From Porpolomopsis calyptriformis (taxonomy: Eukaryota; Basidiomycota; Agaricomycetes; Agaricales; Hygrophoraceae): a stretch of DNA of 64,000 nucleotides. Location of the stretch: NCBI GenBank assembly GCA_951640195.1, contig OX621167.1:1984001-2048000 (forward strand), read 5' to 3'. A program made the translations under genes and the position numbers. Shown here one piece after another: positions 1-64,000 of this stretch (the first letter of the stretch is position 1; each line of letters opens with the position of its first letter). The notes under the pieces were generated by a model that saw nothing but the letters and a program-made list of their open reading frames with translations, did not search any database and had not been told where the DNA came from.

Positions 1-1991
1 TGGTATGGTTGGGAAGACTCCGCAGGCCGCAAAGATGGTGCCTGCGTAACCGACACCAGGATCTTTCGCAGGATCAGCCGCATAGAGCATAGAGAATCCG
101 ATGATAGCAAAGGCGCAACAACCCATGACGAATGGTCCGCGTTTTCGTAGTCGATCGGAAAGCAACCCAATCCCGACCGTACACAAGCAGCCAAGGGCAT
201 ACGGGGGAATCGTAAGACTGCAAGAAATGGGCTTTAACTATACCGGAGAGGCCAAGAGAGGAATATTACAGTTGAGCATTTGAAGGAGAAAAACCCAGGT
301 CATTGACGATTGTGGGTAAGAAGAGCGAGATTGCGTAAATAGGCACGGCCGTGCTACCTTTGAAGGTCAGAGCGACGACTTTTGGCAAGGTCTGAAAACC
401 GATGCTCACCCAATGTATATCATAGTCTGCAGCCACGAGAGAGGATCCCTCAATGTTTGCCAGACAAATTTCATCTCAAAATGAGACGGCTCGTCAGCGG
501 TGTCGCGCTTCAAGACCTCGATCAGATGATTCTTGTCTGTATCAGCAAGGAAGGTTGCGGTTCTGGGGTACTAGTATCCTTTCAGTTGGTGAGATCAGTG
601 CGAGAGAAACACACTCACATCCGGTAATTTCCACAATGCCAATAACGCGCACAGGATGGTGGCTGTCGAGAGAATCAACATGATGCTTAAGAACGCACAA
701 TTGAAACGTGAGCCCACCGAGTCCCTCAAGCAAGAACTGTCATAGCAAGTGATAATCGATTAAGCATAGACTTCCACAAAGAGAAGGCGTACAATCCAAG
801 CCCAGCCATGCAAGCCGCCCTTCCTGATCTCAAGAGTATGAATACATATAGTTGTATCAGGATTGCGAATACGGCACTTACCCATCCATCTTCTCGATAG
901 CAAAAGCAAGGAATCCTCCAAACACGCCTGCGTTTCAGGTGGATTAACATCATTTGTAGCGTGCAATGAAGCCTGCGTGCGAACCTGCAATTGTAGCAGC
1001 CGAGAAAAATATGGAAAGCGGCCGGGCTTGGTCGGCCCGTCGATACCATAGTGTGATATAAAACGCGATACCCGGTCCGAGACCAGCTTCGGTCACGCCA
1101 AGGAAGAATCGAGCACTGGTGAAATCGGTTTCTTTCAGCCAGCCGCTTTCGCAACGTTGCTATACGAACATCAGAAGCCCATGGAAGCTTGTCACGAAGG
1201 CCATCGATAACACTGAGATCACAAATTAAGAATTACAATTCTGACAACCAGTAAATAAGACCACTCACTTACAATCCCCCATGCAACCATAAGAGACGAA
1301 ACTAGAATCGCAGTGACATGAAAGCAGGTTTTTAGGCAAATATGATGTACTTACGCCAGATAGATGGCCGAATTATTTTTAACACCACGTTACTGGCATA
1401 CAAGCGTCACAAGTCTGCTTCACAGATAATAAAAGAATCAGCACAGACCACGGAATCTCCAAAATGCTGTACGGGATCTGCAATGTTGCGCTGAGAACAC
1501 AAGAGTGTTTGCAGGTGATGATGAACGCGCACGAAAAATATGGCAGCGCAAAGCTGATATTTCATTCCAGTAAGATGTAGGTCCGTGGACATGCCTGCTA
1601 TCTGCCAACGTCATCACATGTATGTGGATTGAGGCACGAAGAACGGTATCACCACATACCTTTGCATTTCCTGGATTGTCCCAAGGCTTGTATCCAATTT
1701 TGACGTAAAAATGGACATATCAATAACACACCTATGTTGGCACGATCCCTAATTGGCTTCTGGTATGAGTGCTCATTGAAGGAGAAGGCGAAATGGAATA
1801 ACGCACAAAAAGCTGCAGAGGTACAACAGGGTAACGAGGGGAAGGATATGAAGATCGACCCTGCGGCGAACTTTGCTATTCACGGGCATAGCTTGATTAT
1901 TTCCATTACTGACTCTGGGGAGTTCAGGTGAGGGCGAGTAATTGCATGACTTTTCCTCGTCTTGTGAGACCTGAAGAGGTGAGTCGGCCAT
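1..1991 (-). CDS. MFS transporter, allantoate/anion permease (Dal5/Tna1-like) family, 3' end outside window
   Basis: This is a plasma-membrane major facilitator that probably imports a small organic anion such as nicotinate, allantoate or a similar acid; the substrate cannot be read from the sequence. The start at 1991 opens a hydrophilic N-terminus followed by VDLHILPLVTLLYLCSFL, the first helix typical of this family. Further downstream on the minus strand (about 1110-980) the reading gives GLGPGIAFYITLWY and ARPLSIFFSAATIAGS, both family hallmarks. Near 200-1 it gives a loop with SDRLRKRG followed by a helix, as in the second half of MFS proteins. Coding sequence is broken by several short introns, so no single ORF covers it. 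The C-terminus lies beyond base 1. Family assignment is firm; the exact exons are approximate. Confidence 0.8.
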
Positions 1992-2183
1992 CGTGATGGA
2001 CCAAGGTGATTCAAGAAGTCTAAGACAGACGACTTGATGGCTTAAAAAGACACGAGAGGTGGTTCGACGAATTCAGATTATAAGCAATCGGATTGACAGA
2101 ATTCTGGTAGGTAACAGTCGCGGAACTGGATTCTGTGGTGGGGAAGTTTACTTGAAAAGTTTGAGAAAAACCTTTTAGACTGA

Positions 2184-3038
2184 TCAGGAAATATCGGGGA
2201 TCTCGTTCTTCCATCGCACGCCCGCGGATTGAGCGACCTCGATAGCGATTTGCCTGACAGCCTTAACTTGGGCAATACTCGCACCATTTCTGATCGCGCC
2301 TTTCAAGTGCCAGTCAATCTGACGGGGTGTGTCAGAGGCAATCAGCGCCGCAATCATCGCAAAAGAAGTTTCGCTGGCAGAGAGCGCTCCCAAGAACGAA
2401 TAGACATATCCATACGCGAAAGTTATGGAAAAATTCGCTGCGATAGACAGCCGTAAGAAGCGGATAGTAGATAAAGGAAGCAGAAGGTAAACCTAAATCC
2501 GGATAGATTTCGGTTAATAGGCCCAGGACACTTTCTGAGTTCTCCCCATATGTTTGCGAGAAGTGTTCATGTCCCGTACGTGTGAGGGCCTCGGTGGTGA
2601 GTGTGATGTCGCTGGGAGTGATGAGAGAGGTAAGGTCTTTGGAAGATAGAGAAGCTACCGTAGTGGCTTGTCCTCTCGTAAAGCTTCAGGAATCGTGTTA
2701 TGAAGTGCGGAAAGAGCGTTGATTGCCTGAAGAAGTGGAAGCGGATAAGCGTTAGACTTGGTTCAGCACTAAGAGGCAGCGACTTTTGGATATCCAGACA
2801 GCAATCCGGACTTGAAGAGCGCATCTTGGACCTTCCGCACAACCGACAATGCGTCAGCGTGATTTGAGGGCGGCGCCAGCTGCAAATCGTCCACCGCAAA
2901 CTGAAACACGGCGGGGACCGCCTCTGGAAGATTGCTGGCGCTGAACGCCACGGCTGCCACGAAGTACCATGGGTTTTGCAGAGGTGAGGATGTCGGATAG
3001 AGTGACTTCAAGTGAGCTAACAACTCTGGTGTGGCCAT
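2184..3038 (-). CDS. Carboxymuconolactone decarboxylase / AhpD-like protein
   Basis: The protein starts at 3038 with MATPELLAHLKSLYP and ends at 2184. The first exon is an all-helical N-terminal segment (3038 to about 2775). The last exon carries the recognisable core: YAYSFLGALSASETSFAMIAALIASDTPRQ followed by WHLKGAIRNGAS and VRQIAIEVAQ, the helical signature of the AhpD-like fold. Two or three introns of 50-75 nt lie between 2770 and 2400. I see no CxxC peroxidase motif, so an alkylhydroperoxidase activity is not supported; related fungal proteins are usually annotated only by fold. It may be mitochondrial or peroxisomal, but no targeting signal is obvious. It is transcribed in the same direction as the MFS gene downstream. 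Confidence 0.75.
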
Positions 3039-3455
3039 ACGGCGATGGTGAAGTTTCGCACTTCAAATACCAATCGTCTTTCCGGACACTGCCTTTATAG
3101 AGTGAGTGTGATAGTTGTCCTTGCAACCCCTGATTCAGAAGCGTTGCCGGGCCCTGGTATGGCACTTCACATTTGCATTCATGGCACGCTCTTGGGCGCC
3201 CGTTCCGTCCAGTTCCAAACAAGATGATCTATCAAAGTACATTGGTATGTGTTACGTAGGTGCTGCGAAACGAGGCCTGATCGCATATTCCAGATGATCA
3301 TTTTGAGGATTCGGTGCGCGGCAAGCACACGCGTTTCAACCCTTAGTCCCCTGAGCAATGATCATCTGATCTGCGGGTGCCCAGCCTTTCCCCCTAATTC
3401 CTATAATTGACTTATTTATACTAGGCGACATTGATGTCATCGTTCCTATAAAATC

Positions 3456-4760
3456 ATGATGATATTGTGCCCGCTTGATGATCACCTCCCTCTGCTCGTC
3501 ATGCTGGACATCCACAATCCTTTGGTACAGCTTAAGAGTGAGTTGTATAACACGGGCGCTTCACCCTACTTTCTCAGTCGTCTAACACAGTCACATCCGC
3601 GACATGCTCTTCGGTGGCCATCGGAACTACCGTCTACCGACTCTATGTCCGTCGCGGACGGTATTGGTATGATGATGCCTTTGCATTTGTTTCACTCGTC
3701 GTGCTGTTACTCCAAGTATGCGCCGTCTTCATGCACGTTCCCAATCCATGTGTGTTCTCTCGCTTCCTCTCGCTTTGTTGAACTCATTTCTTTCAGCCGA
3801 ACTACCCCAATTAACGAGGGTCGCTGCTTATTACCTTATCGCTGTCACGTTCTACACCATGATCTGGTAACACACAAACCTGGACGCTGATTGCCTCATG
3901 CTCACCCTTTTGTTGCAGGTCTGCTCGGTTGTCCATTCTCTTCTCCGTGATCCGTATCGACCCGAGTCCAGAGCGTCGGAGACGTCTGATCTACGTCGCA
4001 GTCCTCTTCATGCTTGTATGGGTCATCCTGATGGCACAGCTCTTCTGGATTTGCGAACCCGAACCGGGATGGCGGAATCAGGCAAGTCCACAATGTCGGC
4101 TCAACAAGCAGGTTGCCATCTGTCAAGTTGTTTGTTCGTACCTTCCTTCTCTAAGCAATCGCCCGATCGACGTCTTCTCACCCTGTCTGTATAGCGGACG
4201 TCATCTCTGACTCGATCTTGATCGTTGCTCCACTGAGACTTCTGAGAGGCATATCAGACCCAGTCCTTCGTCGTCGTCTCATTGTCATTTTTTCAACTTG
4301 CATCGTCACGACCATCGTCTCACTCGTCCATGCTGCATACATCATTACTAATGGCGGACCTAAAGTCCTCATTGCTGCCTTGGTAGAGGTAAGCATGCCG
4401 ACCTTTTAGAAATACACACAGTGGCCGATACCTACCCCTTCATAGGATTGTTCATCACTCATCGTATGCAACCTTCCCGTGGTCGTCGCGGCCTCTATCG
4501 ATCTCCGCGATCACACTGGAACGGGGGAAGTCAAGAATAGCGGTTTCCTTTCCTCCTACATGAGATTCACGAGCCTGATGTCGGCAGAAAAGGCGGCACA
4601 CGCGAGGACACGGGTCACTACTCTTAATCTGAATGGCCTTGAGGCTTCAAGGCTGCCCAAGTCTGAGGTGTCATTTGCGACGGAGGTTGTCGAGAGCCCG
4701 TCATCGGTGGAAAAGCCTTCCCCAGTGGTCGATCGCGGTCGACCAGATGCCGCTGTTTGA
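3456..4760 (+). CDS. Seven-helix integral membrane protein (PTH11/rhodopsin-like fungal family)
   Basis: Joining exons at canonical introns gives a continuous polytopic protein. The start at 3456 leads to LDIHNPLVQLK, then across an intron (about 3538-3590) to ITSATCSSVAIGTTVYRLYVRRGRYWYDDA and the helix FVSLVVLLLQVCAVFMHV. Introns follow near 3752-3797 and 3867-3919. Later helices are AAYYLIAVTFYTMIW, LIYVAVLFMLVWVILMAQLFW, a segment with CEPEP and CQVV, DSILIVAPLRLL, and a helix with TTIVSLVHAAYI. The protein ends in a hydrophilic Ser/Glu-rich cytoplasmic tail (4550-4760). The alternation of helices with a WYDDAFA-type motif is common in Agaricomycete membrane proteins resembling PTH11 receptors. 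Ligand and function are unknown. The start could also be the internal Met at 3501. Confidence 0.7.
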
Positions 4761-5247
4761 GGCATATAAAGTATACTCGAGAGGCGATTCATACCCTTTT
4801 TATTGTGTAACAGGTTATAAAGTTTTGTTAGAGTGTACCCTTATAACATCCTGGCATTTGTATTTTTCCTCGGGTCTATTTCTCTATTGACTGTAGCCTT
4901 TTTATTTAAACGATATCAGGATGTACCGATGGTTGATCTAAATTAAAGGGTGCAAACGGCTTTCCGGTATAGCCTTTCAGGGGTACACATTGTCGCTCGG
5001 AGAAACATCCGTTGACTCATCAAAGGGGCTGGCGACACTCTCGCAGAAACACGAGGAATCTGCATTACGCTTATACCGGTTCGATCGAAGCGGTGAGGCT
5101 AGGCCGAATGTCATACACCCATGTGAGTATGAGTATTTGATGATGGTATCCTTAGCTATGCAAGTAGAACCCATGTGCATACGTGTATTGGCGATTAGTC
5201 CATTCCCAAGCGGTTATCTGTTTATATTACCTTTTGCGCAGCGCTTC
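4761..5247. other. Intergenic, no gene seen
   Basis: The stretch lies between the end of the plus-strand membrane protein and the end of the minus-strand Kre9-like gene, so it is a convergent 3' region. Short open frames here overlap the C-terminus of the Kre9-like gene on the other strand or have no coding character. Confidence 0.5.
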
Positions 5248-6104
5248 TTAAAGGAACACCGCGAAAACCACTCCGAGTATGGCGGTGCTATGCCACACTC
5301 GAGTGTCAACAACCAATCCGCCCAATGCTCCATTGGCAGAATTTGCACCGGCGGTGGCCGTAGAGGACGCCTGAGGGGTGCTTCCAGGGGTAGAAGGAAT
5401 GTTGCTGGAGCTGCTCGCAAAGCTGGTTGTAATCAGCGGCGGTGGGGGTGCGGTTGAAAATACAATCGCGGAAGTAGAGGAACTAGTGGCCGGAACGGTG
5501 GCGTTAGATATGGTTGCGTTTCCGATTAAATAAGGGGGCGGAGCTACAGCGGCTGAGGGATTGACGAGTGCGCCAACACCCCAGGGTATGGGCTGGCCGT
5601 TCGGTTGAGTGTTCTGAGCGGGCGGGACGGTATTGCCGTTCGCGTCAGCAATGGCGAAGCGACCAGTCCAGAACCTGTTTGGGCTATTTGGGCTGCTAAA
5701 CTGGTAGAAATAGATCGGCGAGTTTGGGGTTACCTACAAGAACGTGGTTTAACTCTTATGTCACACATAGACAAATATATGAGGCAAACGCACGGAAGGA
5801 CAGGGATAGTCGAAGGTACTAGTAGCAGTGCCATCGAGAGAAGTCACGGCTTCGGAAATAAGGTGAACCTAAGGAGGATGCACTCATATACAGCCCACGT
5901 ACTGGTCAGATGAACCATGTTAAGGTTGTCTCCGGTCATGAGCTCAATGAATGTCGTCTTCCAGGCTCCAGAGGTATCAGGAGTCCATGCAATATGGCAA
6001 GTAGATCCCTGGTTAAAGAGGTCACCAGGCGCTGGCGCGACCGGGCTCACGTCGGCACGAGCGAGAGAGGCAAGTAGGGCTGACACGGTGAGGAGGGCAA
6101 ACAT
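5248..6104 (-). CDS. Kre9/Knh1-like N-terminal domain, Ser/Thr-rich GPI-anchored secreted protein
   Basis: The start at 6104 gives a secretion signal (MFALLTVSALLASLARA) followed directly by the Kre9/Knh1-type beta-sandwich: SPVAPAPGDLFNQGSTCHIAWTPD and IELMTGDNLNMVHLT. After introns in the 5850-5700 region, the minus strand reads FSSPNSPNRFWTGRFAIAD, the end of that domain. A Ser/Thr/Ala/Pro-rich stalk with PPPYLIGNATISN follows. The C-terminus is ANGALGGL, a short spacer and a hydrophobic end (TAILGVVFAVFL), as expected of a GPI-anchor signal. The family is linked to fungal cell-wall assembly (beta-1,6-glucan in yeast), although many mushroom paralogues have no tested role. The domain order and both terminal signals are clear; the intron positions are approximate. 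Confidence 0.85.
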
Positions 6105-6674
6105 CACGAAAATTTAGAATAAAATACTGGAAGAAAAAAAAAAAACACGTTCAGCAACCAAGGGAAGAGAGTGGCAGAAAAAACGCACTTAAATTCAACG
6201 AAGGAGGTCTTCAAACGAGCGGCTGGGTGGGGTTGGTAAAAATTACTGAAAAAGTAACTTGATGCTGTGACCATACGCCGTGACATGATGTGTAAACAGC
6301 GCCCATTGCCCCTGGCTACGTTCCTGACCGCGCTACAGATGCGGTGTAATCCCCAGGGTACTATGTTCAAGAGACTCTGCGGCGGGTAGCGTTTTACACT
6401 CGAGAAAAGTTCAATTTGCCACGAAGAAAACTCGGAATTCTCCTTCGGTTACATATATCAAATGTGAAGTTTCTCAAATTTGTGCTACCGTGAACGAAGG
6501 ACATGCAGAAATGGATACTCAATCGAGAGTTTCGGAGGATACTGTCGAAATCAATCGGCAGAATGAAAATTGTTTGAAAAAGAAAGAAAAATTGCAGGTT
6601 CGTCCCAGACCAACCTCCTCCTACGAACCAACTCGAACCACACCCGCCCCAGGTGACGGAGCAACACTAACCAC
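6105..6674. other. Intergenic
   Basis: This contains the upstream region of the Kre9-like gene (A-rich near 6135-6145) and the 3' flank of the first array copy. No convincing coding sequence is present. The part from about 6590 is homologous to the sequences at about 9600 and 12520, which are the flanks of the later array copies. Confidence 0.5.
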
Positions 6675-8050
6675 CTAGCTTCCTTTCTCCTCTGCAATTG
6701 GAGGTGGCGCATAAGTAGACCCTCGAGCACTCGTCTCTTCCTTGTACGGAGGTGCCGGATCCTCGGAGAGTCCCAAAGACGAATGACTTTGCGTCGCAGG
6801 GACTACCTGGAAGATCGGAGCATTCTGGTCTGAAAGTCCTGCACTATTTATACTGTTAAGTGCTGCAACAATCGACGGTGGAACTGTCAACGGATGTCCG
6901 TTAGAGGAATGGGCGTTGAGGTATGCTATGGTTGTGTACAGCTCTCCCATTAGATCGTTGAATGCCGCAGGGTCGGCGACGGAGGGGGGCGGAGGACTTT
7001 GTATAGACGGCGAAACGAGAGCCTCGCCAGGGTCGGCAATCTGTTGCTGCTGCTCGCTATCAGAAACAGCAGCATCAGTCGGCTTTGGCTCCATCACACT
7101 TAGGGGACGTTGTTTTTCGTCCTGGCTAACCGGATCAACTGGCACTTCGACCGAAGTGCCATCCAGAGGCACGAATGCTGTCGGTTTAAATTTCACCGCC
7201 TTCCGCTGGTTCCTTCGACGCTGCGTTATAAATAATCAAAGTGAGTCGCGCGTAAGATTTTCAAGGCGGTTGATTTCACATACGATAAAAAAGAGAATAA
7301 CCCAGATGAGACTAGCCAGACCAACAAGGGTAACAGCGACACCAGTTAAAATGTAACCATTGTTCAAGTTGGACACGCGAGCAAGGGGAGAAGGCGTTCC
7401 ACTCAAGGTGGAAACCGGTACCTGGGTCTCCGAAGAGCTAACGGTCTGTGCGGAGGTCTCGATTGGCTGTTTGAGTGACAAGTCACCAAAAGGCAGAGAA
7501 AAACCCACCAAAGATGGCGGTGGTCTTGATGGCGGCGGCGTTGATGGCGGCGGCGTTGGTGATAACAGCGTTGATGATCCTGAGCCGGTAACAAAAGTGG
7601 TAAACGCGGGAAGAGAAGTGAGTGGCACCCCATCGGAAATCGTATTTGCCGCCGTTATACTCAGAACAGATCCAGTACTCGCAACGGTCGCTGAATTGGC
7701 GCACAGCGCAACATGAATGAAAGCGGCGGGAACCAAGGCCGGGCATACTTACGTGATATGGTTATTACGAAGGATTTTACGGTGACACTTGGGTGCTCTC
7801 TAAAAGATCCACCGCCGAATATCTCTGTGGGGGACGAATTTCCCCCTCCGCCAAAGTGGGCTTCCGTGTGTCCACCCTCGATAATAAGGGGAGGTGGAGG
7901 CGGGGGTGGAGGTGGTGGTGGTGGTGGTGGAGGAGGAGGAGGAGGAGGAGGAAACTGGTTCGGCTCTGGGCTTTGCAGGGGGGTTGACCGGTGAAATGTC
8001 AGGATATGGGCCGGTTGGCGCACTTGGCGAGGCCCGAATATGATATACAT
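6675..8050 (-). CDS. Array copy 1: single-pass membrane protein with Pro/Ser/Thr-rich ectodomain and long cytoplasmic tail
   Basis: I do not recognise a named family, but the architecture is clear. From the minus strand: an N-terminal part beginning at the Met at 8050 with a tract of more than 20 prolines (7880-7955); an intron with donor GTAAGT near 7754; and a Ser/Thr/Pro-rich segment. A second intron (donor GTGGGT) follows, then one transmembrane helix (VTLVGLASLIWVILFF) ending at a GTATGT donor near 7284. The last exon starts with basic RRRNQR and carries a 170-residue tail from KFKPTAF through DPAAFNDLMGELYTTIAYLN and LTVPPSIVAALNSIN to SEDPAPPY. Positive charge after the helix indicates an outside-to-inside orientation. 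The start is uncertain: paralogues keep an ATG about 55 nt further upstream in another frame. Confidence 0.65.
7880..7957 (-). repeat. Poly-proline codon tract (CCT/CCA/CCG repeats)
   Basis: This impure trinucleotide run (GGT/GGA/GGC on the plus strand) encodes proline in array copy 1. In the neighbouring minus-strand frame the same DNA encodes serine and threonine. The plus-strand glycine-rich reading has no other support. Confidence 0.8.
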
Positions 8051-8527
8051 CGTTCAGGACTGGAGAAAGAGAACGTGGGGGTAGCAGACTATGGACGGGT
8101 CAGACGCGCCAGGAGGTCACAATAACCATCAAGGACCTTCGAAACGAATGGACGATGGCACCTCGGCGTGCAGATTACTAGTCACGCATGTAGCGTGGGG
8201 GACGATCGATGATCAGCTTCCTTTTCCCAATTGTGGGTATGATTTCTCAACTCCCAGGAAAGGTAAAACGGTAGCTGAATGTCTTTGACGAATAAGTTCC
8301 CTCATGAATTAAATAACTACAGATGGACAAGTGGGCCTTTAGGGATTTCAGAGACCTGTTTAAACCAATCGGCAAATTGAAAGTGTGGGGAAAAGAATAG
8401 AGGATTTGATCAAGACACAGCTTCACGCGCAAGACACCCTATTCCTACGGATCAGTCCGGACACCACTCACTCTATTGCTCCCTTCCGGTTCCTGACCTT
8501 CATCAGGCGCAAGGATCGCGAACAGAG

Positions 8528-9510
8528 GTGAGCGATTATCTACACTTATCCACTCTATATGGAGGTACCGGGTCTCCAGCCAACCTCAAAGAATGTGCAT
8601 CATGTATGCCATCGTTGCGTAGAGTTCTCCTACAGGATCCCTTGACCTCTGTGAGCCGACAACGGTGGGGGGGGTTTTCAACAGATGACGAATGGAGAAC
8701 TCGGCAGGATGGTCTGTGTGGGCAATGGGGTGATTCATATGGGCCATCCGCTGCTCTGCTGGATACTGGAAGCAGCAGGATCAGTCTGTTTTTCCTCGAC
8801 CGCACTAGGGTAATGTTGCTTGCGACCCAGGTCGATGGAATCAACAGGTGCTTGGGTTGGTCTGTCGACATAAATTTCATTTCCTTCGCTGCTTCCTCCT
8901 CCGCTGTATCTACGTATTCAATGTGTGAATCGTCCGCAAGACTTTCACCGCACGTACAATAAAGAAGATGGCGGTGTGGCTGCAACACTGCCTATGATGA
9001 TACAATCATTGAGGGAGGCGTTCCACTGGGGGTCTTCGGGTCGTTCAAGAACTTGCAGACTCTGCATTGGTTGTTTTGAATGAATGGTGAGTTGGGGGGG
9101 AAAATGAAAATTTACTGGAGAAGGTCTTGAGCTGCTACTAGGAGCAAACGGAGATGGGGTGATAAGATTGGGGACACTAGACAGAATCATAGTTGTCCAA
9201 ACCGTCAATGTGCTCAGGATGGACGCTGTTTTTGCATACAATATGAATAATGGCCGTGAGGACGAGAGTAATGCATACTTACGGAATATAGTTTCTTTGT
9301 GAGAACACTGACACCTGTTGGAATGCCTCTGGCCGAGACCCTGGGCTGGACAATGATAGTTGTGTCCGGGGCGGTCTGCTGTTCAATGGGGAAGACACCT
9401 CCGCGAGATCTATAGCAAGAAGCTACTCGGCGGCGACTGTGTATAATGCACATCGTCCTGGGCTAGCTCTGGAGAATGTTGAGGTACAAGAGTATCTGTT
9501 GAAAAGTGTT
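8528..9510 (-). pseudogene. Array copy 2, decayed
   Basis: This is homologous to the intact copies but broken. The 9490-9425 segment still reads LVPQHSPELAQDDVHYTQ, although its start ATG has become another codon. The ectodomain part (TAPDTTIIVQPRVSARGIPTG) and the next exon (ASILSTLTVWTTM onward) can be read. The membrane segment is mostly lost: only CIIIGSVAAT remains. The tail needs several frame changes: KEMKFMST is in one frame, while the LVGELYATMAYM and GDPVPPY parts are in others, with stops between. It forms the second half of the first ~3 kb unit of the array. Its closest relatives are copies 4 and 6. Confidence 0.65.
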
Positions 9511-9678
9511 AGAATCAAGGTACTTCGAGACGAACAGATGGATATCAGCACGTTTGTAGCAAGAACACATCGGTGCGGTTTGTTTTTTCTTATTTGGAAT
9601 ACAGGTCAACCTCGCTTATCCAAGACAACCCTCCTGCGAAACAACTCAAACCCAGGCTACGGAGCAAGACTAAACAAT

Positions 9679-11017
9679 CTAGCATCTCTCCTGATCCTCT
9701 GCAATTGGAGGTGGCGAATAAGTAGACCCTCGAGCGCTCGTCTCTTCCTTGTACGGAGGTGCCGGGTCCTCGGAGAGGCTCGATGTCGCATGACTTTGCG
9801 TCGCCGGTGCTACCTGGGAGATCGGGGCATTCTGGTCTGAATGTCCTACACTATTTATACTGTTAAGTGCTGCAACAATCGATGGTGGAACTGTCAACGG
9901 ATGTCCATTAGAGGAATGGGCGTTGAGGTGTGCTATTGTTGTGAACAGATCTCCCATCAGATTGTTCAGTGCCGCAGGATCGACAACGGAGGAGACCGGA
10001 GGAGGATTTTGTACAGACGAGGAAACGAGAGCCTTGCCAGGGTTGGCAATCTGCCGCTGTTGGCTATCAGAAACAGCGGCATTTGGCTCGACCACACTTA
10101 GGGGACGTTGTCTTTCGTCCTGGCTAACCAGATCAACTGGCGCCTCGGTCGAAGTGCTACCCAGAGACATGAATGCTGTCGGTTTAAATTTCATTTCCTC
10201 GGCCGCCTTCCGCCGGTTCCTTCGACGCTGCGTTAAAAATAATAAAAGTGAGTCTCGCGTAAGATTTTCAAGGCGGTTGATTTCACGTACGGTAAAAAAG
10301 ATAATAACCCAGATGAGACTAGCCAGAGCAACAAGGGTAACAGCGACACCAACTGCGATGTAACCATTGTTCGAGTTGGACGTGCCAGCGAAGGAGGAAG
10401 GTTCACCAAAGGTGGAAACTGGTACCCGGGCTGTCGAAGTGCTGGTGGGCTGATAAAAGGTCTCGATTGGCCGTTTGAGTCACAAGTCATTAAAAAACCC
10501 ACCAGATTTCGTGTCGCTCCTAATGGCGGCATTGATGCGGTAACAAAAACGGTAATCACCCCATTGGAAATCGTAAACGGGGAAGGAACAGGAGTGTGTG
10601 TCCCCCCACTTGAAATCGGAAACGTGGGAGGAAAAGAGAGTGTCTCCCCATTGGAAGTCGGAAACGCGAGAGGAGAAGAGAGTGTCCCCCCATTGGAAAT
10701 CGGAAACGCGAGAGGAGAGAGTGTCTCCCCATTGGAAATCGTATTTCCCCTTATGCCCAGAACGGATGCAGTTCTCGCAGTACTCACAGCGGTCGCTGAA
10801 TCGGCGCACAGCACAATATGAATGAAAGCAGCGGGAACCAAGGCCGGACGTACTTACGCAATCCGTTTATTGCGAAGGAATTTAAGGTGACAATTGGGTG
10901 CTCTCTAAATGTGGATGAACTTGCCCCTCCGCCAGGGTGGGCTTCCGGGATTGGCGAGGGGATTGGCAGGATTGGGGCCGGGTGTCGCACTTGGCGAGGC
11001 CCGAATATGATGTACAT
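9679..11017 (-). CDS. Array copy 3: single-pass membrane protein
   Basis: The organisation matches copy 1 and sequence similarity is very high. The N-terminal exon begins at 11017 (MYIIFGPRQVRHPAP) but lacks the poly-proline tract. The ectodomain exon carries a repeated ISNGGTLSSPLAFP-type motif. The membrane helix exon reads NNGYIAVGVAVTLVALASLIWVIIFF, and an intron starts at a GTACGT donor. The tail exon opens with RRRNRRKAAEEMKFKPTAF, contains VVDPAALNNLMGDLFTTIAHLN and ends SEDPAPPYKEE then SPPPIAEDQERC. Reading the helix requires a frame different from the long ORF over 10233-10841; splicing between them restores one frame only if the intron near 10505-10455 is used. The gene is probably intact, with approximate splice sites. 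Confidence 0.6.
10560..10745 (-). repeat. Minisatellite inside the ectodomain of array copy 3
   Basis: About four imperfect units of roughly 45-54 bases (plus strand: ccattggaaatcggaaacg...) are repeated in tandem and encode SNGGTLS..FP-type peptide repeats. Copies 1 and 5 have only one such unit, so the repeat expanded in this copy. Confidence 0.7.
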
Positions 11018-11464
11018 CGTCCAGGACTGAAAGAAGAGAATGGGGGGTAGCAGAGTATGGACGGGCCAGCTGCGCCCGCAGGTTACAATAACCATCAAGG
11101 ACCTTCGAAACGAATGGATGATTGCACCTCAGCGTTCGTACACGCTGATTAGTATTCCTCTTCCCAATTGTGGGTATGTTTTCTCAACTCTCAGGAAAGG
11201 TAAAATGTCATTGACCAATAAGCTCCCTCATGAATTAAATAAATACAGATGGACAAGCATTTAATAATTTCAGAAATTAATCGGGAAATGAAAGTGTGGG
11301 GAAAAGAATACAGGATTTGATTGAGACGTAGCTTTACACGCAGGATCTGATCGAGACATGGCTTTACAACCTATTCCTACGGATCAGTCCGAACACCGCT
11401 CGCTCCAAGCGATAGAGGAACAGCCTCCTCTTTTGCTCCCTTTCCGGTCCCTGGCCTTCATCAG

Positions 11465-12474
11465 GTGCAGGCATCGGTGACCGATTATCCACTCTGTATA
11501 GGTACCGGGTCCTCAAAGAATGTAGATCGATGTATGCTATCGCTGCATAAAGTTTTCTTGCAGGGTCCCTTGACCTCTGTGAGCCAACGACGGGGGGGAC
11601 AGAAGGAGATCTTCAACAAAGAACTTGGCCAGGATGACGGCAGGGACAAATGGTATGGGTCCATCCGCCGCTCTTGCTGGATACCGGAAGCAGCAGGATC
11701 AATCTGTTTTTCCTCGGCCGCACTGGGGTGATGTTGCTGGCGACCGAAGTTGATGGAATCAACAGGTGCTTGGGTTGATGTTTATTCAGAAGCATGAATG
11801 TTGTCGATTTATATTTCATTTCCTCCGCCGCTTCCTCCAACGCTGTATTTACATATTCAATGTGTGCAAGAATTTCAAATGAGTTCGCTGTACGCACAGT
11901 AAGGGTGGGAAACCAGGTGAGGCAATTGAAGGCAACACGTATGGCTACAACACTGCCTATGGTGACACAATCATTTAGATTGGAAGCGTGAGTGGAGGGG
12001 GTGATAGCGGGTCTTCGGATGAAGAGCTTGCAGACTCCGAAAAAGTCTTGATCGGTTGTTTTGAATGAATAGCGACTTGGAGGGAACCATCAGAGAAGGT
12101 CTTGAACCGCTGCTAGGATCAAACGGAGATGTGGTGGTAAGATTTGGGACACTAGGCAGAGTCGTAGTTGTCCAAACCGGGATGGATGCTGTATGAATAA
12201 TGGCGGTGAGGACGAGAGTAATGCATACTTACAGAATAGTTTCTGTGATAGGGGTTGTAAGAACACCAACACCTGTTGGAATGCCTCTGGCCGAGACCGT
12301 GGGCTGGACAATGATAGTTGTATCCGGGGCGGTTTGCTGTTCAGTGGGACAGACACCTCTGTTATTGGTGAATGGAGCGGTCCGTGAGAATTATGCCATG
12401 AAGCTGCTCGACAACGACTGCACATCGTCCTGGGCTATCTCCGGAGAGTGTTCAGGTACAAGAGTATCTGCCAT
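11465..12474 (-). pseudogene. Array copy 4, decayed
   Basis: The ATG at 12474 opens MADTLVPEHSPEIAQDDVQ, the best-preserved N-terminus of the decayed type, followed by a stop after about 27 codons. TAPDTTIIVQPTVSARGIPTG, an intron with its donor near 12232, and SVPNL-type ectodomain pieces follow. The helix region is altered (LNDCVTIGSVVAIRVAFNC). The tail reads EMKYKSTTFMLLNKHQP in one frame and then breaks; only fragments resembling DPARKLYAAIAYI remain. It forms the second half of the second ~3 kb unit. The frame breaks lie in several exons, so a sequencing error cannot explain all of them. Confidence 0.65.
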
Positions 12475-12608
12475 TCCGAAAGGTGTTAGATATCAGCATG
12501 CTTGTAGCAAGAACACATCGGTTTGTTTTTTTATTTGGAATACAGACTCAACCTCGCTTATCCTGCGAAATAAACTCAAACCCAGGCGACGGAGCAACAC
12601 TAAACAAC

Positions 12609-13849
12609 CTAGCTTCTCTCCTGCTCCTCTGCAATTGGAGTTGGCGAATAAGTAGACCCTCGAGCACTCATCTCTTCCTTGTACGGAGGTGCCGGGTCCT
12701 CGGAGTGTCTCAAAGACGCATGACTTTGCGTCGCGGGCGCTACCTGCAAGATCGGAGCATTCTGGTCTGAATGTCCTGCACTATTTATACTGTTAAGTGC
12801 TGCAACAATCGACGGTGGAACTGTCAACGGATGTCCGTTAGAGGAATGGGTGTTGAGGTATGCTATTGTTGTGTACAGATCTCCCATCAGATTGTTCAGT
12901 GCCGCAGGATCGACGACGGAGGGGAGCGGAGGAGGATTTTGTACAGACGAGGAAACGAGAGCCTCGCCAGGGTCGGCAATCTGCTGCTGCTGCTCCCTAT
13001 CAGAAACAGCAGCATCAGTCGGCTTTGGCTCGACCACACTTGGGGGACGTTGTTTTTCGCCCTGGCTAACCAGATCAACTGGCGCCTCGGTCGAAGTGCT
13101 ACCCAGAGACATGAATGCTGTCGGTTTAAATTTCATTTCCTTGGCCACCCTCCGCTGGTTCCTTCGACGCTGCGTTATAAATAATACAAGTGAGTCGCGC
13201 GTAAGATTTTCAAGGCGGTTGATTTCACGTACGATAAAAAAGATAATAACCCAGATGAGACTAGCCAGAGCAACAAGGGTAACAGCGACACCAATTGCGA
13301 TGTAACCATTGTTCGAGTTGGACGTGCCAGCGGAGGGAGAAGGCCCTTCACTAAAGGTGGAAACCGGTATCTGGGTCATCGAAGTGCTGGTGGGCTGATA
13401 AAAGCTCTCGATTGGCCGATTGTCATCGAAAGGCAGAGAAAAACCCACCAGAGTTCGTGTCGGCCCTAATGACGGCGGCATTGATAATCCTGAGACGGAA
13501 TCAAAAGTGAGTGTCCCCCCAATTGAAATAGTAATTCCCGCTGTTATGCCCGGAGCGGATGGAGTACTTGCAGTGCTCACGCCGGTCGCTGAATCCGCGC
13601 ACAGCGCAATATGAATGAAAAGAGCGGGAACCAAGGCCGGACGTACTTACGCAATATGTTTATTGCGAAGGAATTTAAGGTGACAATTGGGTGCTCTCTA
13701 AATGTGGATGAACTTGCCCCTCCGCCAAAGTGGGCTTCCGTGTATCTACCCTCAATAACAAGGGGAGGTGGAGATGGAGAGTTCGGTGAGGGGCCTGGCA
13801 GGATTTGGGCCAGGTGGCGCACTTGGTGAGGCCCGAATATGATGTACAT
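12609..13849 (-). CDS. Array copy 5: single-pass membrane protein (best-preserved copy)
   Basis: The long minus-strand frame 13634-12609 covers the ectodomain, the transmembrane helix and the whole cytoplasmic tail. It even reads through the short intron after the helix (GTACGT donor near 13229, acceptor before the CGTCGAAGG that encodes RRRNQR), which happens to contain no stop. The helix is YIAIGVAVTLVALASLIWVI. The tail contains KFKPTAFMSLGSTSTEAPVD, a QQQQ run, NNLMGDLYTTIAYLN, PPSIVAALNSIN and SEDPAPPY. The N-terminal exon starts at 13849 (MYIIFGPHQ) and is joined by an intron with donor near 13651. No enzymatic motif is present; the tail motif APPY resembles WW-domain ligands but is not the canonical PPxY. 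The function is unknown; a surface or signalling role is only a guess. Confidence 0.7.
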
Positions 13850-14229
13850 TGTCCAGGACTGAAGGAAGAGAATGGGGTAGCAGAGTGTGGACGGACCAGC
13901 TGCGCTGGGAGGTTACAATAACCATCAAAGACCTTCGAAACGAATGGACGATGGTACCTCAGCGTTCGGATTACAAGGACACGCTGATTAGTATTCCTCT
14001 CCCCAATTGTGGGTATGTTTTCTCAACACTCAGGAAAGGTAAAATGTCGTTGAGAATATGGACAAGCATTTAATAATTTCAGAATGAAAGTGTGGGGGAA
14101 AGAATACGGGATTTGATCGAGACATAGCTTTGCATATAAGACAACCTATTCCTCCGAACACCAACCGATAGAGGAACAGCCTCCCTCCTTTTTTGCTTCC
14201 TTTCCGGTCCCTGGCCTTCATCAGGCGCA

Positions 14230-15018
14230 GGCATTGGTGACCGATCATCTACTCTATATAAAGAGGTACCGGGTCCTCAAGCCACCTCAAAGAATGTGCA
14301 TCGATGTATGCTATATCGCTGCATAACAACCGGGTGATTCGTATGGGCGCATCCGCTGCTGTTGCTGGATACCGGAAGCAACAGGATCGATCTATTCTTC
14401 CTCGACCGCACTAGGGTAATGCTGCTTGCGACCCAGGTCGATGGAATCAATGGGTGCTTGGGTTGGTGTTTATATTCAGGGGCATGAATCTATGATTCAA
14501 TCATTTAGATTGGAAGCGTGAGTGGAGGGGGTGATAGCGGGTCTTCGGATGAAGAGCTTGTAGACTCCGAAAAAGTCTTGATCGGTTGTTTTGAATGAAT
14601 AGCGACTTGGAGGGAACCATCAGAGAAGGTCTTGAACTGCTGCTAGGATCAAACGGAGATGTGGTGATAAGATTTGGGACACTAGGCAGTGTCGTAGTTG
14701 TCCAAACCGTCAGTGTGCTCAGGATGGATGGTGTATTTGCATACAATATGAATAATGGCGGTGAGGACGTACGGAATAGTTTCTGTGATAGGGGTTGAAA
14801 GAATATTAATATTTTTTGGAATGCCTCTGGCCGAGACCGTGAGCTGGACAACGATAGTTGTATCCGGGGGGCTGTTCAATGGGAAAGACACCTCGCGAAC
14901 GGAGTGGTCCACAAGATATATGGCATAAAACTTGGCAAGGCTACTCGGCGACGACTGTATAATGCACATCACCCTGGGCTATCTCTGGAGAATATTGAGG
15001 AACAAGAGTATCTGCCAT
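14230..15018 (-). pseudogene. Array copy 6, decayed and internally deleted
   Basis: The ATG at 15018 begins MADTLVPQYSPEIAQGDVHYT, then a stop. The PDTTIVVQLTVSARGIPK segment and the ASxLSTLTVWTTTTLPSVPNL exon are recognisable. The membrane helix and part of the tail are deleted (about 14510-14490), and only disordered tail fragments remain at 14480-14250, ending in a broken DPVPLY-like end. It closes the third ~3 kb unit and is the shortest copy. Confidence 0.6.
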
Positions 15019-15060
15019 TGAAAGGTTTAGAATCAAGGTACTTCGAGACGAACAGAGGGA

Positions 15061-15491
15061 CATCAGCACGCGTGTAGCAAGAACACATAGGTGATCGGGG
15101 TTGTCTTTTCTCGATTAGGCAAGTTATTCGCTGCAAGTTTTGTTGCTACTTTTCTCGATACTTTGACATATAATCGACTCCTTGCCCAGCAAAAGAATGC
15201 AAGTGATGACGTCCAATGAATGTGGTCTAATACAAGTGTATGCCAAAATGCCAATGTTCATAGTCCAGGACAAGTTGATCCGAAAACCCACCACGACCTC
15301 AGACAACAAAAGTGTTCTTCCCTGATTCAAATGCGTACCTGCAGCCATTGATAGATCTCCGATCCAAGATGGCTGTCTATCCCACTCCACCGAAAATCAA
15401 TCGGTAAAATGAAAGTGATGGGGGAAAAGAATATAGTCTAAATCTCCACGCACGCAAGAAAATCTACCAATCAGTCCGAACGCCACCCGCG
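15061..15491. other. Spacer between array copies 6 and 7
   Basis: No convincing gene is present. The part at about 15340-15370 (ttgatagatctccgatc) resembles 19073-19095, which marks this as recurrent spacer or 5' flank sequence of the array. Confidence 0.4.
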
Positions 15492-16850
15492 TCAAGCGAC
15501 AGACTCGTTCGACTTTAACTCCTTTTCCCGTTCCCGGAACACGCGAGGTGCAGGCATCGCAATCAGAGATGACTGATTATCCGAATAAGTTGTGCTCGTC
15601 TCCTCTATATACGGAGGCGCTGGGTCCTCAGGGAGCCTAAAAGAGGGTGGATGTTGGGTCGCAGACACCAGCTGAAAGATTTGAGTATGCCGATCCGAAT
15701 TTCCAGCATCATTCAGACCGTTGAATGCGGTGATACCGGATGATGCAAGGGTCAACAGAGTTCCGTCAGGGGAACGTGCATTGATGTAGGGTATCGCCGC
15801 ATACAGCTCTGCCACAGGATCGCTGGACCTCTGTGAGTCGAGGACGGGAGAGAACAAAAGAGGGTCTTCTATAGATGACGAAGGGAGGGATTGGCCACGA
15901 TTGACTATATGGGCAACAGGCGCAACAGATATCCGCTGCTTTTGCTGGACATCGAAAGCAGTACGATCAACCTGTCCTTGCTCGACTGTACTGGGGGGGT
16001 GTTGGCTGCGATCACGTTTGATGGGATCAATGGGTGTTTGGGCCAGATCATTGTCCAGAAGCGTGTATGCTGTCGGTTTAATGTTCTTTTCCTCAACTGC
16101 TTTCCGCTGTTTCCTCCGACGCTGCATTTATATATTCGATGTGTGAATCACCCGAAAGACTTTCAAATGAGTTCGCTGAACGTACAATAAAGAAGATGGC
16201 AACACAGATGAGCCAAGTGAGGGCAACAAGTATGGCTGCAACACTGCCTATGATGATGCCATTATTCAAATTGGAAGAGTGCGTAGGGGGAGGTGATCCA
16301 CTGGGGGTGACCACTGGTCCTTGGATTGTTGAAGAGCTGGCGGACTCGGAGGAAATCTGGATTGGTTATGTTGAATGAAAACTTAAAGGCAAGAAAAGGG
16401 ACTCACTGGAGGTGTTGAGCTACTGCTAGTAGAAAACGGTGCCGGGACAAAACTAGGGAAGGCAGAGAGCGTCGGGATCGTCGAAAACCCCACTAGTGTA
16501 CTCAGGGCAGATGCTGTAATTGTGTACAATATGAATAACCGCGATAAAGACCGGAGTCAGCCACACTTACGTTGTGTTGTTACTGTGGGTGGGGCTGGGG
16601 GTGGGGCTTGGGGTTCGGGAGAGGTGATTGGGAGAACTGTGGGGGGCGTTGGGGGTCTGAAAGAGGTGATTGTGGGAGGCGTAGGAATGCCTGTGTTGGG
16701 AGCACAAATGGAAGGGTCGCAAAATCCATCTGTAGGAAATTGCTGCTCTGCGCTCGAAAAAGCTTTGGAGAATATACTTTCGGCAGAAGGGAACGTGGGT
16801 GTCGGGACGGGAAACGGGAAACGTTGCTGTCTGCGGTATATAATGTGCAT
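15492..16850 (-). CDS. Array copy 7: single-pass membrane protein, diverged member
   Basis: The tail exon (15492 to about 16125) reads RRRKQRKAVEEKNIKPTAYTLLDND and ends with PEDPAPPYIEETSTTY and an Arg/Glu-rich C-terminus longer than in copies 1-5. The helix exon reads NNGIIIGSVAAILVALTWLICVAIFFI and ends at a GTACGT donor near 16184. The ectodomain exon (about 16500-16405) is Ser/Thr/Pro-rich, flanked by introns with donors near 16571 and 16404. The first exon runs from a Met at 16850 (MHIIYRR) through a Phe/Pro-rich segment with TPPTVLPITSPEPQAPPPAPP. An upstream in-frame alternative start (MADAFLPQHS) lies at 16905 but soon hits a stop. Function is unknown. Confidence 0.6.
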
Positions 16851-17297
16851 GTTCCTGAGCCAGCTACGGATGAAGAGAATGTTGGGGAAGAAAAGCATCG
16901 GCCATACTGGTGATGGGCCAGGAGTATTGAGAAGCCATCAAGGCGCTTCGAGACGGGGAGACGATGGTATCTCAGCGTGCTCATGTCAAAGACAGTTCGA
17001 TGGCAAGGATCGCTTTCCTAATTGGGAAGCTAATCGCTGATTGGCTTGACGACCCTGGCTGATCATAAAGCTTCATCGTGAGGGTCCTAGATACCTTACT
17101 TGATACGTTCTTATTCGTGTTTTTGCGACTCTCGAGCAAAGGAAAACTGGTAAATTGACTCCTTGCCCGGTGACACGCTTTAAAACAATACAAATGACGG
17201 TTTAGAGATTATCAGAGTCCAGTTAGTTGAACGGTAGGGATCTAATAAATGTTAAATGCAAAAGTTCATACATTGTTCCAAAAACTCACCACACCCT

Positions 17298-18552
17298 TCA
17301 GGCAACAGACGTGTTGCCGCCCTTTTCTTCCACTTCCTGAGATGGCAAATCGGTAGACGCTCGGTCATCAATGTAGGGAGGCGCCGGGTCCTCGGCGAGC
17401 CTCAAAGACGTTTGACGTTGCGCGGCAGGAACTACCTGGAAGATTGAAGCGTTTGGATCCAAATTTCCTGCGTTATTTATACGGTTCAGTGCTGCGATGA
17501 TCGATGGCGGAATCGTCAGAGCACCGTTGGAAGAATGTGCATTGATGAATGCTATCGTTGTATATGGTTCTTCTGCAAGATCATTGGACGGAGTAGGATC
17601 GATAACGAGGGAAGGTCTTTGTGTAGATGACAAATGGCCAAGATTTTCTGTATGGACAACAGGACCAACTGGGGGACTCGGACCTGCGATCTGTTGCTGT
17701 GTGTTGGACTTAGCAGCATCGGTCTGTCTTCGTTCCTCTGTGCCCGGAGAAAGGGGCTTGTCGCTACGGCTGACGGGATCAACTGACGTCTGACCGATCA
17801 GAGGCACGAATGCTCTCGGCATGAATTTCATTTCCTCCGCCGTTTTCCGCTGTTTCCTACAACGCTATATTCAATGTGTGAATCGACCGCAAGACTTTCA
17901 ATGGAGTTTACCGTACGCACAGTAAAGAAGATGACAACCCAGATGAAGCAAGTGAGGGCAATAAGTGTTGCTGCGACAACGCCTATGATGGTAACATTAT
18001 TTAAACTGGAAGTGCGAGTGGTGAAAGATATTCCACTCGGGATAATAGCCGGTCCATTGATCGTTGAAGAGCCTGCAGACCCCGAAGAGGTCTCAATTGG
18101 CGATTTTGAGTGAAAAGTAACTTGAAGGTGGGAAAAAAACTCACATGAGGAGATCCTGAGCTAGTGCTAGTAGGAAACGGAATGAGGGTCAAACTAGGCA
18201 AACTAGTCGAATCTGTAGTCGTCGGAACCCCGACTGGTGTAGCCAGGGCGGATGCTGTGGCTATATGCAATATCAACAACAATGGCGAGAATCCGAGTCA
18301 AGCATACGTACATAGTGCGATGCCTGGGAAGAAAAGGATTGTGGGGGGGGGAGAGGTAGTTGTGGGAGGAGCTATGGGAGTGGCTGTGACTGAGAATGTG
18401 GTCGAGAATGAGAAACTGTTGGCACTGTCTGTGGTGGATTGGTTCTGTGCGCTGCCAAAGAATCGGGATAAAAAGCTTTCAAAATCAGCGGACTGAGTGC
18501 CATGCGAGGAGCTCGACGAGGCCGTTCGGCGACGACTGTGTGTAATGTACAT
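17298..18552 (-). CDS. Array copy 8: single-pass membrane protein, diverged member
   Basis: The tail exon begins with a basic stretch then EMKFMPRAFVPLIGQTSVDPVSR, contains NDLAEEPYTTIAFINAHSSNG and LTIPPSIIAALNRIN, and ends RLAEDPAPPYIDDRAS. The helix exon (about 18010-17925) reads NNVTIIGVVAATLIALTCFIWVVIFFTV. An intron with a GTGAGT donor near 18146 precedes it, and the Ser/Thr-rich ectodomain exon reads LPSLTLIPFPTSTSSGS. The first exon is from 18552 (MYITHSRRRTASSSSS) to about 18310 with PIAPPTTTSPPP. An alternative start is the conserved ATG at 18607 (MADTLLLQHP), which gives only a short frame. The copy looks intact. Confidence 0.6.
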
Positions 18553-18779
18553 CGTCCTGGGCCAGCTCTGGACGTAGGGGATGCTGAAGTAGAAGGGTAT
18601 CGGCCATTCTGAAAGATTTTTGAAAGGAAATCAAGGTGCCTCGAGACGACCCAACAGCGGTATCTCCGCGTGCTCACACCAAGGAGGGCACATTCAATAG
18701 GATGGGGTGATCGGAATAAGATAGCAAATTTGCTTACATAAGCAATAGCTTGCCAAGACATCCTTCGCATTCAAACGTT

Positions 18780-19560
18780 CAAGCTCGAAGATTAAAGGAA
18801 TAGGGGGTTGTATGAAAGGAGCGGTGTTATCGGGAATGGGTAGTTACCAACTATAACAACTTGAATGTCACAAGCTGTATATTTAGCTGGTGTCGATCAT
18901 GAAGGTCGTCATCTCGATCGCAAAGCTTTTGTCCGTGTCTTTTTCGGCTCTCGACAATTCCAGCAACGCGAAACTTAAGTTCAGGAATTTTGGAAGACTG
19001 TCGCTGTCGCTGTCGTGGTCCGATAAATTCATGTTGTTCTCCACTTGTTGATTCGGATGATCACTTGGTACCATTGATAGATCTGCGATCGGAGATAACT
19101 GGTTATCGGCCCCGATAATTGATGGATGTGTGCCATCGTTGCATCTCGCTACACGGCCCGTGGGGGGGCTGAATTTGCGGGCCCTCTACCAGGAAAGGTG
19201 GTTGTCTCTACAGATGGAGGGGAATCACTCGATCACTTGGGCAGATTCCGGGGATGTGGTGATCGTCATTTCGGGCTGTTTATCCCAATTATATTTTTCT
19301 TGCTTTCTAACAAAGCAGGCAACCCGTCCATCGATCTCTGTCCGATGAAACCCTTCAGCAAACTCTGGGGATTTCGGTGGTCGCTGTGCCAAATGAATGG
19401 AACGCAAAAGAGTGTGTTATTGTCCAATACGAACGTACAGAGTGCGACCAGAGCATCACATGTCTCATAGCACGGAGGTGTCTCTGTGCCTCTCGTCCCC
19501 CCTTCGGACACTCGCCTGGTGCGGCCATTCATCGATCTGAAATGTGGGGTGGCATATTAC
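18780..19560. other. Spacer with remnants of a decayed array copy
   Basis: No intact gene. The segment 19100-19260 contains fragments resembling the tail of the array genes in several frames, and 19073-19095 matches spacer near 15340. The Ser/Asp-rich minus frame at 18883-19074 has no similarity that I recognise and is not called as a gene. Confidence 0.35.
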
Positions 19561-20742
19561 TCGAATGGGTAGAGGCTCGAACACTCATTTCTTCTCTATA
19601 CGGAGGCGCAGGGTCATCAGGAGGTATGAGGTTGCGCCACAGGGACCACCTGGAAGATCGGAGTCTGGTCTGAGTGTCCAGTGTCATTTATATTACTGAG
19701 TGCTGGGATAAGTGACGGTAAAATGGTCAAAGGACGTCCGTCAGAAGAATGTGCGTTGATGTACGCGATTGTGGTGTACGGCTCTCCTGGAAGACCGTTA
19801 GATGTCGTAGGGTCAACGACAGGGGGGGCAGATGAGGATCTTGCATAGACGATGGAGGGAGAATTTGGCCAGGATTATCTGTATGACCAACTGGGTGAAT
19901 CGGACCAGCTATCTGCAACTCTTGCTGCTGTTGGGTATCAGGAGAAGCAGCCCGATTTTGCTCGGTCACATCCAGAGGATGGTTATTGTCGCAGTTAACC
20001 CTCGAAGTCGATTTATCATCCAGGGGATCGAATGCTGTCGGCTTGATTTTCATTTCTTCAACTGCTTTCCGCCGGTAACTTTGCTGCGTAAAACATATTA
20101 AAAGGGTGAGCCGACGACAAAACTTTGAAGGAGTGTACGTACGATAAAGAAAACAGCGAATAAGAGACCAGCGAGAGCAACAAGTATAGCTGCAACGATA
20201 CCAATGATGATGCCATTCCTCAATTTGGAAGTATGAGTGGAAGAAGGTGTTCGACTGGGGATGATAGGCGGTCCTTGGATTGTCGAAGACTTTGGCTATG
20301 TTGGTTGCATAAAATGTCGTGGGTAACAAAAGAGAGAAAAAACTCACCGTAGATGACGAGGACAACGGTCCTGCGCCACCACCACTGCTCCTCGTAAACG
20401 TCCCAGAATCAAAATTAGAGATAGTGGTCACAGTCCCGGTTGTCGATCCTGCCGTTTCTGGACTTGCAGCAGATGTTGAGCTAGCAACATGTGCTGGGTT
20501 TGTATAGAGTACGTTATAAACAACAGGCGAACAAAAAACCAGTCAAACTGACGTGATGTTATTACAATAGGGGTGTTCGTGGGGCTGGGAGAGCTAGATG
20601 GGTGATCTGTGGAGACCCCCGAGCTTGTAGACCCAACCTTGGCAGAGCTCAACAGTGGATTATTTCCCGGAGGGGGGGTTGGATTAAGGTTGGTGTTCGG
20701 TGTGGTGGACGACAACGCACGACGACTGTACACATTGTACAT
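19560..20742 (-). pseudogene. Array copy 9, with two frame breaks in the tail
   Basis: Most of the gene is well preserved. It has MYNVYSRRALSSTTP from 20742; a Ser/Pro-rich ectodomain; the helix exon NGIIIGIVAAILVALAGLLFAVFFI; a GTACGT-type intron (about 20143-20090); and the tail start RRKAVEEMKIKPTAFDPLDD. A run of seven G on the plus strand (19826-19832) then shifts the frame: one base fewer restores the expected DPTTSNGLPGEPYTTIAYINAHSSDG. A second shift lies before PDDPAPPYREE (about 19625). The array order and strand are kept. This is a young pseudogene unless both breaks are sequencing or assembly errors; the homopolymer makes that possible for the first. Confidence 0.6.
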
Positions 20743-21158
20743 CGAGTGTTGAAGGTAGTGATTGGAAGGAGTGTTGGTGAGGTAGAGGTTTCAGGGACTT
20801 GAGAATAGCCATCAGGGTGGAGTCTCCCTCGAAACAGACAGTTGTGTGAGCTCCATGTGTGAGCGATCATATTTGTTCCCCAATTATGGGTATCTTTTTC
20901 CCAGCTCCTGACAAAGGCAAAATAGTCTTGATCCCTAGCCATTATATTTGGCAAGCCACGTACTGTACAAGAACTGATACTTGAAAAAGTGTCCAATGAA
21001 TGTGAAGTTGTGCGTAGAAAATGTCAGTCCACTTTTGGGAATTCCGGGGACACTGTCGAAATCAACTGACGGATTGAAAGTGGCCTGAAACAATGCAAGC
21101 TTTCTCCAATTAACTCAAGAAAACCCGTTCCAACGACTCAGTCCGATCGCGATTCGCC

Positions 21159-22579
21159 CTAGGGGGCAAAGATTGGTCCTCCTTCCCGTTCCTGGCGCTC
21201 GCGTGGTGCAGAAATCGGTGGGTCTGAAACCGGAGAAGGTCCAGTGTTCTCGCTACTCGAATGGGTAGACGTTCGGGTATCTATGTACGGAGGCGCTGGG
21301 CCATCGGGATCCCCGAGAGACATATGATGTGGCATCCCAGGATGGAGTAGCTGGATGATCGGAGTATTCGGGTTGGAATGATTTATACTATTAAGTGCCG
21401 CCATCATCGAGGTCGGGATAGTCAACATAGGACCGCTGGAAGTTCGTGGATCGATGTATGCTATTGTTGCATATGGCTGCCCGATGAGATCGTTGGATGT
21501 CATCGGATCGACGATGGGGGAGAACGGAGAGGCGAATTGTGTGGAAGGTGAGAAGAGGACTTCGCTATGATTGACTAGACGGGCTACAGGGATAACCAAA
21601 CGGTCCTGGCGACTCGGACCGGTTATCTGCTGCCCTTGCTGCTGCTGTCCCTCTTGTTGCTGTCCTTGATGCTGCTGTCCCTCTTGTTGCTGTCCATGCT
21701 GTTGCTGTCCCTCCTGCTGTTGATACTGCTCCTGCTCCTGCTGGTTATCGGACATAGGAGGACTAGTCGAGTGTTGCTCGATCACATTCGCAGGACGTTG
21801 TTTGTCGCTACAGTTGAGGGGTGTCTGGTTCGGAGCGTTGTCCAGAAGCACGAATGCTGTTGGTTTGAATTTCATTTCCTTCCGCTGCTTCCTCCGACGC
21901 TACGTTTATATTTATAGATGTGAGTGAGGGGCGGAACCTTCAGAGGAATTCACTTTGCTTACGATAAATAAGATACCGGCCCAGGTGAGACCGACGACGA
22001 GGACCAGTATCGCTATAACACTGCCCGCAATGACAGCGTTCCTCAAGTTGGAATTGGGAGAGGAACCAGTGTTGAGAGCCGGTCCCTGGATCGTTGGTGA
22101 GCTGACAGGCTGCGAAAATGTCTCAATTGGTTATTTTAAACGAAAAGGGAATAAGCGACTCACTGGAGATGATGGAGGCCACGATTCTGAACTGCTGGGA
22201 GCAGTAATCGCCACGGGATCAAAATTGGGGATACTAGTTGCGCTCCCGGTCGTCGAAATTACCGTTGTTGTACTCGCAACGGATGCTGTATCTGCACATA
22301 ATACAGCATGGGTACCAGCGATGAGAGCCAAGGCCAGGCATGCTTACATGATGTAGTGATTGCGGGGGGGGTTGTAAGATCAAAAGGGTTAGGCGAGGGA
22401 TTCGTGGGTACGGCTGAGCTTATGCCAGGCTCAGCAGTGTTGGGTTGCTTGCTGGGTGAGAAAGAGGGCGAAGGAAATGGGAACGGAGGTGGGGGCGGTG
22501 GAGGCGGTGGAGGCGGTGGGGGTGGTGGGGGTGGAAGAAGGGGGTGGAAGAACCTACGAAAACTGTAGATGTTGTACAT
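21159..22579 (-). CDS. Array copy 10: single-pass membrane protein with Gln/Gly-rich tail insert
   Basis: The tail exon (21159 to about 21890) starts KEMKFKPTAFVLLDNAPNQTP, then has a long insert of EGQQQ.GQQ units absent from the other copies. It keeps the family blocks SNDLIGQPYATIAYID, LTIPTSMMAALNSIN and DGPAPPYIDTRTS. The helix exon reads NLRNAVIAGSVIAILVLVVGLTWAGILFI and ends at a donor near 21960. The ectodomain exon contains SIPNFDPVAITAPSSSES, and introns have donors near 22160 and 22345. The first exon from 22579 carries a poly-proline run (22485-22535) and PSPSFSPSKQPN. It is the outermost, 5'-most copy of the array and appears intact. Confidence 0.65.
21636..21740 (-). repeat. Gln-rich coding repeat (EGQQQxGQQ units) in copy 10
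   Basis: About five imperfect 18-21 nt units built from ctgctgtccctcttgttg on the plus strand encode glutamine/glycine repeats in the cytoplasmic tail. The reading frame is kept throughout. Confidence 0.8.
22485..22537 (-). repeat. Poly-proline codon tract in copy 10
   Basis: This is a GGT/GGC/GGG run on the plus strand, encoding about 17 prolines on the minus strand. It lies at the same position in the gene as the tract of copy 1. Confidence 0.75.
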
Positions 22580-22879
22580 GATCCAGCTACGGACACAGAG
22601 AACGGGCGAAAGGAGCGATCGAAAAGAGCCCAACCGTTCAGACAAGTCAGACAAGCCATCCAATCCCCTTCGAAACCAACAGACAGCGAAGGTGAAGCGT
22701 GCGCACTTGTCTCCAAGGGTCGATCGTCATCAATGATCAGCATTTCTTTCTAATTATGGATTATGTTTTCTCAGCTCACAGCTCAGTCCATCCTGCCAAA
22801 CAGGCAGGCACATAGGAAAGCGCAAAGTACTGGTACCGATGAACGGGCGGTAGCAATCATATCTGGAAATGCCTTTTTG

Positions 22880-23672
22880 TTATTCTTCAGACCGATGCAG
22901 CTGTAAATGTTGCGTAAGATAGACAGGGTAGGAATAACTTCAGAAGCACCTGGGCAGCCAGCCACGTCCATTCCATCATGGACCTGTAGTATTCGTCTGT
23001 CGCCTCGTTAACTGGAATATCGGGTTGCCATAAAACGAACGAGCTGAATGTCTCGGTAGCCTTCAATGCCTTACTCGACCCGTGGTCCCATACATTGCTT
23101 AGCATGGCTTCATCCACATCCATCTCATCTCCATCCACGCCCGTCGTCCTCCCTAAACTTCGCGTCAACTTCCTTCCAGCGCTCTCCTCATTCGTTTTCG
23201 TCTTTCTCTTTGGCTTCGTCTTTTCCATCGGCCTCGTGCAGCTATTCTCCTCGCCATCCCCACGCAACACAATTCCGCCGTATCCCTCAGGTAAGCCCAT
23301 CTCAAGCCCATGAACGGTCCGTCCCCGAAAAGCTGCTACAAACCGCTTCTCACGATCTGTGACACGATCTCCTAGCGAAGACGGCTCCGCCGGTGATGGA
23401 TTTACTGGTGCACCCTCGGGATTTGGTTCAGCATCAATGTGCATGGCACCACTCTCCGACGTTGCGGCCTCCGCAGAAGAAAGCGGGCCGTTCTCAGTTG
23501 CGGTATCAGGTTTGGAGCCTCCATGGTCAGCTACGGTCGCCCCGGGCTTCACACGAAAGTAGGTGGATATCGGTGCGGGACCGGAGTAGTCGATATGAAA
23601 TGGCATTAAGTTTGGCGAGCATGTTGGAAGTACCTTGGAAATGGGTGCGATTTCGATAGTCGTGGAAGACAT
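22880..23672 (-). CDS. RNH203: Ribonuclease H2 subunit C
   Basis: This is the non-catalytic C subunit of the trimeric RNase H2, which removes ribonucleotides and RNA:DNA hybrids from nuclear DNA. The start is the ATG at 23672 (MSSTTIEIAPISK). Family blocks in order are: LMPFHIDYSGPAPISTYFRV; then, after a long acidic and Ser-rich linker typical of fungi, RFVAAFRGRTVHGLEMGLPEGYGGIVLR; a basic linker; and TFSSFVLWQPDIPV with DEYYRSMMEWTWLAAQ. A 52 nt intron (about 22950-22899) then joins to LHRSEE and a stop at 22880. This restores the ending usual for the family and is better than the unspliced frame. The MDVDE segment in the second linker is unremarkable. Confidence 0.9.
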
Positions 23673-23689
23673 GTCCACCAACGTCACGT

Positions 23690-24218
23690 ATCACGTGTAG
23701 GTCGTCACAGTCATTCATTCATAAGCACTCCTACAAATCATCCTGTGACCACATCGATAAAATGCATGCATCTGCGTGCGCAGAAGGAAACCCGGCGTGC
23801 TATTATTTCTATTTCTATTCTATTCTCATTCATTATTATTATTATATTTCTCCTCAGTTCAATAACAGTTCTATTTCTATTATATGACAAGGTCACGCAC
23901 AGGAGGAAGCATTATTATAATTATTATAATTATTTATAATTATTATTGTTGTTTGTTTTGTTTTGTTGTTTGTTTATTTATATTTATTGCCGGGATTGCC
24001 GAATTCTTTGACCGCAGCCCTAACCCTGCCCTAACCCGCTTGTCTTAAGGACAAGCGGGTTAGGGTAGGGTTAGGGCTGGCAATCTGGCACTCGAACCAA
24101 CGCATTTCATTTCGTCAGGCTTAAAAATTCATTCGTCAATTCATTCCTATTCATTCCTCAGAAGTAGCGCTTTTAGATGACATGCATATCAAAAATTGGG
24201 AATAAAAATTGGGAATTG
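23690..24218. other. AT-rich intergenic region
   Basis: The region separates the RNase H2C gene from the end of the RING/SH3 gene. From 23800 to 23990 it is very rich in A and T, with attatt runs. A telomere-like hairpin follows and is listed separately. No gene is seen. Confidence 0.6.
24016..24078. repeat. Inverted repeat made of telomere-type TTAGGG motifs
   Basis: Two 29 bp arms (24016-24044 and 24050-24078) are reverse complements with a single mismatch and are separated by ttaag. Each arm contains CCCTAA/TTAGGG units plus a non-telomeric gcttgtc end. It would fold into a strong hairpin. Confidence 0.9.
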
Positions 24219-26863
24219 CTAGCCTTGGCACGTGCAGTGGAGGTCGTCCAGTACTTTCACATAAGTGCCTGGGTCACAAAGATTGTCATTAAAGTGGTGA
24301 TTAACAGTGTCCGAAAAGACAGTAACTCACCCGGGAATAAGCCACTTTTTGATCCACCAGTGCCAACACCACACCACCATTCATGGTCGGTCTCAGTGAT
24401 CTGCTCGATAATCTCGCCCGCTGTAAGGTTCATCTCACCATCACTCATCGCCTGTGAGTGGAAAGACATTAGGATCAAACTTGGATTGACAGAAAACAGA
24501 CAAGCGAACCCGGAAGTCGTGTAGCACACGCGCACACAATCCTTTGCCGACAGAAGGCTGCATCTGTGATACTGTTTTCTCTGGTTTCATTCCAGGTGAA
24601 AGGAGCTAAAATAACATGATCGGCGAATGGTGATTTCACCGCGCAGATCTTTACGTACCGTTGCAAGAACAGGTTGTTGGATGATTACCACGTAATTGGC
24701 TATGAGTAGTGAGATTTAACAAACTGCAGTTCCGAGAGAAGATTCATGATAATACGAACCAGGGAACAAGCCCTTCTTCTGTCCACCTGCTCCCACACCT
24801 CTCCACCATCCACCATCCACCCGGTCAATTTGCTCGATGATCTCACCTTCTGTGAGGCTCATGTCACCATCGTCTACGGCCTGCGTGCGTGTAAATACCG
24901 TTTAATAATCGAGGGCTCCGGTAATTCCGAACGAAAGTTGAAGCGGAAACAAGCAGGTAAACGGAATACGAATCTAGTGACAAACCTTGAAATCGAATGA
25001 GACGAGGGCACACACACCCTTGCCGACGGGAGACTGAATTTGTGATGGCGATATATTCTTTGGCTTATCTCGGTGTGGGGTTGGCTAAGATAAATAAATA
25101 TACTTGATGAAAATTGGTCAATCCTGTAGTAACGTACCGCTGCTACGACAGTCTGCTCCACAAGTTTCACGTAATTTGCTTCAGGGAGTCTCGCTTAGCT
25201 CGCGAGCATTTCGGAATGAACAAAACAAATGAGACTGACCGGGAAACAAACCTCTCTTAGATCCTCCTGCCACAACACCACTCCACCATCCCCCTTCACG
25301 CTGTTCAATTTGCTCGATGTTGTCACCAGTCGTAAAGCTGACATCGGCTTCGTCTTTAGCCTGAGTTGGATGAAGCCGGATCAAAAACACTCGCTCAGAG
25401 CAGAAGACAGAAAGACACAAGGCTGGCAAACCTGAAAATCATACAGTGCGACAGCACATGCAGCCACATTGGGAAGCTCTTCAGTCGTCACATCTGAAGT
25501 GGCAATACGGGGCTTTGGGGCCCACGCGGGTTAAAATCACCGAATCAACTAGATGAACAATCGTGACGTACTGGAGCCCTTTTTTTCCCAGTACCACCCA
25601 ATGGTCTTCCGGGTTTGGACATTTGAATACCAGTTAACTTTCCCTTTATCTGCGATAGGCCATCTCCGGTCGTCTTTATATCGTTGAAATGGAAAACATT
25701 TATAGGAGGAGCGGAAGAATGTTTAGTATGGCTGGATGGGGCTTTGCCCTTGAAAACAGGAGTTGTTGGGGTGGTGATGACAGGTGATACGTCTCTAGTC
25801 ACAGGAGGGGTGGCATTTTGTAGTGAAGTGATTTCAGAACGGAGCATGGACACTTCGGCTTCTGAAGCGGTAAGCTTTTTTTCAAAGTAATGGCGAAGCT
25901 TGATATTCGAGGAACGAATGGATGTGACTTCAGCTTCCAATTCAGCGACCTACAAGTCAATAAGAAAGATCCTGGACAAAGCATTAAGTTGGCGGGTGAC
26001 CTTTCTACAAAGAGGGCGGGCAGATAAGTGAGCTTATTTTGATCGTGTTAGAGGTAGTAAATCATAAAGTTTACGGCCCGTCCAAAGAAACGCAACGATG
26101 GGGAAGGAAAAGTAAGGTAAAAGACATACATGTCCCATTCGACTTTGGCTTCCTGATACATACGATCCTTCTCATGGAGTTGCCGATATAGTTCATAGTC
26201 TTCTTGCCCAGGCTTGTCATTTGGATGTAATGTGCTAAAAACAACCCAGGCGGACCGCAAGAGTTCGTTCTGATTGGATGAATATAAGTGATTTGTATAC
26301 AAGACGCAGAACACAGCACGAGCACTGATCGAGAACGTCGTTCGTACTCGAGTCCCAAAATAGTGCGGTTATATTAACTCAACCCTATACTGTGCACTCC
26401 CACCCGCAAAGCACAGTGCTGGCGCTCTGATGACAACCCAAGCAGGCATTCTTAACTCACCGAATCGGGAGGTTGGGATTCGAGCCACGTGAATGCTTCC
26501 TCCATGGCATCCGAAAATTTGGTAGACGTGGGATTGTCATACAGAGCGAAAATTAAGCGTCTCAGAAAGTCCCCTTCAACATTAACTAGCTTAGATCCGG
26601 TATCCTCTGGTGGGGGATCGACATGAAGTCTCGTTATCTGCTCGAGTGTAAATGGGTTCCGGCAGAGGGGACAAGAACGAGGCATCATATCATCAAGACA
26701 TCTAGAAGGGATGGTTTTAACATGAAGACAAGTAAACACTGCAGAATTACCTCCTGCAGAAAACGTGACCACAGCGGATGCTATGTGGCGTATCCGCAGA
26801 ATCCTTCAAACCGTATGGCTCAAAGCAGACATCACACTCGCTGGAGGAGTTAAGAACCAACAT
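24219..26863 (-). CDS. RING-finger, coiled-coil and triple SH3 domain protein (POSH-like architecture)
   Basis: The start at 26863 gives MLVLNSSSECDVCFEPYG, then SIRCGHVFC; after a short intron it continues CLDDMMPRSCPLCRNPF. Together these form a C3HC4 RING, which suggests E3 ubiquitin-ligase activity. Next come WLESQPPDS, a helical region with DYELYRQLHEKDRMYQEAKVEWD, and a coiled coil (LEAEVTSIRSSNIKLRHYFEKKLTASEAEV). A Ser/Pro-rich linker ends GTGKKRAP. A phase-0 intron (about 25571-25513, donor GTACGT) joins this to PRIATSDVTTEELPNVAACAVALYDF. Three SH3 domains follow with cores EREGGWWSGV, DRVDGGWWRGV and ETDHEWWCGV. The end is YVKVLDDLHCTCQG at 24219. The joining of RING and SH3 parts is my inference from the splice frame; two separate genes remain possible. 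Confidence 0.65.
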
Positions 26864-27106
26864 TGCGACGATTATATGGTAGGAGGGACGTTATGCAACA
26901 CATGTCAGTTGCAGTTTTTGATTGATACCAGCAGCTGCGGCGCGGATACCCCGAGGTAAACAATCACATACAACCTTTCCGTGCCTGTAAAGTACGCCGT
27001 TGCTGCTACGTTCAACGTTCAAAAATGAACACATAAATATGAATTGTTCTGTTCGTTATACATGGTTTCGGGCGTTGCTTCTTGAAGACGGATCTATGCC
27101 GTCCGC

Positions 27107-29707
27107 TTACTCTTGCACCTCCACATAATTCGCTAGGTGACACCAAGGTCAATATTTTGAATTCGGCCAACATCACACGAGAGACCTACCAGGGAAAAGT
27201 CCGACATTCCCATGTTGATCCTTCCCCTGCCACCATTCATCCGATGCCGCCTCGATCTCGATAATTCGATCTCCTTCGGCAAACGAGATTTCGTTGTCTT
27301 CTGCAGCCTCGTAGCTGGGTGGTACCGGTCAGAGAAAGAAAGGATTGAACTGCGAGAATGCACAATCAGGGGAGAACGTACTCATAAATTGCAATAGCTG
27401 TGATTCCTTCGTCTACGACTGGCGCAGGGGAAAGTGCGGGAGGCGCAGGGGGGATAGTAGAGGTGGCTGATGGGGGCGGCTGCGAGAGTGGCATGAGGTA
27501 AAGAAAAGTGTCAGTATAATATGAAGATTGTTTGGATGTGCGATGTGACTCACAGGGGGCGGAGGCGGAGGCGGAGGCGGAGGAGGCGGAGGAGGTGGGG
27601 GTGGAGGAGGCGGAGGAGGAGGAGGAGGAGGAGGAGGAGGAGGTGAAGCTGCGGTTTCCTCTACCGCGGCCGCTCCCGGTTGTTCGATGACCTCCACATA
27701 ATTAGCTATAGAGCAGCTGTCAGCTTCATATAGTAGTATTTAATACATGGAGCAACCGTACCTGGGAATAGGCCGCTCTTTGATCCGCCCTCGCCAACAC
27801 CGCTCCACCATCCATCGTCCAATTGTTCGATCTGCTCAATGATTTCTCCTTCGGTGAGGTTCATTTCATTATCTTCTACGGCCTGAGGAAGATGGAAACA
27901 ATCCGGTAACACAGAGCAATGGCAGTTGGACGAACCTCATAATCGTACACAACGAGTGCACAAATACCTTCCCCAACATGTGTTTGAATAGGGTTTATTT
28001 CGGGCTCAGGATTGATATTAAGAGCGGCCATCTAAGAAGGGGAAGAATGCATCAATAAGTGACACAATTGTTGGGGTTCATTCATCTCGCGACCTACCTG
28101 TGCAACTGGCGGAGGAGGAGGAGGAGGAGGAGGAGGCGGTGGTGGTGGTGGTGGACTTTCCTCAGTTTCGACCTCTTCAACTCCAGAATCACTTTGAGGT
28201 TCTGGTTCTGGTTCACGATCCGGGGAAGGCAACGGCTACCAACGAAATCAGTGGACTAGCTTGCAGGCAGAATGAAGAAGGCTGACTGGAGAAGAGTCTT
28301 GTATTCTTGCACTGACCGTGGGTGCCGTTCTTCCAGCAGCTAGCGAAGGGGTTCCAAAGTTTCTTGGGACGGTAGTTGAAGCCGTTGCGCGCCCAAAGGC
28401 TGGGGCGGAGGATGTAAAAGTGGGGCGAACGGTATTAACAGGAGGAGGTTTGAAACCAGCCGAGCGGCTTCTCTCCTCATCTTCTTCAGTCTGTTTTTTG
28501 GCGAGCGCCTGCCTCTCACTCCATGTGAGTTTCTTGGCGCCCCCAGTGGTGGTTCGAGGCTTTATTGGCTGTGACTGTGACTGAGACTGCTGATCAAGCG
28601 CAGCAAAAGGGTTCTTGAGCTTCTTTGGAGGGCCAAGGGAGACCGGTGTGTATGCCGTGCCTACAGGTGCAATACGGTCCTCCTCAGCAGGTTTCGTTGG
28701 GACATTTGAAGCGGCTACTGTAGCGGGAGCAGGCTGATGAAGATATTTAAATAGGTTGGATGTGAAAAGACTGAGCACAAACTAACCGAGAAAGCTGGTC
28801 TGGGAGCGGTTTGAATCGCTGGTGGACGAGTTGTGGCAGGAGGTGGAGGTGGCGGTGCCGACGAAGCGGCTTCGTCTGGCCACGCATCTGCAGGTGCATT
28901 TCCCTTGATCACAGTGCCCCCGTAAAAGGACGAGGCGGGTTGCCTAGCCCCCACGTAAGTGGGCTTTCCAGTAGGCCTTGCTGGGAGGACGGGTGTCCTT
29001 CCGCTAGAGCTTTCTGGAGGACCTCTCCTCAAAGCGGCAATGTCGACCTTCCCAACAGGAGCATAGTTAGTGCCCACTGGCGCGATAGGTTCGAACCGTC
29101 TGGATGGTTCGTCGTGGGCAGAGTATTTTGAGCCCGAAGCAGATTCAACACGGGACATGATTAAAGACGGAGAAACGTCAGACTGGACATCGAGGTTGGG
29201 TTATGCCAAGCAAGCGACAAGAACGGAAGGTAAGACGGACCTCGTTACGTGCACTGATCACGACATGCGTTCCGCGAAGAAATTGAGAGATAGCGCCAGA
29301 GTGAGAGTGGAATAGACCCTTCTTGGACTCGGGGACGCCATCGCCGCACCAGTTGATCCGAACGAACTTGGGCAATTGGCTCTAGACATAAGTTGTATAA
29401 ACTGACAGATTGAAGACAAGCGGATGCACGCACATTAGGATCAGTAACTCTCACAAAGGCATATTGAATCCTACACCAAAATTCTAGGTCGATCGTTGAC
29501 TTTGTCAAAAGATGAATAAAAGGCAGACCTGCCGTCAGAGAACTCCTCTTGTAAGTCTTCAAGGCCTCCATCACCCGTGGCTTGTACCTTGAGGTCGTTC
29601 GTACCCTTTTCGTACGTGAATATAGCCCAGTCTATACCCCGCGCATTCACAACATCTTGATACGCTTGGCTAATCTCCTGACTTGACAAGTTAACTTGAA
29701 GCGACAT
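27107..29707 (-). CDS. ABP1: Actin-binding protein Abp1 (drebrin/Abp1 family)
   Basis: This is an endocytic actin-patch protein that links F-actin to SH3 partners. From 29707: an ADF-homology domain (MSLQVNLSSQEISQAYQDVV, DWAIFTYEKGTNDLKV, RIQYAFVRVTDPN, LPKFVRINWCGDGVPESKKGLFHSH, GTHVVISARNE). A linker follows with FEPIAPVGTNYAPVGKVDI, then a second copy of this motif, IAPVGTAYTPVSLGPPKKLKNPF, and LTWSERQALAKKQTEEDEERS, typical of Abp1. A proline run (about 28110-28160) precedes SH3-1 (VEDNEMNLTEGEIIEQI, DDGWWSGV, GLFPANYVEV). A second, longer proline run (27556-27645) precedes SH3-2 (EDNEISFAEGDRIIEIEAASDEWWQG, GLFPANYVEVQE), which ends at 27107. It has many short introns. Yeast Abp1 has one SH3; two are seen in some other fungi. 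Confidence 0.9.
27556..27645 (-). repeat. Poly-proline codon tract in ABP1 between the SH3 domains
   Basis: This GGC/GGA/GGT run on the plus strand encodes about 30 prolines on the minus strand, next to an intron boundary near 27555. A second, shorter tract lies at 28108-28155. Confidence 0.8.
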
Positions 29708-29960
29708 TGGCGCTACTTGAGACTCTGTTAATGCTCTTCGTAATCAACTGCAAGAACGTCAACTGTTGGGACGATGAGACAATGTAACAAGTGGTCGACC
29801 TTATCTCGAGCTGCCAGTCCGTTCGGGATTCCGAGTAGGAAAGTCGTGGCTGTGTAAAAGTACCAAGAATGGTGCTGACCAATATTTTGGCCAATACAGA
29901 CACGTCAACAGCGCGCTGACCGCACACTAAGGGAACAGATTACATCCAATACTTCTGGTC

Positions 29961-32905
29961 ATGACAGCGGCCTACCCGCTCCCTTCAGACCTCTCACCAG
30001 CGACGGTGGCAAACACTGCCTCATTATTGAGAATCGTCGCACTTTCACTCATCTCAGGCGCCGCTATTGCATCACGTCTTTTTGCTGTTATCAATTTTGA
30101 GAGCATTATTCATGAGTTGTGCGTACATCCTATGAATACAATGGCGAGACACCTGATCTATTTCGCCTGCTAGCGATCCATGGTTTAATTAGTGAGCTCC
30201 CTGCAATATTTTCTTACCTCTTTCTCAATTGATAAACCAAGCCGTGCGACGAGAGTGATTGCCTCGAAAGGCTTCTATGTGAGGCTCTGCAACGCTCCTT
30301 CTCTTCTAGTGATTAATGCCAGCGTCTAGGAATTCTGGAATTGGTTTGATCCAACAGCATGGTATCCGCTTGGGCGTGTTGTTGGAGGCACAATCTATCC
30401 AGGCTTGATGGCTACCAGCGGCGTTATTTACAATGTCTTGCATGCGCTTAACCTTCCCGTTGATATTCGAAATATCTGTGTGTTACTGGCCCCCGGCTTC
30501 AGCGCATTGACCGCTTGGGCCACTTATATGTCTGTAGTCCTTTTTTTGGCACGTGGCTATAACTTAACAGAATTGTGCCAGGTTTACAAAGGAGCTGAAG
30601 GATGAGAGTGCCGGCCTTCTCGCCGCTGCATTCATTGGCATTGTCCCAGGATATATATCGCGGTCCGTCGCTGGTTCATACGACAACGAAGCTATTGCCA
30701 TCTTCCTACTCATGTTTACCTTCTACTGCTGGATCAAGGCGTTAAAGGATGGAAGCGCTTTCTTCGGAACCATTGCCGCCATATTTTACTTTTACATGGT
30801 GGCTGCCTGGGGTGAGCCCAGGCGTCGAATTCGGCCATGACCTAATGTTGACGTTCATCTACCACAGGTGGCTACGTCTTCATTACCAACATGATCCCTC
30901 TTCATGCCTTTGTTCTTATGCTGATGGGCCGCTTCACCAGTCGGCTCTATGTCGCGTACTCATCATGGTATGCCATTGGTACTCTTGCAAGTATGCAAGT
31001 TCCTTTTGTTGGATTTCAACCCGTGCGGACTAGCGAACACATGGCAGCACTTGGTACGAATGAAACGTGTGCTGATCTTCTCTGACTGATCCTGACCTTC
31101 CGTAGGCGTGTTCGGTCTTCTCCAGATTGTCGCATTTGCCCAGTTGATTCGTTCGCATTTGTCCTCTAAACAGTTTAAAGATCTTCTTTTCGTGGCCGTC
31201 ATTTCTACTGGAATGCTTGGAACAGCAGCATTTATCGGCCTTGCATACAAAGGGTGGATTGCCCCCTGGACTGGGAGGTTTTACTCACTGTGGGACACCG
31301 GATATGCCAAAAAGTCATTTCTCTGATCATGCTTAGAGATTCCATTTTCTAACTAAACTACTATTTCACCTCAGATATATTCCCATCATTGCCTCCGTCT
31401 CTGAGCATCAGCCCACAGCTTGGCCGTCGTTTTTTATGGATCTGCAGTTCCTCATGTTCCTGTTCCCCGCAGGTGTCATCCTATGCTTCCGTCAACTCCG
31501 GGATGAGCACGTCTTTGTCATCATATACAGCGTTATGGCGAGCTACTTTGCCGGCGTCATGGTTCGTCTCATCCTTACCCTCACGCCTGTAGTTTGCGTT
31601 TCGGCTGCTGTTGCGCTATCGTACTTGCTCGATACGTATATCGACCCTATGGAGCCTGATGTTCCTGCCGATGGTAAAGGCGGGAGCGAGCAGAGCGGTT
31701 CTTCCCTTGCTCACGCTCCAACCACTCCAACCACTCCCACCACCCATTCGAAAAAAAGCAAAAAAGTAGCCGCGCCGTCGGCATCAAGGAGTACCCTCAG
31801 TGAACTCATTGCTGCTACCACGCCTACGAAAAGTGGTTCCCCTCAGAAAGCAAAGGGTGTTTTCGGACTTGATACTCGTCTCGCCGTCATCTTCAATGCG
31901 GTGTGCATGCTCACATATTTCGTCATTCATTGTACCTGGGTAACTTCCTCTGCTTACTCATCACCATCTGTCGTCCTCGCGTCACAAGGCCCTGATGGAA
32001 ATCAACATATTATCGATGACTTCCGTGAGGCATACTATTGGCTCCGACAGAATACACCAGAGACATCTGTCGTTATGAGCTGGTGGGATTATGGGTATCA
32101 GATCGCTGGGATGGCTGACCGACCGACCCTGGTCGATAACAACACTTGGAACAACAGTAAGTAAAATTTAGAAAATATCAGAGGGTATTGATTTATGTTC
32201 AATAATCAAGCTCATATCGCTACTGTCGGGAAAGCCATGTCAAGTAACGAAGAAGTCGCTTATCCTATTCTGCGCAAGCACGATGTCGACTATGTCCTCA
32301 TCATCTTTGGCGGATTGATCGGCTATTCGGGCGATGATATCAATAAGTTCCTCTGGATGGTCCGCATCGCGCAAGGGATTTGGCCGGATGAGATTCAAGA
32401 GCCCAATTATTTTACGCCTCAGGGCGAGTATAGGATTGACGACCACGCATCTGCTACCATGAAAAACTGCTTGATGTATAAGATGTCGTATTATCGGTGC
32501 GACGGTGCTCGATTTAGTGGTCGTGATCGCTTGTCCTAACCTATAGTATTTCCTTAGGTTTGCAGAGCTTTTCGGTACCGCTCAAGCTCAGGATCGTGTT
32601 CGAAATCAGGTCGTGCCGCCGATTGGGCCAACGTTGGATTACATAGGTGGGTCCTCACGTTAAAACTATCGCAGACTCTTACCGTCCTTATATTCTAGAG
32701 GAGGCTTTCACGTCAGAAAACTGGATCGTGAGTCTGAATGACAAGGGTGTTTACTGATATCTGAATTTTCGAAAACTAGGTCCGAATATATCAAGTAAAA
32801 AAGGAAGATTTACTTGGGCGGGATCTGAAAAGCGCCAATACGTTCGTAAAGGGCAAGAAGCGCAAACGCAGCAAACCTTTGTCAAGGAGGAAGTCAAAAG
32901 CATAG
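29961..32905 (+). CDS. STT3: Oligosaccharyltransferase catalytic subunit STT3
   Basis: This transfers the lipid-linked glycan to Asn of nascent proteins in the ER membrane. The start at 29961 gives [35 protein letters not shown]. After an intron come DPWFNY and then [28 protein letters not shown], which holds the metal/substrate-binding acidic motif. Helical exons follow: [58 protein letters not shown] and [31 protein letters not shown] is next, with a Thr/Ser-rich loop (about 31680-31850). The luminal catalytic motif is [15 protein letters not shown] with NNTWNN and [11 protein letters not shown]. The DK-like region lies near DYVLIIFGG, and the C-terminus [16 protein letters not shown] ends at 32905. 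All key motifs are present. Confidence 0.95.
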
Positions 32906-33050
32906 ATGGCTCTCTGTGTAATTACCTTAAAATACCACCGCTGAACGTACATTTTACCTGCGCACACCTCAAGATTCAGTCTCGTTATGATCTTTCGAGG
33001 ATAGCCTGTTCAAAAACGCCTTAAATAGATAACAACTGCGCGAGTAAATA

Positions 33051-34965
33051 CTACAATTCATCTATAGGGCGGTGTACTTCGCTGTTTGATCCAGATGTAG
33101 TGAACTCAGCCGAGGGAGAACCTGTAGCGGCACTCTCCGGCTGAGCGGACGACGTTGGGATCGCATTCTTCAACTCTAAAGTAACAGACCCCATGTTCTC
33201 CTCAGAACCGTGTTCATCGTTGCTTTCAGCAGTTGGGTTGGCTGCACGGAGAGTTTCTTCGAGTAATTCTGGTTCTTGAGTGTGGGATTGAGTTCGATGA
33301 TCGAGGTTAGAGTCTTGAGAAGCGCTGTTCGAGGAGATAATGGATAGGGTTTTTGTGGAGGCGTTAGCTACCTCCGTGCCAGTTTCGCTCCTGGGTGGCG
33401 TCGAAAATAGAGTGTCCGTCACCGCATCGGATGCGATCTCTGAAGCCTTGCCAATACTGGGCGTCACTGTGTTTGTTTGAACCGAGGGTCGCACAAGCAA
33501 TGTAACCAACGGAGTCGAAAGTGGAGTGTCGTCTGGCTCCTCCGGTAGCGACTTCGCCGCCTCACCAGTATTCGAGGTCTCGGCGTTGGTCTCGCTTGGT
33601 TGTATGGGCGTTTGATCCATCGAAGTCGAAAGTGGAGCTTCTTCCACTGCCTCGGATGTAACGTATATAACGTTATGAGTACTTGCGTCGACAGTTTCTT
33701 CCGACGGCGGATCTGCTACTTCGGTTGCTGAAACAATCTTTTTCTCTGCTTGGTGAACAGAATCAACCGTACGGGTTTCACTTTTCGCAAGATTCGCTTG
33801 GTTACCGCCGCCCATGAATACCTCTTTCTCCTGGTATCCTAGGTTTATCTTGGTTCTCTCAGGTTCTTCGGGTTTTGTTTCTTTGTTCACAAGATCGAGT
33901 TTCGCCGTGCCGTCGACAACGGAGCCGAAAAATCTAGAAAGGGGATCATATTTCAGAGAACCTGGAATATAAGGTGTCACCACCAGGCAACTGAAGAGCA
34001 AACGACTTGCGAACCTTTGTAGCGTGCAGGGAATTTTGATCCAGCAGGATAGACGAGGACCTTTGAGCTGGTTTCTCCACTGTCAATACCTAGCATCGCC
34101 CCAGTCGTCCCTTTGCTGTCCCGGTGGATGCCAAACTTTAATTTAGTGTATTTGTTGCTGAGGACTTTCCACATTATCGGAACCTTTTTATCTTTTGTCA
34201 GGAGCAGTGCCCGAGGATTCTCGACTTCCTGCAGTTCCAACAAGGATCGGTTTACGATTAACCAATGGCGCTCGAGATATAATTTACTAACTTCCTTGAT
34301 CCATGTCAATACGTTTTGCGGTTCGGAAAGTTTTTCAACCGTATATGGAATGCGGCGTGATGCGAATTCGACGATAGCACTAGCAGTACGTTCTCCTTGA
34401 TATAATACCGGAGGTTTTTTATCGCCGCGAGGGAATAACTATAATTCTTGTGAACATTAGTTGTAGCTGGAGTGTGTGTTCGCCAAACCTTGATCGTTGG
34501 GAAGCCTTCGATTCTCTAATGCATGGATGGACTAAGTTACGTTCCAGAGATGTAAGACATTCTCTTACCTGCTCGCCACATAAGACTTTATTTTCCTCCG
34601 CATCACAGTCTACAGCGTAAAGTGGAACCATCGGACTTAGACTCTTTGCCGCCTTGCTGTACTCGGGAGCTAGGCTTTGACAGTGCTGCAGGACATGATG
34701 AACAAAGAAGACCAAGAGCCTGATCGACACAGTGACCTTACACCACACCATGGAGCGACGAATGCAACTAGACTTGTTCTCTTCATAACAGGAAACACGA
34801 CTCTTCAACAAAAATCGCGAGAATAAGACGGGCAGTGCTCACACTTTCTTTCATAGCTTTCTTGAATCCCTTCGCGTCGAGAGATTTGACAGGTGTTCCC
34901 GGAGGGAATATGGCTGCAGACGCCAAAAGGGGTACAATTGCCAGAACCAACACCTGTAATAGCAT
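33051..34965 (-). CDS. Protein disulfide isomerase with a CGHC thioredoxin domain (Mpd1/P5-like)
   Basis: The start is the ATG at 34965 (MLLQVLVLAIVPLLASAA, signal peptide). FPPGTPVKSLDAKGFKKAMKES follows; a 62 nt intron leads to SLVAFVAPWCG, and a second intron separates this from HCQSLAPEYSKAAKSL, so the CGHC active site is split by an intron. PLYAVDCDAEENKVLC and a PTIK-like segment follow, then TWIKEVSKLYLE and a second, inactive thioredoxin-like part (NPRALLLTKDKKVPIMWKVLSNKY). The last exon starts at GSLKYDPLSRFFGS after an intron with acceptor near 33958. It ends in a long Ser/Thr/Glu-rich tail at 33051. I see no KDEL-type ER retention signal (C-terminus PIDEL). PIDEL resembles HDEL-type signals only in its last three residues, so retention is uncertain. 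It converges with STT3. Confidence 0.85.
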
Positions 34966-35049
34966 GATTAACAATCAAGAAACAGTTGAGGCAGTCGCGA
35001 GTAACGCGATGGCTTTTGAAGAGGGACGCTGACGTGGCGATCGCGTGTA

Positions 35050-36215
35050 AACACGATATACATGCGCTTATTTCGTTCACTCTTGTTTCATATCCATCAT
35101 GATAAGCAGAGTGCGGTTCCCTCAATTTCGTCTGGGGAGATCAAATTATTATGGCTAGGTCAGTGGGTTTTTTTTGAGATATTTCATTGCGAGGAACCAT
35201 CTGATTTGATGGATATTCACTTCTGGGAAGCACGGAAATGTACAATCGCCTCGCATTGTCAAGTCCGTCGCCACGACGTATCAACGACGCTACTATGGAT
35301 CTCTCACTGGAAGAGGGAAAGAATTAGATTTCTGCTTAGAGAAATTCCAGAGCGACTTACCGGCCCGTTGCGCTATCCACGGCATACAAGGAATAGGGAA
35401 CTCACAGTTACATGCGAAACTATCATTCGACAAGCACGAATACTCGCACATTTTCTGGACGTCAGCTACCAACGTCGATAAGCTATATCAAAGTTCTCGA
35501 TCTTGTCGGACACCCTGATCGCGATCGGTAGGAACAAAACGCGAAACCAACCTCGGCAAGACTCCGGTCTCATGGGGGTGACGACATCGATTGGCTTCTT
35601 GCCGTCGACAACGTTCGCAGCAAGACAGTAGACTTTCTTCACTCGCATCCAATCAGTCGTCGATGGCACAAGGACCACTATACGAAAACACAAGCTGATG
35701 GCATCAGCTCAATGTCTCACCCATCTTTGGAATCCCAGTCATTAATTTCTCTCATCCTCTCGCAAATCTGGTTTCAGGAAGCCATACGAACACTCAACAG
35801 CTTATGTTTGGTCGAATATCGACCGAAATTCGGACTCTTTGTGGTGGATTCATGATGCGGGAATCTGCAAGGACAGAACCAATTTACCTCAAGTGACTCC
35901 AGTTTTCGATGTCACTTGTTGTGGACCGAATGCGAGAAGTTCATCTCAACGATCCTTGAATGAAGTATGGGACCACACGTGCGGCATGAGCTTCAAGCTG
36001 ACAAAGGCCAAATCAACTATTTCAGTGTATCTGCTGTGCCGTGGACGATACGAAGAAGCTGTGTAGCTGTGCAACCAGAGCGTCTAGGAATCAGCCAGTC
36101 TCGCGTCAGTGTCCGCTTCCAAGGACGGTACAATGAGGCAGAGGAGATGTATGAGTCGGTGTTAGCCCCCACAGAGAAAGTTCTCGTGGTCGCATCGAGG
36201 TTTTCCTTCGCCTAG
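35050..36215 (+). pseudogene. Decayed NB-ARC / TPR (STAND ATPase, NLR-like) gene
   Basis: One plus-strand frame reads ELDFCLEKFQSDLPARCAIHGIQGIGNSQ, where the P-loop Lys is replaced by Asn. It continues HEYSHIFWTSATNVDKLYQ, then VLDLVGHPDRDR with a stop (about 35528) and GGDDIDWLLAVDNVRSKTVDFL (Walker B). A winged-helix-like piece (EAIRTLNSLCLVEYRPKFGLFVVDS) precedes another stop. TPR-like fragments (CRGRYEEAV; FQGRYNEAEEMYESVLAPTEKVL) appear at 36040-36185 in shifting frames. Genes of this type in mushrooms work in heterokaryon or immune-like recognition. This copy lacks a start, has several stops and has lost the P-loop lysine, so it is a relic. Confidence 0.65.
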
Positions 36216-36389
36216 TTGGCACCAAGCTACTTCGTGCCTACAACTTGTTCCGCTGTTATAAACATACGCGTCGTAATGCCTATATACCCAGGACTGGTGA
36301 CCATCTCTAAGAATCAAGTCCACACTCCAGTTGCTGTCCGTCGATCATTCTGGCGCGTTGTCATCACGTGAGAGGTTTCTTCTGCCGTA

Positions 36390-38005
36390 ATGTCTCTCAA
36401 ACAGTCCAATACCAGTGAGAATCCTTTCTGTGAACGAGAGATGAGCAGGCACCAACGTGGTCTTGTGGACACCTGTTTCGAAGAAGGTCAGTACGAGTCC
36501 GCAATCGCAGTTTTGGACCAACTGCACTCGTCCAGGTACAAACCTGCCCCGTATGCGCTCAACTCCTTTCGTCCGTTTCATCTTTGTGACGACTTCTGCT
36601 GTTTTCCAGCTCACATATACGCCAGTTGCTGTTCATGGCATTGTACCCACATAATGATATAATCAACGAGAGGACGGAGTTAGATCCAGTCTCTCCCCGA
36701 AAAGCAGCCAAGCAACAAAAATCTCTTCCTTTTCCGTCACCAGCTGCCACTGCGGCATCACAGCGCCTCCTTGCATCTTTCGCAATTACGAATTCCCCCG
36801 CGTCGCTTTTTCGTGGATTACCCTGCTACCTTCGGAATGACCACCATTTTAATCACTTGGCGACCAACTTTGACGATGACGAAGAAGAATACTCTACCAT
36901 TGCACGACAGGCGATGTGTATAAAAAAAAGCAAGAACTGTTGGGTTATCTTGGAGGAAGGTTTTATCCCGGATAACAAGTTCGCGCCTTCTCTTCCTAGA
37001 GGCAGGAACACAAGGAAGAACGACAATCGGCAATGTTCCGCAGATATTGATGAAGAAAAACATGTCGTTGGTCGAACTGCATGGCCCGTTCTCGATTGGA
37101 TGTTGGTGGTATTCGAACGTGATGAAATGGAACAAGTGAAAGTGGGCTTGCGTGAGTCTGATTTTACTCAGGATTCGGCAACTCGTCAATTCCTTGTCCT
37201 ACTGTAGCAAAATACTCTCCCATACTTCTATCTCAAATACCTTCAAGGGGAAGTGGCACTAGTCCTCAATGGGAAGTTGATGCACCAGTTGAAATAGTGT
37301 TTTATTGTTTGAAGCAAACTGAAGAGAGGCGCAAGGATTACGGTGCTCGGTTGTTAACCTCGGTACGGTCTCTCTATCCTAGTCGATCCTTGAGGCTCAT
37401 TTTTTCTTTAGTTAATTAATCTCACTTCAACTATCCATTTAGACATGCCAGTGTTTATCACGTCCGTGTACACTCGACTGTCGTCATTCACCGCCGACGA
37501 GCTTTCTGCGCTGTTTTCCATGCTTGCTCCTTCCCTGATCATCAGCCGATTTAAGGTCGCTTTGTGTCAAAAGTACATCACATATGCTGCGACCAGCTCC
37601 GAGGCAAAACCAAAAGCGCAAGTGCGCGCCCAACCACGCAGCCTTCGTGTAGGCAGGCAACCTTCTGGACATGACGATACATATTCGAATCCTGCGTCTT
37701 CAATCGCAAGTAAACATTCCTCACCGTCATCTATCGAAATATTGCGATTATTAGAAATAGATCCAGGGACATCTCGAGACGTTTCTACGTTGTTCAGAGT
37801 AAAATTCGAGCTGTTGGTCGCATTTTCAATCTTGCAGAATCAGGTTTCAGTGGAAGACAGGGATCCGGAATGGACAAACATCCTTCGCGATGGAAGGTTT
37901 GTCAAGACTTTGGCCACTGCTTTTGAAAGCGAGGATCGGGTGGAAGGCCAACTTTATCGAGAAACTCTATTGGGTATGATGTTGGGTATGATGGCGGTCT
38001 TCTAA
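36390..38005 (+). CDS. Conserved Agaricomycete protein of unknown function
   Basis: I do not recognise a functional family, although the protein has the look of a conserved single-copy gene. The start at 36390 (MSLKQSNTSENPFCEREMSRHQRGLVDTCFEEGQYESAIAVLDQL) leads to a helical TPR-like hairpin. A 55 nt intron (about 36552-36608) joins to SHIRQLLFMALYPHND and HASPRK-like SPRKAAKQQKSLPFPSPAA. The central part is DEEEYSTIARQAMCIKKSKNCWVILEEGF and TAWPVLDWMLVVFERDE. A 56 nt intron (37151-37206) removes an apparent stop and restores YSPILLSQIPS and QWEVDAPVEIVFYCLKQTEERRKDYGARLL. A further intron (about 37361-37442) leads to MPVFITSVYTRLSSF, FKVALCQKYI and FRVKFELLVAFSILQNQ. The end is at 38005. 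Confidence 0.7.
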
Positions 38006-38414
38006 ACCGGAATGACCTTGCCTCGCATCCCTCTCAGACATTCACGATCTGTTGGATTCTGCAGCCAAGAGGTGTTGATGTGACTAGCGCCATCAGCAAA
38101 ACCTCTGTACAACTGTGGTAATGTGTAGCACCTATAATTCTTGTGCATGCGAATATGATCGGATTTCCGTATCACGTAAAATGGTACTGGCAGTGTCCGA
38201 GGTCTTCGACATCCATGGTGGCAGAGTTCGTTTGTGGCCAAAGTGTAAAGAGCTGAAGACAAATGACTCGTGCCTTCATAACGAAATGAACGACAACCCT
38301 CGGGCACGTTGACCACCAGCATCACACTTAGCAACTCCAGTAATCTTCGTCAAGACGATCTAGCCTTCGGTTTCCTCAACCATTCACAAGTAGTTCGGTC
38401 TTAAAGATTTGAAG
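38006..38414. other. Intergenic, no gene seen
   Basis: The region lies between two plus-strand genes and contains the presumed promoter of the downstream PHD/bromodomain gene. Open frames on either strand are short and lack coding character. Confidence 0.5.
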
Positions 38415-41400
38415 ATGGCGCGTGGAATTGTCTCTCCGTCGACGGGTGCATCACTTCCCGTTGTCTCCTTCGTGGAAATTCAGGATAACTGTTCAACGCA
38501 GCCAGCTGGCGTGCGCAATCAACAGGCAAGGTCTTACGGGTGTACGTGATTTGCCTCCCTTGTTCTCCTTCTGATCATCATATTGCCATGCATAGACAAC
38601 GATTTTTCCGAGTTTCGACGGCCTGACCACTACATTCGACATATTGGTACTGATGCGTTTCTGAGTAATGACCTGACGCTTATCACAGTGTTTAGAACCA
38701 CTCGAGAGTGAACTTGCTATTCAAGTCGAGTACGATATGGATGAACAAGGTCGGTGCGGTGTTTTCCTCTCAGACGTTTCATCCCCGATTGAAGAGTCAC
38801 AGACCAAGAGTGGCTGGACGCGGTGAACGCGGAGCGCAAAAAGGAGCAGCTGAACAAGGTGACGTACGAGACGTTCGAAATTGTCATGGATCGTTTGGAG
38901 AAAGAATGGTTTGACTTGGTACGTTCGTTTAGCGACCTCATTTAGTCTCAATGGTAACCCTGCCGCAGACCAAAAATCTCCCCAAGCCGGACTTGGCTCT
39001 ACCATCGGAAGACTCAACATGCGCAATCTGCGATGACTCGGAGGGCGAAAACAGTAACGCAATTGTCTTTTGCGATGGTTGCAACCTAGCTGTTCACCAA
39101 GGTCGGTCCCATCTGTTTCTCTAGCACACGTATCTCACAGTACTTTAGACTGCTACGGAGTTCCATACATTCCAGAAGGTCAATGGCTATGCCGGAAGTG
39201 CACAGTTTCTCCAGAAAATCCAGTTGTACGCCTATGTCTACCACTGTAGTCCTTCCGCTAAGTCGCACTCACATCCTCGCAAGATGTGCATCTTGTGTCC
39301 TAATGAAGGCGGTGCATTCAAACAAACCATACACGGTGAATGGGTCCATCTCCTCTGCGCCATCTGGGTTCCGGAAACACGCGTTGCCAACGACGTTTTT
39401 ATGGAACCTATCACAGGCGTTGACAAAATCTCCAAACAACGCTGGAAACTAGTTCGTTTGGTAAACTTGCTCCCGATACGTTGTCTCATTTCAATGCAGA
39501 AATGTTCTCTATGTGATATCCGTGAGGGTGCTTGCATACAATGTGCCAAAACATCCTGCTTTCTGGCATTCCATACCACCTGCGCACGCAAGGAGAAGTT
39601 TTTGATGCCCATGAAAGGGACGCAAGGGTCTGAACCGGTGTCACTCACTTGCTACTGTGAGAAGCATTTACCTGTGGGTTTGAATTGACTTTTTAGACAT
39701 CTACATCTATATTTACCGCCTTGACCGATTTCCACAGAAAGAGCAGCAGGAAGCACGTGCCGCTGCATTGGCGGCCGAAGCATCTGGAGATGGAGGTGGA
39801 AACAACAAGTCATCGAAGTCCGCTCGAGCATACGCTAAAACCTACAAACCAGGGCCGCCGCTTGTTCCCACTCTAATTGTAGATCGTATCCTTCAGTACG
39901 TCGCCAAAGTCGAGATGCTGAAGAGGACGGAGTTCATTCTTATGGTGTGTAAGTACTGGAGCCTTAAACGAGAGGCACGTCGAGGTGCACCTTTATTAAA
40001 GAGGTTACACCTGGAGCCGTGGACAGCTTCCAGTAGTCTGAAGCACCAGACGGAGGAAGAAAAGGCAATGAAACTTGAGGTGTGTTTACGAGAATGTTCG
40101 CCACTCCCACATTCTGACCTGCATTTCCAAGTATTTGCAAACTCTACGCAAGGATCTGGAGCATGTCCGTCGTTTGGTAAGATTAAGCAGAAAACGCGAG
40201 AGCCGGAAGCTCAAGCAAGCCGAAATTACTCAAGAAATTCTTTCTCACTTCCTTTTCCGTCATGAACCTCCTATGCGGTTGGCCTTCGAGAAGATCGTGG
40301 GGTAATGTTATGATCAAGTACCACGCGTTTCGTTGCTGAGATGGCTTTTAGGCATGATCGGAATGAGTACTTCAAGAATCCTGTGTCGAAAGCGGAAGTT
40401 CCTGATTATTTTGACATTGTGAAGAATCCCGTGTGTTGGGATGACATTGATGCTAAACTCGACCGTCACGAGTACTGGGATATTGAACAGTTCAAAGTTT
40501 GTTCCTTTTTTTTTTGCCCAATCCGAGATATACTGAATTTTTGACAGAATGATATAAATCTTGTCCTCGATAATGCCATCCAATACAACAAATCTGGCAC
40601 ACCGTTCTACAAAACTGCGTACAAAATACGAACCCATGCCAAGGCCATATTAAACGAACTGAACTATCTCTCATTCTCTCACGACGCCGAAACCAGGATA
40701 GTTGACGACAACGCCCAAAAGGAAACTAACAACTCGCTCGAATCCTCTCTTCCTCCTGGTGACTTGGAACCTCCTCTGGACATTCTTCAGTTGCTGGTAT
40801 CCAAAGACAGCATTAAAGATGACATCGATCTGATACTCCAAGACGACCCTGTCGTGTCGCTTTTCAATTATGAATTTGGGCAATTTAAGCCGCCACCACC
40901 GCCTCCGCCACCGAAACCCAAGGGCCCGACTAAGCGTGAGCGGAAAGCTGAGCAAGAACGTCGACGACTTGCATCAAGTAAGAAAGAGCAAATCGCACTA
41001 GATGAGTCGCCTGGTTTCCGCGCTCCCCGAACCAGACGAGCGATTGCCGCTGCCGCTGCGTGGGAGGCTGAGGCCCGAGGTAGACCGGCAGAGAATGCGC
41101 GGAAACTGGAAGAACCTCCGAGGGTAGATCACGTAGACAATCAAGGATCTTTCAAGATGTTCGATTTGGGATGGATTTTACCCCCGGATCAAAAACGTGG
41201 TGGGCGGGCGCCAGTGGAAAGACAAGCGCTACCACCGAAGAAGCGGAGTCGTACTGGTCGGTTGATTGTCATCACACTCTCGCTCCATTTTGACAGTACC
41301 ATTGAGATCTAGGAACGTCTGGTTTATCCGTATTCAGTACATCTGCATCTGATAACCAAACTCTCGATAAGGTTGTCGATGCGGAAGCCCCTGCCCCCAG

Positions 41401-42436
41401 TGATACTGGGGGGCATGAAACTAGACGGAATGAAATCGTCACCGCACGAGGCGTTACTATCATCGAAGAATTGGATACCCCTGCTATACGCCGCGAGAAG
41501 AACATGCGCCGGAAGGCGGAGAAACTTAGACTGGCCAATGCAGCAGCACCTGCCTCACAACCCCCTCCACCGACTTTACCTCCCAAGACGGCACCGCGTC
41601 CTTCTGCCGAGGGGGATTCTGACTTGAGTTCTTTGAGTGATTCTGAAGATGATAAGGAAGCGGAGGCTGCCCCAGCTCCTGTTGCGGGAGGCGTGAAATC
41701 GCAAGGTGCTGAAGGAAAGAGAGCAAGTTATGATCCTTCGGACTTTCCCCTTGAAGGAGGGACTCTTGGTATGTGTTCCTACCTAGTCGGATGGCGTAAA
41801 CTCAGCTGTGGTTATGTTCCTATCATAGTGTGGGCCAAAGCCGGTGTGTATTATCAACCACCCATCCGTTTGCATTTCTGATAATTTGGACACCCATTGA
41901 AGACACTTACCCATGGTGGCCTGCTGTTATATATGAGGATGACGATAAACGGGTTCCGAAACATATTGTGAAGCACAAAAAGACGTCTGCCCAGAGGCGA
42001 GGTATTCCTCTCAACATTGTACGATTCTATGATAAAACGTCCTATTGGTATGTTGAGTTGTGCTCGCTTTCGACCCCTCACCGTGACAAAAATTCCAGGC
42101 AATGGCTTGACCACACACGGCTCAAGCCCTTAGGCGAAGACAAAGGTGAATACTGCTTGTTTCTCAACACTAGCTAGCCTTCATCTGTTTCGTACTCGCA
42201 GCACTGGATGAACACCTTTTGTACCAGCAACGGTGGAAATCGCCCACTCTCAGGAACGATTGTCGGGTTTCATACAGGTAAGTCGTTCCGTTATGGTGCA
42301 GGAAAGGGTGGACCCTTCGATAACATTGTTTAGGCGTGCCATCGCGGAGATGGAAACAACAGGGAACGACCCGGGGGGTGTCGATGGCAGCAAGATAGCC
42401 GACATTGCTGAGATAGAAATGGCTGTTGAACAATAA
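38415..42436 (+). CDS. NTO1: BRPF/NTO1-like chromatin protein: EPC, PHD, extended PHD, bromodomain and PWWP
   Basis: This is a probable scaffold of a MYST histone acetyltransferase complex such as NuA3. The start at 38415 is [19 protein letters not shown]. An enhancer-of-polycomb-like region follows ([51 protein letters not shown]). The PHD finger is [45 protein letters not shown]. The extended PHD is [24 protein letters not shown] and C-rich [28 protein letters not shown]. The bromodomain is at about 40350-40640 ([49 protein letters not shown]). Proline- and Lys/Arg-rich linkers follow. A PWWP domain near 41826-42130 starts with VWAKA and has [12 protein letters not shown] and [14 protein letters not shown]. 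The end is [13 protein letters not shown] at 42436. It contains many introns of 50-60 nt. The symbol is by architecture. Confidence 0.9.
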
Positions 42437-42936
42437 CTGGTTTCCGACGCCGGTGAACAGTTTGTATCCACCCACTCTGGCTATCATCTGTATACTATCT
42501 TCGCCGCCCCTATGTAATTTCATAGAATACATTTGTATAATCAGTCGCGGTATATAAATGCTGAAAAATTCAAAACTTGGTGTAAAGGACTTCACAATGC
42601 TATGGCACAACTGACAGTGTGCCCATACGTGGCCCTACTTGAGAATATAGTCTACATGTTGCTGACTGTTGCCAGCTGCGCCCGATAATGCCAAATTACA
42701 AGATCTGAATGGTCAACCAACAATCATGCTGTGGCCACAGGCTGCACCTGGAAGTACCCTCATGCCATCCGGATGCACTCAGTCGTGCATCAACTGATGG
42801 TGACTGCCTACAAGTGGCACCCAATTTCTCAGCATTGGTCAAGAGCACAAAAAAACGAAAGCAACGACAACAATCTAAGCTAGGTTAGTGTCTAATTGGA
42901 AGCTAACTTGCATCCTCTCTCCATTACGTCTCTGAT
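42437..42936. other. Intergenic, no gene seen
   Basis: This is the 3' flank of the PHD/bromodomain gene. Nothing coding is recognisable before the coiled-coil remnant. Confidence 0.4.
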
Positions 42937-43780
42937 TCCAGTCTGATAAACTCGAGAAGGAAGAGAAAGAGTGCGGAATGCCTGAGGATAAGTTAAGGGC
43001 GAAGTTGACCGAGCTGGAATCGGCATAGGAGAGTTCCGGAAAATCGAGGATCAGGGAGGCGCCGAAGGCGCGATCAAATGGATTTGGAACCTCAATGAGA
43101 ATCTTGCGTCCGCACATGCCAGGATCAAGAAAATGGGTGCGTCAGAGGAGGAAGCCAATGAGAAAATAGAAAAGCTAGAGAATGAAGCCTAGAGAAAGGC
43201 CAAGTTGCGAGGCAAATGGAGGAAGCCTTGGATGCCACCGAAAAGACGATGCTGGCTGGCGAAGAGGAGCTCACGGAGCTTGAGGCCAAACACACTTCTC
43301 TGCAGCGCGAGGTTTCTGAGCATCAAATGGAGCGTCGAATGGAGCCCTCCCAGGATGAAATGTGCATCGAGTCGCTGAGGGGTGAGCTGGACAACGCAAA
43401 CAAGGAAATTGCTTGATTGATGACATGCTGAATCAGTCACCCACACGGAAAGCTATGGAGAAGGCAAAAGATATCAGGATTGAGTTGCTGGAGATGGGGA
43501 AGGACGAGCTGATGGAGAGAGTCAAGGCCCTCGGGATAGCAATAGCACTCCTAACAAGATCACCAACCCGAGCAAAATATCGCCTATTCATCGTCACATC
43601 TTGTCGATGTCTATTCGAGCTCCAAAGACCCCAGGGGGTCCACTACGAGACGTGCGTGTGACGTGCGCCTATGAGGATTTAGCTGACATTCCTGCAATAG
43701 CTGTCGTGGTTGAATAACACAGCACAAGATTCTGAATTATCTCGTTTGCAGAAGATCTTAGCCATGCCAACGAGATGACG
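42937..43780 (+). pseudogene. Decayed 3' part of a long coiled-coil protein gene
   Basis: A heptad-rich protein can be followed across frames: DKLEKEEKECG and KLRAKLTELESA, then stops; LNENLASAHARIKKMGASEEEANEKIEKLENEA, then a stop; and QMEEALDATEKTMLAGEEELTELEAKH, then a stop after DNANKEIA. DMLNQSPTRKAMEKAKDIRIELLE follows, with KISPIHRHILSMSIRAPKTPGGPLRD. LSWLNNTAQDSELSRLQKILAMP comes at 43702-43770. At least four stops or shifts and the lack of a start show decay. The ordered, SP/TP-containing end suggests a microtubule- or motor-associated coiled-coil parent, but I cannot name it. A functional copy would be expected elsewhere in the genome. Confidence 0.6.
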
Positions 43781-43955
43781 ACTCTCATCAACCATACTTG
43801 CTGAATCTAGTTGAATGTTAATGTGTAGGATAACATAGTGGGGTTGGGAACAGTGTTGAAAGACAGATGACCTACCTGCACTTACTTACCTTTTCCACCC
43901 AACCACCCACTTGCCAGAATCTAGTTAAACATTCAAGATCAATGGGTAGCACATA

Positions 43956-44040
43956 ATAGAAGGGATGTGGGATGGCATTGAAAGAGAAACAGCTTCAAGA
44001 AAGCTGTTTCTCTTTCAATGCCATCCCCCATCCCTTCTAT
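43956..44040. repeat. Near-perfect 40 bp inverted repeat (hairpin, MITE-like)
   Basis: The arms 43956-43995 and 44001-44040 differ by one base and are separated by five bases. Beyond the arms, a ~24 bp direct repeat around ccttttccacccaaccaccc is present at about 43885-43908 and 44073-44096. Confidence 0.85.
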
Positions 44041-44150
44041 TTTGCGCAGCTTGGAGAAACGGCTTACCTGCCCTTACCTTTTCCACCCAACCACCCCTTG
44101 CTGAAGTTGCGCTGTTGAATGTTGACCCCACCCTCCATCGCTCACTTAAA

Positions 44151-44205
44151 CCACTCACTCACTCACTCACTCAGGTGGCCACCTGACTCACTGACTCACT
44201 TACTC
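44151..44205. repeat. ACTC microsatellite with an adjacent palindrome
   Basis: Tandem actc units run to about 44173 and are followed by caggtggccacctg, a 14 bp perfect palindrome, then more actg/actc units. Confidence 0.75.
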
Positions 44206-45029
44206 CGTGGGTCTCGCTCTTGACGCCTTGAGTCCCGGGTCGGCAGCCTCCTCCTAGGGCCTAAGGGCGATATCCTACACATGGTAATCCTACCGACGTG
44301 ACCTCGGTACTTCTCCATGCTTTGATATTGCTGTCTCCAAGAGCATGCCAACGAGAGATGGTCAACGAGCGAGCGAGAAAGTGAAGGTTGAATGCAACGT
44401 GAGAGGGAAGCTAAAGCCGAAGTCAGCCGTAACCGATAATATCCAGTAATGGCATACCTGGGTGTAACCCGTGCATGACAAAGGTCCTGAATTGACTTGG
44501 ACAAAAGGATGCTGAGAAGAAGGGATGTAATCTGAGGTGTGGAGAACGTGTACATTACAGTGGACAACGCACCTGAGAGTCAATCCTGGTGTGATAACAC
44601 AACCCCATCACATAAAGAGGGCAAGAGACGCAATACCAATATGTACGTGCCGGCGAGTTCTATAGGAAAGAACATCAGTGTATCGGTAAAGAGGCAAGTT
44701 ACGCACGGGAGTAAATGGATGGAGTAAGAGAAGGGTCGGCAAGTGGTTCGAAACCTGGAGTAAAGAACGTGAAAATCAGCACTTTCCGGGAGAAGAAGAT
44801 GGGTGTCGGTGACTGCTTTACACATCAGCGCTAATGGTAAAGTAGCCACCGACGGAATGAAGGGACAGTGTATAGAGTGAAATAGGGATTAGGAGCGGAG
44901 GAAAAAAGGGAAGAGCGAGAAATGAAGGAGGAAGGGGTGTGGTATGGCGAGGCTGACGTCTGTTGGTCATATTTCGATACTCATACGGCGTAGGCAACTT
45001 CAGTTCCCCCATAGTCGGCTGAAAAGCGT
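44206..45029. other. Non-coding region, no gene seen
   Basis: No open frame here shows codon structure or recognisable protein sequence. The base composition is mixed, with purine-rich stretches near 44880-44940. Confidence 0.4.
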
Positions 45030-45390
45030 CAGCACTACGATCGGCTCTGGGTGGGTCGGCTCATCAGGGTCGGCACTCCCATCGGGCCTAGGTAGGTCCA
45101 TCAAGGTCCACGCTCCTGTCGGCTCCAGGAAGGTCCACCATGGTCGGCTCTAGGAAGGTCCACCAAGGTCGGCTCAAAAGGATCGGCACTCCTGTCGGCT
45201 CTAGGTAGGTCCACCAAGGTCGGCTCTCCCGTCGGCTCTGCATAGGTCCACCAAGGTCGGCTCAAAGGAAAAGACGTTCCATCGGCTCTCAGGGTGGGCT
45301 CTCTAATGGTCGGCACACCACTTCGGCTCTGGGTCCTCGGTCCAGGGAAGGTCATCCATCGGCTCGGGCAACGGTTCTCAGGCCCTACGT
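45030..45390. repeat. Imperfect minisatellite of GGTCCACCAAGGTCGGCTC-type units
   Basis: The elements cggctc, ggtccaccaaggtcgg and cggcactcc recur at irregular 20-45 base spacing at least eight times. The minus-strand reading (TLVDLPRAD repeats) is open but reflects the repeat; a T-rich tract follows at 45466-45540. Confidence 0.75.
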
Positions 45391-45680
45391 CTAAATCTGG
45401 GGAAGCAAGAAAAAAAGGGAGAGTGGTTAGCCGCAAACAAAACAGAGTCCAAACTCTCCGAGTCTTTTTTTTTTTTTCTTTTTGTTTTATCGTGATTTTT
45501 TTTTGCTTTTGACATTTCATAATTTTTTTCTTTTCTTTTCTCCGCCTGGTGGGGTTGCGACTAGGATGAGCCGTCAGTCCTGGGTTAGCCACGTCCAGGA
45601 CCAAGCGGGTTCGTCCGTCGTCGTCGTCGTCGCTTTTCGTTCTCTCGCGCGCGTCATCTGCAACATCAACTTATCAGCTT

Positions 45681-46160
45681 TTAAAACCCATTAGCGAAAA
45701 ACGCAATGGCAAGGTTCTCTTTCTCCTTTCGCCGCCTCTGACTGATCAGTTTCCCCGCGCTCTTGGTGATAGTTTTGACGCGCTTCAGTCCCTCAGACGA
45801 ACCATCGGTGGAACCTAGAACGATGTTCGCAGAGGAGACCAAAGGAGCCCGAGAGTCACTCGTCCGCACGAGCTTCTGAGAAGGGGCAATACGCATGGCC
45901 TTGGTACGCTTGAGTCCCCTAGATGAACCGTCAGTGGAACCCGGTACGGTATTCTCCAAGGCAGCGAATGGAGCCCGGGAGGTAGTCGTGAGCGGAACCA
46001 CTTGACGGGGGACAGGGCGTATGGCTTTCGCGAGCTTATAGCCGTTATTCTCCTCGCACTGGGTGAGGGCGTGGAACAAGAGATAGTTCGCATCCGTGAG
46101 CGGGTGCGTGGGGATGTTGAACATGGGAGGGTAGGCGTTGGAGTATTGGGTTTGGGACAT
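45681..46160 (-). CDS. Small basic protein with two internal repeats, unknown function
   Basis: The frame is intronless and encodes 159 residues from the ATG at 46160 (MSQTQYSNAYPPMFNIPTH). The N-terminal part includes LTDANYLLFHALTQCEENNGYKLAKAIRPVP. Two related blocks of about 40 residues follow: RAPFAALENTVPGSTDGSS with GLKRTKAM, and RAPLVSSANIVLGSTDGSS with GLKRVKTI. The C-terminus is basic (QRRRKEKENLA). No signal peptide, membrane segment or known domain is seen. The internal duplication, which is kept in frame, supports a real gene. Ser and basic residues around GLKR suggest a nuclear or regulated protein, but this is only a guess. Confidence 0.5.
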   Translation of the reverse strand: MSQTQYSNAYPPMFNIPTHPLTDANYLLFHALTQCEENNGYKLAKAIRPVPRQVVPLTTTSRAPFAALENTVPGSTDGSSRGLKRTKAMRIAPSQKLVRTSDSRAPLVSSANIVLGSTDGSSEGLKRVKTITKSAGKLISQRRRKEKENLAIAFFANGF

Positions 46161-46835
46161 GGTTATATGTTTGGGTGGAAGGTATGATGTGGGTGGGGTC
46201 AAGGTGCGTTATGGAGATTTGAGCGCAAGCCCAGGGCTTTTGTAAGCGACCACAGTCAGCCGCCAGCTAGGAGGTGCGGACTGGGCCGATCCAAAACGGT
46301 TCTTCTAAAAAGTCGATCGATTGATCGCTTGTTTGAATAAACCGTGGTGGATCCCCCAGTTAGATTCCAAGACGTTGACCAGACACGACCGGCTTGATGA
46401 AATGTGTGGGATTCATCACACCTGCGATACAATTCTTCCACGTGCAGAACAGTGATAAATACAGGAAAAATACTGTAGGAAAAGAGTCTGAAAGGAGTAG
46501 TGTTAAGAAGAGCACGCAGAGAGACCACCCATGAATATGGGGGACAAGGAAAACATACTGAATGGATTGGTGACATTGGATCTGCGACCTGGGTGCATGA
46601 AGTTGAGGTTTTCAAGTTAAGCTATCGTAATGTATTCAATGGCTGGATCGACGATCTGGTCGCGAAGACCACCTGAACCCCGGGGGCTGTCCGAGAGCGT
46701 TGTGCTGTTATTCCTTGCAGTCGCTGTGCTGTTGGATGGTTGATGAGGTAACTCACGTGGTCCCAGATAAATTCGTTTACTCATAACGAGCACCGTGCTG
46801 GTGCTTTTTATCTTGCCATTGTTAGCCCCGAGGGC
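46161..46835. other. Divergent promoter region, no gene seen
   Basis: The region lies between the small minus-strand protein and the plus-strand amidase gene. Frames on the minus strand (46256-46616 and 46617-46916) have no recognisable protein features. Confidence 0.45.
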
Positions 46836-48779
46836 ATGAGATTTAACGGCAATCTCGCCCGGAGCGTTTACCTTCAATGCGCACGTTACCTCCACCCCGA
46901 AAAGCCAAGGTTGCACATTCAGAACTCGTCTATAAATGCTATTGTCCGCACACCTGAAGCCTTCCCTCGGGTCGAAAAAGAGGAATCATTGCCTTTGCAC
47001 AGTATTAAAATCGCAGTAAAAGACAACATCTGTACGACCTCGATGCCAACCACCTGCTCTTCTGCAATGCTTCTCGGTTCGTGTAACTTCCACGACGACT
47101 GCAATTCGTTCCTCATTACCTTGCTTTATGTATAGGATTTGTTTCGCCCTTCGATGCCACTGTTGTAGATATTCTCAGGAAAAGAGGCGCTTGCATCGTT
47201 GGAAAGACCAATTGTGACGAGTTTGGAATGGGGTATGTCCTTTCCTCGTCCACGAATAATCATTTTGGCAGAATGAATCAGCTCTTTGAATGTCTATTCC
47301 ATCCACGGTCCCGTGGTGAATCCACACCAGTCAGCTTCGCCCACTCCATGGGCTGATCGTAAGCAGAGGTCTGCAGGCGGTAGTTCAGGCGGGAGTGCTG
47401 CAGCTGTAGCTGCAAACATGTGCGATGCGTAAGTCAGTTGCCGTTTTCCATAGCGAAAGTATCAAGTCTCTCACGTCAAGAATAGCGCGTTATCCACAGA
47501 TACCGGTGGCTCGACTCGGTTGCCCGCCTCATATTGTGGTGTCGTTGGTTTGAAACCATCTTATGGTCTCATCAGCAGGTATTAGGTGGTTTTCAGTTTG
47601 CGGAAACGTGACAGCGATTCTTACACCATAGTAGATGGGGTGTCGTGTCTTTCGCTGACAGTCTAGATTGCGTAGGCATTATGGCAAAGACCATCGGTAT
47701 CGTTAATCGCGTGTTCAGTCAGTCATACTTGATTTAAAGACTTGATACATCCTTACACAAACGTAGATGTTATCTCTTTGCATGATATCAAGGATCCCAC
47801 GGCAGCGACACTTGAAACGAGGCAAAAGGCCTCAAGCAAGTGTCGACAACAAGTACAACAATGGAGTAGCTTAGAGGGTAATTTAAGTGGACTGCGTATA
47901 GGCGTTCCCCAAGTAATTCTTTGCTTTGGCATCGATTTGGATATGACAGCTCACTGTCTTGCATCCCCAGGAATACTTCCCATCCGAGCTGGATCCAAGC
48001 GTCCTGCTCCCCATCCGCCGTGTCCTTGCATCACTAAAAAGACTTGGTGCCTCTCTGATTCCTGTTTCTCTCCCCGCTACTCCCTATGCACTTAGTGCGT
48101 ACTATGTTATTTCAAGCGCCGAAGCCAGCAGCAACATGGCCCGTTATGATGGCGTCCAGTATGGTGCGATGCCTATTCCAGATCTGCTCTCCAGCTATGT
48201 GAAGCGCTTGGATAGGATTACATGTTGCGCCTCCACCTGATTCCGACCGAACAAAAACGTCGAATGTTTATGCACATACCCGATCAAGTGGCTTCGGACG
48301 CGAAGTCCAGAAACGCATCCTGCTTGGCACGTACGCACTCACCGCAGAGTAGGGCTTTCACTACCGAGTTTCTGTCGCTCTTATCGACGATTTCCCACAG
48401 CGCCTTTGACAACTATTTTCTCCAAGCACAGAAAGTCCGCAAACTAATCCGTGCAGATTTTCACCGCGTCTTCCGCTTTCCGGACTTCCTTTCTCCTTCT
48501 TCCTCTGCCAACCCTCCCACAGAGGGCGTCGATGTCTTGATCCACCCTTCAGCCATCCGCACTGCACCGCTGTTGTCCGATTCGAACTCAAATGGCTTGA
48601 ATTCGTACGTCCAAGATGTGCTCACAGTCCCAGCCTCTCTTGCAGGACTTCCAGCGTTAAGTGTGCCTGCCGGACTCGCAGAGGACGGATGGCCAGTGGG
48701 TGTCAGTATCATTGGACAGTGGGGATTTGATGAGATGGTACTGAAGGTTGGGGAAGCCATCGAGATGTGTAACGAATAA
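46836..48779 (+). CDS. HER2: Mitochondrial glutamyl-tRNA(Gln) amidotransferase subunit A (amidase)
   Basis: The A subunit of mitochondrial GatFAB/GatCAB provides the amidase activity that converts Glu-tRNA(Gln) to Gln-tRNA(Gln). The start at 46836 ([19 protein letters not shown]) is rich in Arg and fits a mitochondrial presequence. Exons then read [22 protein letters not shown] with the catalytic Lys, [48 protein letters not shown], and [27 protein letters not shown]. The last two carry the Ser residues of the Ser-cisSer-Lys triad. [39 protein letters not shown] and YDGVQYG follow, then [38 protein letters not shown] to the end at 48779. Introns are short; some splice points near 48190 are uncertain. 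Confidence 0.9.
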
Positions 48780-48904
48780 TAGGTTAGAGCGCAACATTCT
48801 AAAACTCACTTTCTCGTCTGGGTTACCTTATTCACAACGGGGGGCACATTCTTAAGAACTTTTATAATTCATTATTTAACTAGGCCCATTCATCGGGTAG
48901 ACAA

Positions 48905-49960
48905 CTTCGAAATGCTAAGAAAGAAATGCGGGGAACAGTGATGGCCACTTTGGAGGTGAGTTGGACACGATCACGGTCCAGATCAATGTCAATCCAACGA
49001 CTTGACACAACGAGCGCTCGACTCGGCCATCGTTGACATCTACATCAAGCCATGCAGCAACGTCCCGGTCAGAAATGAGGAATAGCAATGCCGTGGCATC
49101 TTCCAAAATGTGAACAACCGATTCATAGGATGAAATCAGCCTGGCAGGGAAACTGTCGGGTTCATCGTCATGTCGAATCTTTACATGGCTAGAGGGGCAA
49201 TAGTTCGATGGCGAACAAGATATGTGGAGACAGAAAGAGAGCCACTGACCACGTTGACGATGCAAATTTCTGGGGGAGTGGGGCAATAAATAGCTAGAAG
49301 GAGGCCATCCCAGAAGAAAAGTTCGAAGCTGAATTTTCAAGAACAAGACTGGTGATAGGAGAGGCATCGATGTCCAATCAGAGAGATCGGAACGCATTGG
49401 GATGTCTATCTTAAATCCCGTCAACTCGGAGATGTAAGGGGTGCAAAGCAAAGAGCTGAGGTGAACGTCGACTATCAGCGGGGCCCTTTGCGACATCGGA
49501 GTCCATGATACGATGAAAGTAAAAAGGCCTGACAAACAGCCACGTCATTCTTGGGGCGATATATACACCTCACGTCGGGGCACCACGTACAGGTTCTGGT
49601 AATGATACTAGTGAGATTGTGAATGTCTTCGATGACATAACCTCCGTCTTGGATGCTCCAGGGAAATTCGTACGGTCATCACAAATGACAGTTTAACAAC
49701 TAAACGTTCCAGTCCACGGATGGCATTCAATGAAGGGCTGGTGGTGAAAATGACGAGGAGGTTGTCATGAACGAGAGGGAGATCCAGAGAAAGGAGTGGA
49801 CGTGAAAACTTTGGCTATGCCGACGTCTGGGTTGAGCATGTGGTAGCTTGCAAGACAGTAGAGAAGTGATGCTGTTCTGGTGCCTGAAAGATTTAGCAGG
49901 AGATCTCCATTGTCCAAGCCAATGAATATTTGGAGAGCAAGCTTGGGTCGGGAAGGTGCT
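48905..49960 (-). pseudogene. Decayed F-box-type paralogue
   Basis: Fragments align with the two intact F-box genes upstream. LNAIRGLERLVVKLSFV lies near 49730-49680, SVVHILEDATA near 49125-49090, and AAWLDVDVNDGRVERSLCQVVGLTL with KWPSLFPAF near 49060-48930. The F-box segment itself and the block between SVVHILEDATA and AWLDVDV are lost or scrambled, and frames change at least three times. Decay is therefore clear. Confidence 0.6.
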
Positions 49961-50239
49961 CGTCATTTACATCGGCGCTGAGATGAAAACATTAATTTGG
50001 CGTGATCTTGCCAGCATGTATCACTCACCAGCCACTGAACACGACCAGTATTCATTCAAGTAGAATACAACCGGTGCATACACAGCACATATATGGAGGA
50101 GGTCGATAATGTGTTGGAAAGTGAAAATAAAGACCGTAAAAGTGTCAAGTGAAATGAAAAGCATTGCAGAGATCGAGTCGAAGGGATCAGGATATAGCAA
50201 GGTCCCATCGAAGGCTATTACCCCTGCGATTGACAAGAA

Positions 50240-51739
50240 TCAGTCCTTCATCGCAAGCCAAGTGGTAACCGTATGAATTTCCTCATTGATGGTTAACGTC
50301 TCGAGTTGTGAGCAATTTTGGATGACTGAATGAGCAAATTTCAGCTGGGAGGCCCTGTCGTCGGGTCGATAAGATTGATATGTTAAGAGACGCAAAGCGG
50401 GGAACAATGATATCCACTTTGGGAAAACCAGTATCGACTGAGCTCTCGACGAACGAGGAAGGACCCAGGCACCCAACGTCAAGCCAACGACGTGATCCAA
50501 TGAGCGCTCAATCCTGCTTTTATCATTGACATCCACGTCAAGCCATGCAAGGAGAGCATCGTCATCTTGGTTAAACTCGAGGAATAGCTTGATCTCATTA
50601 GGACAGCGTGCTACGCATGCCAAGGCATTGTTCATGGCAGTGGGGTCAAATAACCTGCTGCATTTACATGGATAAAGATTGAGGAAGATTTTGCGAAGAG
50701 AGGGGAATGCAGTGACATCTTCCAGAATGTGTACGATGGATCCGCAGCATGATGCCAGTTTGGTAAGCTGCGGAAGAAAAAGTTTTTGGGGTTTGTAGTC
50801 GTCTCGAAACAAACCCTGACATTCGAGAGAAGTGATATCCTGGTGGCGAGCAAGGAAAGCAGAAACAGAAGAGAGTGAAATTTGATGGAAGTGGTCTTGG
50901 ATGAAAAATTGGGAGAGGGTAGTGCAATGGATATCTGAAAACAAGTCATCCCAGGGGAAAAATGTCAAATGCGAGTTTCTGAAGGTAAGACAGTCGATAG
51001 GAGAGGCTTCGATAAGTTTGGTGGTCCACTGGAGAAATGGGCGATTAAGAAGTGAAATTGAAGATACCCAAAGATTTGTCAACTTGGATGTGTGAAAGGT
51101 GCCTGGCAAGACAGTATCATAAATGTCGTTGGTCGGTGAGGATTTTCGCAACATTCGCCGCAATGATGCGATGAAGGTGGAAGCGTGGTTCGATGAAGGG
51201 ATATGTTGCACTTTCTGTTCATTGGTGTAAATCATCAACAAGCGGGGATCGTGGCAAATCTGCAACGTTTCGCAGGATCTGGCAATGATGTCGGTGAGGA
51301 GACGGCGGATGGCCTTGAGGAAATGAACTTCATCTGCTGGGCTCCAAAGTGTTCCCTCTAGAGAAAGATGTACACATCTCACGGATGACAGTTTGAGCAG
51401 TAAACGTTCCAGTCCACGGATTTCATTCAAATAGTAGCGGGTGGTGAAAATGCAGTAGATATCGTTGGTTGAAGTGAGTTGGACAGAGATCCTAAGAAAA
51501 GGGAGGATGTGAAAATTCCTCTTGTCCAGATCGATGAGGAGGTGTGGGTTGGCTGGATGATGGCGGGAAAGGTAACACGAGGTTGCGATGATGTTCAGGC
51601 GCCTACAAGACTTGGCCAGAGCAAATAGATCTGCTCCTTCCAACTCGTCAAATACTTGGAAAACAAGCTCGTTGGGAAGCTTTAGTAGCATGCTTATTGC
51701 CCACCTTGGTCCTGAGATGAACATATCAATTGTCCTCAT
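50240..51739 (-). CDS. F-box domain protein (LRR-like C-terminus), paralogue 1
   Basis: This is a probable substrate-recognition subunit of an SCF ubiquitin ligase. The F-box is at the start: LLKLPNELVFQVFDELEGADLFALAKSCRRLNIIATSCYLSRH. After it come the segments GLERLLLKLSSVRCVHLSLEG, LWSPADEVHFLKAIRRLL, LPGTFHTSKLTNLWVSSISLLNRPFLQW, HQDITSLECQGLFRDD and KLFLPQLTKLASCCGSIVHILEDVTAFPSL. These alternate helices and strands in the way of degenerate leucine-rich repeats. AWLDVDVND and ISLFPALRLLTYQSYRPDDRAS end the protein. The long frame starts upstream; the conservative Met is 51739 or 51691. An upstream acceptor-like CAG near 51722 suggests a 5' exon that I could not define. Confidence 0.75.
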   Translation of the reverse strand: MRTIDMFISGPRWAISMLLKLPNELVFQVFDELEGADLFALAKSCRRLNIIATSCYLSRHHPANPHLLIDLDKRNFHILPFLRISVQLTSTNDIYCIFTTRYYLNEIRGLERLLLKLSSVRCVHLSLEGTLWSPADEVHFLKAIRRLLTDIIARSCETLQICHDPRLLMIYTNEQKVQHIPSSNHASTFIASLRRMLRKSSPTNDIYDTVLPGTFHTSKLTNLWVSSISLLNRPFLQWTTKLIEASPIDCLTFRNSHLTFFPWDDLFSDIHCTTLSQFFIQDHFHQISLSSVSAFLARHQDITSLECQGLFRDDYKPQKLFLPQLTKLASCCGSIVHILEDVTAFPSLRKIFLNLYPCKCSRLFDPTAMNNALACVARCPNEIKLFLEFNQDDDALLAWLDVDVNDKSRIERSLDHVVGLTLGAWVLPRSSRAQSILVFPKWISLFPALRLLTYQSYRPDDRASQLKFAHSVIQNCSQLETLTINEEIHTVTTWLAMKD

Positions 51740-52140
51740 CTTACTACCATGGGTCACTCACCGGCTGTCGGAAAAAGTGGAAGTCAGTCGGATAAATGTT
51801 GACGTCGATTGTTCAATGGATTTTGATTTGGTAATGTCCAGAGAATAGTTTCAAGTTTGACGGTGAGCAGTGTTGAGGTCGAGAGGTCGAGCAATCAGTA
51901 CTTCAGTGAACGATCGACACCAAACTGTCCAGAAATTATTATTAATAAATAAATAGCGTGCATAAATGGTGGTCAGTACGGTAGTCATTACATAGGTAGA
52001 CAAATGCAAGCCAAAAATAGGTGGTAAAAGTGCTAGAAAGTCAGAGTAGCTATAACTTTTCTCCAGGGGACTCGGCATGTCATCTGCTGTGGATGGATCA
52101 AGGGGTAACAGAATGCCGCAGCTCCTTCGGTTGACGAGAC

Positions 52141-53589
52141 TCAGTCCCTCATCGCAAGCCAAGTGGCAACCGAATGAGTTTCCCTATTAATGGTTAGTGT
52201 CTCGAGTTTTGAACAAGCTTGGATGACTGAATGAGCGAAATCCAACCAGGAGGCCCTTGCATCCGGTCGATAATATTGAAATATTATGAGACGCAATGCA
52301 GGGAACAGTGATAGCCACTTTGTGATAACGGCTCTGGGCGAACGATGGAAAATCTGGGCGCCTACCCTCAAGGCAACGACGTGATCCAGTGAACGCTCAA
52401 TTCTGCTTTCATCATTGACATCAACGTCAAGCCATGCAAGGAGAGCGCGGTCATCTTGGATAAACTCGAGGAATAGCTCAATCTCGTTAGGACAACGCGC
52501 CACGCATACCAGCGCGTTGTTCATGATGGTGGGGTTAAATGGCCTGATGCATTGACACGGATAAAGATTGAGGAAGATTTCACGAAGAGAGGGGAATGCA
52601 GTGGCGTCTTTCAGAATGTGTACAATGGATCCGCAGCATGATGCCAGTTTCGTAAGCCGTGGAAGAAAAAGTTTGGGGTGTTCATGGTTGTCTCGAAACA
52701 AACCCTGACATTCCAGAGAAGTGATATCTTGGTGGCGAGCAAGAAAGGTGGTAACAGAAGAGAGTGAAATTCGATGGAAGTAGTCTTGGATGCAAAATTC
52801 GGACAGGGTGGTGGAATGGATACCGGAAAGGAAGTCACCCCAGGGGAAAGATATCGAACGAGTGTTTTTGAAGGTAAGATAGTTGATAGGGGAGGCATTG
52901 ATGAGTTCAATGACCCACTGAAGAAGGGGGCGATTCAGAGACGAAATTGAAGATACCCAGAGATTTGTTAATTTGGATGTGTGCAATGTGCCTGGCAAGA
53001 CAATATCATAAATGTTGTTGGTCGATGAGGGTATTCGCAACATCCAATGCAATAATGCGATGAAGCCGGAAGAGGGTTTCGATAAAGGGATATTTTGCGC
53101 ATTCTGTTCATGGGCGTAATTCAAATAACGCAAATGGGGAATATGGCTAATCCGCAATGTTTTGCAGGATTTGCCAATGATACTCGTGAGGAGACCGTGG
53201 ATGACCTTGACAAAATGAACTTCATCCGCTGGGCTCCGGAGGTTTCCCTGCATAAAAAGATGCACACATCTCATGGATGATAATTTGGCCACTAAACGCT
53301 CCAGTCCATAGATTTCCTCCAGACCATTGCCAGTGGAGACACGTGCCTGGAGATATTCAGTTGAGACGAGAGAGGTTGAGATCCTGAGAATGGGGAGGAG
53401 TTTAGGATATCCATGGATGGGAGACATAATGGCGTCCTCCGGATTGGGTATATTGCAGCGAGAGAGAAAGCAAGAGGTCGCGAGGATGTTCAGGTGTCTG
53501 CAAGACCTGGCTAGAGCGAATAGATCTGCCACATCCAATTCCTCGAATATTTGGAAAAAGAGCTCGTTGGGAAGCTCTAGCATGCTCAT
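52141..53589 (-). CDS. F-box domain protein (LRR-like C-terminus), paralogue 2
   Basis: This is 482 residues from the ATG at 53589 (MSMLELPNELFFQIFEELDVADLFALARSCRHLNILATSCFLSRC). Over its whole length it aligns with the neighbour at 50240-51739 without large gaps, including GLERLVAKLSSMRCVHLFMQG, LRSPADEVHF and SIVHILKDATAFPSLREIFLNLYPC. The shared blocks near the end are AWLDVDVNDESRIERSLDHVVALRVGAQ and KWLSLFPALRLIIFQYY. The two are clearly tandem duplicates. No introns are needed in the body. Both are preceded by the conserved ccaaggtgggc sequence. F-box families in mushrooms are large and their substrates are unknown. Confidence 0.75.
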   Translation of the reverse strand: MSMLELPNELFFQIFEELDVADLFALARSCRHLNILATSCFLSRCNIPNPEDAIMSPIHGYPKLLPILRISTSLVSTEYLQARVSTGNGLEEIYGLERLVAKLSSMRCVHLFMQGNLRSPADEVHFVKVIHGLLTSIIGKSCKTLRISHIPHLRYLNYAHEQNAQNIPLSKPSSGFIALLHWMLRIPSSTNNIYDIVLPGTLHTSKLTNLWVSSISSLNRPLLQWVIELINASPINYLTFKNTRSISFPWGDFLSGIHSTTLSEFCIQDYFHRISLSSVTTFLARHQDITSLECQGLFRDNHEHPKLFLPRLTKLASCCGSIVHILKDATAFPSLREIFLNLYPCQCIRPFNPTIMNNALVCVARCPNEIELFLEFIQDDRALLAWLDVDVNDESRIERSLDHVVALRVGAQIFHRSPRAVITKWLSLFPALRLIIFQYYRPDARASWLDFAHSVIQACSKLETLTINRETHSVATWLAMRD

Positions 53590-54058
53590 CGCCCACCTTG
53601 GTCCTGGGATAAGACTTGAATTATCCTCATCTTACCAGTACAAGTTACTCACGTAAAAGTGAAAGATAAATGTTGATGTCGATTGTTCAATGGAGAGAAT
53701 AACTTCACTCTTGACGTGGGCAGCGTAAGCTTGAGCAATCAGTACTGCGGTGAACACGACAACAAGAAACTGACTGGAAATTATAATACCAGTCAGTACG
53801 GTAGGTGGTAAAAGTAGTAGGAGTCACATTAACTTTTCTCGGTATGCCATCTGTGTCACGAAATGCCCTCCCTCTCTACGTCTAGTCATGTGATAGCTCA
53901 ACCATAGTCGTATGATTGCGAGATGTAACCTTTAGTTCTGCAACGACTTGAATAGACTTCTGACAGTTTGCAGAACTACCTCCCCGACAGTCCTAACCTA
54001 ACGTTCTGGACCCTCGACACCCTCCAACCTCACTCACCACCCCTCCCTCTCTCTCAAA
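53590..54058. other. Spacer between F-box gene and retroelement
   Basis: The first part (to about 53860) resembles the 5' flank of the other F-box gene, including ttgagcaatcagtact. The remainder probably contains the 5' leader of the outer retroelement and possibly its 5' LTR. No boundary can be fixed because the 3' copy lies outside the window. Confidence 0.45.
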
Positions 54059-55060
54059 ATGTCCGAAATCGAACGATTCCTCACAGAAGTTGCTGAACAC
54101 ATGACAAATGCCAACAACAAATTCACCGCACTCGAATCCGACATTGCCCACCTAACGGATGGAATAACCCAGCTCCAAAGCCTAAACCTCACTCAAGTCC
54201 TCACAACCCTAAGCCAAAATATTGATGCCCTACGATGCCAGATAAGCAATGCCCCTGCAACCACTCCGCCGACCGCCCCAACTCCGACCCACATCAAACC
54301 GGCAACCCCAGAATACTACGATGGGTCCCGCCTAATGGCCAAAACCTTCTTTCGCCAAGTCACCCTATACACCGAATGAATCAGTCACGACGATGTCCTC
54401 CGCATCAAACATGCCCTCAATTTCATGACAAAAGGTCCCACCCAAGTCTGGGCCCAGACGAAATTCGATGCCTACGAAGCAGGCAGGAACCCTTTCCACG
54501 ACTGGGCTGACTTCCGTGTCAAATTCCTGCACCAATTCAACGACCCCAACCCCCAACGGACAGCAATCGAAGCCCTAGAAAAGATCAGACAAGCCGGCAG
54601 AACGGCTGATGAGTACAATGCCAAATTCCAAGCCCTAGTCGACCCAAGCAGAGTCAACGACGTCGCCGCCATCGAATACTACAAGAAAGGCCTCACCATC
54701 CCACTTCGCGACCGCATCTTTAATGTTATACCACTACCCACCACCCTAGAGGGCTGGAAAGCCCAAGCCGAAACCCTCGACCATCAGTGGCGAGAAGCTC
54801 GCACCTACACCTCCCACAACATGGGGAGAACCACGATGACTACCCGACTAGCAACCCAAACCCCCCCCACAGACCTCAATGCTACTGTCCCAATGGACAT
54901 CGACCGCACCAGACGACCCATACCAAAGTTCGTAGGCAAATGTTTCGGCTGTGGAAGAGAAGGCCACCGCGTGTCCAACTGCCCCTACGCGCAGAAAATG
55001 ATAAAGCTGATCGAAGCTAGAAAAGGCGACGAATGGTTAGCATCGTCGGATTTTCAATAG
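54059..55060 (+). pseudogene. Outer element Gag with an in-frame stop
   Basis: The N-terminal part (MSEIERFLTEVAEHMTNANNKF) is a short coiled coil. ATPEYYDGSRLMAKTFFRQVTLYTE follows, then a TGA (54377-54379), and the frame continues ISHDDVLRIKHALNFMTKGPT. The capsid-like core (DWADFRVKFLHQFNDPN; RQAGRTADEYNAKFQALV) resembles the retrotransposon Gag family. The end holds a CCHC zinc knuckle, CFGCGREGHRVSNC. Apart from the TGA the protein is complete. The stop replaces an Arg codon in the likely ancestor (CGA to TGA). Confidence 0.8.
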
Positions 55061-56641
55061 GGACACCGATACCTACCGCTCGCCTGTCCTGTAACCAATT
55101 CGCACCGCTTCAAATAGAGGAGATAGATGTCGAAAATGAGGTAGAAAGAGAAGAAATCAATGAAACCAAAAAGAGAACCCCCACCCCCACTGAAGAGCAA
55201 GCCGACCAAAACCCCCCACACATCATACGCAGAACATTCGACACAAAACTGGAAACCTCCATCTACGTCCGCCTCACCACCCCCGAAACCCTACGCTCAA
55301 CATCACAAAAGGCCCTAGTTGACTGTGGTGCTACCGACTCATTTATTGACCGACGGTACACCGAAAAGAATGAGATCCCAGTCACCGATCTTGACAAGCC
55401 TATACCAGTATTCAATGTAGATGGTACCAAGAATGCCGCCGGCTCCATCACCGGGAAAACATCCATGATCGTAGAACACCAAGGACACAGGGAACACCTC
55501 GAGCTCCTGATCACAAACCTAGGAAAAACAAACATCATACTTGGCCACCCCTGGCTTCAAAAGCACAACCCAACAATCGACTGGCGAACAGGGGAGATAG
55601 AGTTCTCCCGATGCCCCCCTGAGTGCGATATGTTGACCGAACCAAAAACCAACTCATTCGTCATAAGATTCATCTCCTCATCCAACCCCAACAAGAACGC
55701 AACCATTCCCAAAGAACTATGCCCCTGGGCCTCTGTCTTCGAGAAATCCCACTTTGATGAACTCCCGCCAGAACGTATCTGGGACCATGCCATCGAACTG
55801 AAACCTGGAGCAAAACCAGTCACGAAACGAGCCTACCCCCTGAGTAGAACCGAAACAAATGAACTCAACAAATTTCTAGATGAGAACCTCAAGACAGGCC
55901 GTATACACCCCTCGAAGTCGGAATGGGCAAGTACCCACTCCCCCTCATCTCTGATATAATCGAAGGCCTACAAGGCGCGCAATTCTTCACGAAGATGGAT
56001 ATTCGATGGGGGTTCAACAACATCCGAATAAAACCATTGGACTGTCATAAAGCTGCGTTCATCACACCCCAAGGGCTCTTTGAGCCCACAGTCATGTTTT
56101 TCGGACTGATCAACTCCCCAGCAACCTTCCAAACAATGATGAACACAATCCTCAAACCCCTGATCGATCGAAAAGTCCTCCGCGTATATATGGACGACAT
56201 ACTTATCTACACCCACACCTGTGAAGACAACATCACAACTACACAAGAGGCCCTACAAATACTGCAAGAACACAAACTATACCTCAAGGCAGAGAAATGC
56301 GACTTCTTCAAAGAGGAGATAGCCTACCTCGGCGTAATCATCTCCAAGTCAGGAACCCACATGGACCCGACAAAGGTCTCAGCCATCCTAGACTGGCCTA
56401 CACCAACCTCAAAGAACCAAGTCCAATGCTTCCTGGGCGTCTGTAACTTCTATCAGAAATTTATCAGAGATTTTGCCAAGATAGCACGCCCCCTCCACGA
56501 CCTCACAAAGAAATGTGATACGTGGACATGGAACCCAAAGGCCAACGACGCCTTCCAATTCCTAAAGCAATCGCTAACGACCGCACCAATCCTCCGATTC
56601 CCCTCCGACACTAACCCATACCGAGTTGAGGCTGACGCCTC
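55033..56641 (+). pseudogene. Outer element Pol: protease and reverse transcriptase with a deletion
   Basis: The first frame (55033-55959) overlaps the end of Gag and reads QKALVDCGATDSFID (aspartic protease active site D-x-GA) and ILGHPWLQKHNPTIDW. It then gives LPPERIWDHAIELKPGAKPVTKRAYPLS and FLDENLKTGRIHPSKS, the start of RT. At about 55918 the sequence jumps to KYPLPLISDIIEGLQGAQFF in another frame. About 30 residues of RT that normally lie between (including the PVFFVKKKDG-type block) are missing. RT then continues: DIRWGFNNIRIKP, FGLINSPATFQ and the catalytic VYMDDILIYTH. RNase H is cut at VEADAS (56641) by the nested insertion and resumes at 63532. Confidence 0.85.
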
Positions 56642-57012
56642 TGTTATGATTCGGTAGTCGAAGGGTTTTACTTCTCACGTTGGAGGGGCTGATGAGGGAA
56701 ATGGAATTCGACTAAAGAGTGGGGGAGCTAACTAGGAATCGAACTTAACCTACTGACTAAAGGTCAGGCTTTATATACTAACTACCTGAGTCGCCATGAG
56801 TCAGTCGTATGTACGATTACAAAGCGGAATCCGGAATGTGACTAGTGAAGAGTCACAAAAAGAATAACGGAAATGGAATGTGACTCGTGAAAGAGTCGGA
56901 AGGAAGGTACATGTGATCAGTCTCTATATATAAAACGGTAAAGCGGAAGGATAAACGGAATGGAGACTAATCAAGTATGACTAAGAGAAAAAGAAAAAAG
57001 GTGTCTGTGACA
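56642..57012 (-). repeat. 3' LTR of the inner element
   Basis: 371 bp with TG...CA ends. It is identical to the 5' LTR except at six C/T sites. It contains a tatata stretch near 56930 and a tRNA-like segment at 56726-56795. Confidence 0.95.
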
Positions 57013-57300
57013 TACACCCACACTAAAAGGAATTTCATCCCGAAATTCGAGGCGGCTTCGAGAGTGTTGATGTTAAGAATTGCACTGGGAACGTGCGCTT
57101 CTGATGACAGTCAAGACCACTTGACTAAAACGTCATAGAACTGGACTTACCCAGTTCGCTTGTTCCCAGTATATATACCAGATTACACGTGATTGGCTAT
57201 GAATCTGCTCGACGTTCATGAGAGACGGCCTCAGCGCGCTTGATCTCATGTCTCGAATTTCAGATTCGTGACAGTTGACGGGTGCGGAGGAGGTGAAGGA

Positions 57301-57879
57301 CTAGATTAAGTCCTTGTCGGAAATGGCGGTCGACAGGGAAATAATGTCGGCTGGGGAAGTATCGTCATCGTCAGGGATGGTGATGGGGTTCGACGATGAA
57401 CCGGGGGAAACGATGAGCAGATCTGGGAAAACAGGAGGAGCTGGGGAATCAAGATGGGGAAGTACCTTTATGACTTCCTCATATTTCGCCTCCCAGTGTT
57501 TGGCCTGTTCTCGCCAATATTCACTCACTCTTCTCTTTCCATCCAAGCTCATTCCTTGATTATACAGTTCTTCATTCAATCTCGCGATTTCGTCTTTGTA
57601 GTATTTGACGTCCTTCTGCAGTGACTCGATGATTTGCTCGGGCGGGATGGGTGGCGCGATGATTTCTTCTGGCCATATGGGAAGGTCCCGATTGCGTGTG
57701 CATCGGTTATGCTGCCAGAGTTGTCCAGCGAGCTCAGCTTCACCGTAGGCAGAGGAGGTGGAAGCGAGCAGAGGGGGAGCGCGATGAGGGGATCGTCTTC
57801 CAGTGGACATACGAGGAGCGCGGGGTGGACAACCACCGGTTGACTTGCGAGCGGTTTGGTGTGAGCATTCTGCAGGCAT
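57301..57879 (-). CDS. Extra ORF of the inner element with a histone H3 tail-like N-terminus
   Basis: 192 residues from the ATG at 57879, 120 nt downstream of the Pol stop and intact. The N-terminus is MPAECSHQTARKSTGGCPPR. Residues 8-16 (QTARKSTGG) are identical to histone H3 residues 5-13, which include Lys9, and Pro-Arg three residues later also matches H3. A basic, Ser/Pro-rich stretch follows (APRMSTGRRSPHRAPP), then an Ala/Ser-rich part and a coiled coil (EQIIESLQKDVKYYKDEIARLNEELYNQ and EYWREQAKHWEAKYEEVIKVLPH). The C-terminal third is acidic, with IPDDDDTSPADIISLSTAI. The coiled coil suggests oligomers. Function is unknown; the H3 mimicry is discussed as a finding. The ORF ends 290 nt before the 3' LTR. 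Confidence 0.75.
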   Translation of the reverse strand: MPAECSHQTARKSTGGCPPRAPRMSTGRRSPHRAPPLLASTSSAYGEAELAGQLWQHNRCTRNRDLPIWPEEIIAPPIPPEQIIESLQKDVKYYKDEIARLNEELYNQGMSLDGKRRVSEYWREQAKHWEAKYEEVIKVLPHLDSPAPPVFPDLLIVSPGSSSNPITIPDDDDTSPADIISLSTAISDKDLI

Positions 57880-57998
57880 AGTGATGTCGATTTCTAGTGA
57901 AAGACGGAGATGAAAGAGATTATAAGGACAAGTTGGAGTTTGGAAAGGTGACAAAAGTGAAAATATAAACGAGGGGAGTTGATACCGTGAAAGAATGA

Positions 57999-60900
57999 TT
58001 AGGTCGCCGTTTGAATTGAGTGCTCGTATCCTAGAATTCGTTCTTTCACATGGAGGAGATTCTTCTTCGGCTCCCAAGTTGCTTCCTCAATGGGATAGCC
58101 GACCCATTTAACCAAATACGTACGACATTGGGTAGACCCGTAGTGTTGGAGAATTTGTTCGACCTCGTATTCTTCTTTTTCCTGAATGATATCCGGAGGT
58201 GGACGGAGACTATCATCTACTTCCTCTGGATGGAGATCGGAGTTAATGTTGGCGGGTCTCAGGAGTGAAACGTGAAAGACGTCGTGTATTTTCCATGATA
58301 AGGGAAGGGCCAGGCGACAAGAGACTTTCCCGATTCTTTCTAGAACTTTGAATGGTCCAGTGCGTCAGACATCAAGCTTGAGAGTTGGACGACCTGTTTT
58401 TAAGTTACGGGTATCAAGATAAACAAATTGACCTATTTGGAGTTGGGTATCTTTCCGTTTACGATCTGCGAAGCGTTTCATAGTTTCGGCCGTTGTTTCT
58501 AGAGCTTTTGTGGCTTCTTTACGGGCTTCTGTGAGATGATCGTGAAAGGCATCTGCTGCAGGATTGGAAGTAGGGATCGCAGGGATAGATGGGACGAAGG
58601 GATGTTGGCCAGTGTCAAGGTAGAAGGGAGTGTGTTTCGTCGAAGAGTGCTGTCAGTTATTATACGCGAATTCAGCTGGGGATAGCCAGTTGGACCAATC
58701 GTCTTGCATAAAGTTTGTATATAAACGAAGGTATTGTTCAAGTTCTTGATTGGTGCGTTCCGTTTGACCATCAGTTTGGGGGTGATAAGCAGTGGATAAA
58801 CCGGAGATGATTCCCAAATGAGTATTGAGAGCTTTCGCGAATTTGGAAGCGAATTGAGTTCCTTGATCGGTTATGATCTTCTTTGGCCAGCCATGGTGTT
58901 TCCATACATTGTCCCTGAAGAGTTTTGCGACTCCTTCTGCAGAAATATTCGATGTCGTCGGGACGAAATGAGCGCGTTTGGTAAAGCGATCGATAACGAC
59001 TAAAACAGCATCGTAGCCAGATGATTGGGGGAGTTCCACGATTAGATCGGCGGTGATTTCTTCCCAAGGTCGAGACAAAGGGGGAATGGGTTCCAGGAGA
59101 CCTGCAGGTTTAGAGGGATAGAGTTTGACTTGTTGGCAGGTCGGATAGGATGATACGAATACACGGATGTCAGGGGCAGCACTACTCCAGGTGTAGTTCC
59201 GCAACACAAGCTCACGTGTCTTCTCGATTCCGGGATGGCCTCCATGGGGTAGGGAGTGGGTCAATCGAATTATCTCTGTGCATAGCAATACATCTGCTGG
59301 CACGACAATACGATCTCCTGCATCTCTCGCAATTCCGTCAGTGAAGGAGTAGCCAGAAGAGGGATCAGATAACTTGATGCGAATGTCCTCTGGGATTTGG
59401 TTGAAGTCGGGGAAGCGAAGTCTTGACATGAAAGAGGGTTCAGACATGGAAATGATAGCATTGATGAAACGTTCAGGGGGGAGGAGGGCTTGGCCTTCTA
59501 ATTCTTCTTTTTCTGTACGACAGTGGTCGGGTTGGCGAGAGAGTCCATCAGCTTTATTCTTGACTCCAGGAGAATACTCGATCTTGAAGTCGAATCTGCC
59601 TAAGAATTCCATCCAACGTGCTTGTCGTCTGGAGAGGGATCTGTTCTGCATGAAATACTTCAGCGCCAAATTGTCTGTTTTTATCAATACAGTATCCCTT
59701 GTGCCCTCTAAAAGATAGCGCCAATACTTGAGGGAAGTGACAATCGCAAGCATTTCCAGGTCATGGGTAGGATAGTTGTACTCGGCAGGGAGTAGGGACT
59801 TCGAGAAAAAGCCAACAGGGTGCCAACCATTGTCGTGTTTCTGAGACAACACCGCGCCAATACTGAAATCGGAGGCATCAGTCTCCAGGAGGTAAGGAAG
59901 GTCTGGCCGCGGGGTAAGAAGGACAGGGGCTGTAGTGACGAGATGTTTGAGTTGTTCAAAGGCTTTTTGACACAAAGGAGACCAATCCCAAGGTTGGTCC
60001 TTCCGCAAAAGTCCGCAGAGGGGACGAACGACTGAGGAGAAACTTTTGATGTAACGATGCCAGAAGTTGGTGGTGCCAAGGAAGGACTGGAGGTCTCGCA
60101 GTTTTTGGGGTGTCGGCCAATTGATAATGGCGTCTACCTTTTTTGGGTTGATAGCGAGTTGACCTTTACTGATGATCGTACCAAGGTATGTAACAGAGGT
60201 CTTCTCCATTTGGCATTTGACAGGTTTGGCGGATAGTTGATTCTTCTCCATGAGTTTAAGGGTTTCATCAGTCCAGTGGCGGATTTCTTCAGGGGTGTCG
60301 CCCATAATAAGAATGTCGTCAATATAGATGTGAACACAGCCAGAGTCTAGAACGGGTTTAAAGAGAACATCTATCATTCGTTGAAAAGATGCTGGGGAGT
60401 TTCATAGTCCAAAGAATATAACGGTCGGTTCAAAGAGTCCTCGATTGGTGATGAAGGCTGCCTTCCATTCGTCGCCTTTTCTGAGTCGTATGTTGTTAAA
60501 TCCCCATCGAATATTGATAACAGTAAAAAGTGAAGCAGTAGCAAGCTTCGGTACTTGGAGGATTTCCGATAGAAGGGGGAGGGGATAACGATCAGGAATG
60601 GTTTTCGAGTTGATGTAGCGATAGTCCTGGATGGGACGTAGACCAGCACTGAGACCTTTGGCATTGATCTCTTCGGCCTTTTTCGCAAAGAAGAAAGGAG
60701 CAGCCTGTGGTGATTTCGATGGACGTATCCGACCTGTTCTGAGATTTTCATCAATAAACTTATTAAGTTCCACTTGTTCATAGGGAGAAAGGGGGTAAAG
60801 TTTTCCGACTTGAAATTTGGTGTTCGGGTAGAGGTTGATCGCATGATCGAAGGGACGTCGAGGAGGAAGTTTGTCGAATTCTGCGGTATGGAAAACACGC

Positions 60901-61619
60901 CAGAATTTATGATAACGACTGGGAATGAAGGATTTGATGTCCTCCTCAATGGAAACTGGTCGGGAGTGGTCAACTCCAACCAAACGGATAAAGGAGTCAT
61001 GTTTCAGACTCGAATCAAAGACGTAGAGTTCTTCCTGTGGGGGCAACACTCCGACTCGCATACTACTGAACAGCGTGTCACCAGATGCAAAGGTTAAGGT
61101 GCCTTTTGTCCAATTGATGGTGGGGTTGTGTCGCAAGAGCCATGGGAAGCCGAGGATGACCTGTTGCTTTCTTCCTAAGTTGGTGACCTCCAACCGGATT
61201 CATTCTCGAAAAGATAGATCTGGTGCCTCGATAAACAGGTCTGTGTCGTGCGTGATGGGACCTCCTCAGTTCTCGGAACCATCAGCGTTTCGTACCGGTA
61301 CAACCTCATCCAACGGATAGGTCGATATCTCCATTTGACGAATGAATGCTTCGTCAATAAAATTCCCTGAGGTGCCAGAGTCGATGAGTGCTATGATAGC
61401 CACTCGTCGAAGATTGTCGGCACTCGTGATCCAAAGATAGAATTCGAGAGCGCCTTTGCCCTGTTCAAGTGTGCCAAGAAAACGAAAACTTTTCATAGAT
61501 GGTGGTACACATACATGGGACACAGCCAAAGTGCTCGGGCATCTAGCATTTGGCCGGATTAAAAATCCTTTTGCTCTTTTAACGCTCAAGCTAGCGTAGC
61601 CCGTCTCTCCTTGTCCCAA
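57999..61619 (-). pseudogene. Inner element Pol (protease, RT, RNase H, integrase, chromodomain) with in-frame TGA codons
   Basis: Protease: IALIDSGTSGNFIDEAF. RT: IDENLRTGRIRPSKSP, PIQDYRYINSKTIPDRYPLPLL, INIRWGFNNIRLR and the catalytic IYIDDILIMGD. RNase H: LLETDASDFSIGAVLSQ and DNLALKYFMQ. Integrase: zinc finger HSLPHGGHPG with SYPTCQQVK, where one expected Cys is Tyr. The DDE core is TADLIVELPQ, IITDQGTQF and HPQTDGQTERTNQELE. A GPF motif, TGPFKVLERIG, follows. The last part is a chromodomain, YEVEQILQHYGSTQCRTYLVKWVGYPIEEATWEP (about 58170-58045), ending at 57999. TGA stops lie at 58365, 58653, 60402, 61200 and 61266, each at a position where CGA (Arg) would fit. Confidence 0.9.
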
Positions 61620-62980
61620 TTCGCGATTCCCATATCCTTCAAGTCGTCTTTTGCCGTCCTTTTCTCTTTTTCGTCATCCTCTGGTACTTCCTCTATCCAC
61701 GCTTCCGATTCTTCTGTATCAACCCGATTGATCGTTCGGACATTTCGTCCTTTGCCTCGACCGCGATTTCCTCCTTTTCCTCGAGTAGAAGTTGAGGATT
61801 CTTGACGTGCCGGAACATCTTCAGCACGTGGGCTTCGACATTCGTTGGCGTAATGTCCCTTTTTGCCACAGTTATAGCAAGTGATGGAGGAGTTGTCTCG
61901 TTTCACTGTCTTGAGAGAGGCTTCTCTCGATTCTTGTTTGATCGGGGATGAAGTGGTGGTGGTGGTGGAGCGGGAAGGGTTTCCTCGGGGATTCGATTTG
62001 GCTTCAGACTTCTTTCCTTTTTGGTCTCGACTTGACCACAACGCTTGTTCAGCTCGTTGCTCCTGGTACTGTTCCTCGAACTGGGCCGCTTTCGTCGTCC
62101 AGTCCAGCAAGGTTGATGGCATGTTGTCCATCGAATAAATCCGCGTTCGGATTGGCTGGGGGAGTCCGGCTTTGTAAAACTGAAGTAGAGCGGTCTCGTT
62201 GTACTCAGTTCTTGCTGCGTGTTGCATGAACCGAAGGTTGTAGTCCTCTATCGTTCCTGTCATTTTCACTTTTTCTAGCTCGATCCGCGCCTTCGCTGCT
62301 GGGTTAATCCTTCCGAAAGCTTCCCTGAAATCATCCAAGAATGTTGCGTAGTCCCATACGAAATTCCTCGTTCTATCAACTCCTTCCGTGAACAGTCGTC
62401 CCCAAGCCTGTGGGTTGCCATCACCGAGATAAGAGAGCATGTAGATGATTTTCTGTTTGTCGTTGTAGTCCTTGACCACAAAATTGAGTCGACATTGGTG
62501 AATGAAATCTTCAAGCTTCTCGGAGGTTCCATCGTATTCAGTTGGATCGGCGATTTTGATTTTGGTGGGGGCTGGAAGTGTAGGGGGAGCAGTTGTCTGG
62601 GTAGGTTGTTGAGTGGGAAAGGTTGATGGGAGAGGAGGTTGGACGGATTCGGTTCTTCTTGCAGGGTAAACGAAAGGATTCGAGGGGGAAAGTCCAGGTC
62701 CCCAAAGTACAGATCGTCGTCGTGGGGGAGGGGTGGTTGGTTCTGAGTCTTCTCGTCGACTTTCTTTGAGAGCTTTTAATTCCTTTTGGAGTTCGTCATT
62801 GACGTCGACTTCGTTGTAGTACCAGCCACGGAACTGATCGATTTGTGCTCTTAGATCTCTGAGCTCTTGTTCGATGTTGAATGGGATGACGTCTTCTTCC
62901 TCTTCTTGAATGGTAGGGGGGATGTTGCTGGGTCCGGGTGTGGGAACGCTCTGATCAGCTTCGTATTCTTGTTGAGACAT
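61586..62980 (-). CDS. Inner element Gag
   Basis: 464 residues from 62980 (MSQQEYEADQSVPTPGPSN). A coiled coil (EQELRDLRAQIDQFRGWYYNEVDVNDELQKELKALK) and a Pro/Thr-rich linker precede the capsid-like core (PTEYDGTSEKLEDFIHQCRLNF, YMLSYLGDGNPQAWGRLF, FREAFGRINPAAKARIELEKVKMTGTIEDYNLRFMQHA). A basic region and one CCHC zinc knuckle, CYNCGKKGHYANEC, follow. The end is acidic/basic mixed. The frame is intact and overlaps the start of the protease frame by about 30 nt, which suggests ribosomal frameshifting. Confidence 0.9.
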   Translation of the reverse strand: MSQQEYEADQSVPTPGPSNIPPTIQEEEEDVIPFNIEQELRDLRAQIDQFRGWYYNEVDVNDELQKELKALKESRREDSEPTTPPPRRRSVLWGPGLSPSNPFVYPARRTESVQPPLPSTFPTQQPTQTTAPPTLPAPTKIKIADPTEYDGTSEKLEDFIHQCRLNFVVKDYNDKQKIIYMLSYLGDGNPQAWGRLFTEGVDRTRNFVWDYATFLDDFREAFGRINPAAKARIELEKVKMTGTIEDYNLRFMQHAARTEYNETALLQFYKAGLPQPIRTRIYSMDNMPSTLLDWTTKAAQFEEQYQEQRAEQALWSSRDQKGKKSEAKSNPRGNPSRSTTTTTSSPIKQESREASLKTVKRDNSSITCYNCGKKGHYANECRSPRAEDVPARQESSTSTRGKGGNRGRGKGRNVRTINRVDTEESEAWIEEVPEDDEKEKRTAKDDLKDMGIANWDKERRATLA

Positions 62981-63143
62981 TGATGTTAGTGATGATGACG
63001 AGGGGGAAAGGGGGATGATGGATTGTGCAGGGGTTTGGAATACTATGGGTTGAAAGGGAGTATCTGAATCTGCGGATGAGAAGATTGACCTTGTTAAGTC
63101 TTCGGCAGGATCCAGAGTGGAGGTAGTTTGATGTGTAAGAAGG

Positions 63144-63154
63144 AAGTTCGATTC
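63144..63154 (-). promoter_or_regulatory. Candidate primer-binding site of the inner element
   Basis: Directly inside the 5' LTR the element RNA reads agaatcgaacttcc. It lacks the usual TGG start that pairs with a tRNA 3' end. An 11 nt part would pair with the T-arm of the tRNA-like segment in the LTR of the same element. Confidence 0.4.
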
Positions 63155-63155
63155 T

Positions 63156-63526
63156 TGTTATGATTCGGTAGTTGAAGGGTTTTACTTCTCACGTTGGAGG
63201 GGCTGATGAGGGAAATGGAATTTGACTAAAGAGTGGGGGAGCTAACTAGGAATCGAACTTAACCTACTGACTAAAGGTCAGGCTTTATATACTAACTACC
63301 TGAGTCGCCATGAGTCAGTCGTATGTACGATTACAAAGCGGAATCCGGAATGTGACTAGTGAAGAGTCACAAAAAGAATAACGGAAACGGAATGTGACTT
63401 GTGAAAGAGTTGGAAGGAAGGTACATGTGATCAGTCTCTATATATAAAACGGTAAAGCGGAAGGATAAACGGAATGGAGACTAATCAAGTATGACTAAGA
63501 GAAAAAGAAAAAAGGTGTCCGTGACA
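63156..63526 (-). repeat. 5' LTR of the inner element
   Basis: 371 bp with TG...CA ends, flanked on the outer side by the gcctc duplication. Its tRNA-like segment is at 63240-63309. Confidence 0.95.
63240..63309 (-). other. tRNA-like sequence inside the LTR (also at 56726-56795)
   Basis: On the sense strand of the element, a ~70 nt segment has the order of a tRNA. A D-arm-like part is followed by an anticodon-like stem-loop (cctga, loop cctttag, tcagt; triplet ttt at the anticodon position, as in tRNA-Lys). Then comes a T-arm with gttcgattcc, which matches the RNA polymerase III B-box. The acceptor stem pairs poorly and position 33 is C rather than U, so it is not a functional tRNA gene by eye. 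Confidence 0.5.
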
Positions 63527-63531
63527 GCCTC

Positions 63532-64000
63532 TGACTTTGCAACGGGAGCCGTACTCTCCCAACTCCAAGACAACGTATGGCATCCCATCGCCTACCACTC
63601 CAGAAGCCTCGATCAGGCTGAACGGAACTATGAGATCCACGACAAAGAACTGTTAGCTATAATCCGAGCGCTTATGGAATGGCGACACTTACTCTCTGGC
63701 ATGCACCACAAATTCGACATCTGGACCGACCACCGCAACCTCGAATACTTCATGTCCACTCAACGATTAAACCGCTAACAAGCCTGATGGTCACTGTTCC
63801 TCTCCGACTTCAACTTTACCCTAACTCACAAACCTGGCAAAACCATGACAGTCGCCGACCTCCTCTCGAGATGCGAGGACCACAGTGAAGGAGTAACCTC
63901 TGACAACACCAACATTGTGGTCTTAAAACCTGAAAACATACGTCGAACAGAAATCCAAACCCACTCCGACGGTGACCTAATACTAGAACAGATCAAGAAA
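63532..64000 (+). pseudogene. Outer element RNase H continuation
   Basis: The sequence DFATGAVLSQLQDNVWHPIAYHSRSLDQAERNYEIHDKELLAIIRAL continues the VEADAS at 56641 once the nested element and duplicated bases are removed. Stops TAA (63776-63778) and TGA (63785-63787) fall in the block that normally reads Arg-Gln-Ala-Arg-Trp. FNFTLTHKPGKTMTVADLLSRCEDH follows. The element then runs out of the window. Confidence 0.85.

What the first reader, a model, noticed from the sequence alone, without database searches (positions are those of the whole stretch)
57301..58180. Retrotransposon encodes a chromodomain and, separately, a histone H3K9-tail mimic
Seen: Pol ends with a chromodomain-like sequence (YEVEQIL..., YLVKWVGYP...TWEP). 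120 nt later a separate intact ORF begins MPAECSHQTARKSTGGCPPR, which shares nine consecutive residues with histone H3 (Q5 to G13, containing K9) plus a nearby Pro-Arg. Known: chromodomains of the HP1 type and of chromovirus integrases bind H3 methylated at K9, in the ARKS context. Inference: one element carries both a potential reader and a potential ligand. The mimic could be methylated by the host enzyme and recruit HP1, titrate host silencing factors, tether the coiled-coil protein to its own integrase, or help target integration. The ORF is intact while Pol is full of stops, which hints at separate selection or youth.
Basis: partly seen in the sequence, partly recalled or inferred. Interest (0 to 1): 0.88.

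Follow-up and report, generated by a model that had tools for sequence, protein, structure and literature searches.

The report
Retrotransposon protein imitates histone H3 tail
A mobile element in a fungus-like genome carries a small extra gene whose protein begins with a copy of the histone tail segment that cells mark to silence such elements, which suggests that the element may interfere with its own silencing.

Summary
The window carries a minus-strand Ty3/gypsy chromovirus (56642-63526, TSD GCCTC) with a separate 192-aa ORF3 starting MPAECSHQTARKSTGG. It is not chance: a DNA pattern for ARKSTGG has 70 genome hits, 67 in ORF3 copies and 3 in host H3 genes; the reversed control has 2. In 57 stop-free copies (of 87 fetched) Q8, T9, A10, K12, S13 and T14 never change, although the codons of the last five vary. 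A second chromovirus family, with an otherwise unrelated ORF3, begins MPREVRYARKSTGRRPPR. Five database proteins carry one to four such tails. K14 is replaced in every mimic counted. Corrected: ORF3 is not notably more intact per codon than pol, and the mimic does not strictly track the chromodomain. Best reading: a multimeric protein displaying H3K9-tail decoys to host (or the element's own) H3K9 writers and readers. The tail is shown; multimerisation, binding and effect are inferred.

The parts
56642..57012 (-). 3' LTR (371 bp)
   Evidence: 365/371 identical to the other LTR
63156..63526 (-). 5' LTR (371 bp)
56637..56641 (.). target-site duplication GCCTC, one side (other side 63527-63531)
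61586..62980 (-). gag, 464 aa (Ty3_capsid and zinc knuckle)
58653..61193 (-). pol pieces: RT, RNase H, integrase zinc-binding and core; open frames 60402-61193 and 58653-60377, interrupted between them
57999..58190 (-). integrase C-terminal chromodomain up to the pol stop at 57999-58001
   Evidence: read; Pfam PF00385 and HP1-type structure matches made on copy L042; conservation
57880..57998 (-). 119-nt spacer with TATA-like words (57969-57961 and 57924-57919) before the ORF3 ATG; possible own promoter (inference)
57301..57879 (-). ORF3, 192 aa, H3-tail mimic plus long helix
57832..57858 (-). H3 Q5-G13 mimic QTARKSTGG (ORF3 residues 8-16)
57787..57819 (-). second H3-like repeat (residues 21-31, Met24 at the K9 position)
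57448..57642 (-). long predicted helix, residues 80-144, presumed coiled coil, related to family B ORF3

Best explanation
ORF3 is an accessory protein of a chromovirus, made as its own cistron downstream of pol. Its disordered N-terminus imitates the H3 tail around K9 (residues 5-13), and a long helix, presumably a coiled coil, makes it a multimer that displays many such tails. The most likely action is as a decoy in the H3K9 silencing pathway: the first copy (K9 kept, K14 replaced, usually by Arg) is a substrate or ligand for the host H3K9 methyltransferase and for chromodomain readers, and the second copy (Met at the K9 position) may hold the methyltransferase the way H3K9M does. The effect would be weaker or redirected silencing of the element. 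Shown: sequence, architecture, conservation, recurrence in a second element family, a host gene with a Pre-SET domain. Inferred: expression, multimerisation, nuclear location, methylation, binding, anti-silencing effect, and that the Pre-SET gene is the H3K9 writer.
For: The ARKSTGG pattern in this genome is confined to H3 genes (3) and ORF3 (67) of 70 hits. Full QTARKSTGG stands in 47 of 57 stop-free copies and 62 of 87 in all. Site-wise selection analysis on 56 distinct stop-free copies: T9, A10, K12, S13, T14 have posterior of purifying selection 0.99-1.0, while residues 17-20 of the same tail have dN/dS about 1; K12 is AAG 42 and AAA 15, S13 TCT 35, TCA 17, TCC 5 in the 57. The motif recurs on a family C ORF3 whose remainder shows no detectable relation to A's, whereas A's helix region is shared with family B, which has no mimic: the module is attached to different bodies. 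Five database proteins carry 15 further tails, all with K9 kept and K14 replaced (R 12, H 2, Q 1); one is labelled Daedalea quercina. Second repeat (measured on copy L028): 8 of 11 residues match the first unit, reached by 1 of 20000 shuffles of residues 21-80; Met24 in 57 of 57 stop-free and 84 of 87 copies. H3K9M peptide inhibits Clr4, and H3K9M traps it (PMC5030085, abstract and two results sections read). Predicted disordered residues 1-42 and helix 80-144, block pLDDT 83-98 over residues 81-140 (mean 63, pTM 0.31). One Pre-SET hit in the genome.
Against: No expression, binding or methylation data. The second repeat is under weaker constraint (ratio 0.49) and its R8 equivalent is His in 27 of 57 stop-free copies; in subfamily L031/L100 it reads HMSTE. 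Arg11 (H3 R8) is lost in 7 of 57 stop-free copies. For G15 and G16 the analysis shows no clear constraint (posterior 0.55, 0.37), nor for Q8 (0.76). The motif's dN/dS (0.16) is only slightly below that of the helix region (0.20), and 0.28 when all 87 copies are used. In 41 family C copies, chosen to span divergence, ARKSTG is intact in 13 only (11 of the 25 without a stop in the first 60 codons), the losses being mainly R8 to Cys/His, A7 to Thr and S10 to Leu; Lys9 stands in 41 but its codon never varies, and I ran no selection test there. No HP1 chromo-shadow domain was found, but that search rang nowhere, controls included.
Confidence: 0.45

Rival explanations
1. Self-tether: K12 of ORF3 is methylated by the host and bound by the chromodomain of the element's own integrase (or by HP1), linking ORF3 to the pre-integration complex or to heterochromatin and steering integration, with no intended effect on silencing.
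For: Both mimic-bearing families (A and C) carry a chromodomain just upstream; the presumed cage residues are kept in A and, by eye in one copy, in C (L104); the one ORF3 family without chromodomain lacks the mimic.
Against: Family D has chromodomain and ORF3 but no ARKS; only four ORF3 families were compared, and one search scored 150 of 718 chromodomain candidates; a Met at the K9 position in the second repeat has no role in this model.
Confidence: 0.28
2. The N-terminus is a generic basic, Pro/Ser/Thr-rich disordered tail (nuclear localisation or nucleic-acid binding) that happens to resemble H3.
For: The tail is Arg/Pro-rich; Pfam finds nothing in ORF3; Arg11 drifts in 7 of 57 stop-free copies.
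Against: Exact 9-residue match beside x-x-P-R; K12, S13, T14 fixed in 57 of 57 while neighbouring Arg residues drift; recurrence on an unrelated ORF3 and in five database proteins.
Confidence: 0.17
3. A relic: a fragment of a host H3 gene was captured once and is carried along without function.
For: The match covers exactly Q5-G13, which in one host H3 gene (L081) looks by eye like a mini-exon between two introns, and all three H3 genes appear to have an intron after G13 (reading); codon identity with host H3 L082 is 6.17 of 9 against 3.61 expected, P 0.017, uncorrected for three genes.
Against: Purifying selection at five residues; no clear codon excess for the other two H3 genes (L083 4.72 against 3.22, P 0.17; L081, the gene with the mini-exon, 3.98 against 3.65, P 0.54), though the best single copy matches L083 at 8 of 9; K14 replaced in all mimics counted.
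Confidence: 0.08

Closest known systems
EZHIP (mammalian K27M-like inhibitor of PRC2)
   Same: A non-histone protein with an H3K27M-like histone-mimic motif, called an oncohistone mimic (PMC12713659, abstract read)
   Different: EZHIP imitates H3K27M and is a host gene; ORF3 imitates H3K9, is retrotransposon-encoded, and has both a Lys and a Met copy; inhibition untested
H3K9M mutant histone trapping Clr4
   Same: Met at K9 followed by STGG (PMC5030085, abstract and two sections)
   Different: Not a histone; the preceding residue is Arg or His; Q-P-P-R follows in most copies instead of K-A-P-R
G9a/GLP automethylated histone-mimic motifs that bind HP1
   Same: H3-like Lys in a non-histone protein that becomes a binding site for HP1 proteins (PMC9768651, passages)
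   Different: Those lie in the methyltransferase itself; ORF3 is a mobile-element product
Basidiomycete Ty3/gypsy chromoviruses (e.g. MarY1, Laccy, Tcn clades)
   Same: LTRs, gag-pol, integrase with C-terminal chromodomain (PMC2864245, passages)
   Different: The words third ORF, additional ORF and H3K9 do not occur in that paper's text; the clade of this element was not determined here

Membership tests
Ty3/gypsy chromovirus | Paired LTRs with target-site duplication | tested here: met
   365/371 LTR identity, GCCTC on both sides
Ty3/gypsy chromovirus | RT, RNase H, integrase and C-terminal chromodomain | tested here: met
   Pfam on window pieces and, for the chromodomain, on copy L042; conserved in 70 loci
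Histone H3 (core histone) | Histone fold | tested here: not met
   No Pfam hit in ORF3; prediction shows two main helices and disorder (low overall confidence)
H3K9-tail mimic | H3-like sequence around K9 above chance and selectively kept | tested here: met
   (family A only; not tested in family C)
H3K9-tail mimic | Modified by H3K9 enzymes or bound by H3K9 readers | not testable with these tools
   needs peptide assays
K-to-M histone-mimic inhibitor (EZHIP-like) | Met replacing the target Lys in an H3-like context, conserved | tested here: inconclusive
   Met24 57/57 stop-free, 84/87 in all, but preceding R/H mixed, segment ratio 0.49, and GG lost in subfamily L031/L100
K-to-M histone-mimic inhibitor (EZHIP-like) | Inhibits the methyltransferase | not testable with these tools
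   needs enzyme assay

The most novel reading that the evidence does not exclude
Chromoviruses have repeatedly acquired an H3K9-tail decoy protein, and in one lineage duplicated it into a bait (K9 kept, K14 locked as Arg) plus a K9M-type trap (K14 as Gln) on a multivalent coiled coil: a retrotransposon-encoded oncohistone-like inhibitor of the host H3K9 methyltransferase.
Probability: 0.25. Interest if true: 0.94.

Novelty: new variant of a known kind. Interest (0 to 1): 0.82.

Why it matters
Histone mimicry is known from viruses (recalled), host enzymes and EZHIP. A transposable element that carries an H3K9-tail mimic, and possibly a K9M-like trap, would be a direct counter-defence against heterochromatin. 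It would make the question of how elements escape heterochromatin testable with a 35-residue peptide. Ten literature searches listed no paper that I recognised as describing this; they cover open-licence PMC only, some listings were capped, and I judged them by title and start of abstract.

Tried and rejected
Single-sequence search of 5.8 billion proteins with ORF3 found nothing at E 0.01; only the profile reached P0002 (E 0.13, a weak score whose match is the motif itself). Viral contigs: no relative of the integrase-chromodomain; three hits to a QTARKSTGG pattern: in L102 and L103 the matching frames read QTASK[ST]TGG, Ser in place of Arg; the frame in L101 was not settled. Frameshift fusion of pol and ORF3 rejected: the frame offset between them varies (39, 20 and 10 of 69 loci, two more unread). 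A spliced ORF3 mRNA was considered: an AG before the ATG is present in most but not all of the ten rows displayed; left open. Capture from host H3 against convergence: inconclusive. 'ORF3 intact, pol broken' as a sign of separate selection: rejected. Exclusive pairing of mimic and chromodomain: weakened by family D. Family C as a second test of selection: uninformative.

Full report
What is there. The window lies in a 33.5 Mb genome of 17 contigs with H3 genes that appear to carry introns. A basidiomycete is likely (one related mimic protein is labelled Daedalea quercina), but the species was not identified. A Ty3/gypsy element lies on the minus strand at 56642-63526: LTRs 365/371 identical, GCCTC on both sides, inserted into the RNase H region of another gypsy element (read). 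Gag, RT, RNase H and integrase domains are found by Pfam in window pieces. Pol ends in a chromodomain; the same segment of copy L042 matches Pfam Chromo and HP1-type chromodomain structures. The aromatic positions that I recall as the HP1 methyl-lysine cage are Y, W, Y in 69/69, 69/70 and 70/70 loci. ORF3 (57301-57879, 192 aa) follows after 119 nt.

Is the H3 likeness chance? A degenerate DNA pattern for ARKSTGG gives 70 hits in the genome; the reversed pattern gives 2. Of the 70, 67 lie in ORF3 copies and 3 in host H3 genes. One search lists 128 matches to ORF3; the 109 rows at E up to about 2e-11 form family A, 94 of them with at least 150 codons (some rows are pieces of one copy).

Selection. 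57 of 87 copies have no stop. In these 57, Q8, T9, A10, K12, S13 and T14 are invariant; all but Q8 vary in codon (K12 AAG 42, AAA 15; S13 TCT 35, TCA 17, TCC 5). The full QTARKSTGG stands in 47 of 57 and in 62 of 87; K12 is Lys in 85 of 87. My site-wise grid analysis (56 distinct stop-free copies) gives overall dN/dS 0.36 (lnL -6300 against -6729 at 1). Regional ratios: mimic 0.16, residues 17-20 0.97, second repeat 0.49, linker 32-46 0.45, helix region 80-141 0.20, C-terminal tail 0.50. With all 87 copies the mimic ratio is 0.28. Within the mimic the clear sites are T9, A10, K12, S13 and T14; Q8, G15 and G16 are not clear, and R11 is lost in 7 of 57, in CpG-type changes, which the model does not treat. 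So the mimic is about as constrained as the helix, and more than its neighbours in the same disordered tail.

A second, K9M-like copy. ORF3 continues, in most copies, P-R/H-M-S-T-G-G-Q-P-P, then often Arg. In copy L028 the best ungapped match of the first unit (ARKSTGGRPPR) downstream is 8 of 11, reached by 1 of 20000 shuffles of residues 21-80 and 0 of 20000 of residues 21-50. Met24 is kept in 84 of 87 copies (Ile in 3) and Ser25 in 87 of 87. Residue 23 is His in 50 and Arg in 37, never Cys, although other CpG Arg codons give Cys as well as His. An RMSTGG pattern has 47 genome hits against 6 for its control, 37 of them in ORF3. Fission-yeast H3K9M blocks and traps Clr4, and H3K9M peptide inhibits Clr4 in vitro (PMC5030085: abstract and two results sections). 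Against this: the weaker constraint, the His, and subfamily L031/L100 reading HMSTE.

Other families. The ARKxTG pattern has 206 hits against 78 for the control; the listing of places was cut. It exposed family C: 135 matches in the genome to a 229-aa ORF3 that in L105 begins MPREVRYARKSTGRRPPR, downstream of a chromodomain (ARKSTG in 6 of 7 loci fetched). In 41 family C copies read over 60 codons (40 fetched to span divergence, plus L105) Lys9 stands in 41, but ARKSTG is intact in 13, and in 11 of the 25 without a stop; R8 is lost in 22, A7 in 9, S10 in 8. The codon of Lys9 never varies, so selection cannot be judged there. Profile comparison finds A and B ORF3 related over the helix (probability 96), A and C alike only around the mimic (58), and A and D unrelated (0.9). 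Family B (about 20 copies) has no Chromo hit in the one integrase piece read and no mimic. Family D has a chromodomain and an ORF3 without ARKS; family E has a chromodomain and a pol extension without an ORF3 that I could see (eight loci fetched, out of 150 chromodomain hits listed and 718 candidates). So, of the families examined, the mimic sits in two of three with chromodomain and ORF3, and in none of one with ORF3 but no chromodomain. Other families may exist.

Database relatives. The profile search gave P0002 (E 0.13) with three QTARKSTG tails; P0002 as query gave P0003 (1.7e-5), P0004 (6.8e-3), P0005 (0.54) and P0006 (3.1). The last two are weak by score and were accepted here on the motif alone. 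In 15 tails the K14 position is R 12, H 2, Q 1. In family A, position 17 is never Lys in 87, and in family C the K14 position is R 25, H 13, C 3 in 41. Since P0002 itself has Arg there, the database search may favour such hits. H3K14 ubiquitin activates Clr4 (PMC12407891, abstract), so loss of K14 could separate bait from productive methylation (inference).

Expression. The pol-ORF3 frame offset varies among copies (39, 20 and 10 of 69), so ORF3 is a separate cistron. TATA-like words precede the ATG in the ten rows displayed, with a few deviations. Origin: codon identity with host H3 is suggestive for L082 (P 0.017) but not for L083 (0.17) or L081 (0.54). H3 gene L081 appears to have a mini-exon coding just Q5-G13 (reading), the same span as the mimic; that is also close to the span seen in the G9a-K9M structure (peptide residues 3-12).

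Mechanism. Shown: an H3K9-like tail, conserved, predicted disordered, in front of a long predicted helix (11 sequences, mean pLDDT 63), in an element with a chromodomain, in a host with one Pre-SET hit. Inferred: multimerisation, and action as a decoy for the H3K9 machinery with a possible K9M-like trap. The chief rival is a tether to the element's own chromodomain. The two differ in which reader binds, and in whether Met24 matters.

Noticed in passing
P0002-P0006 (database proteins, no genomic context): Small proteins with one to four H3-tail copies (ARK[STG]TG); one is labelled Daedalea quercina hypothetical protein; K14 not kept in any of 15 tails.
   Followed up: partly
L105:309-998 (+), L104: Second chromovirus family (135 matches to its ORF3 in the genome) whose otherwise unrelated ORF3 begins MPREVRYARKSTGRRPPR in L105.
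   Followed up: yes
L111:375 onward (+); L115: Third chromodomain family with an ORF3 that starts MPATRSTRSPSP and has no ARKS.
   Followed up: partly
L081 (G000:C2:3412800-3413400): Host H3 gene in which Q5-G13 looks by eye like a 25-nt mini-exon between two introns, the same span as the mimic.
   Followed up: partly
ORF3 residue 23, window 57813-57811: His in 50 and Arg in 37 of 87 copies, never Cys, unlike other CpG Arg codons: perhaps a kept basic residue.
   Followed up: no
window 50240-53589 (-): Two tandem related genes of about 500 aa (direct repeats 72-84% identical, 1.9 kb apart) that look like F-box proteins by eye (recalled, not tested).
   Followed up: no
window 54059-56641 and 63527-64000 (+): Another gypsy element split by this insertion in its RNase H region.
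   Followed up: partly
L112-L114, L116-L118: Chromodomain family whose pol continues roughly 140 aa past the chromodomain; no separate ORF3 seen.
   Followed up: no
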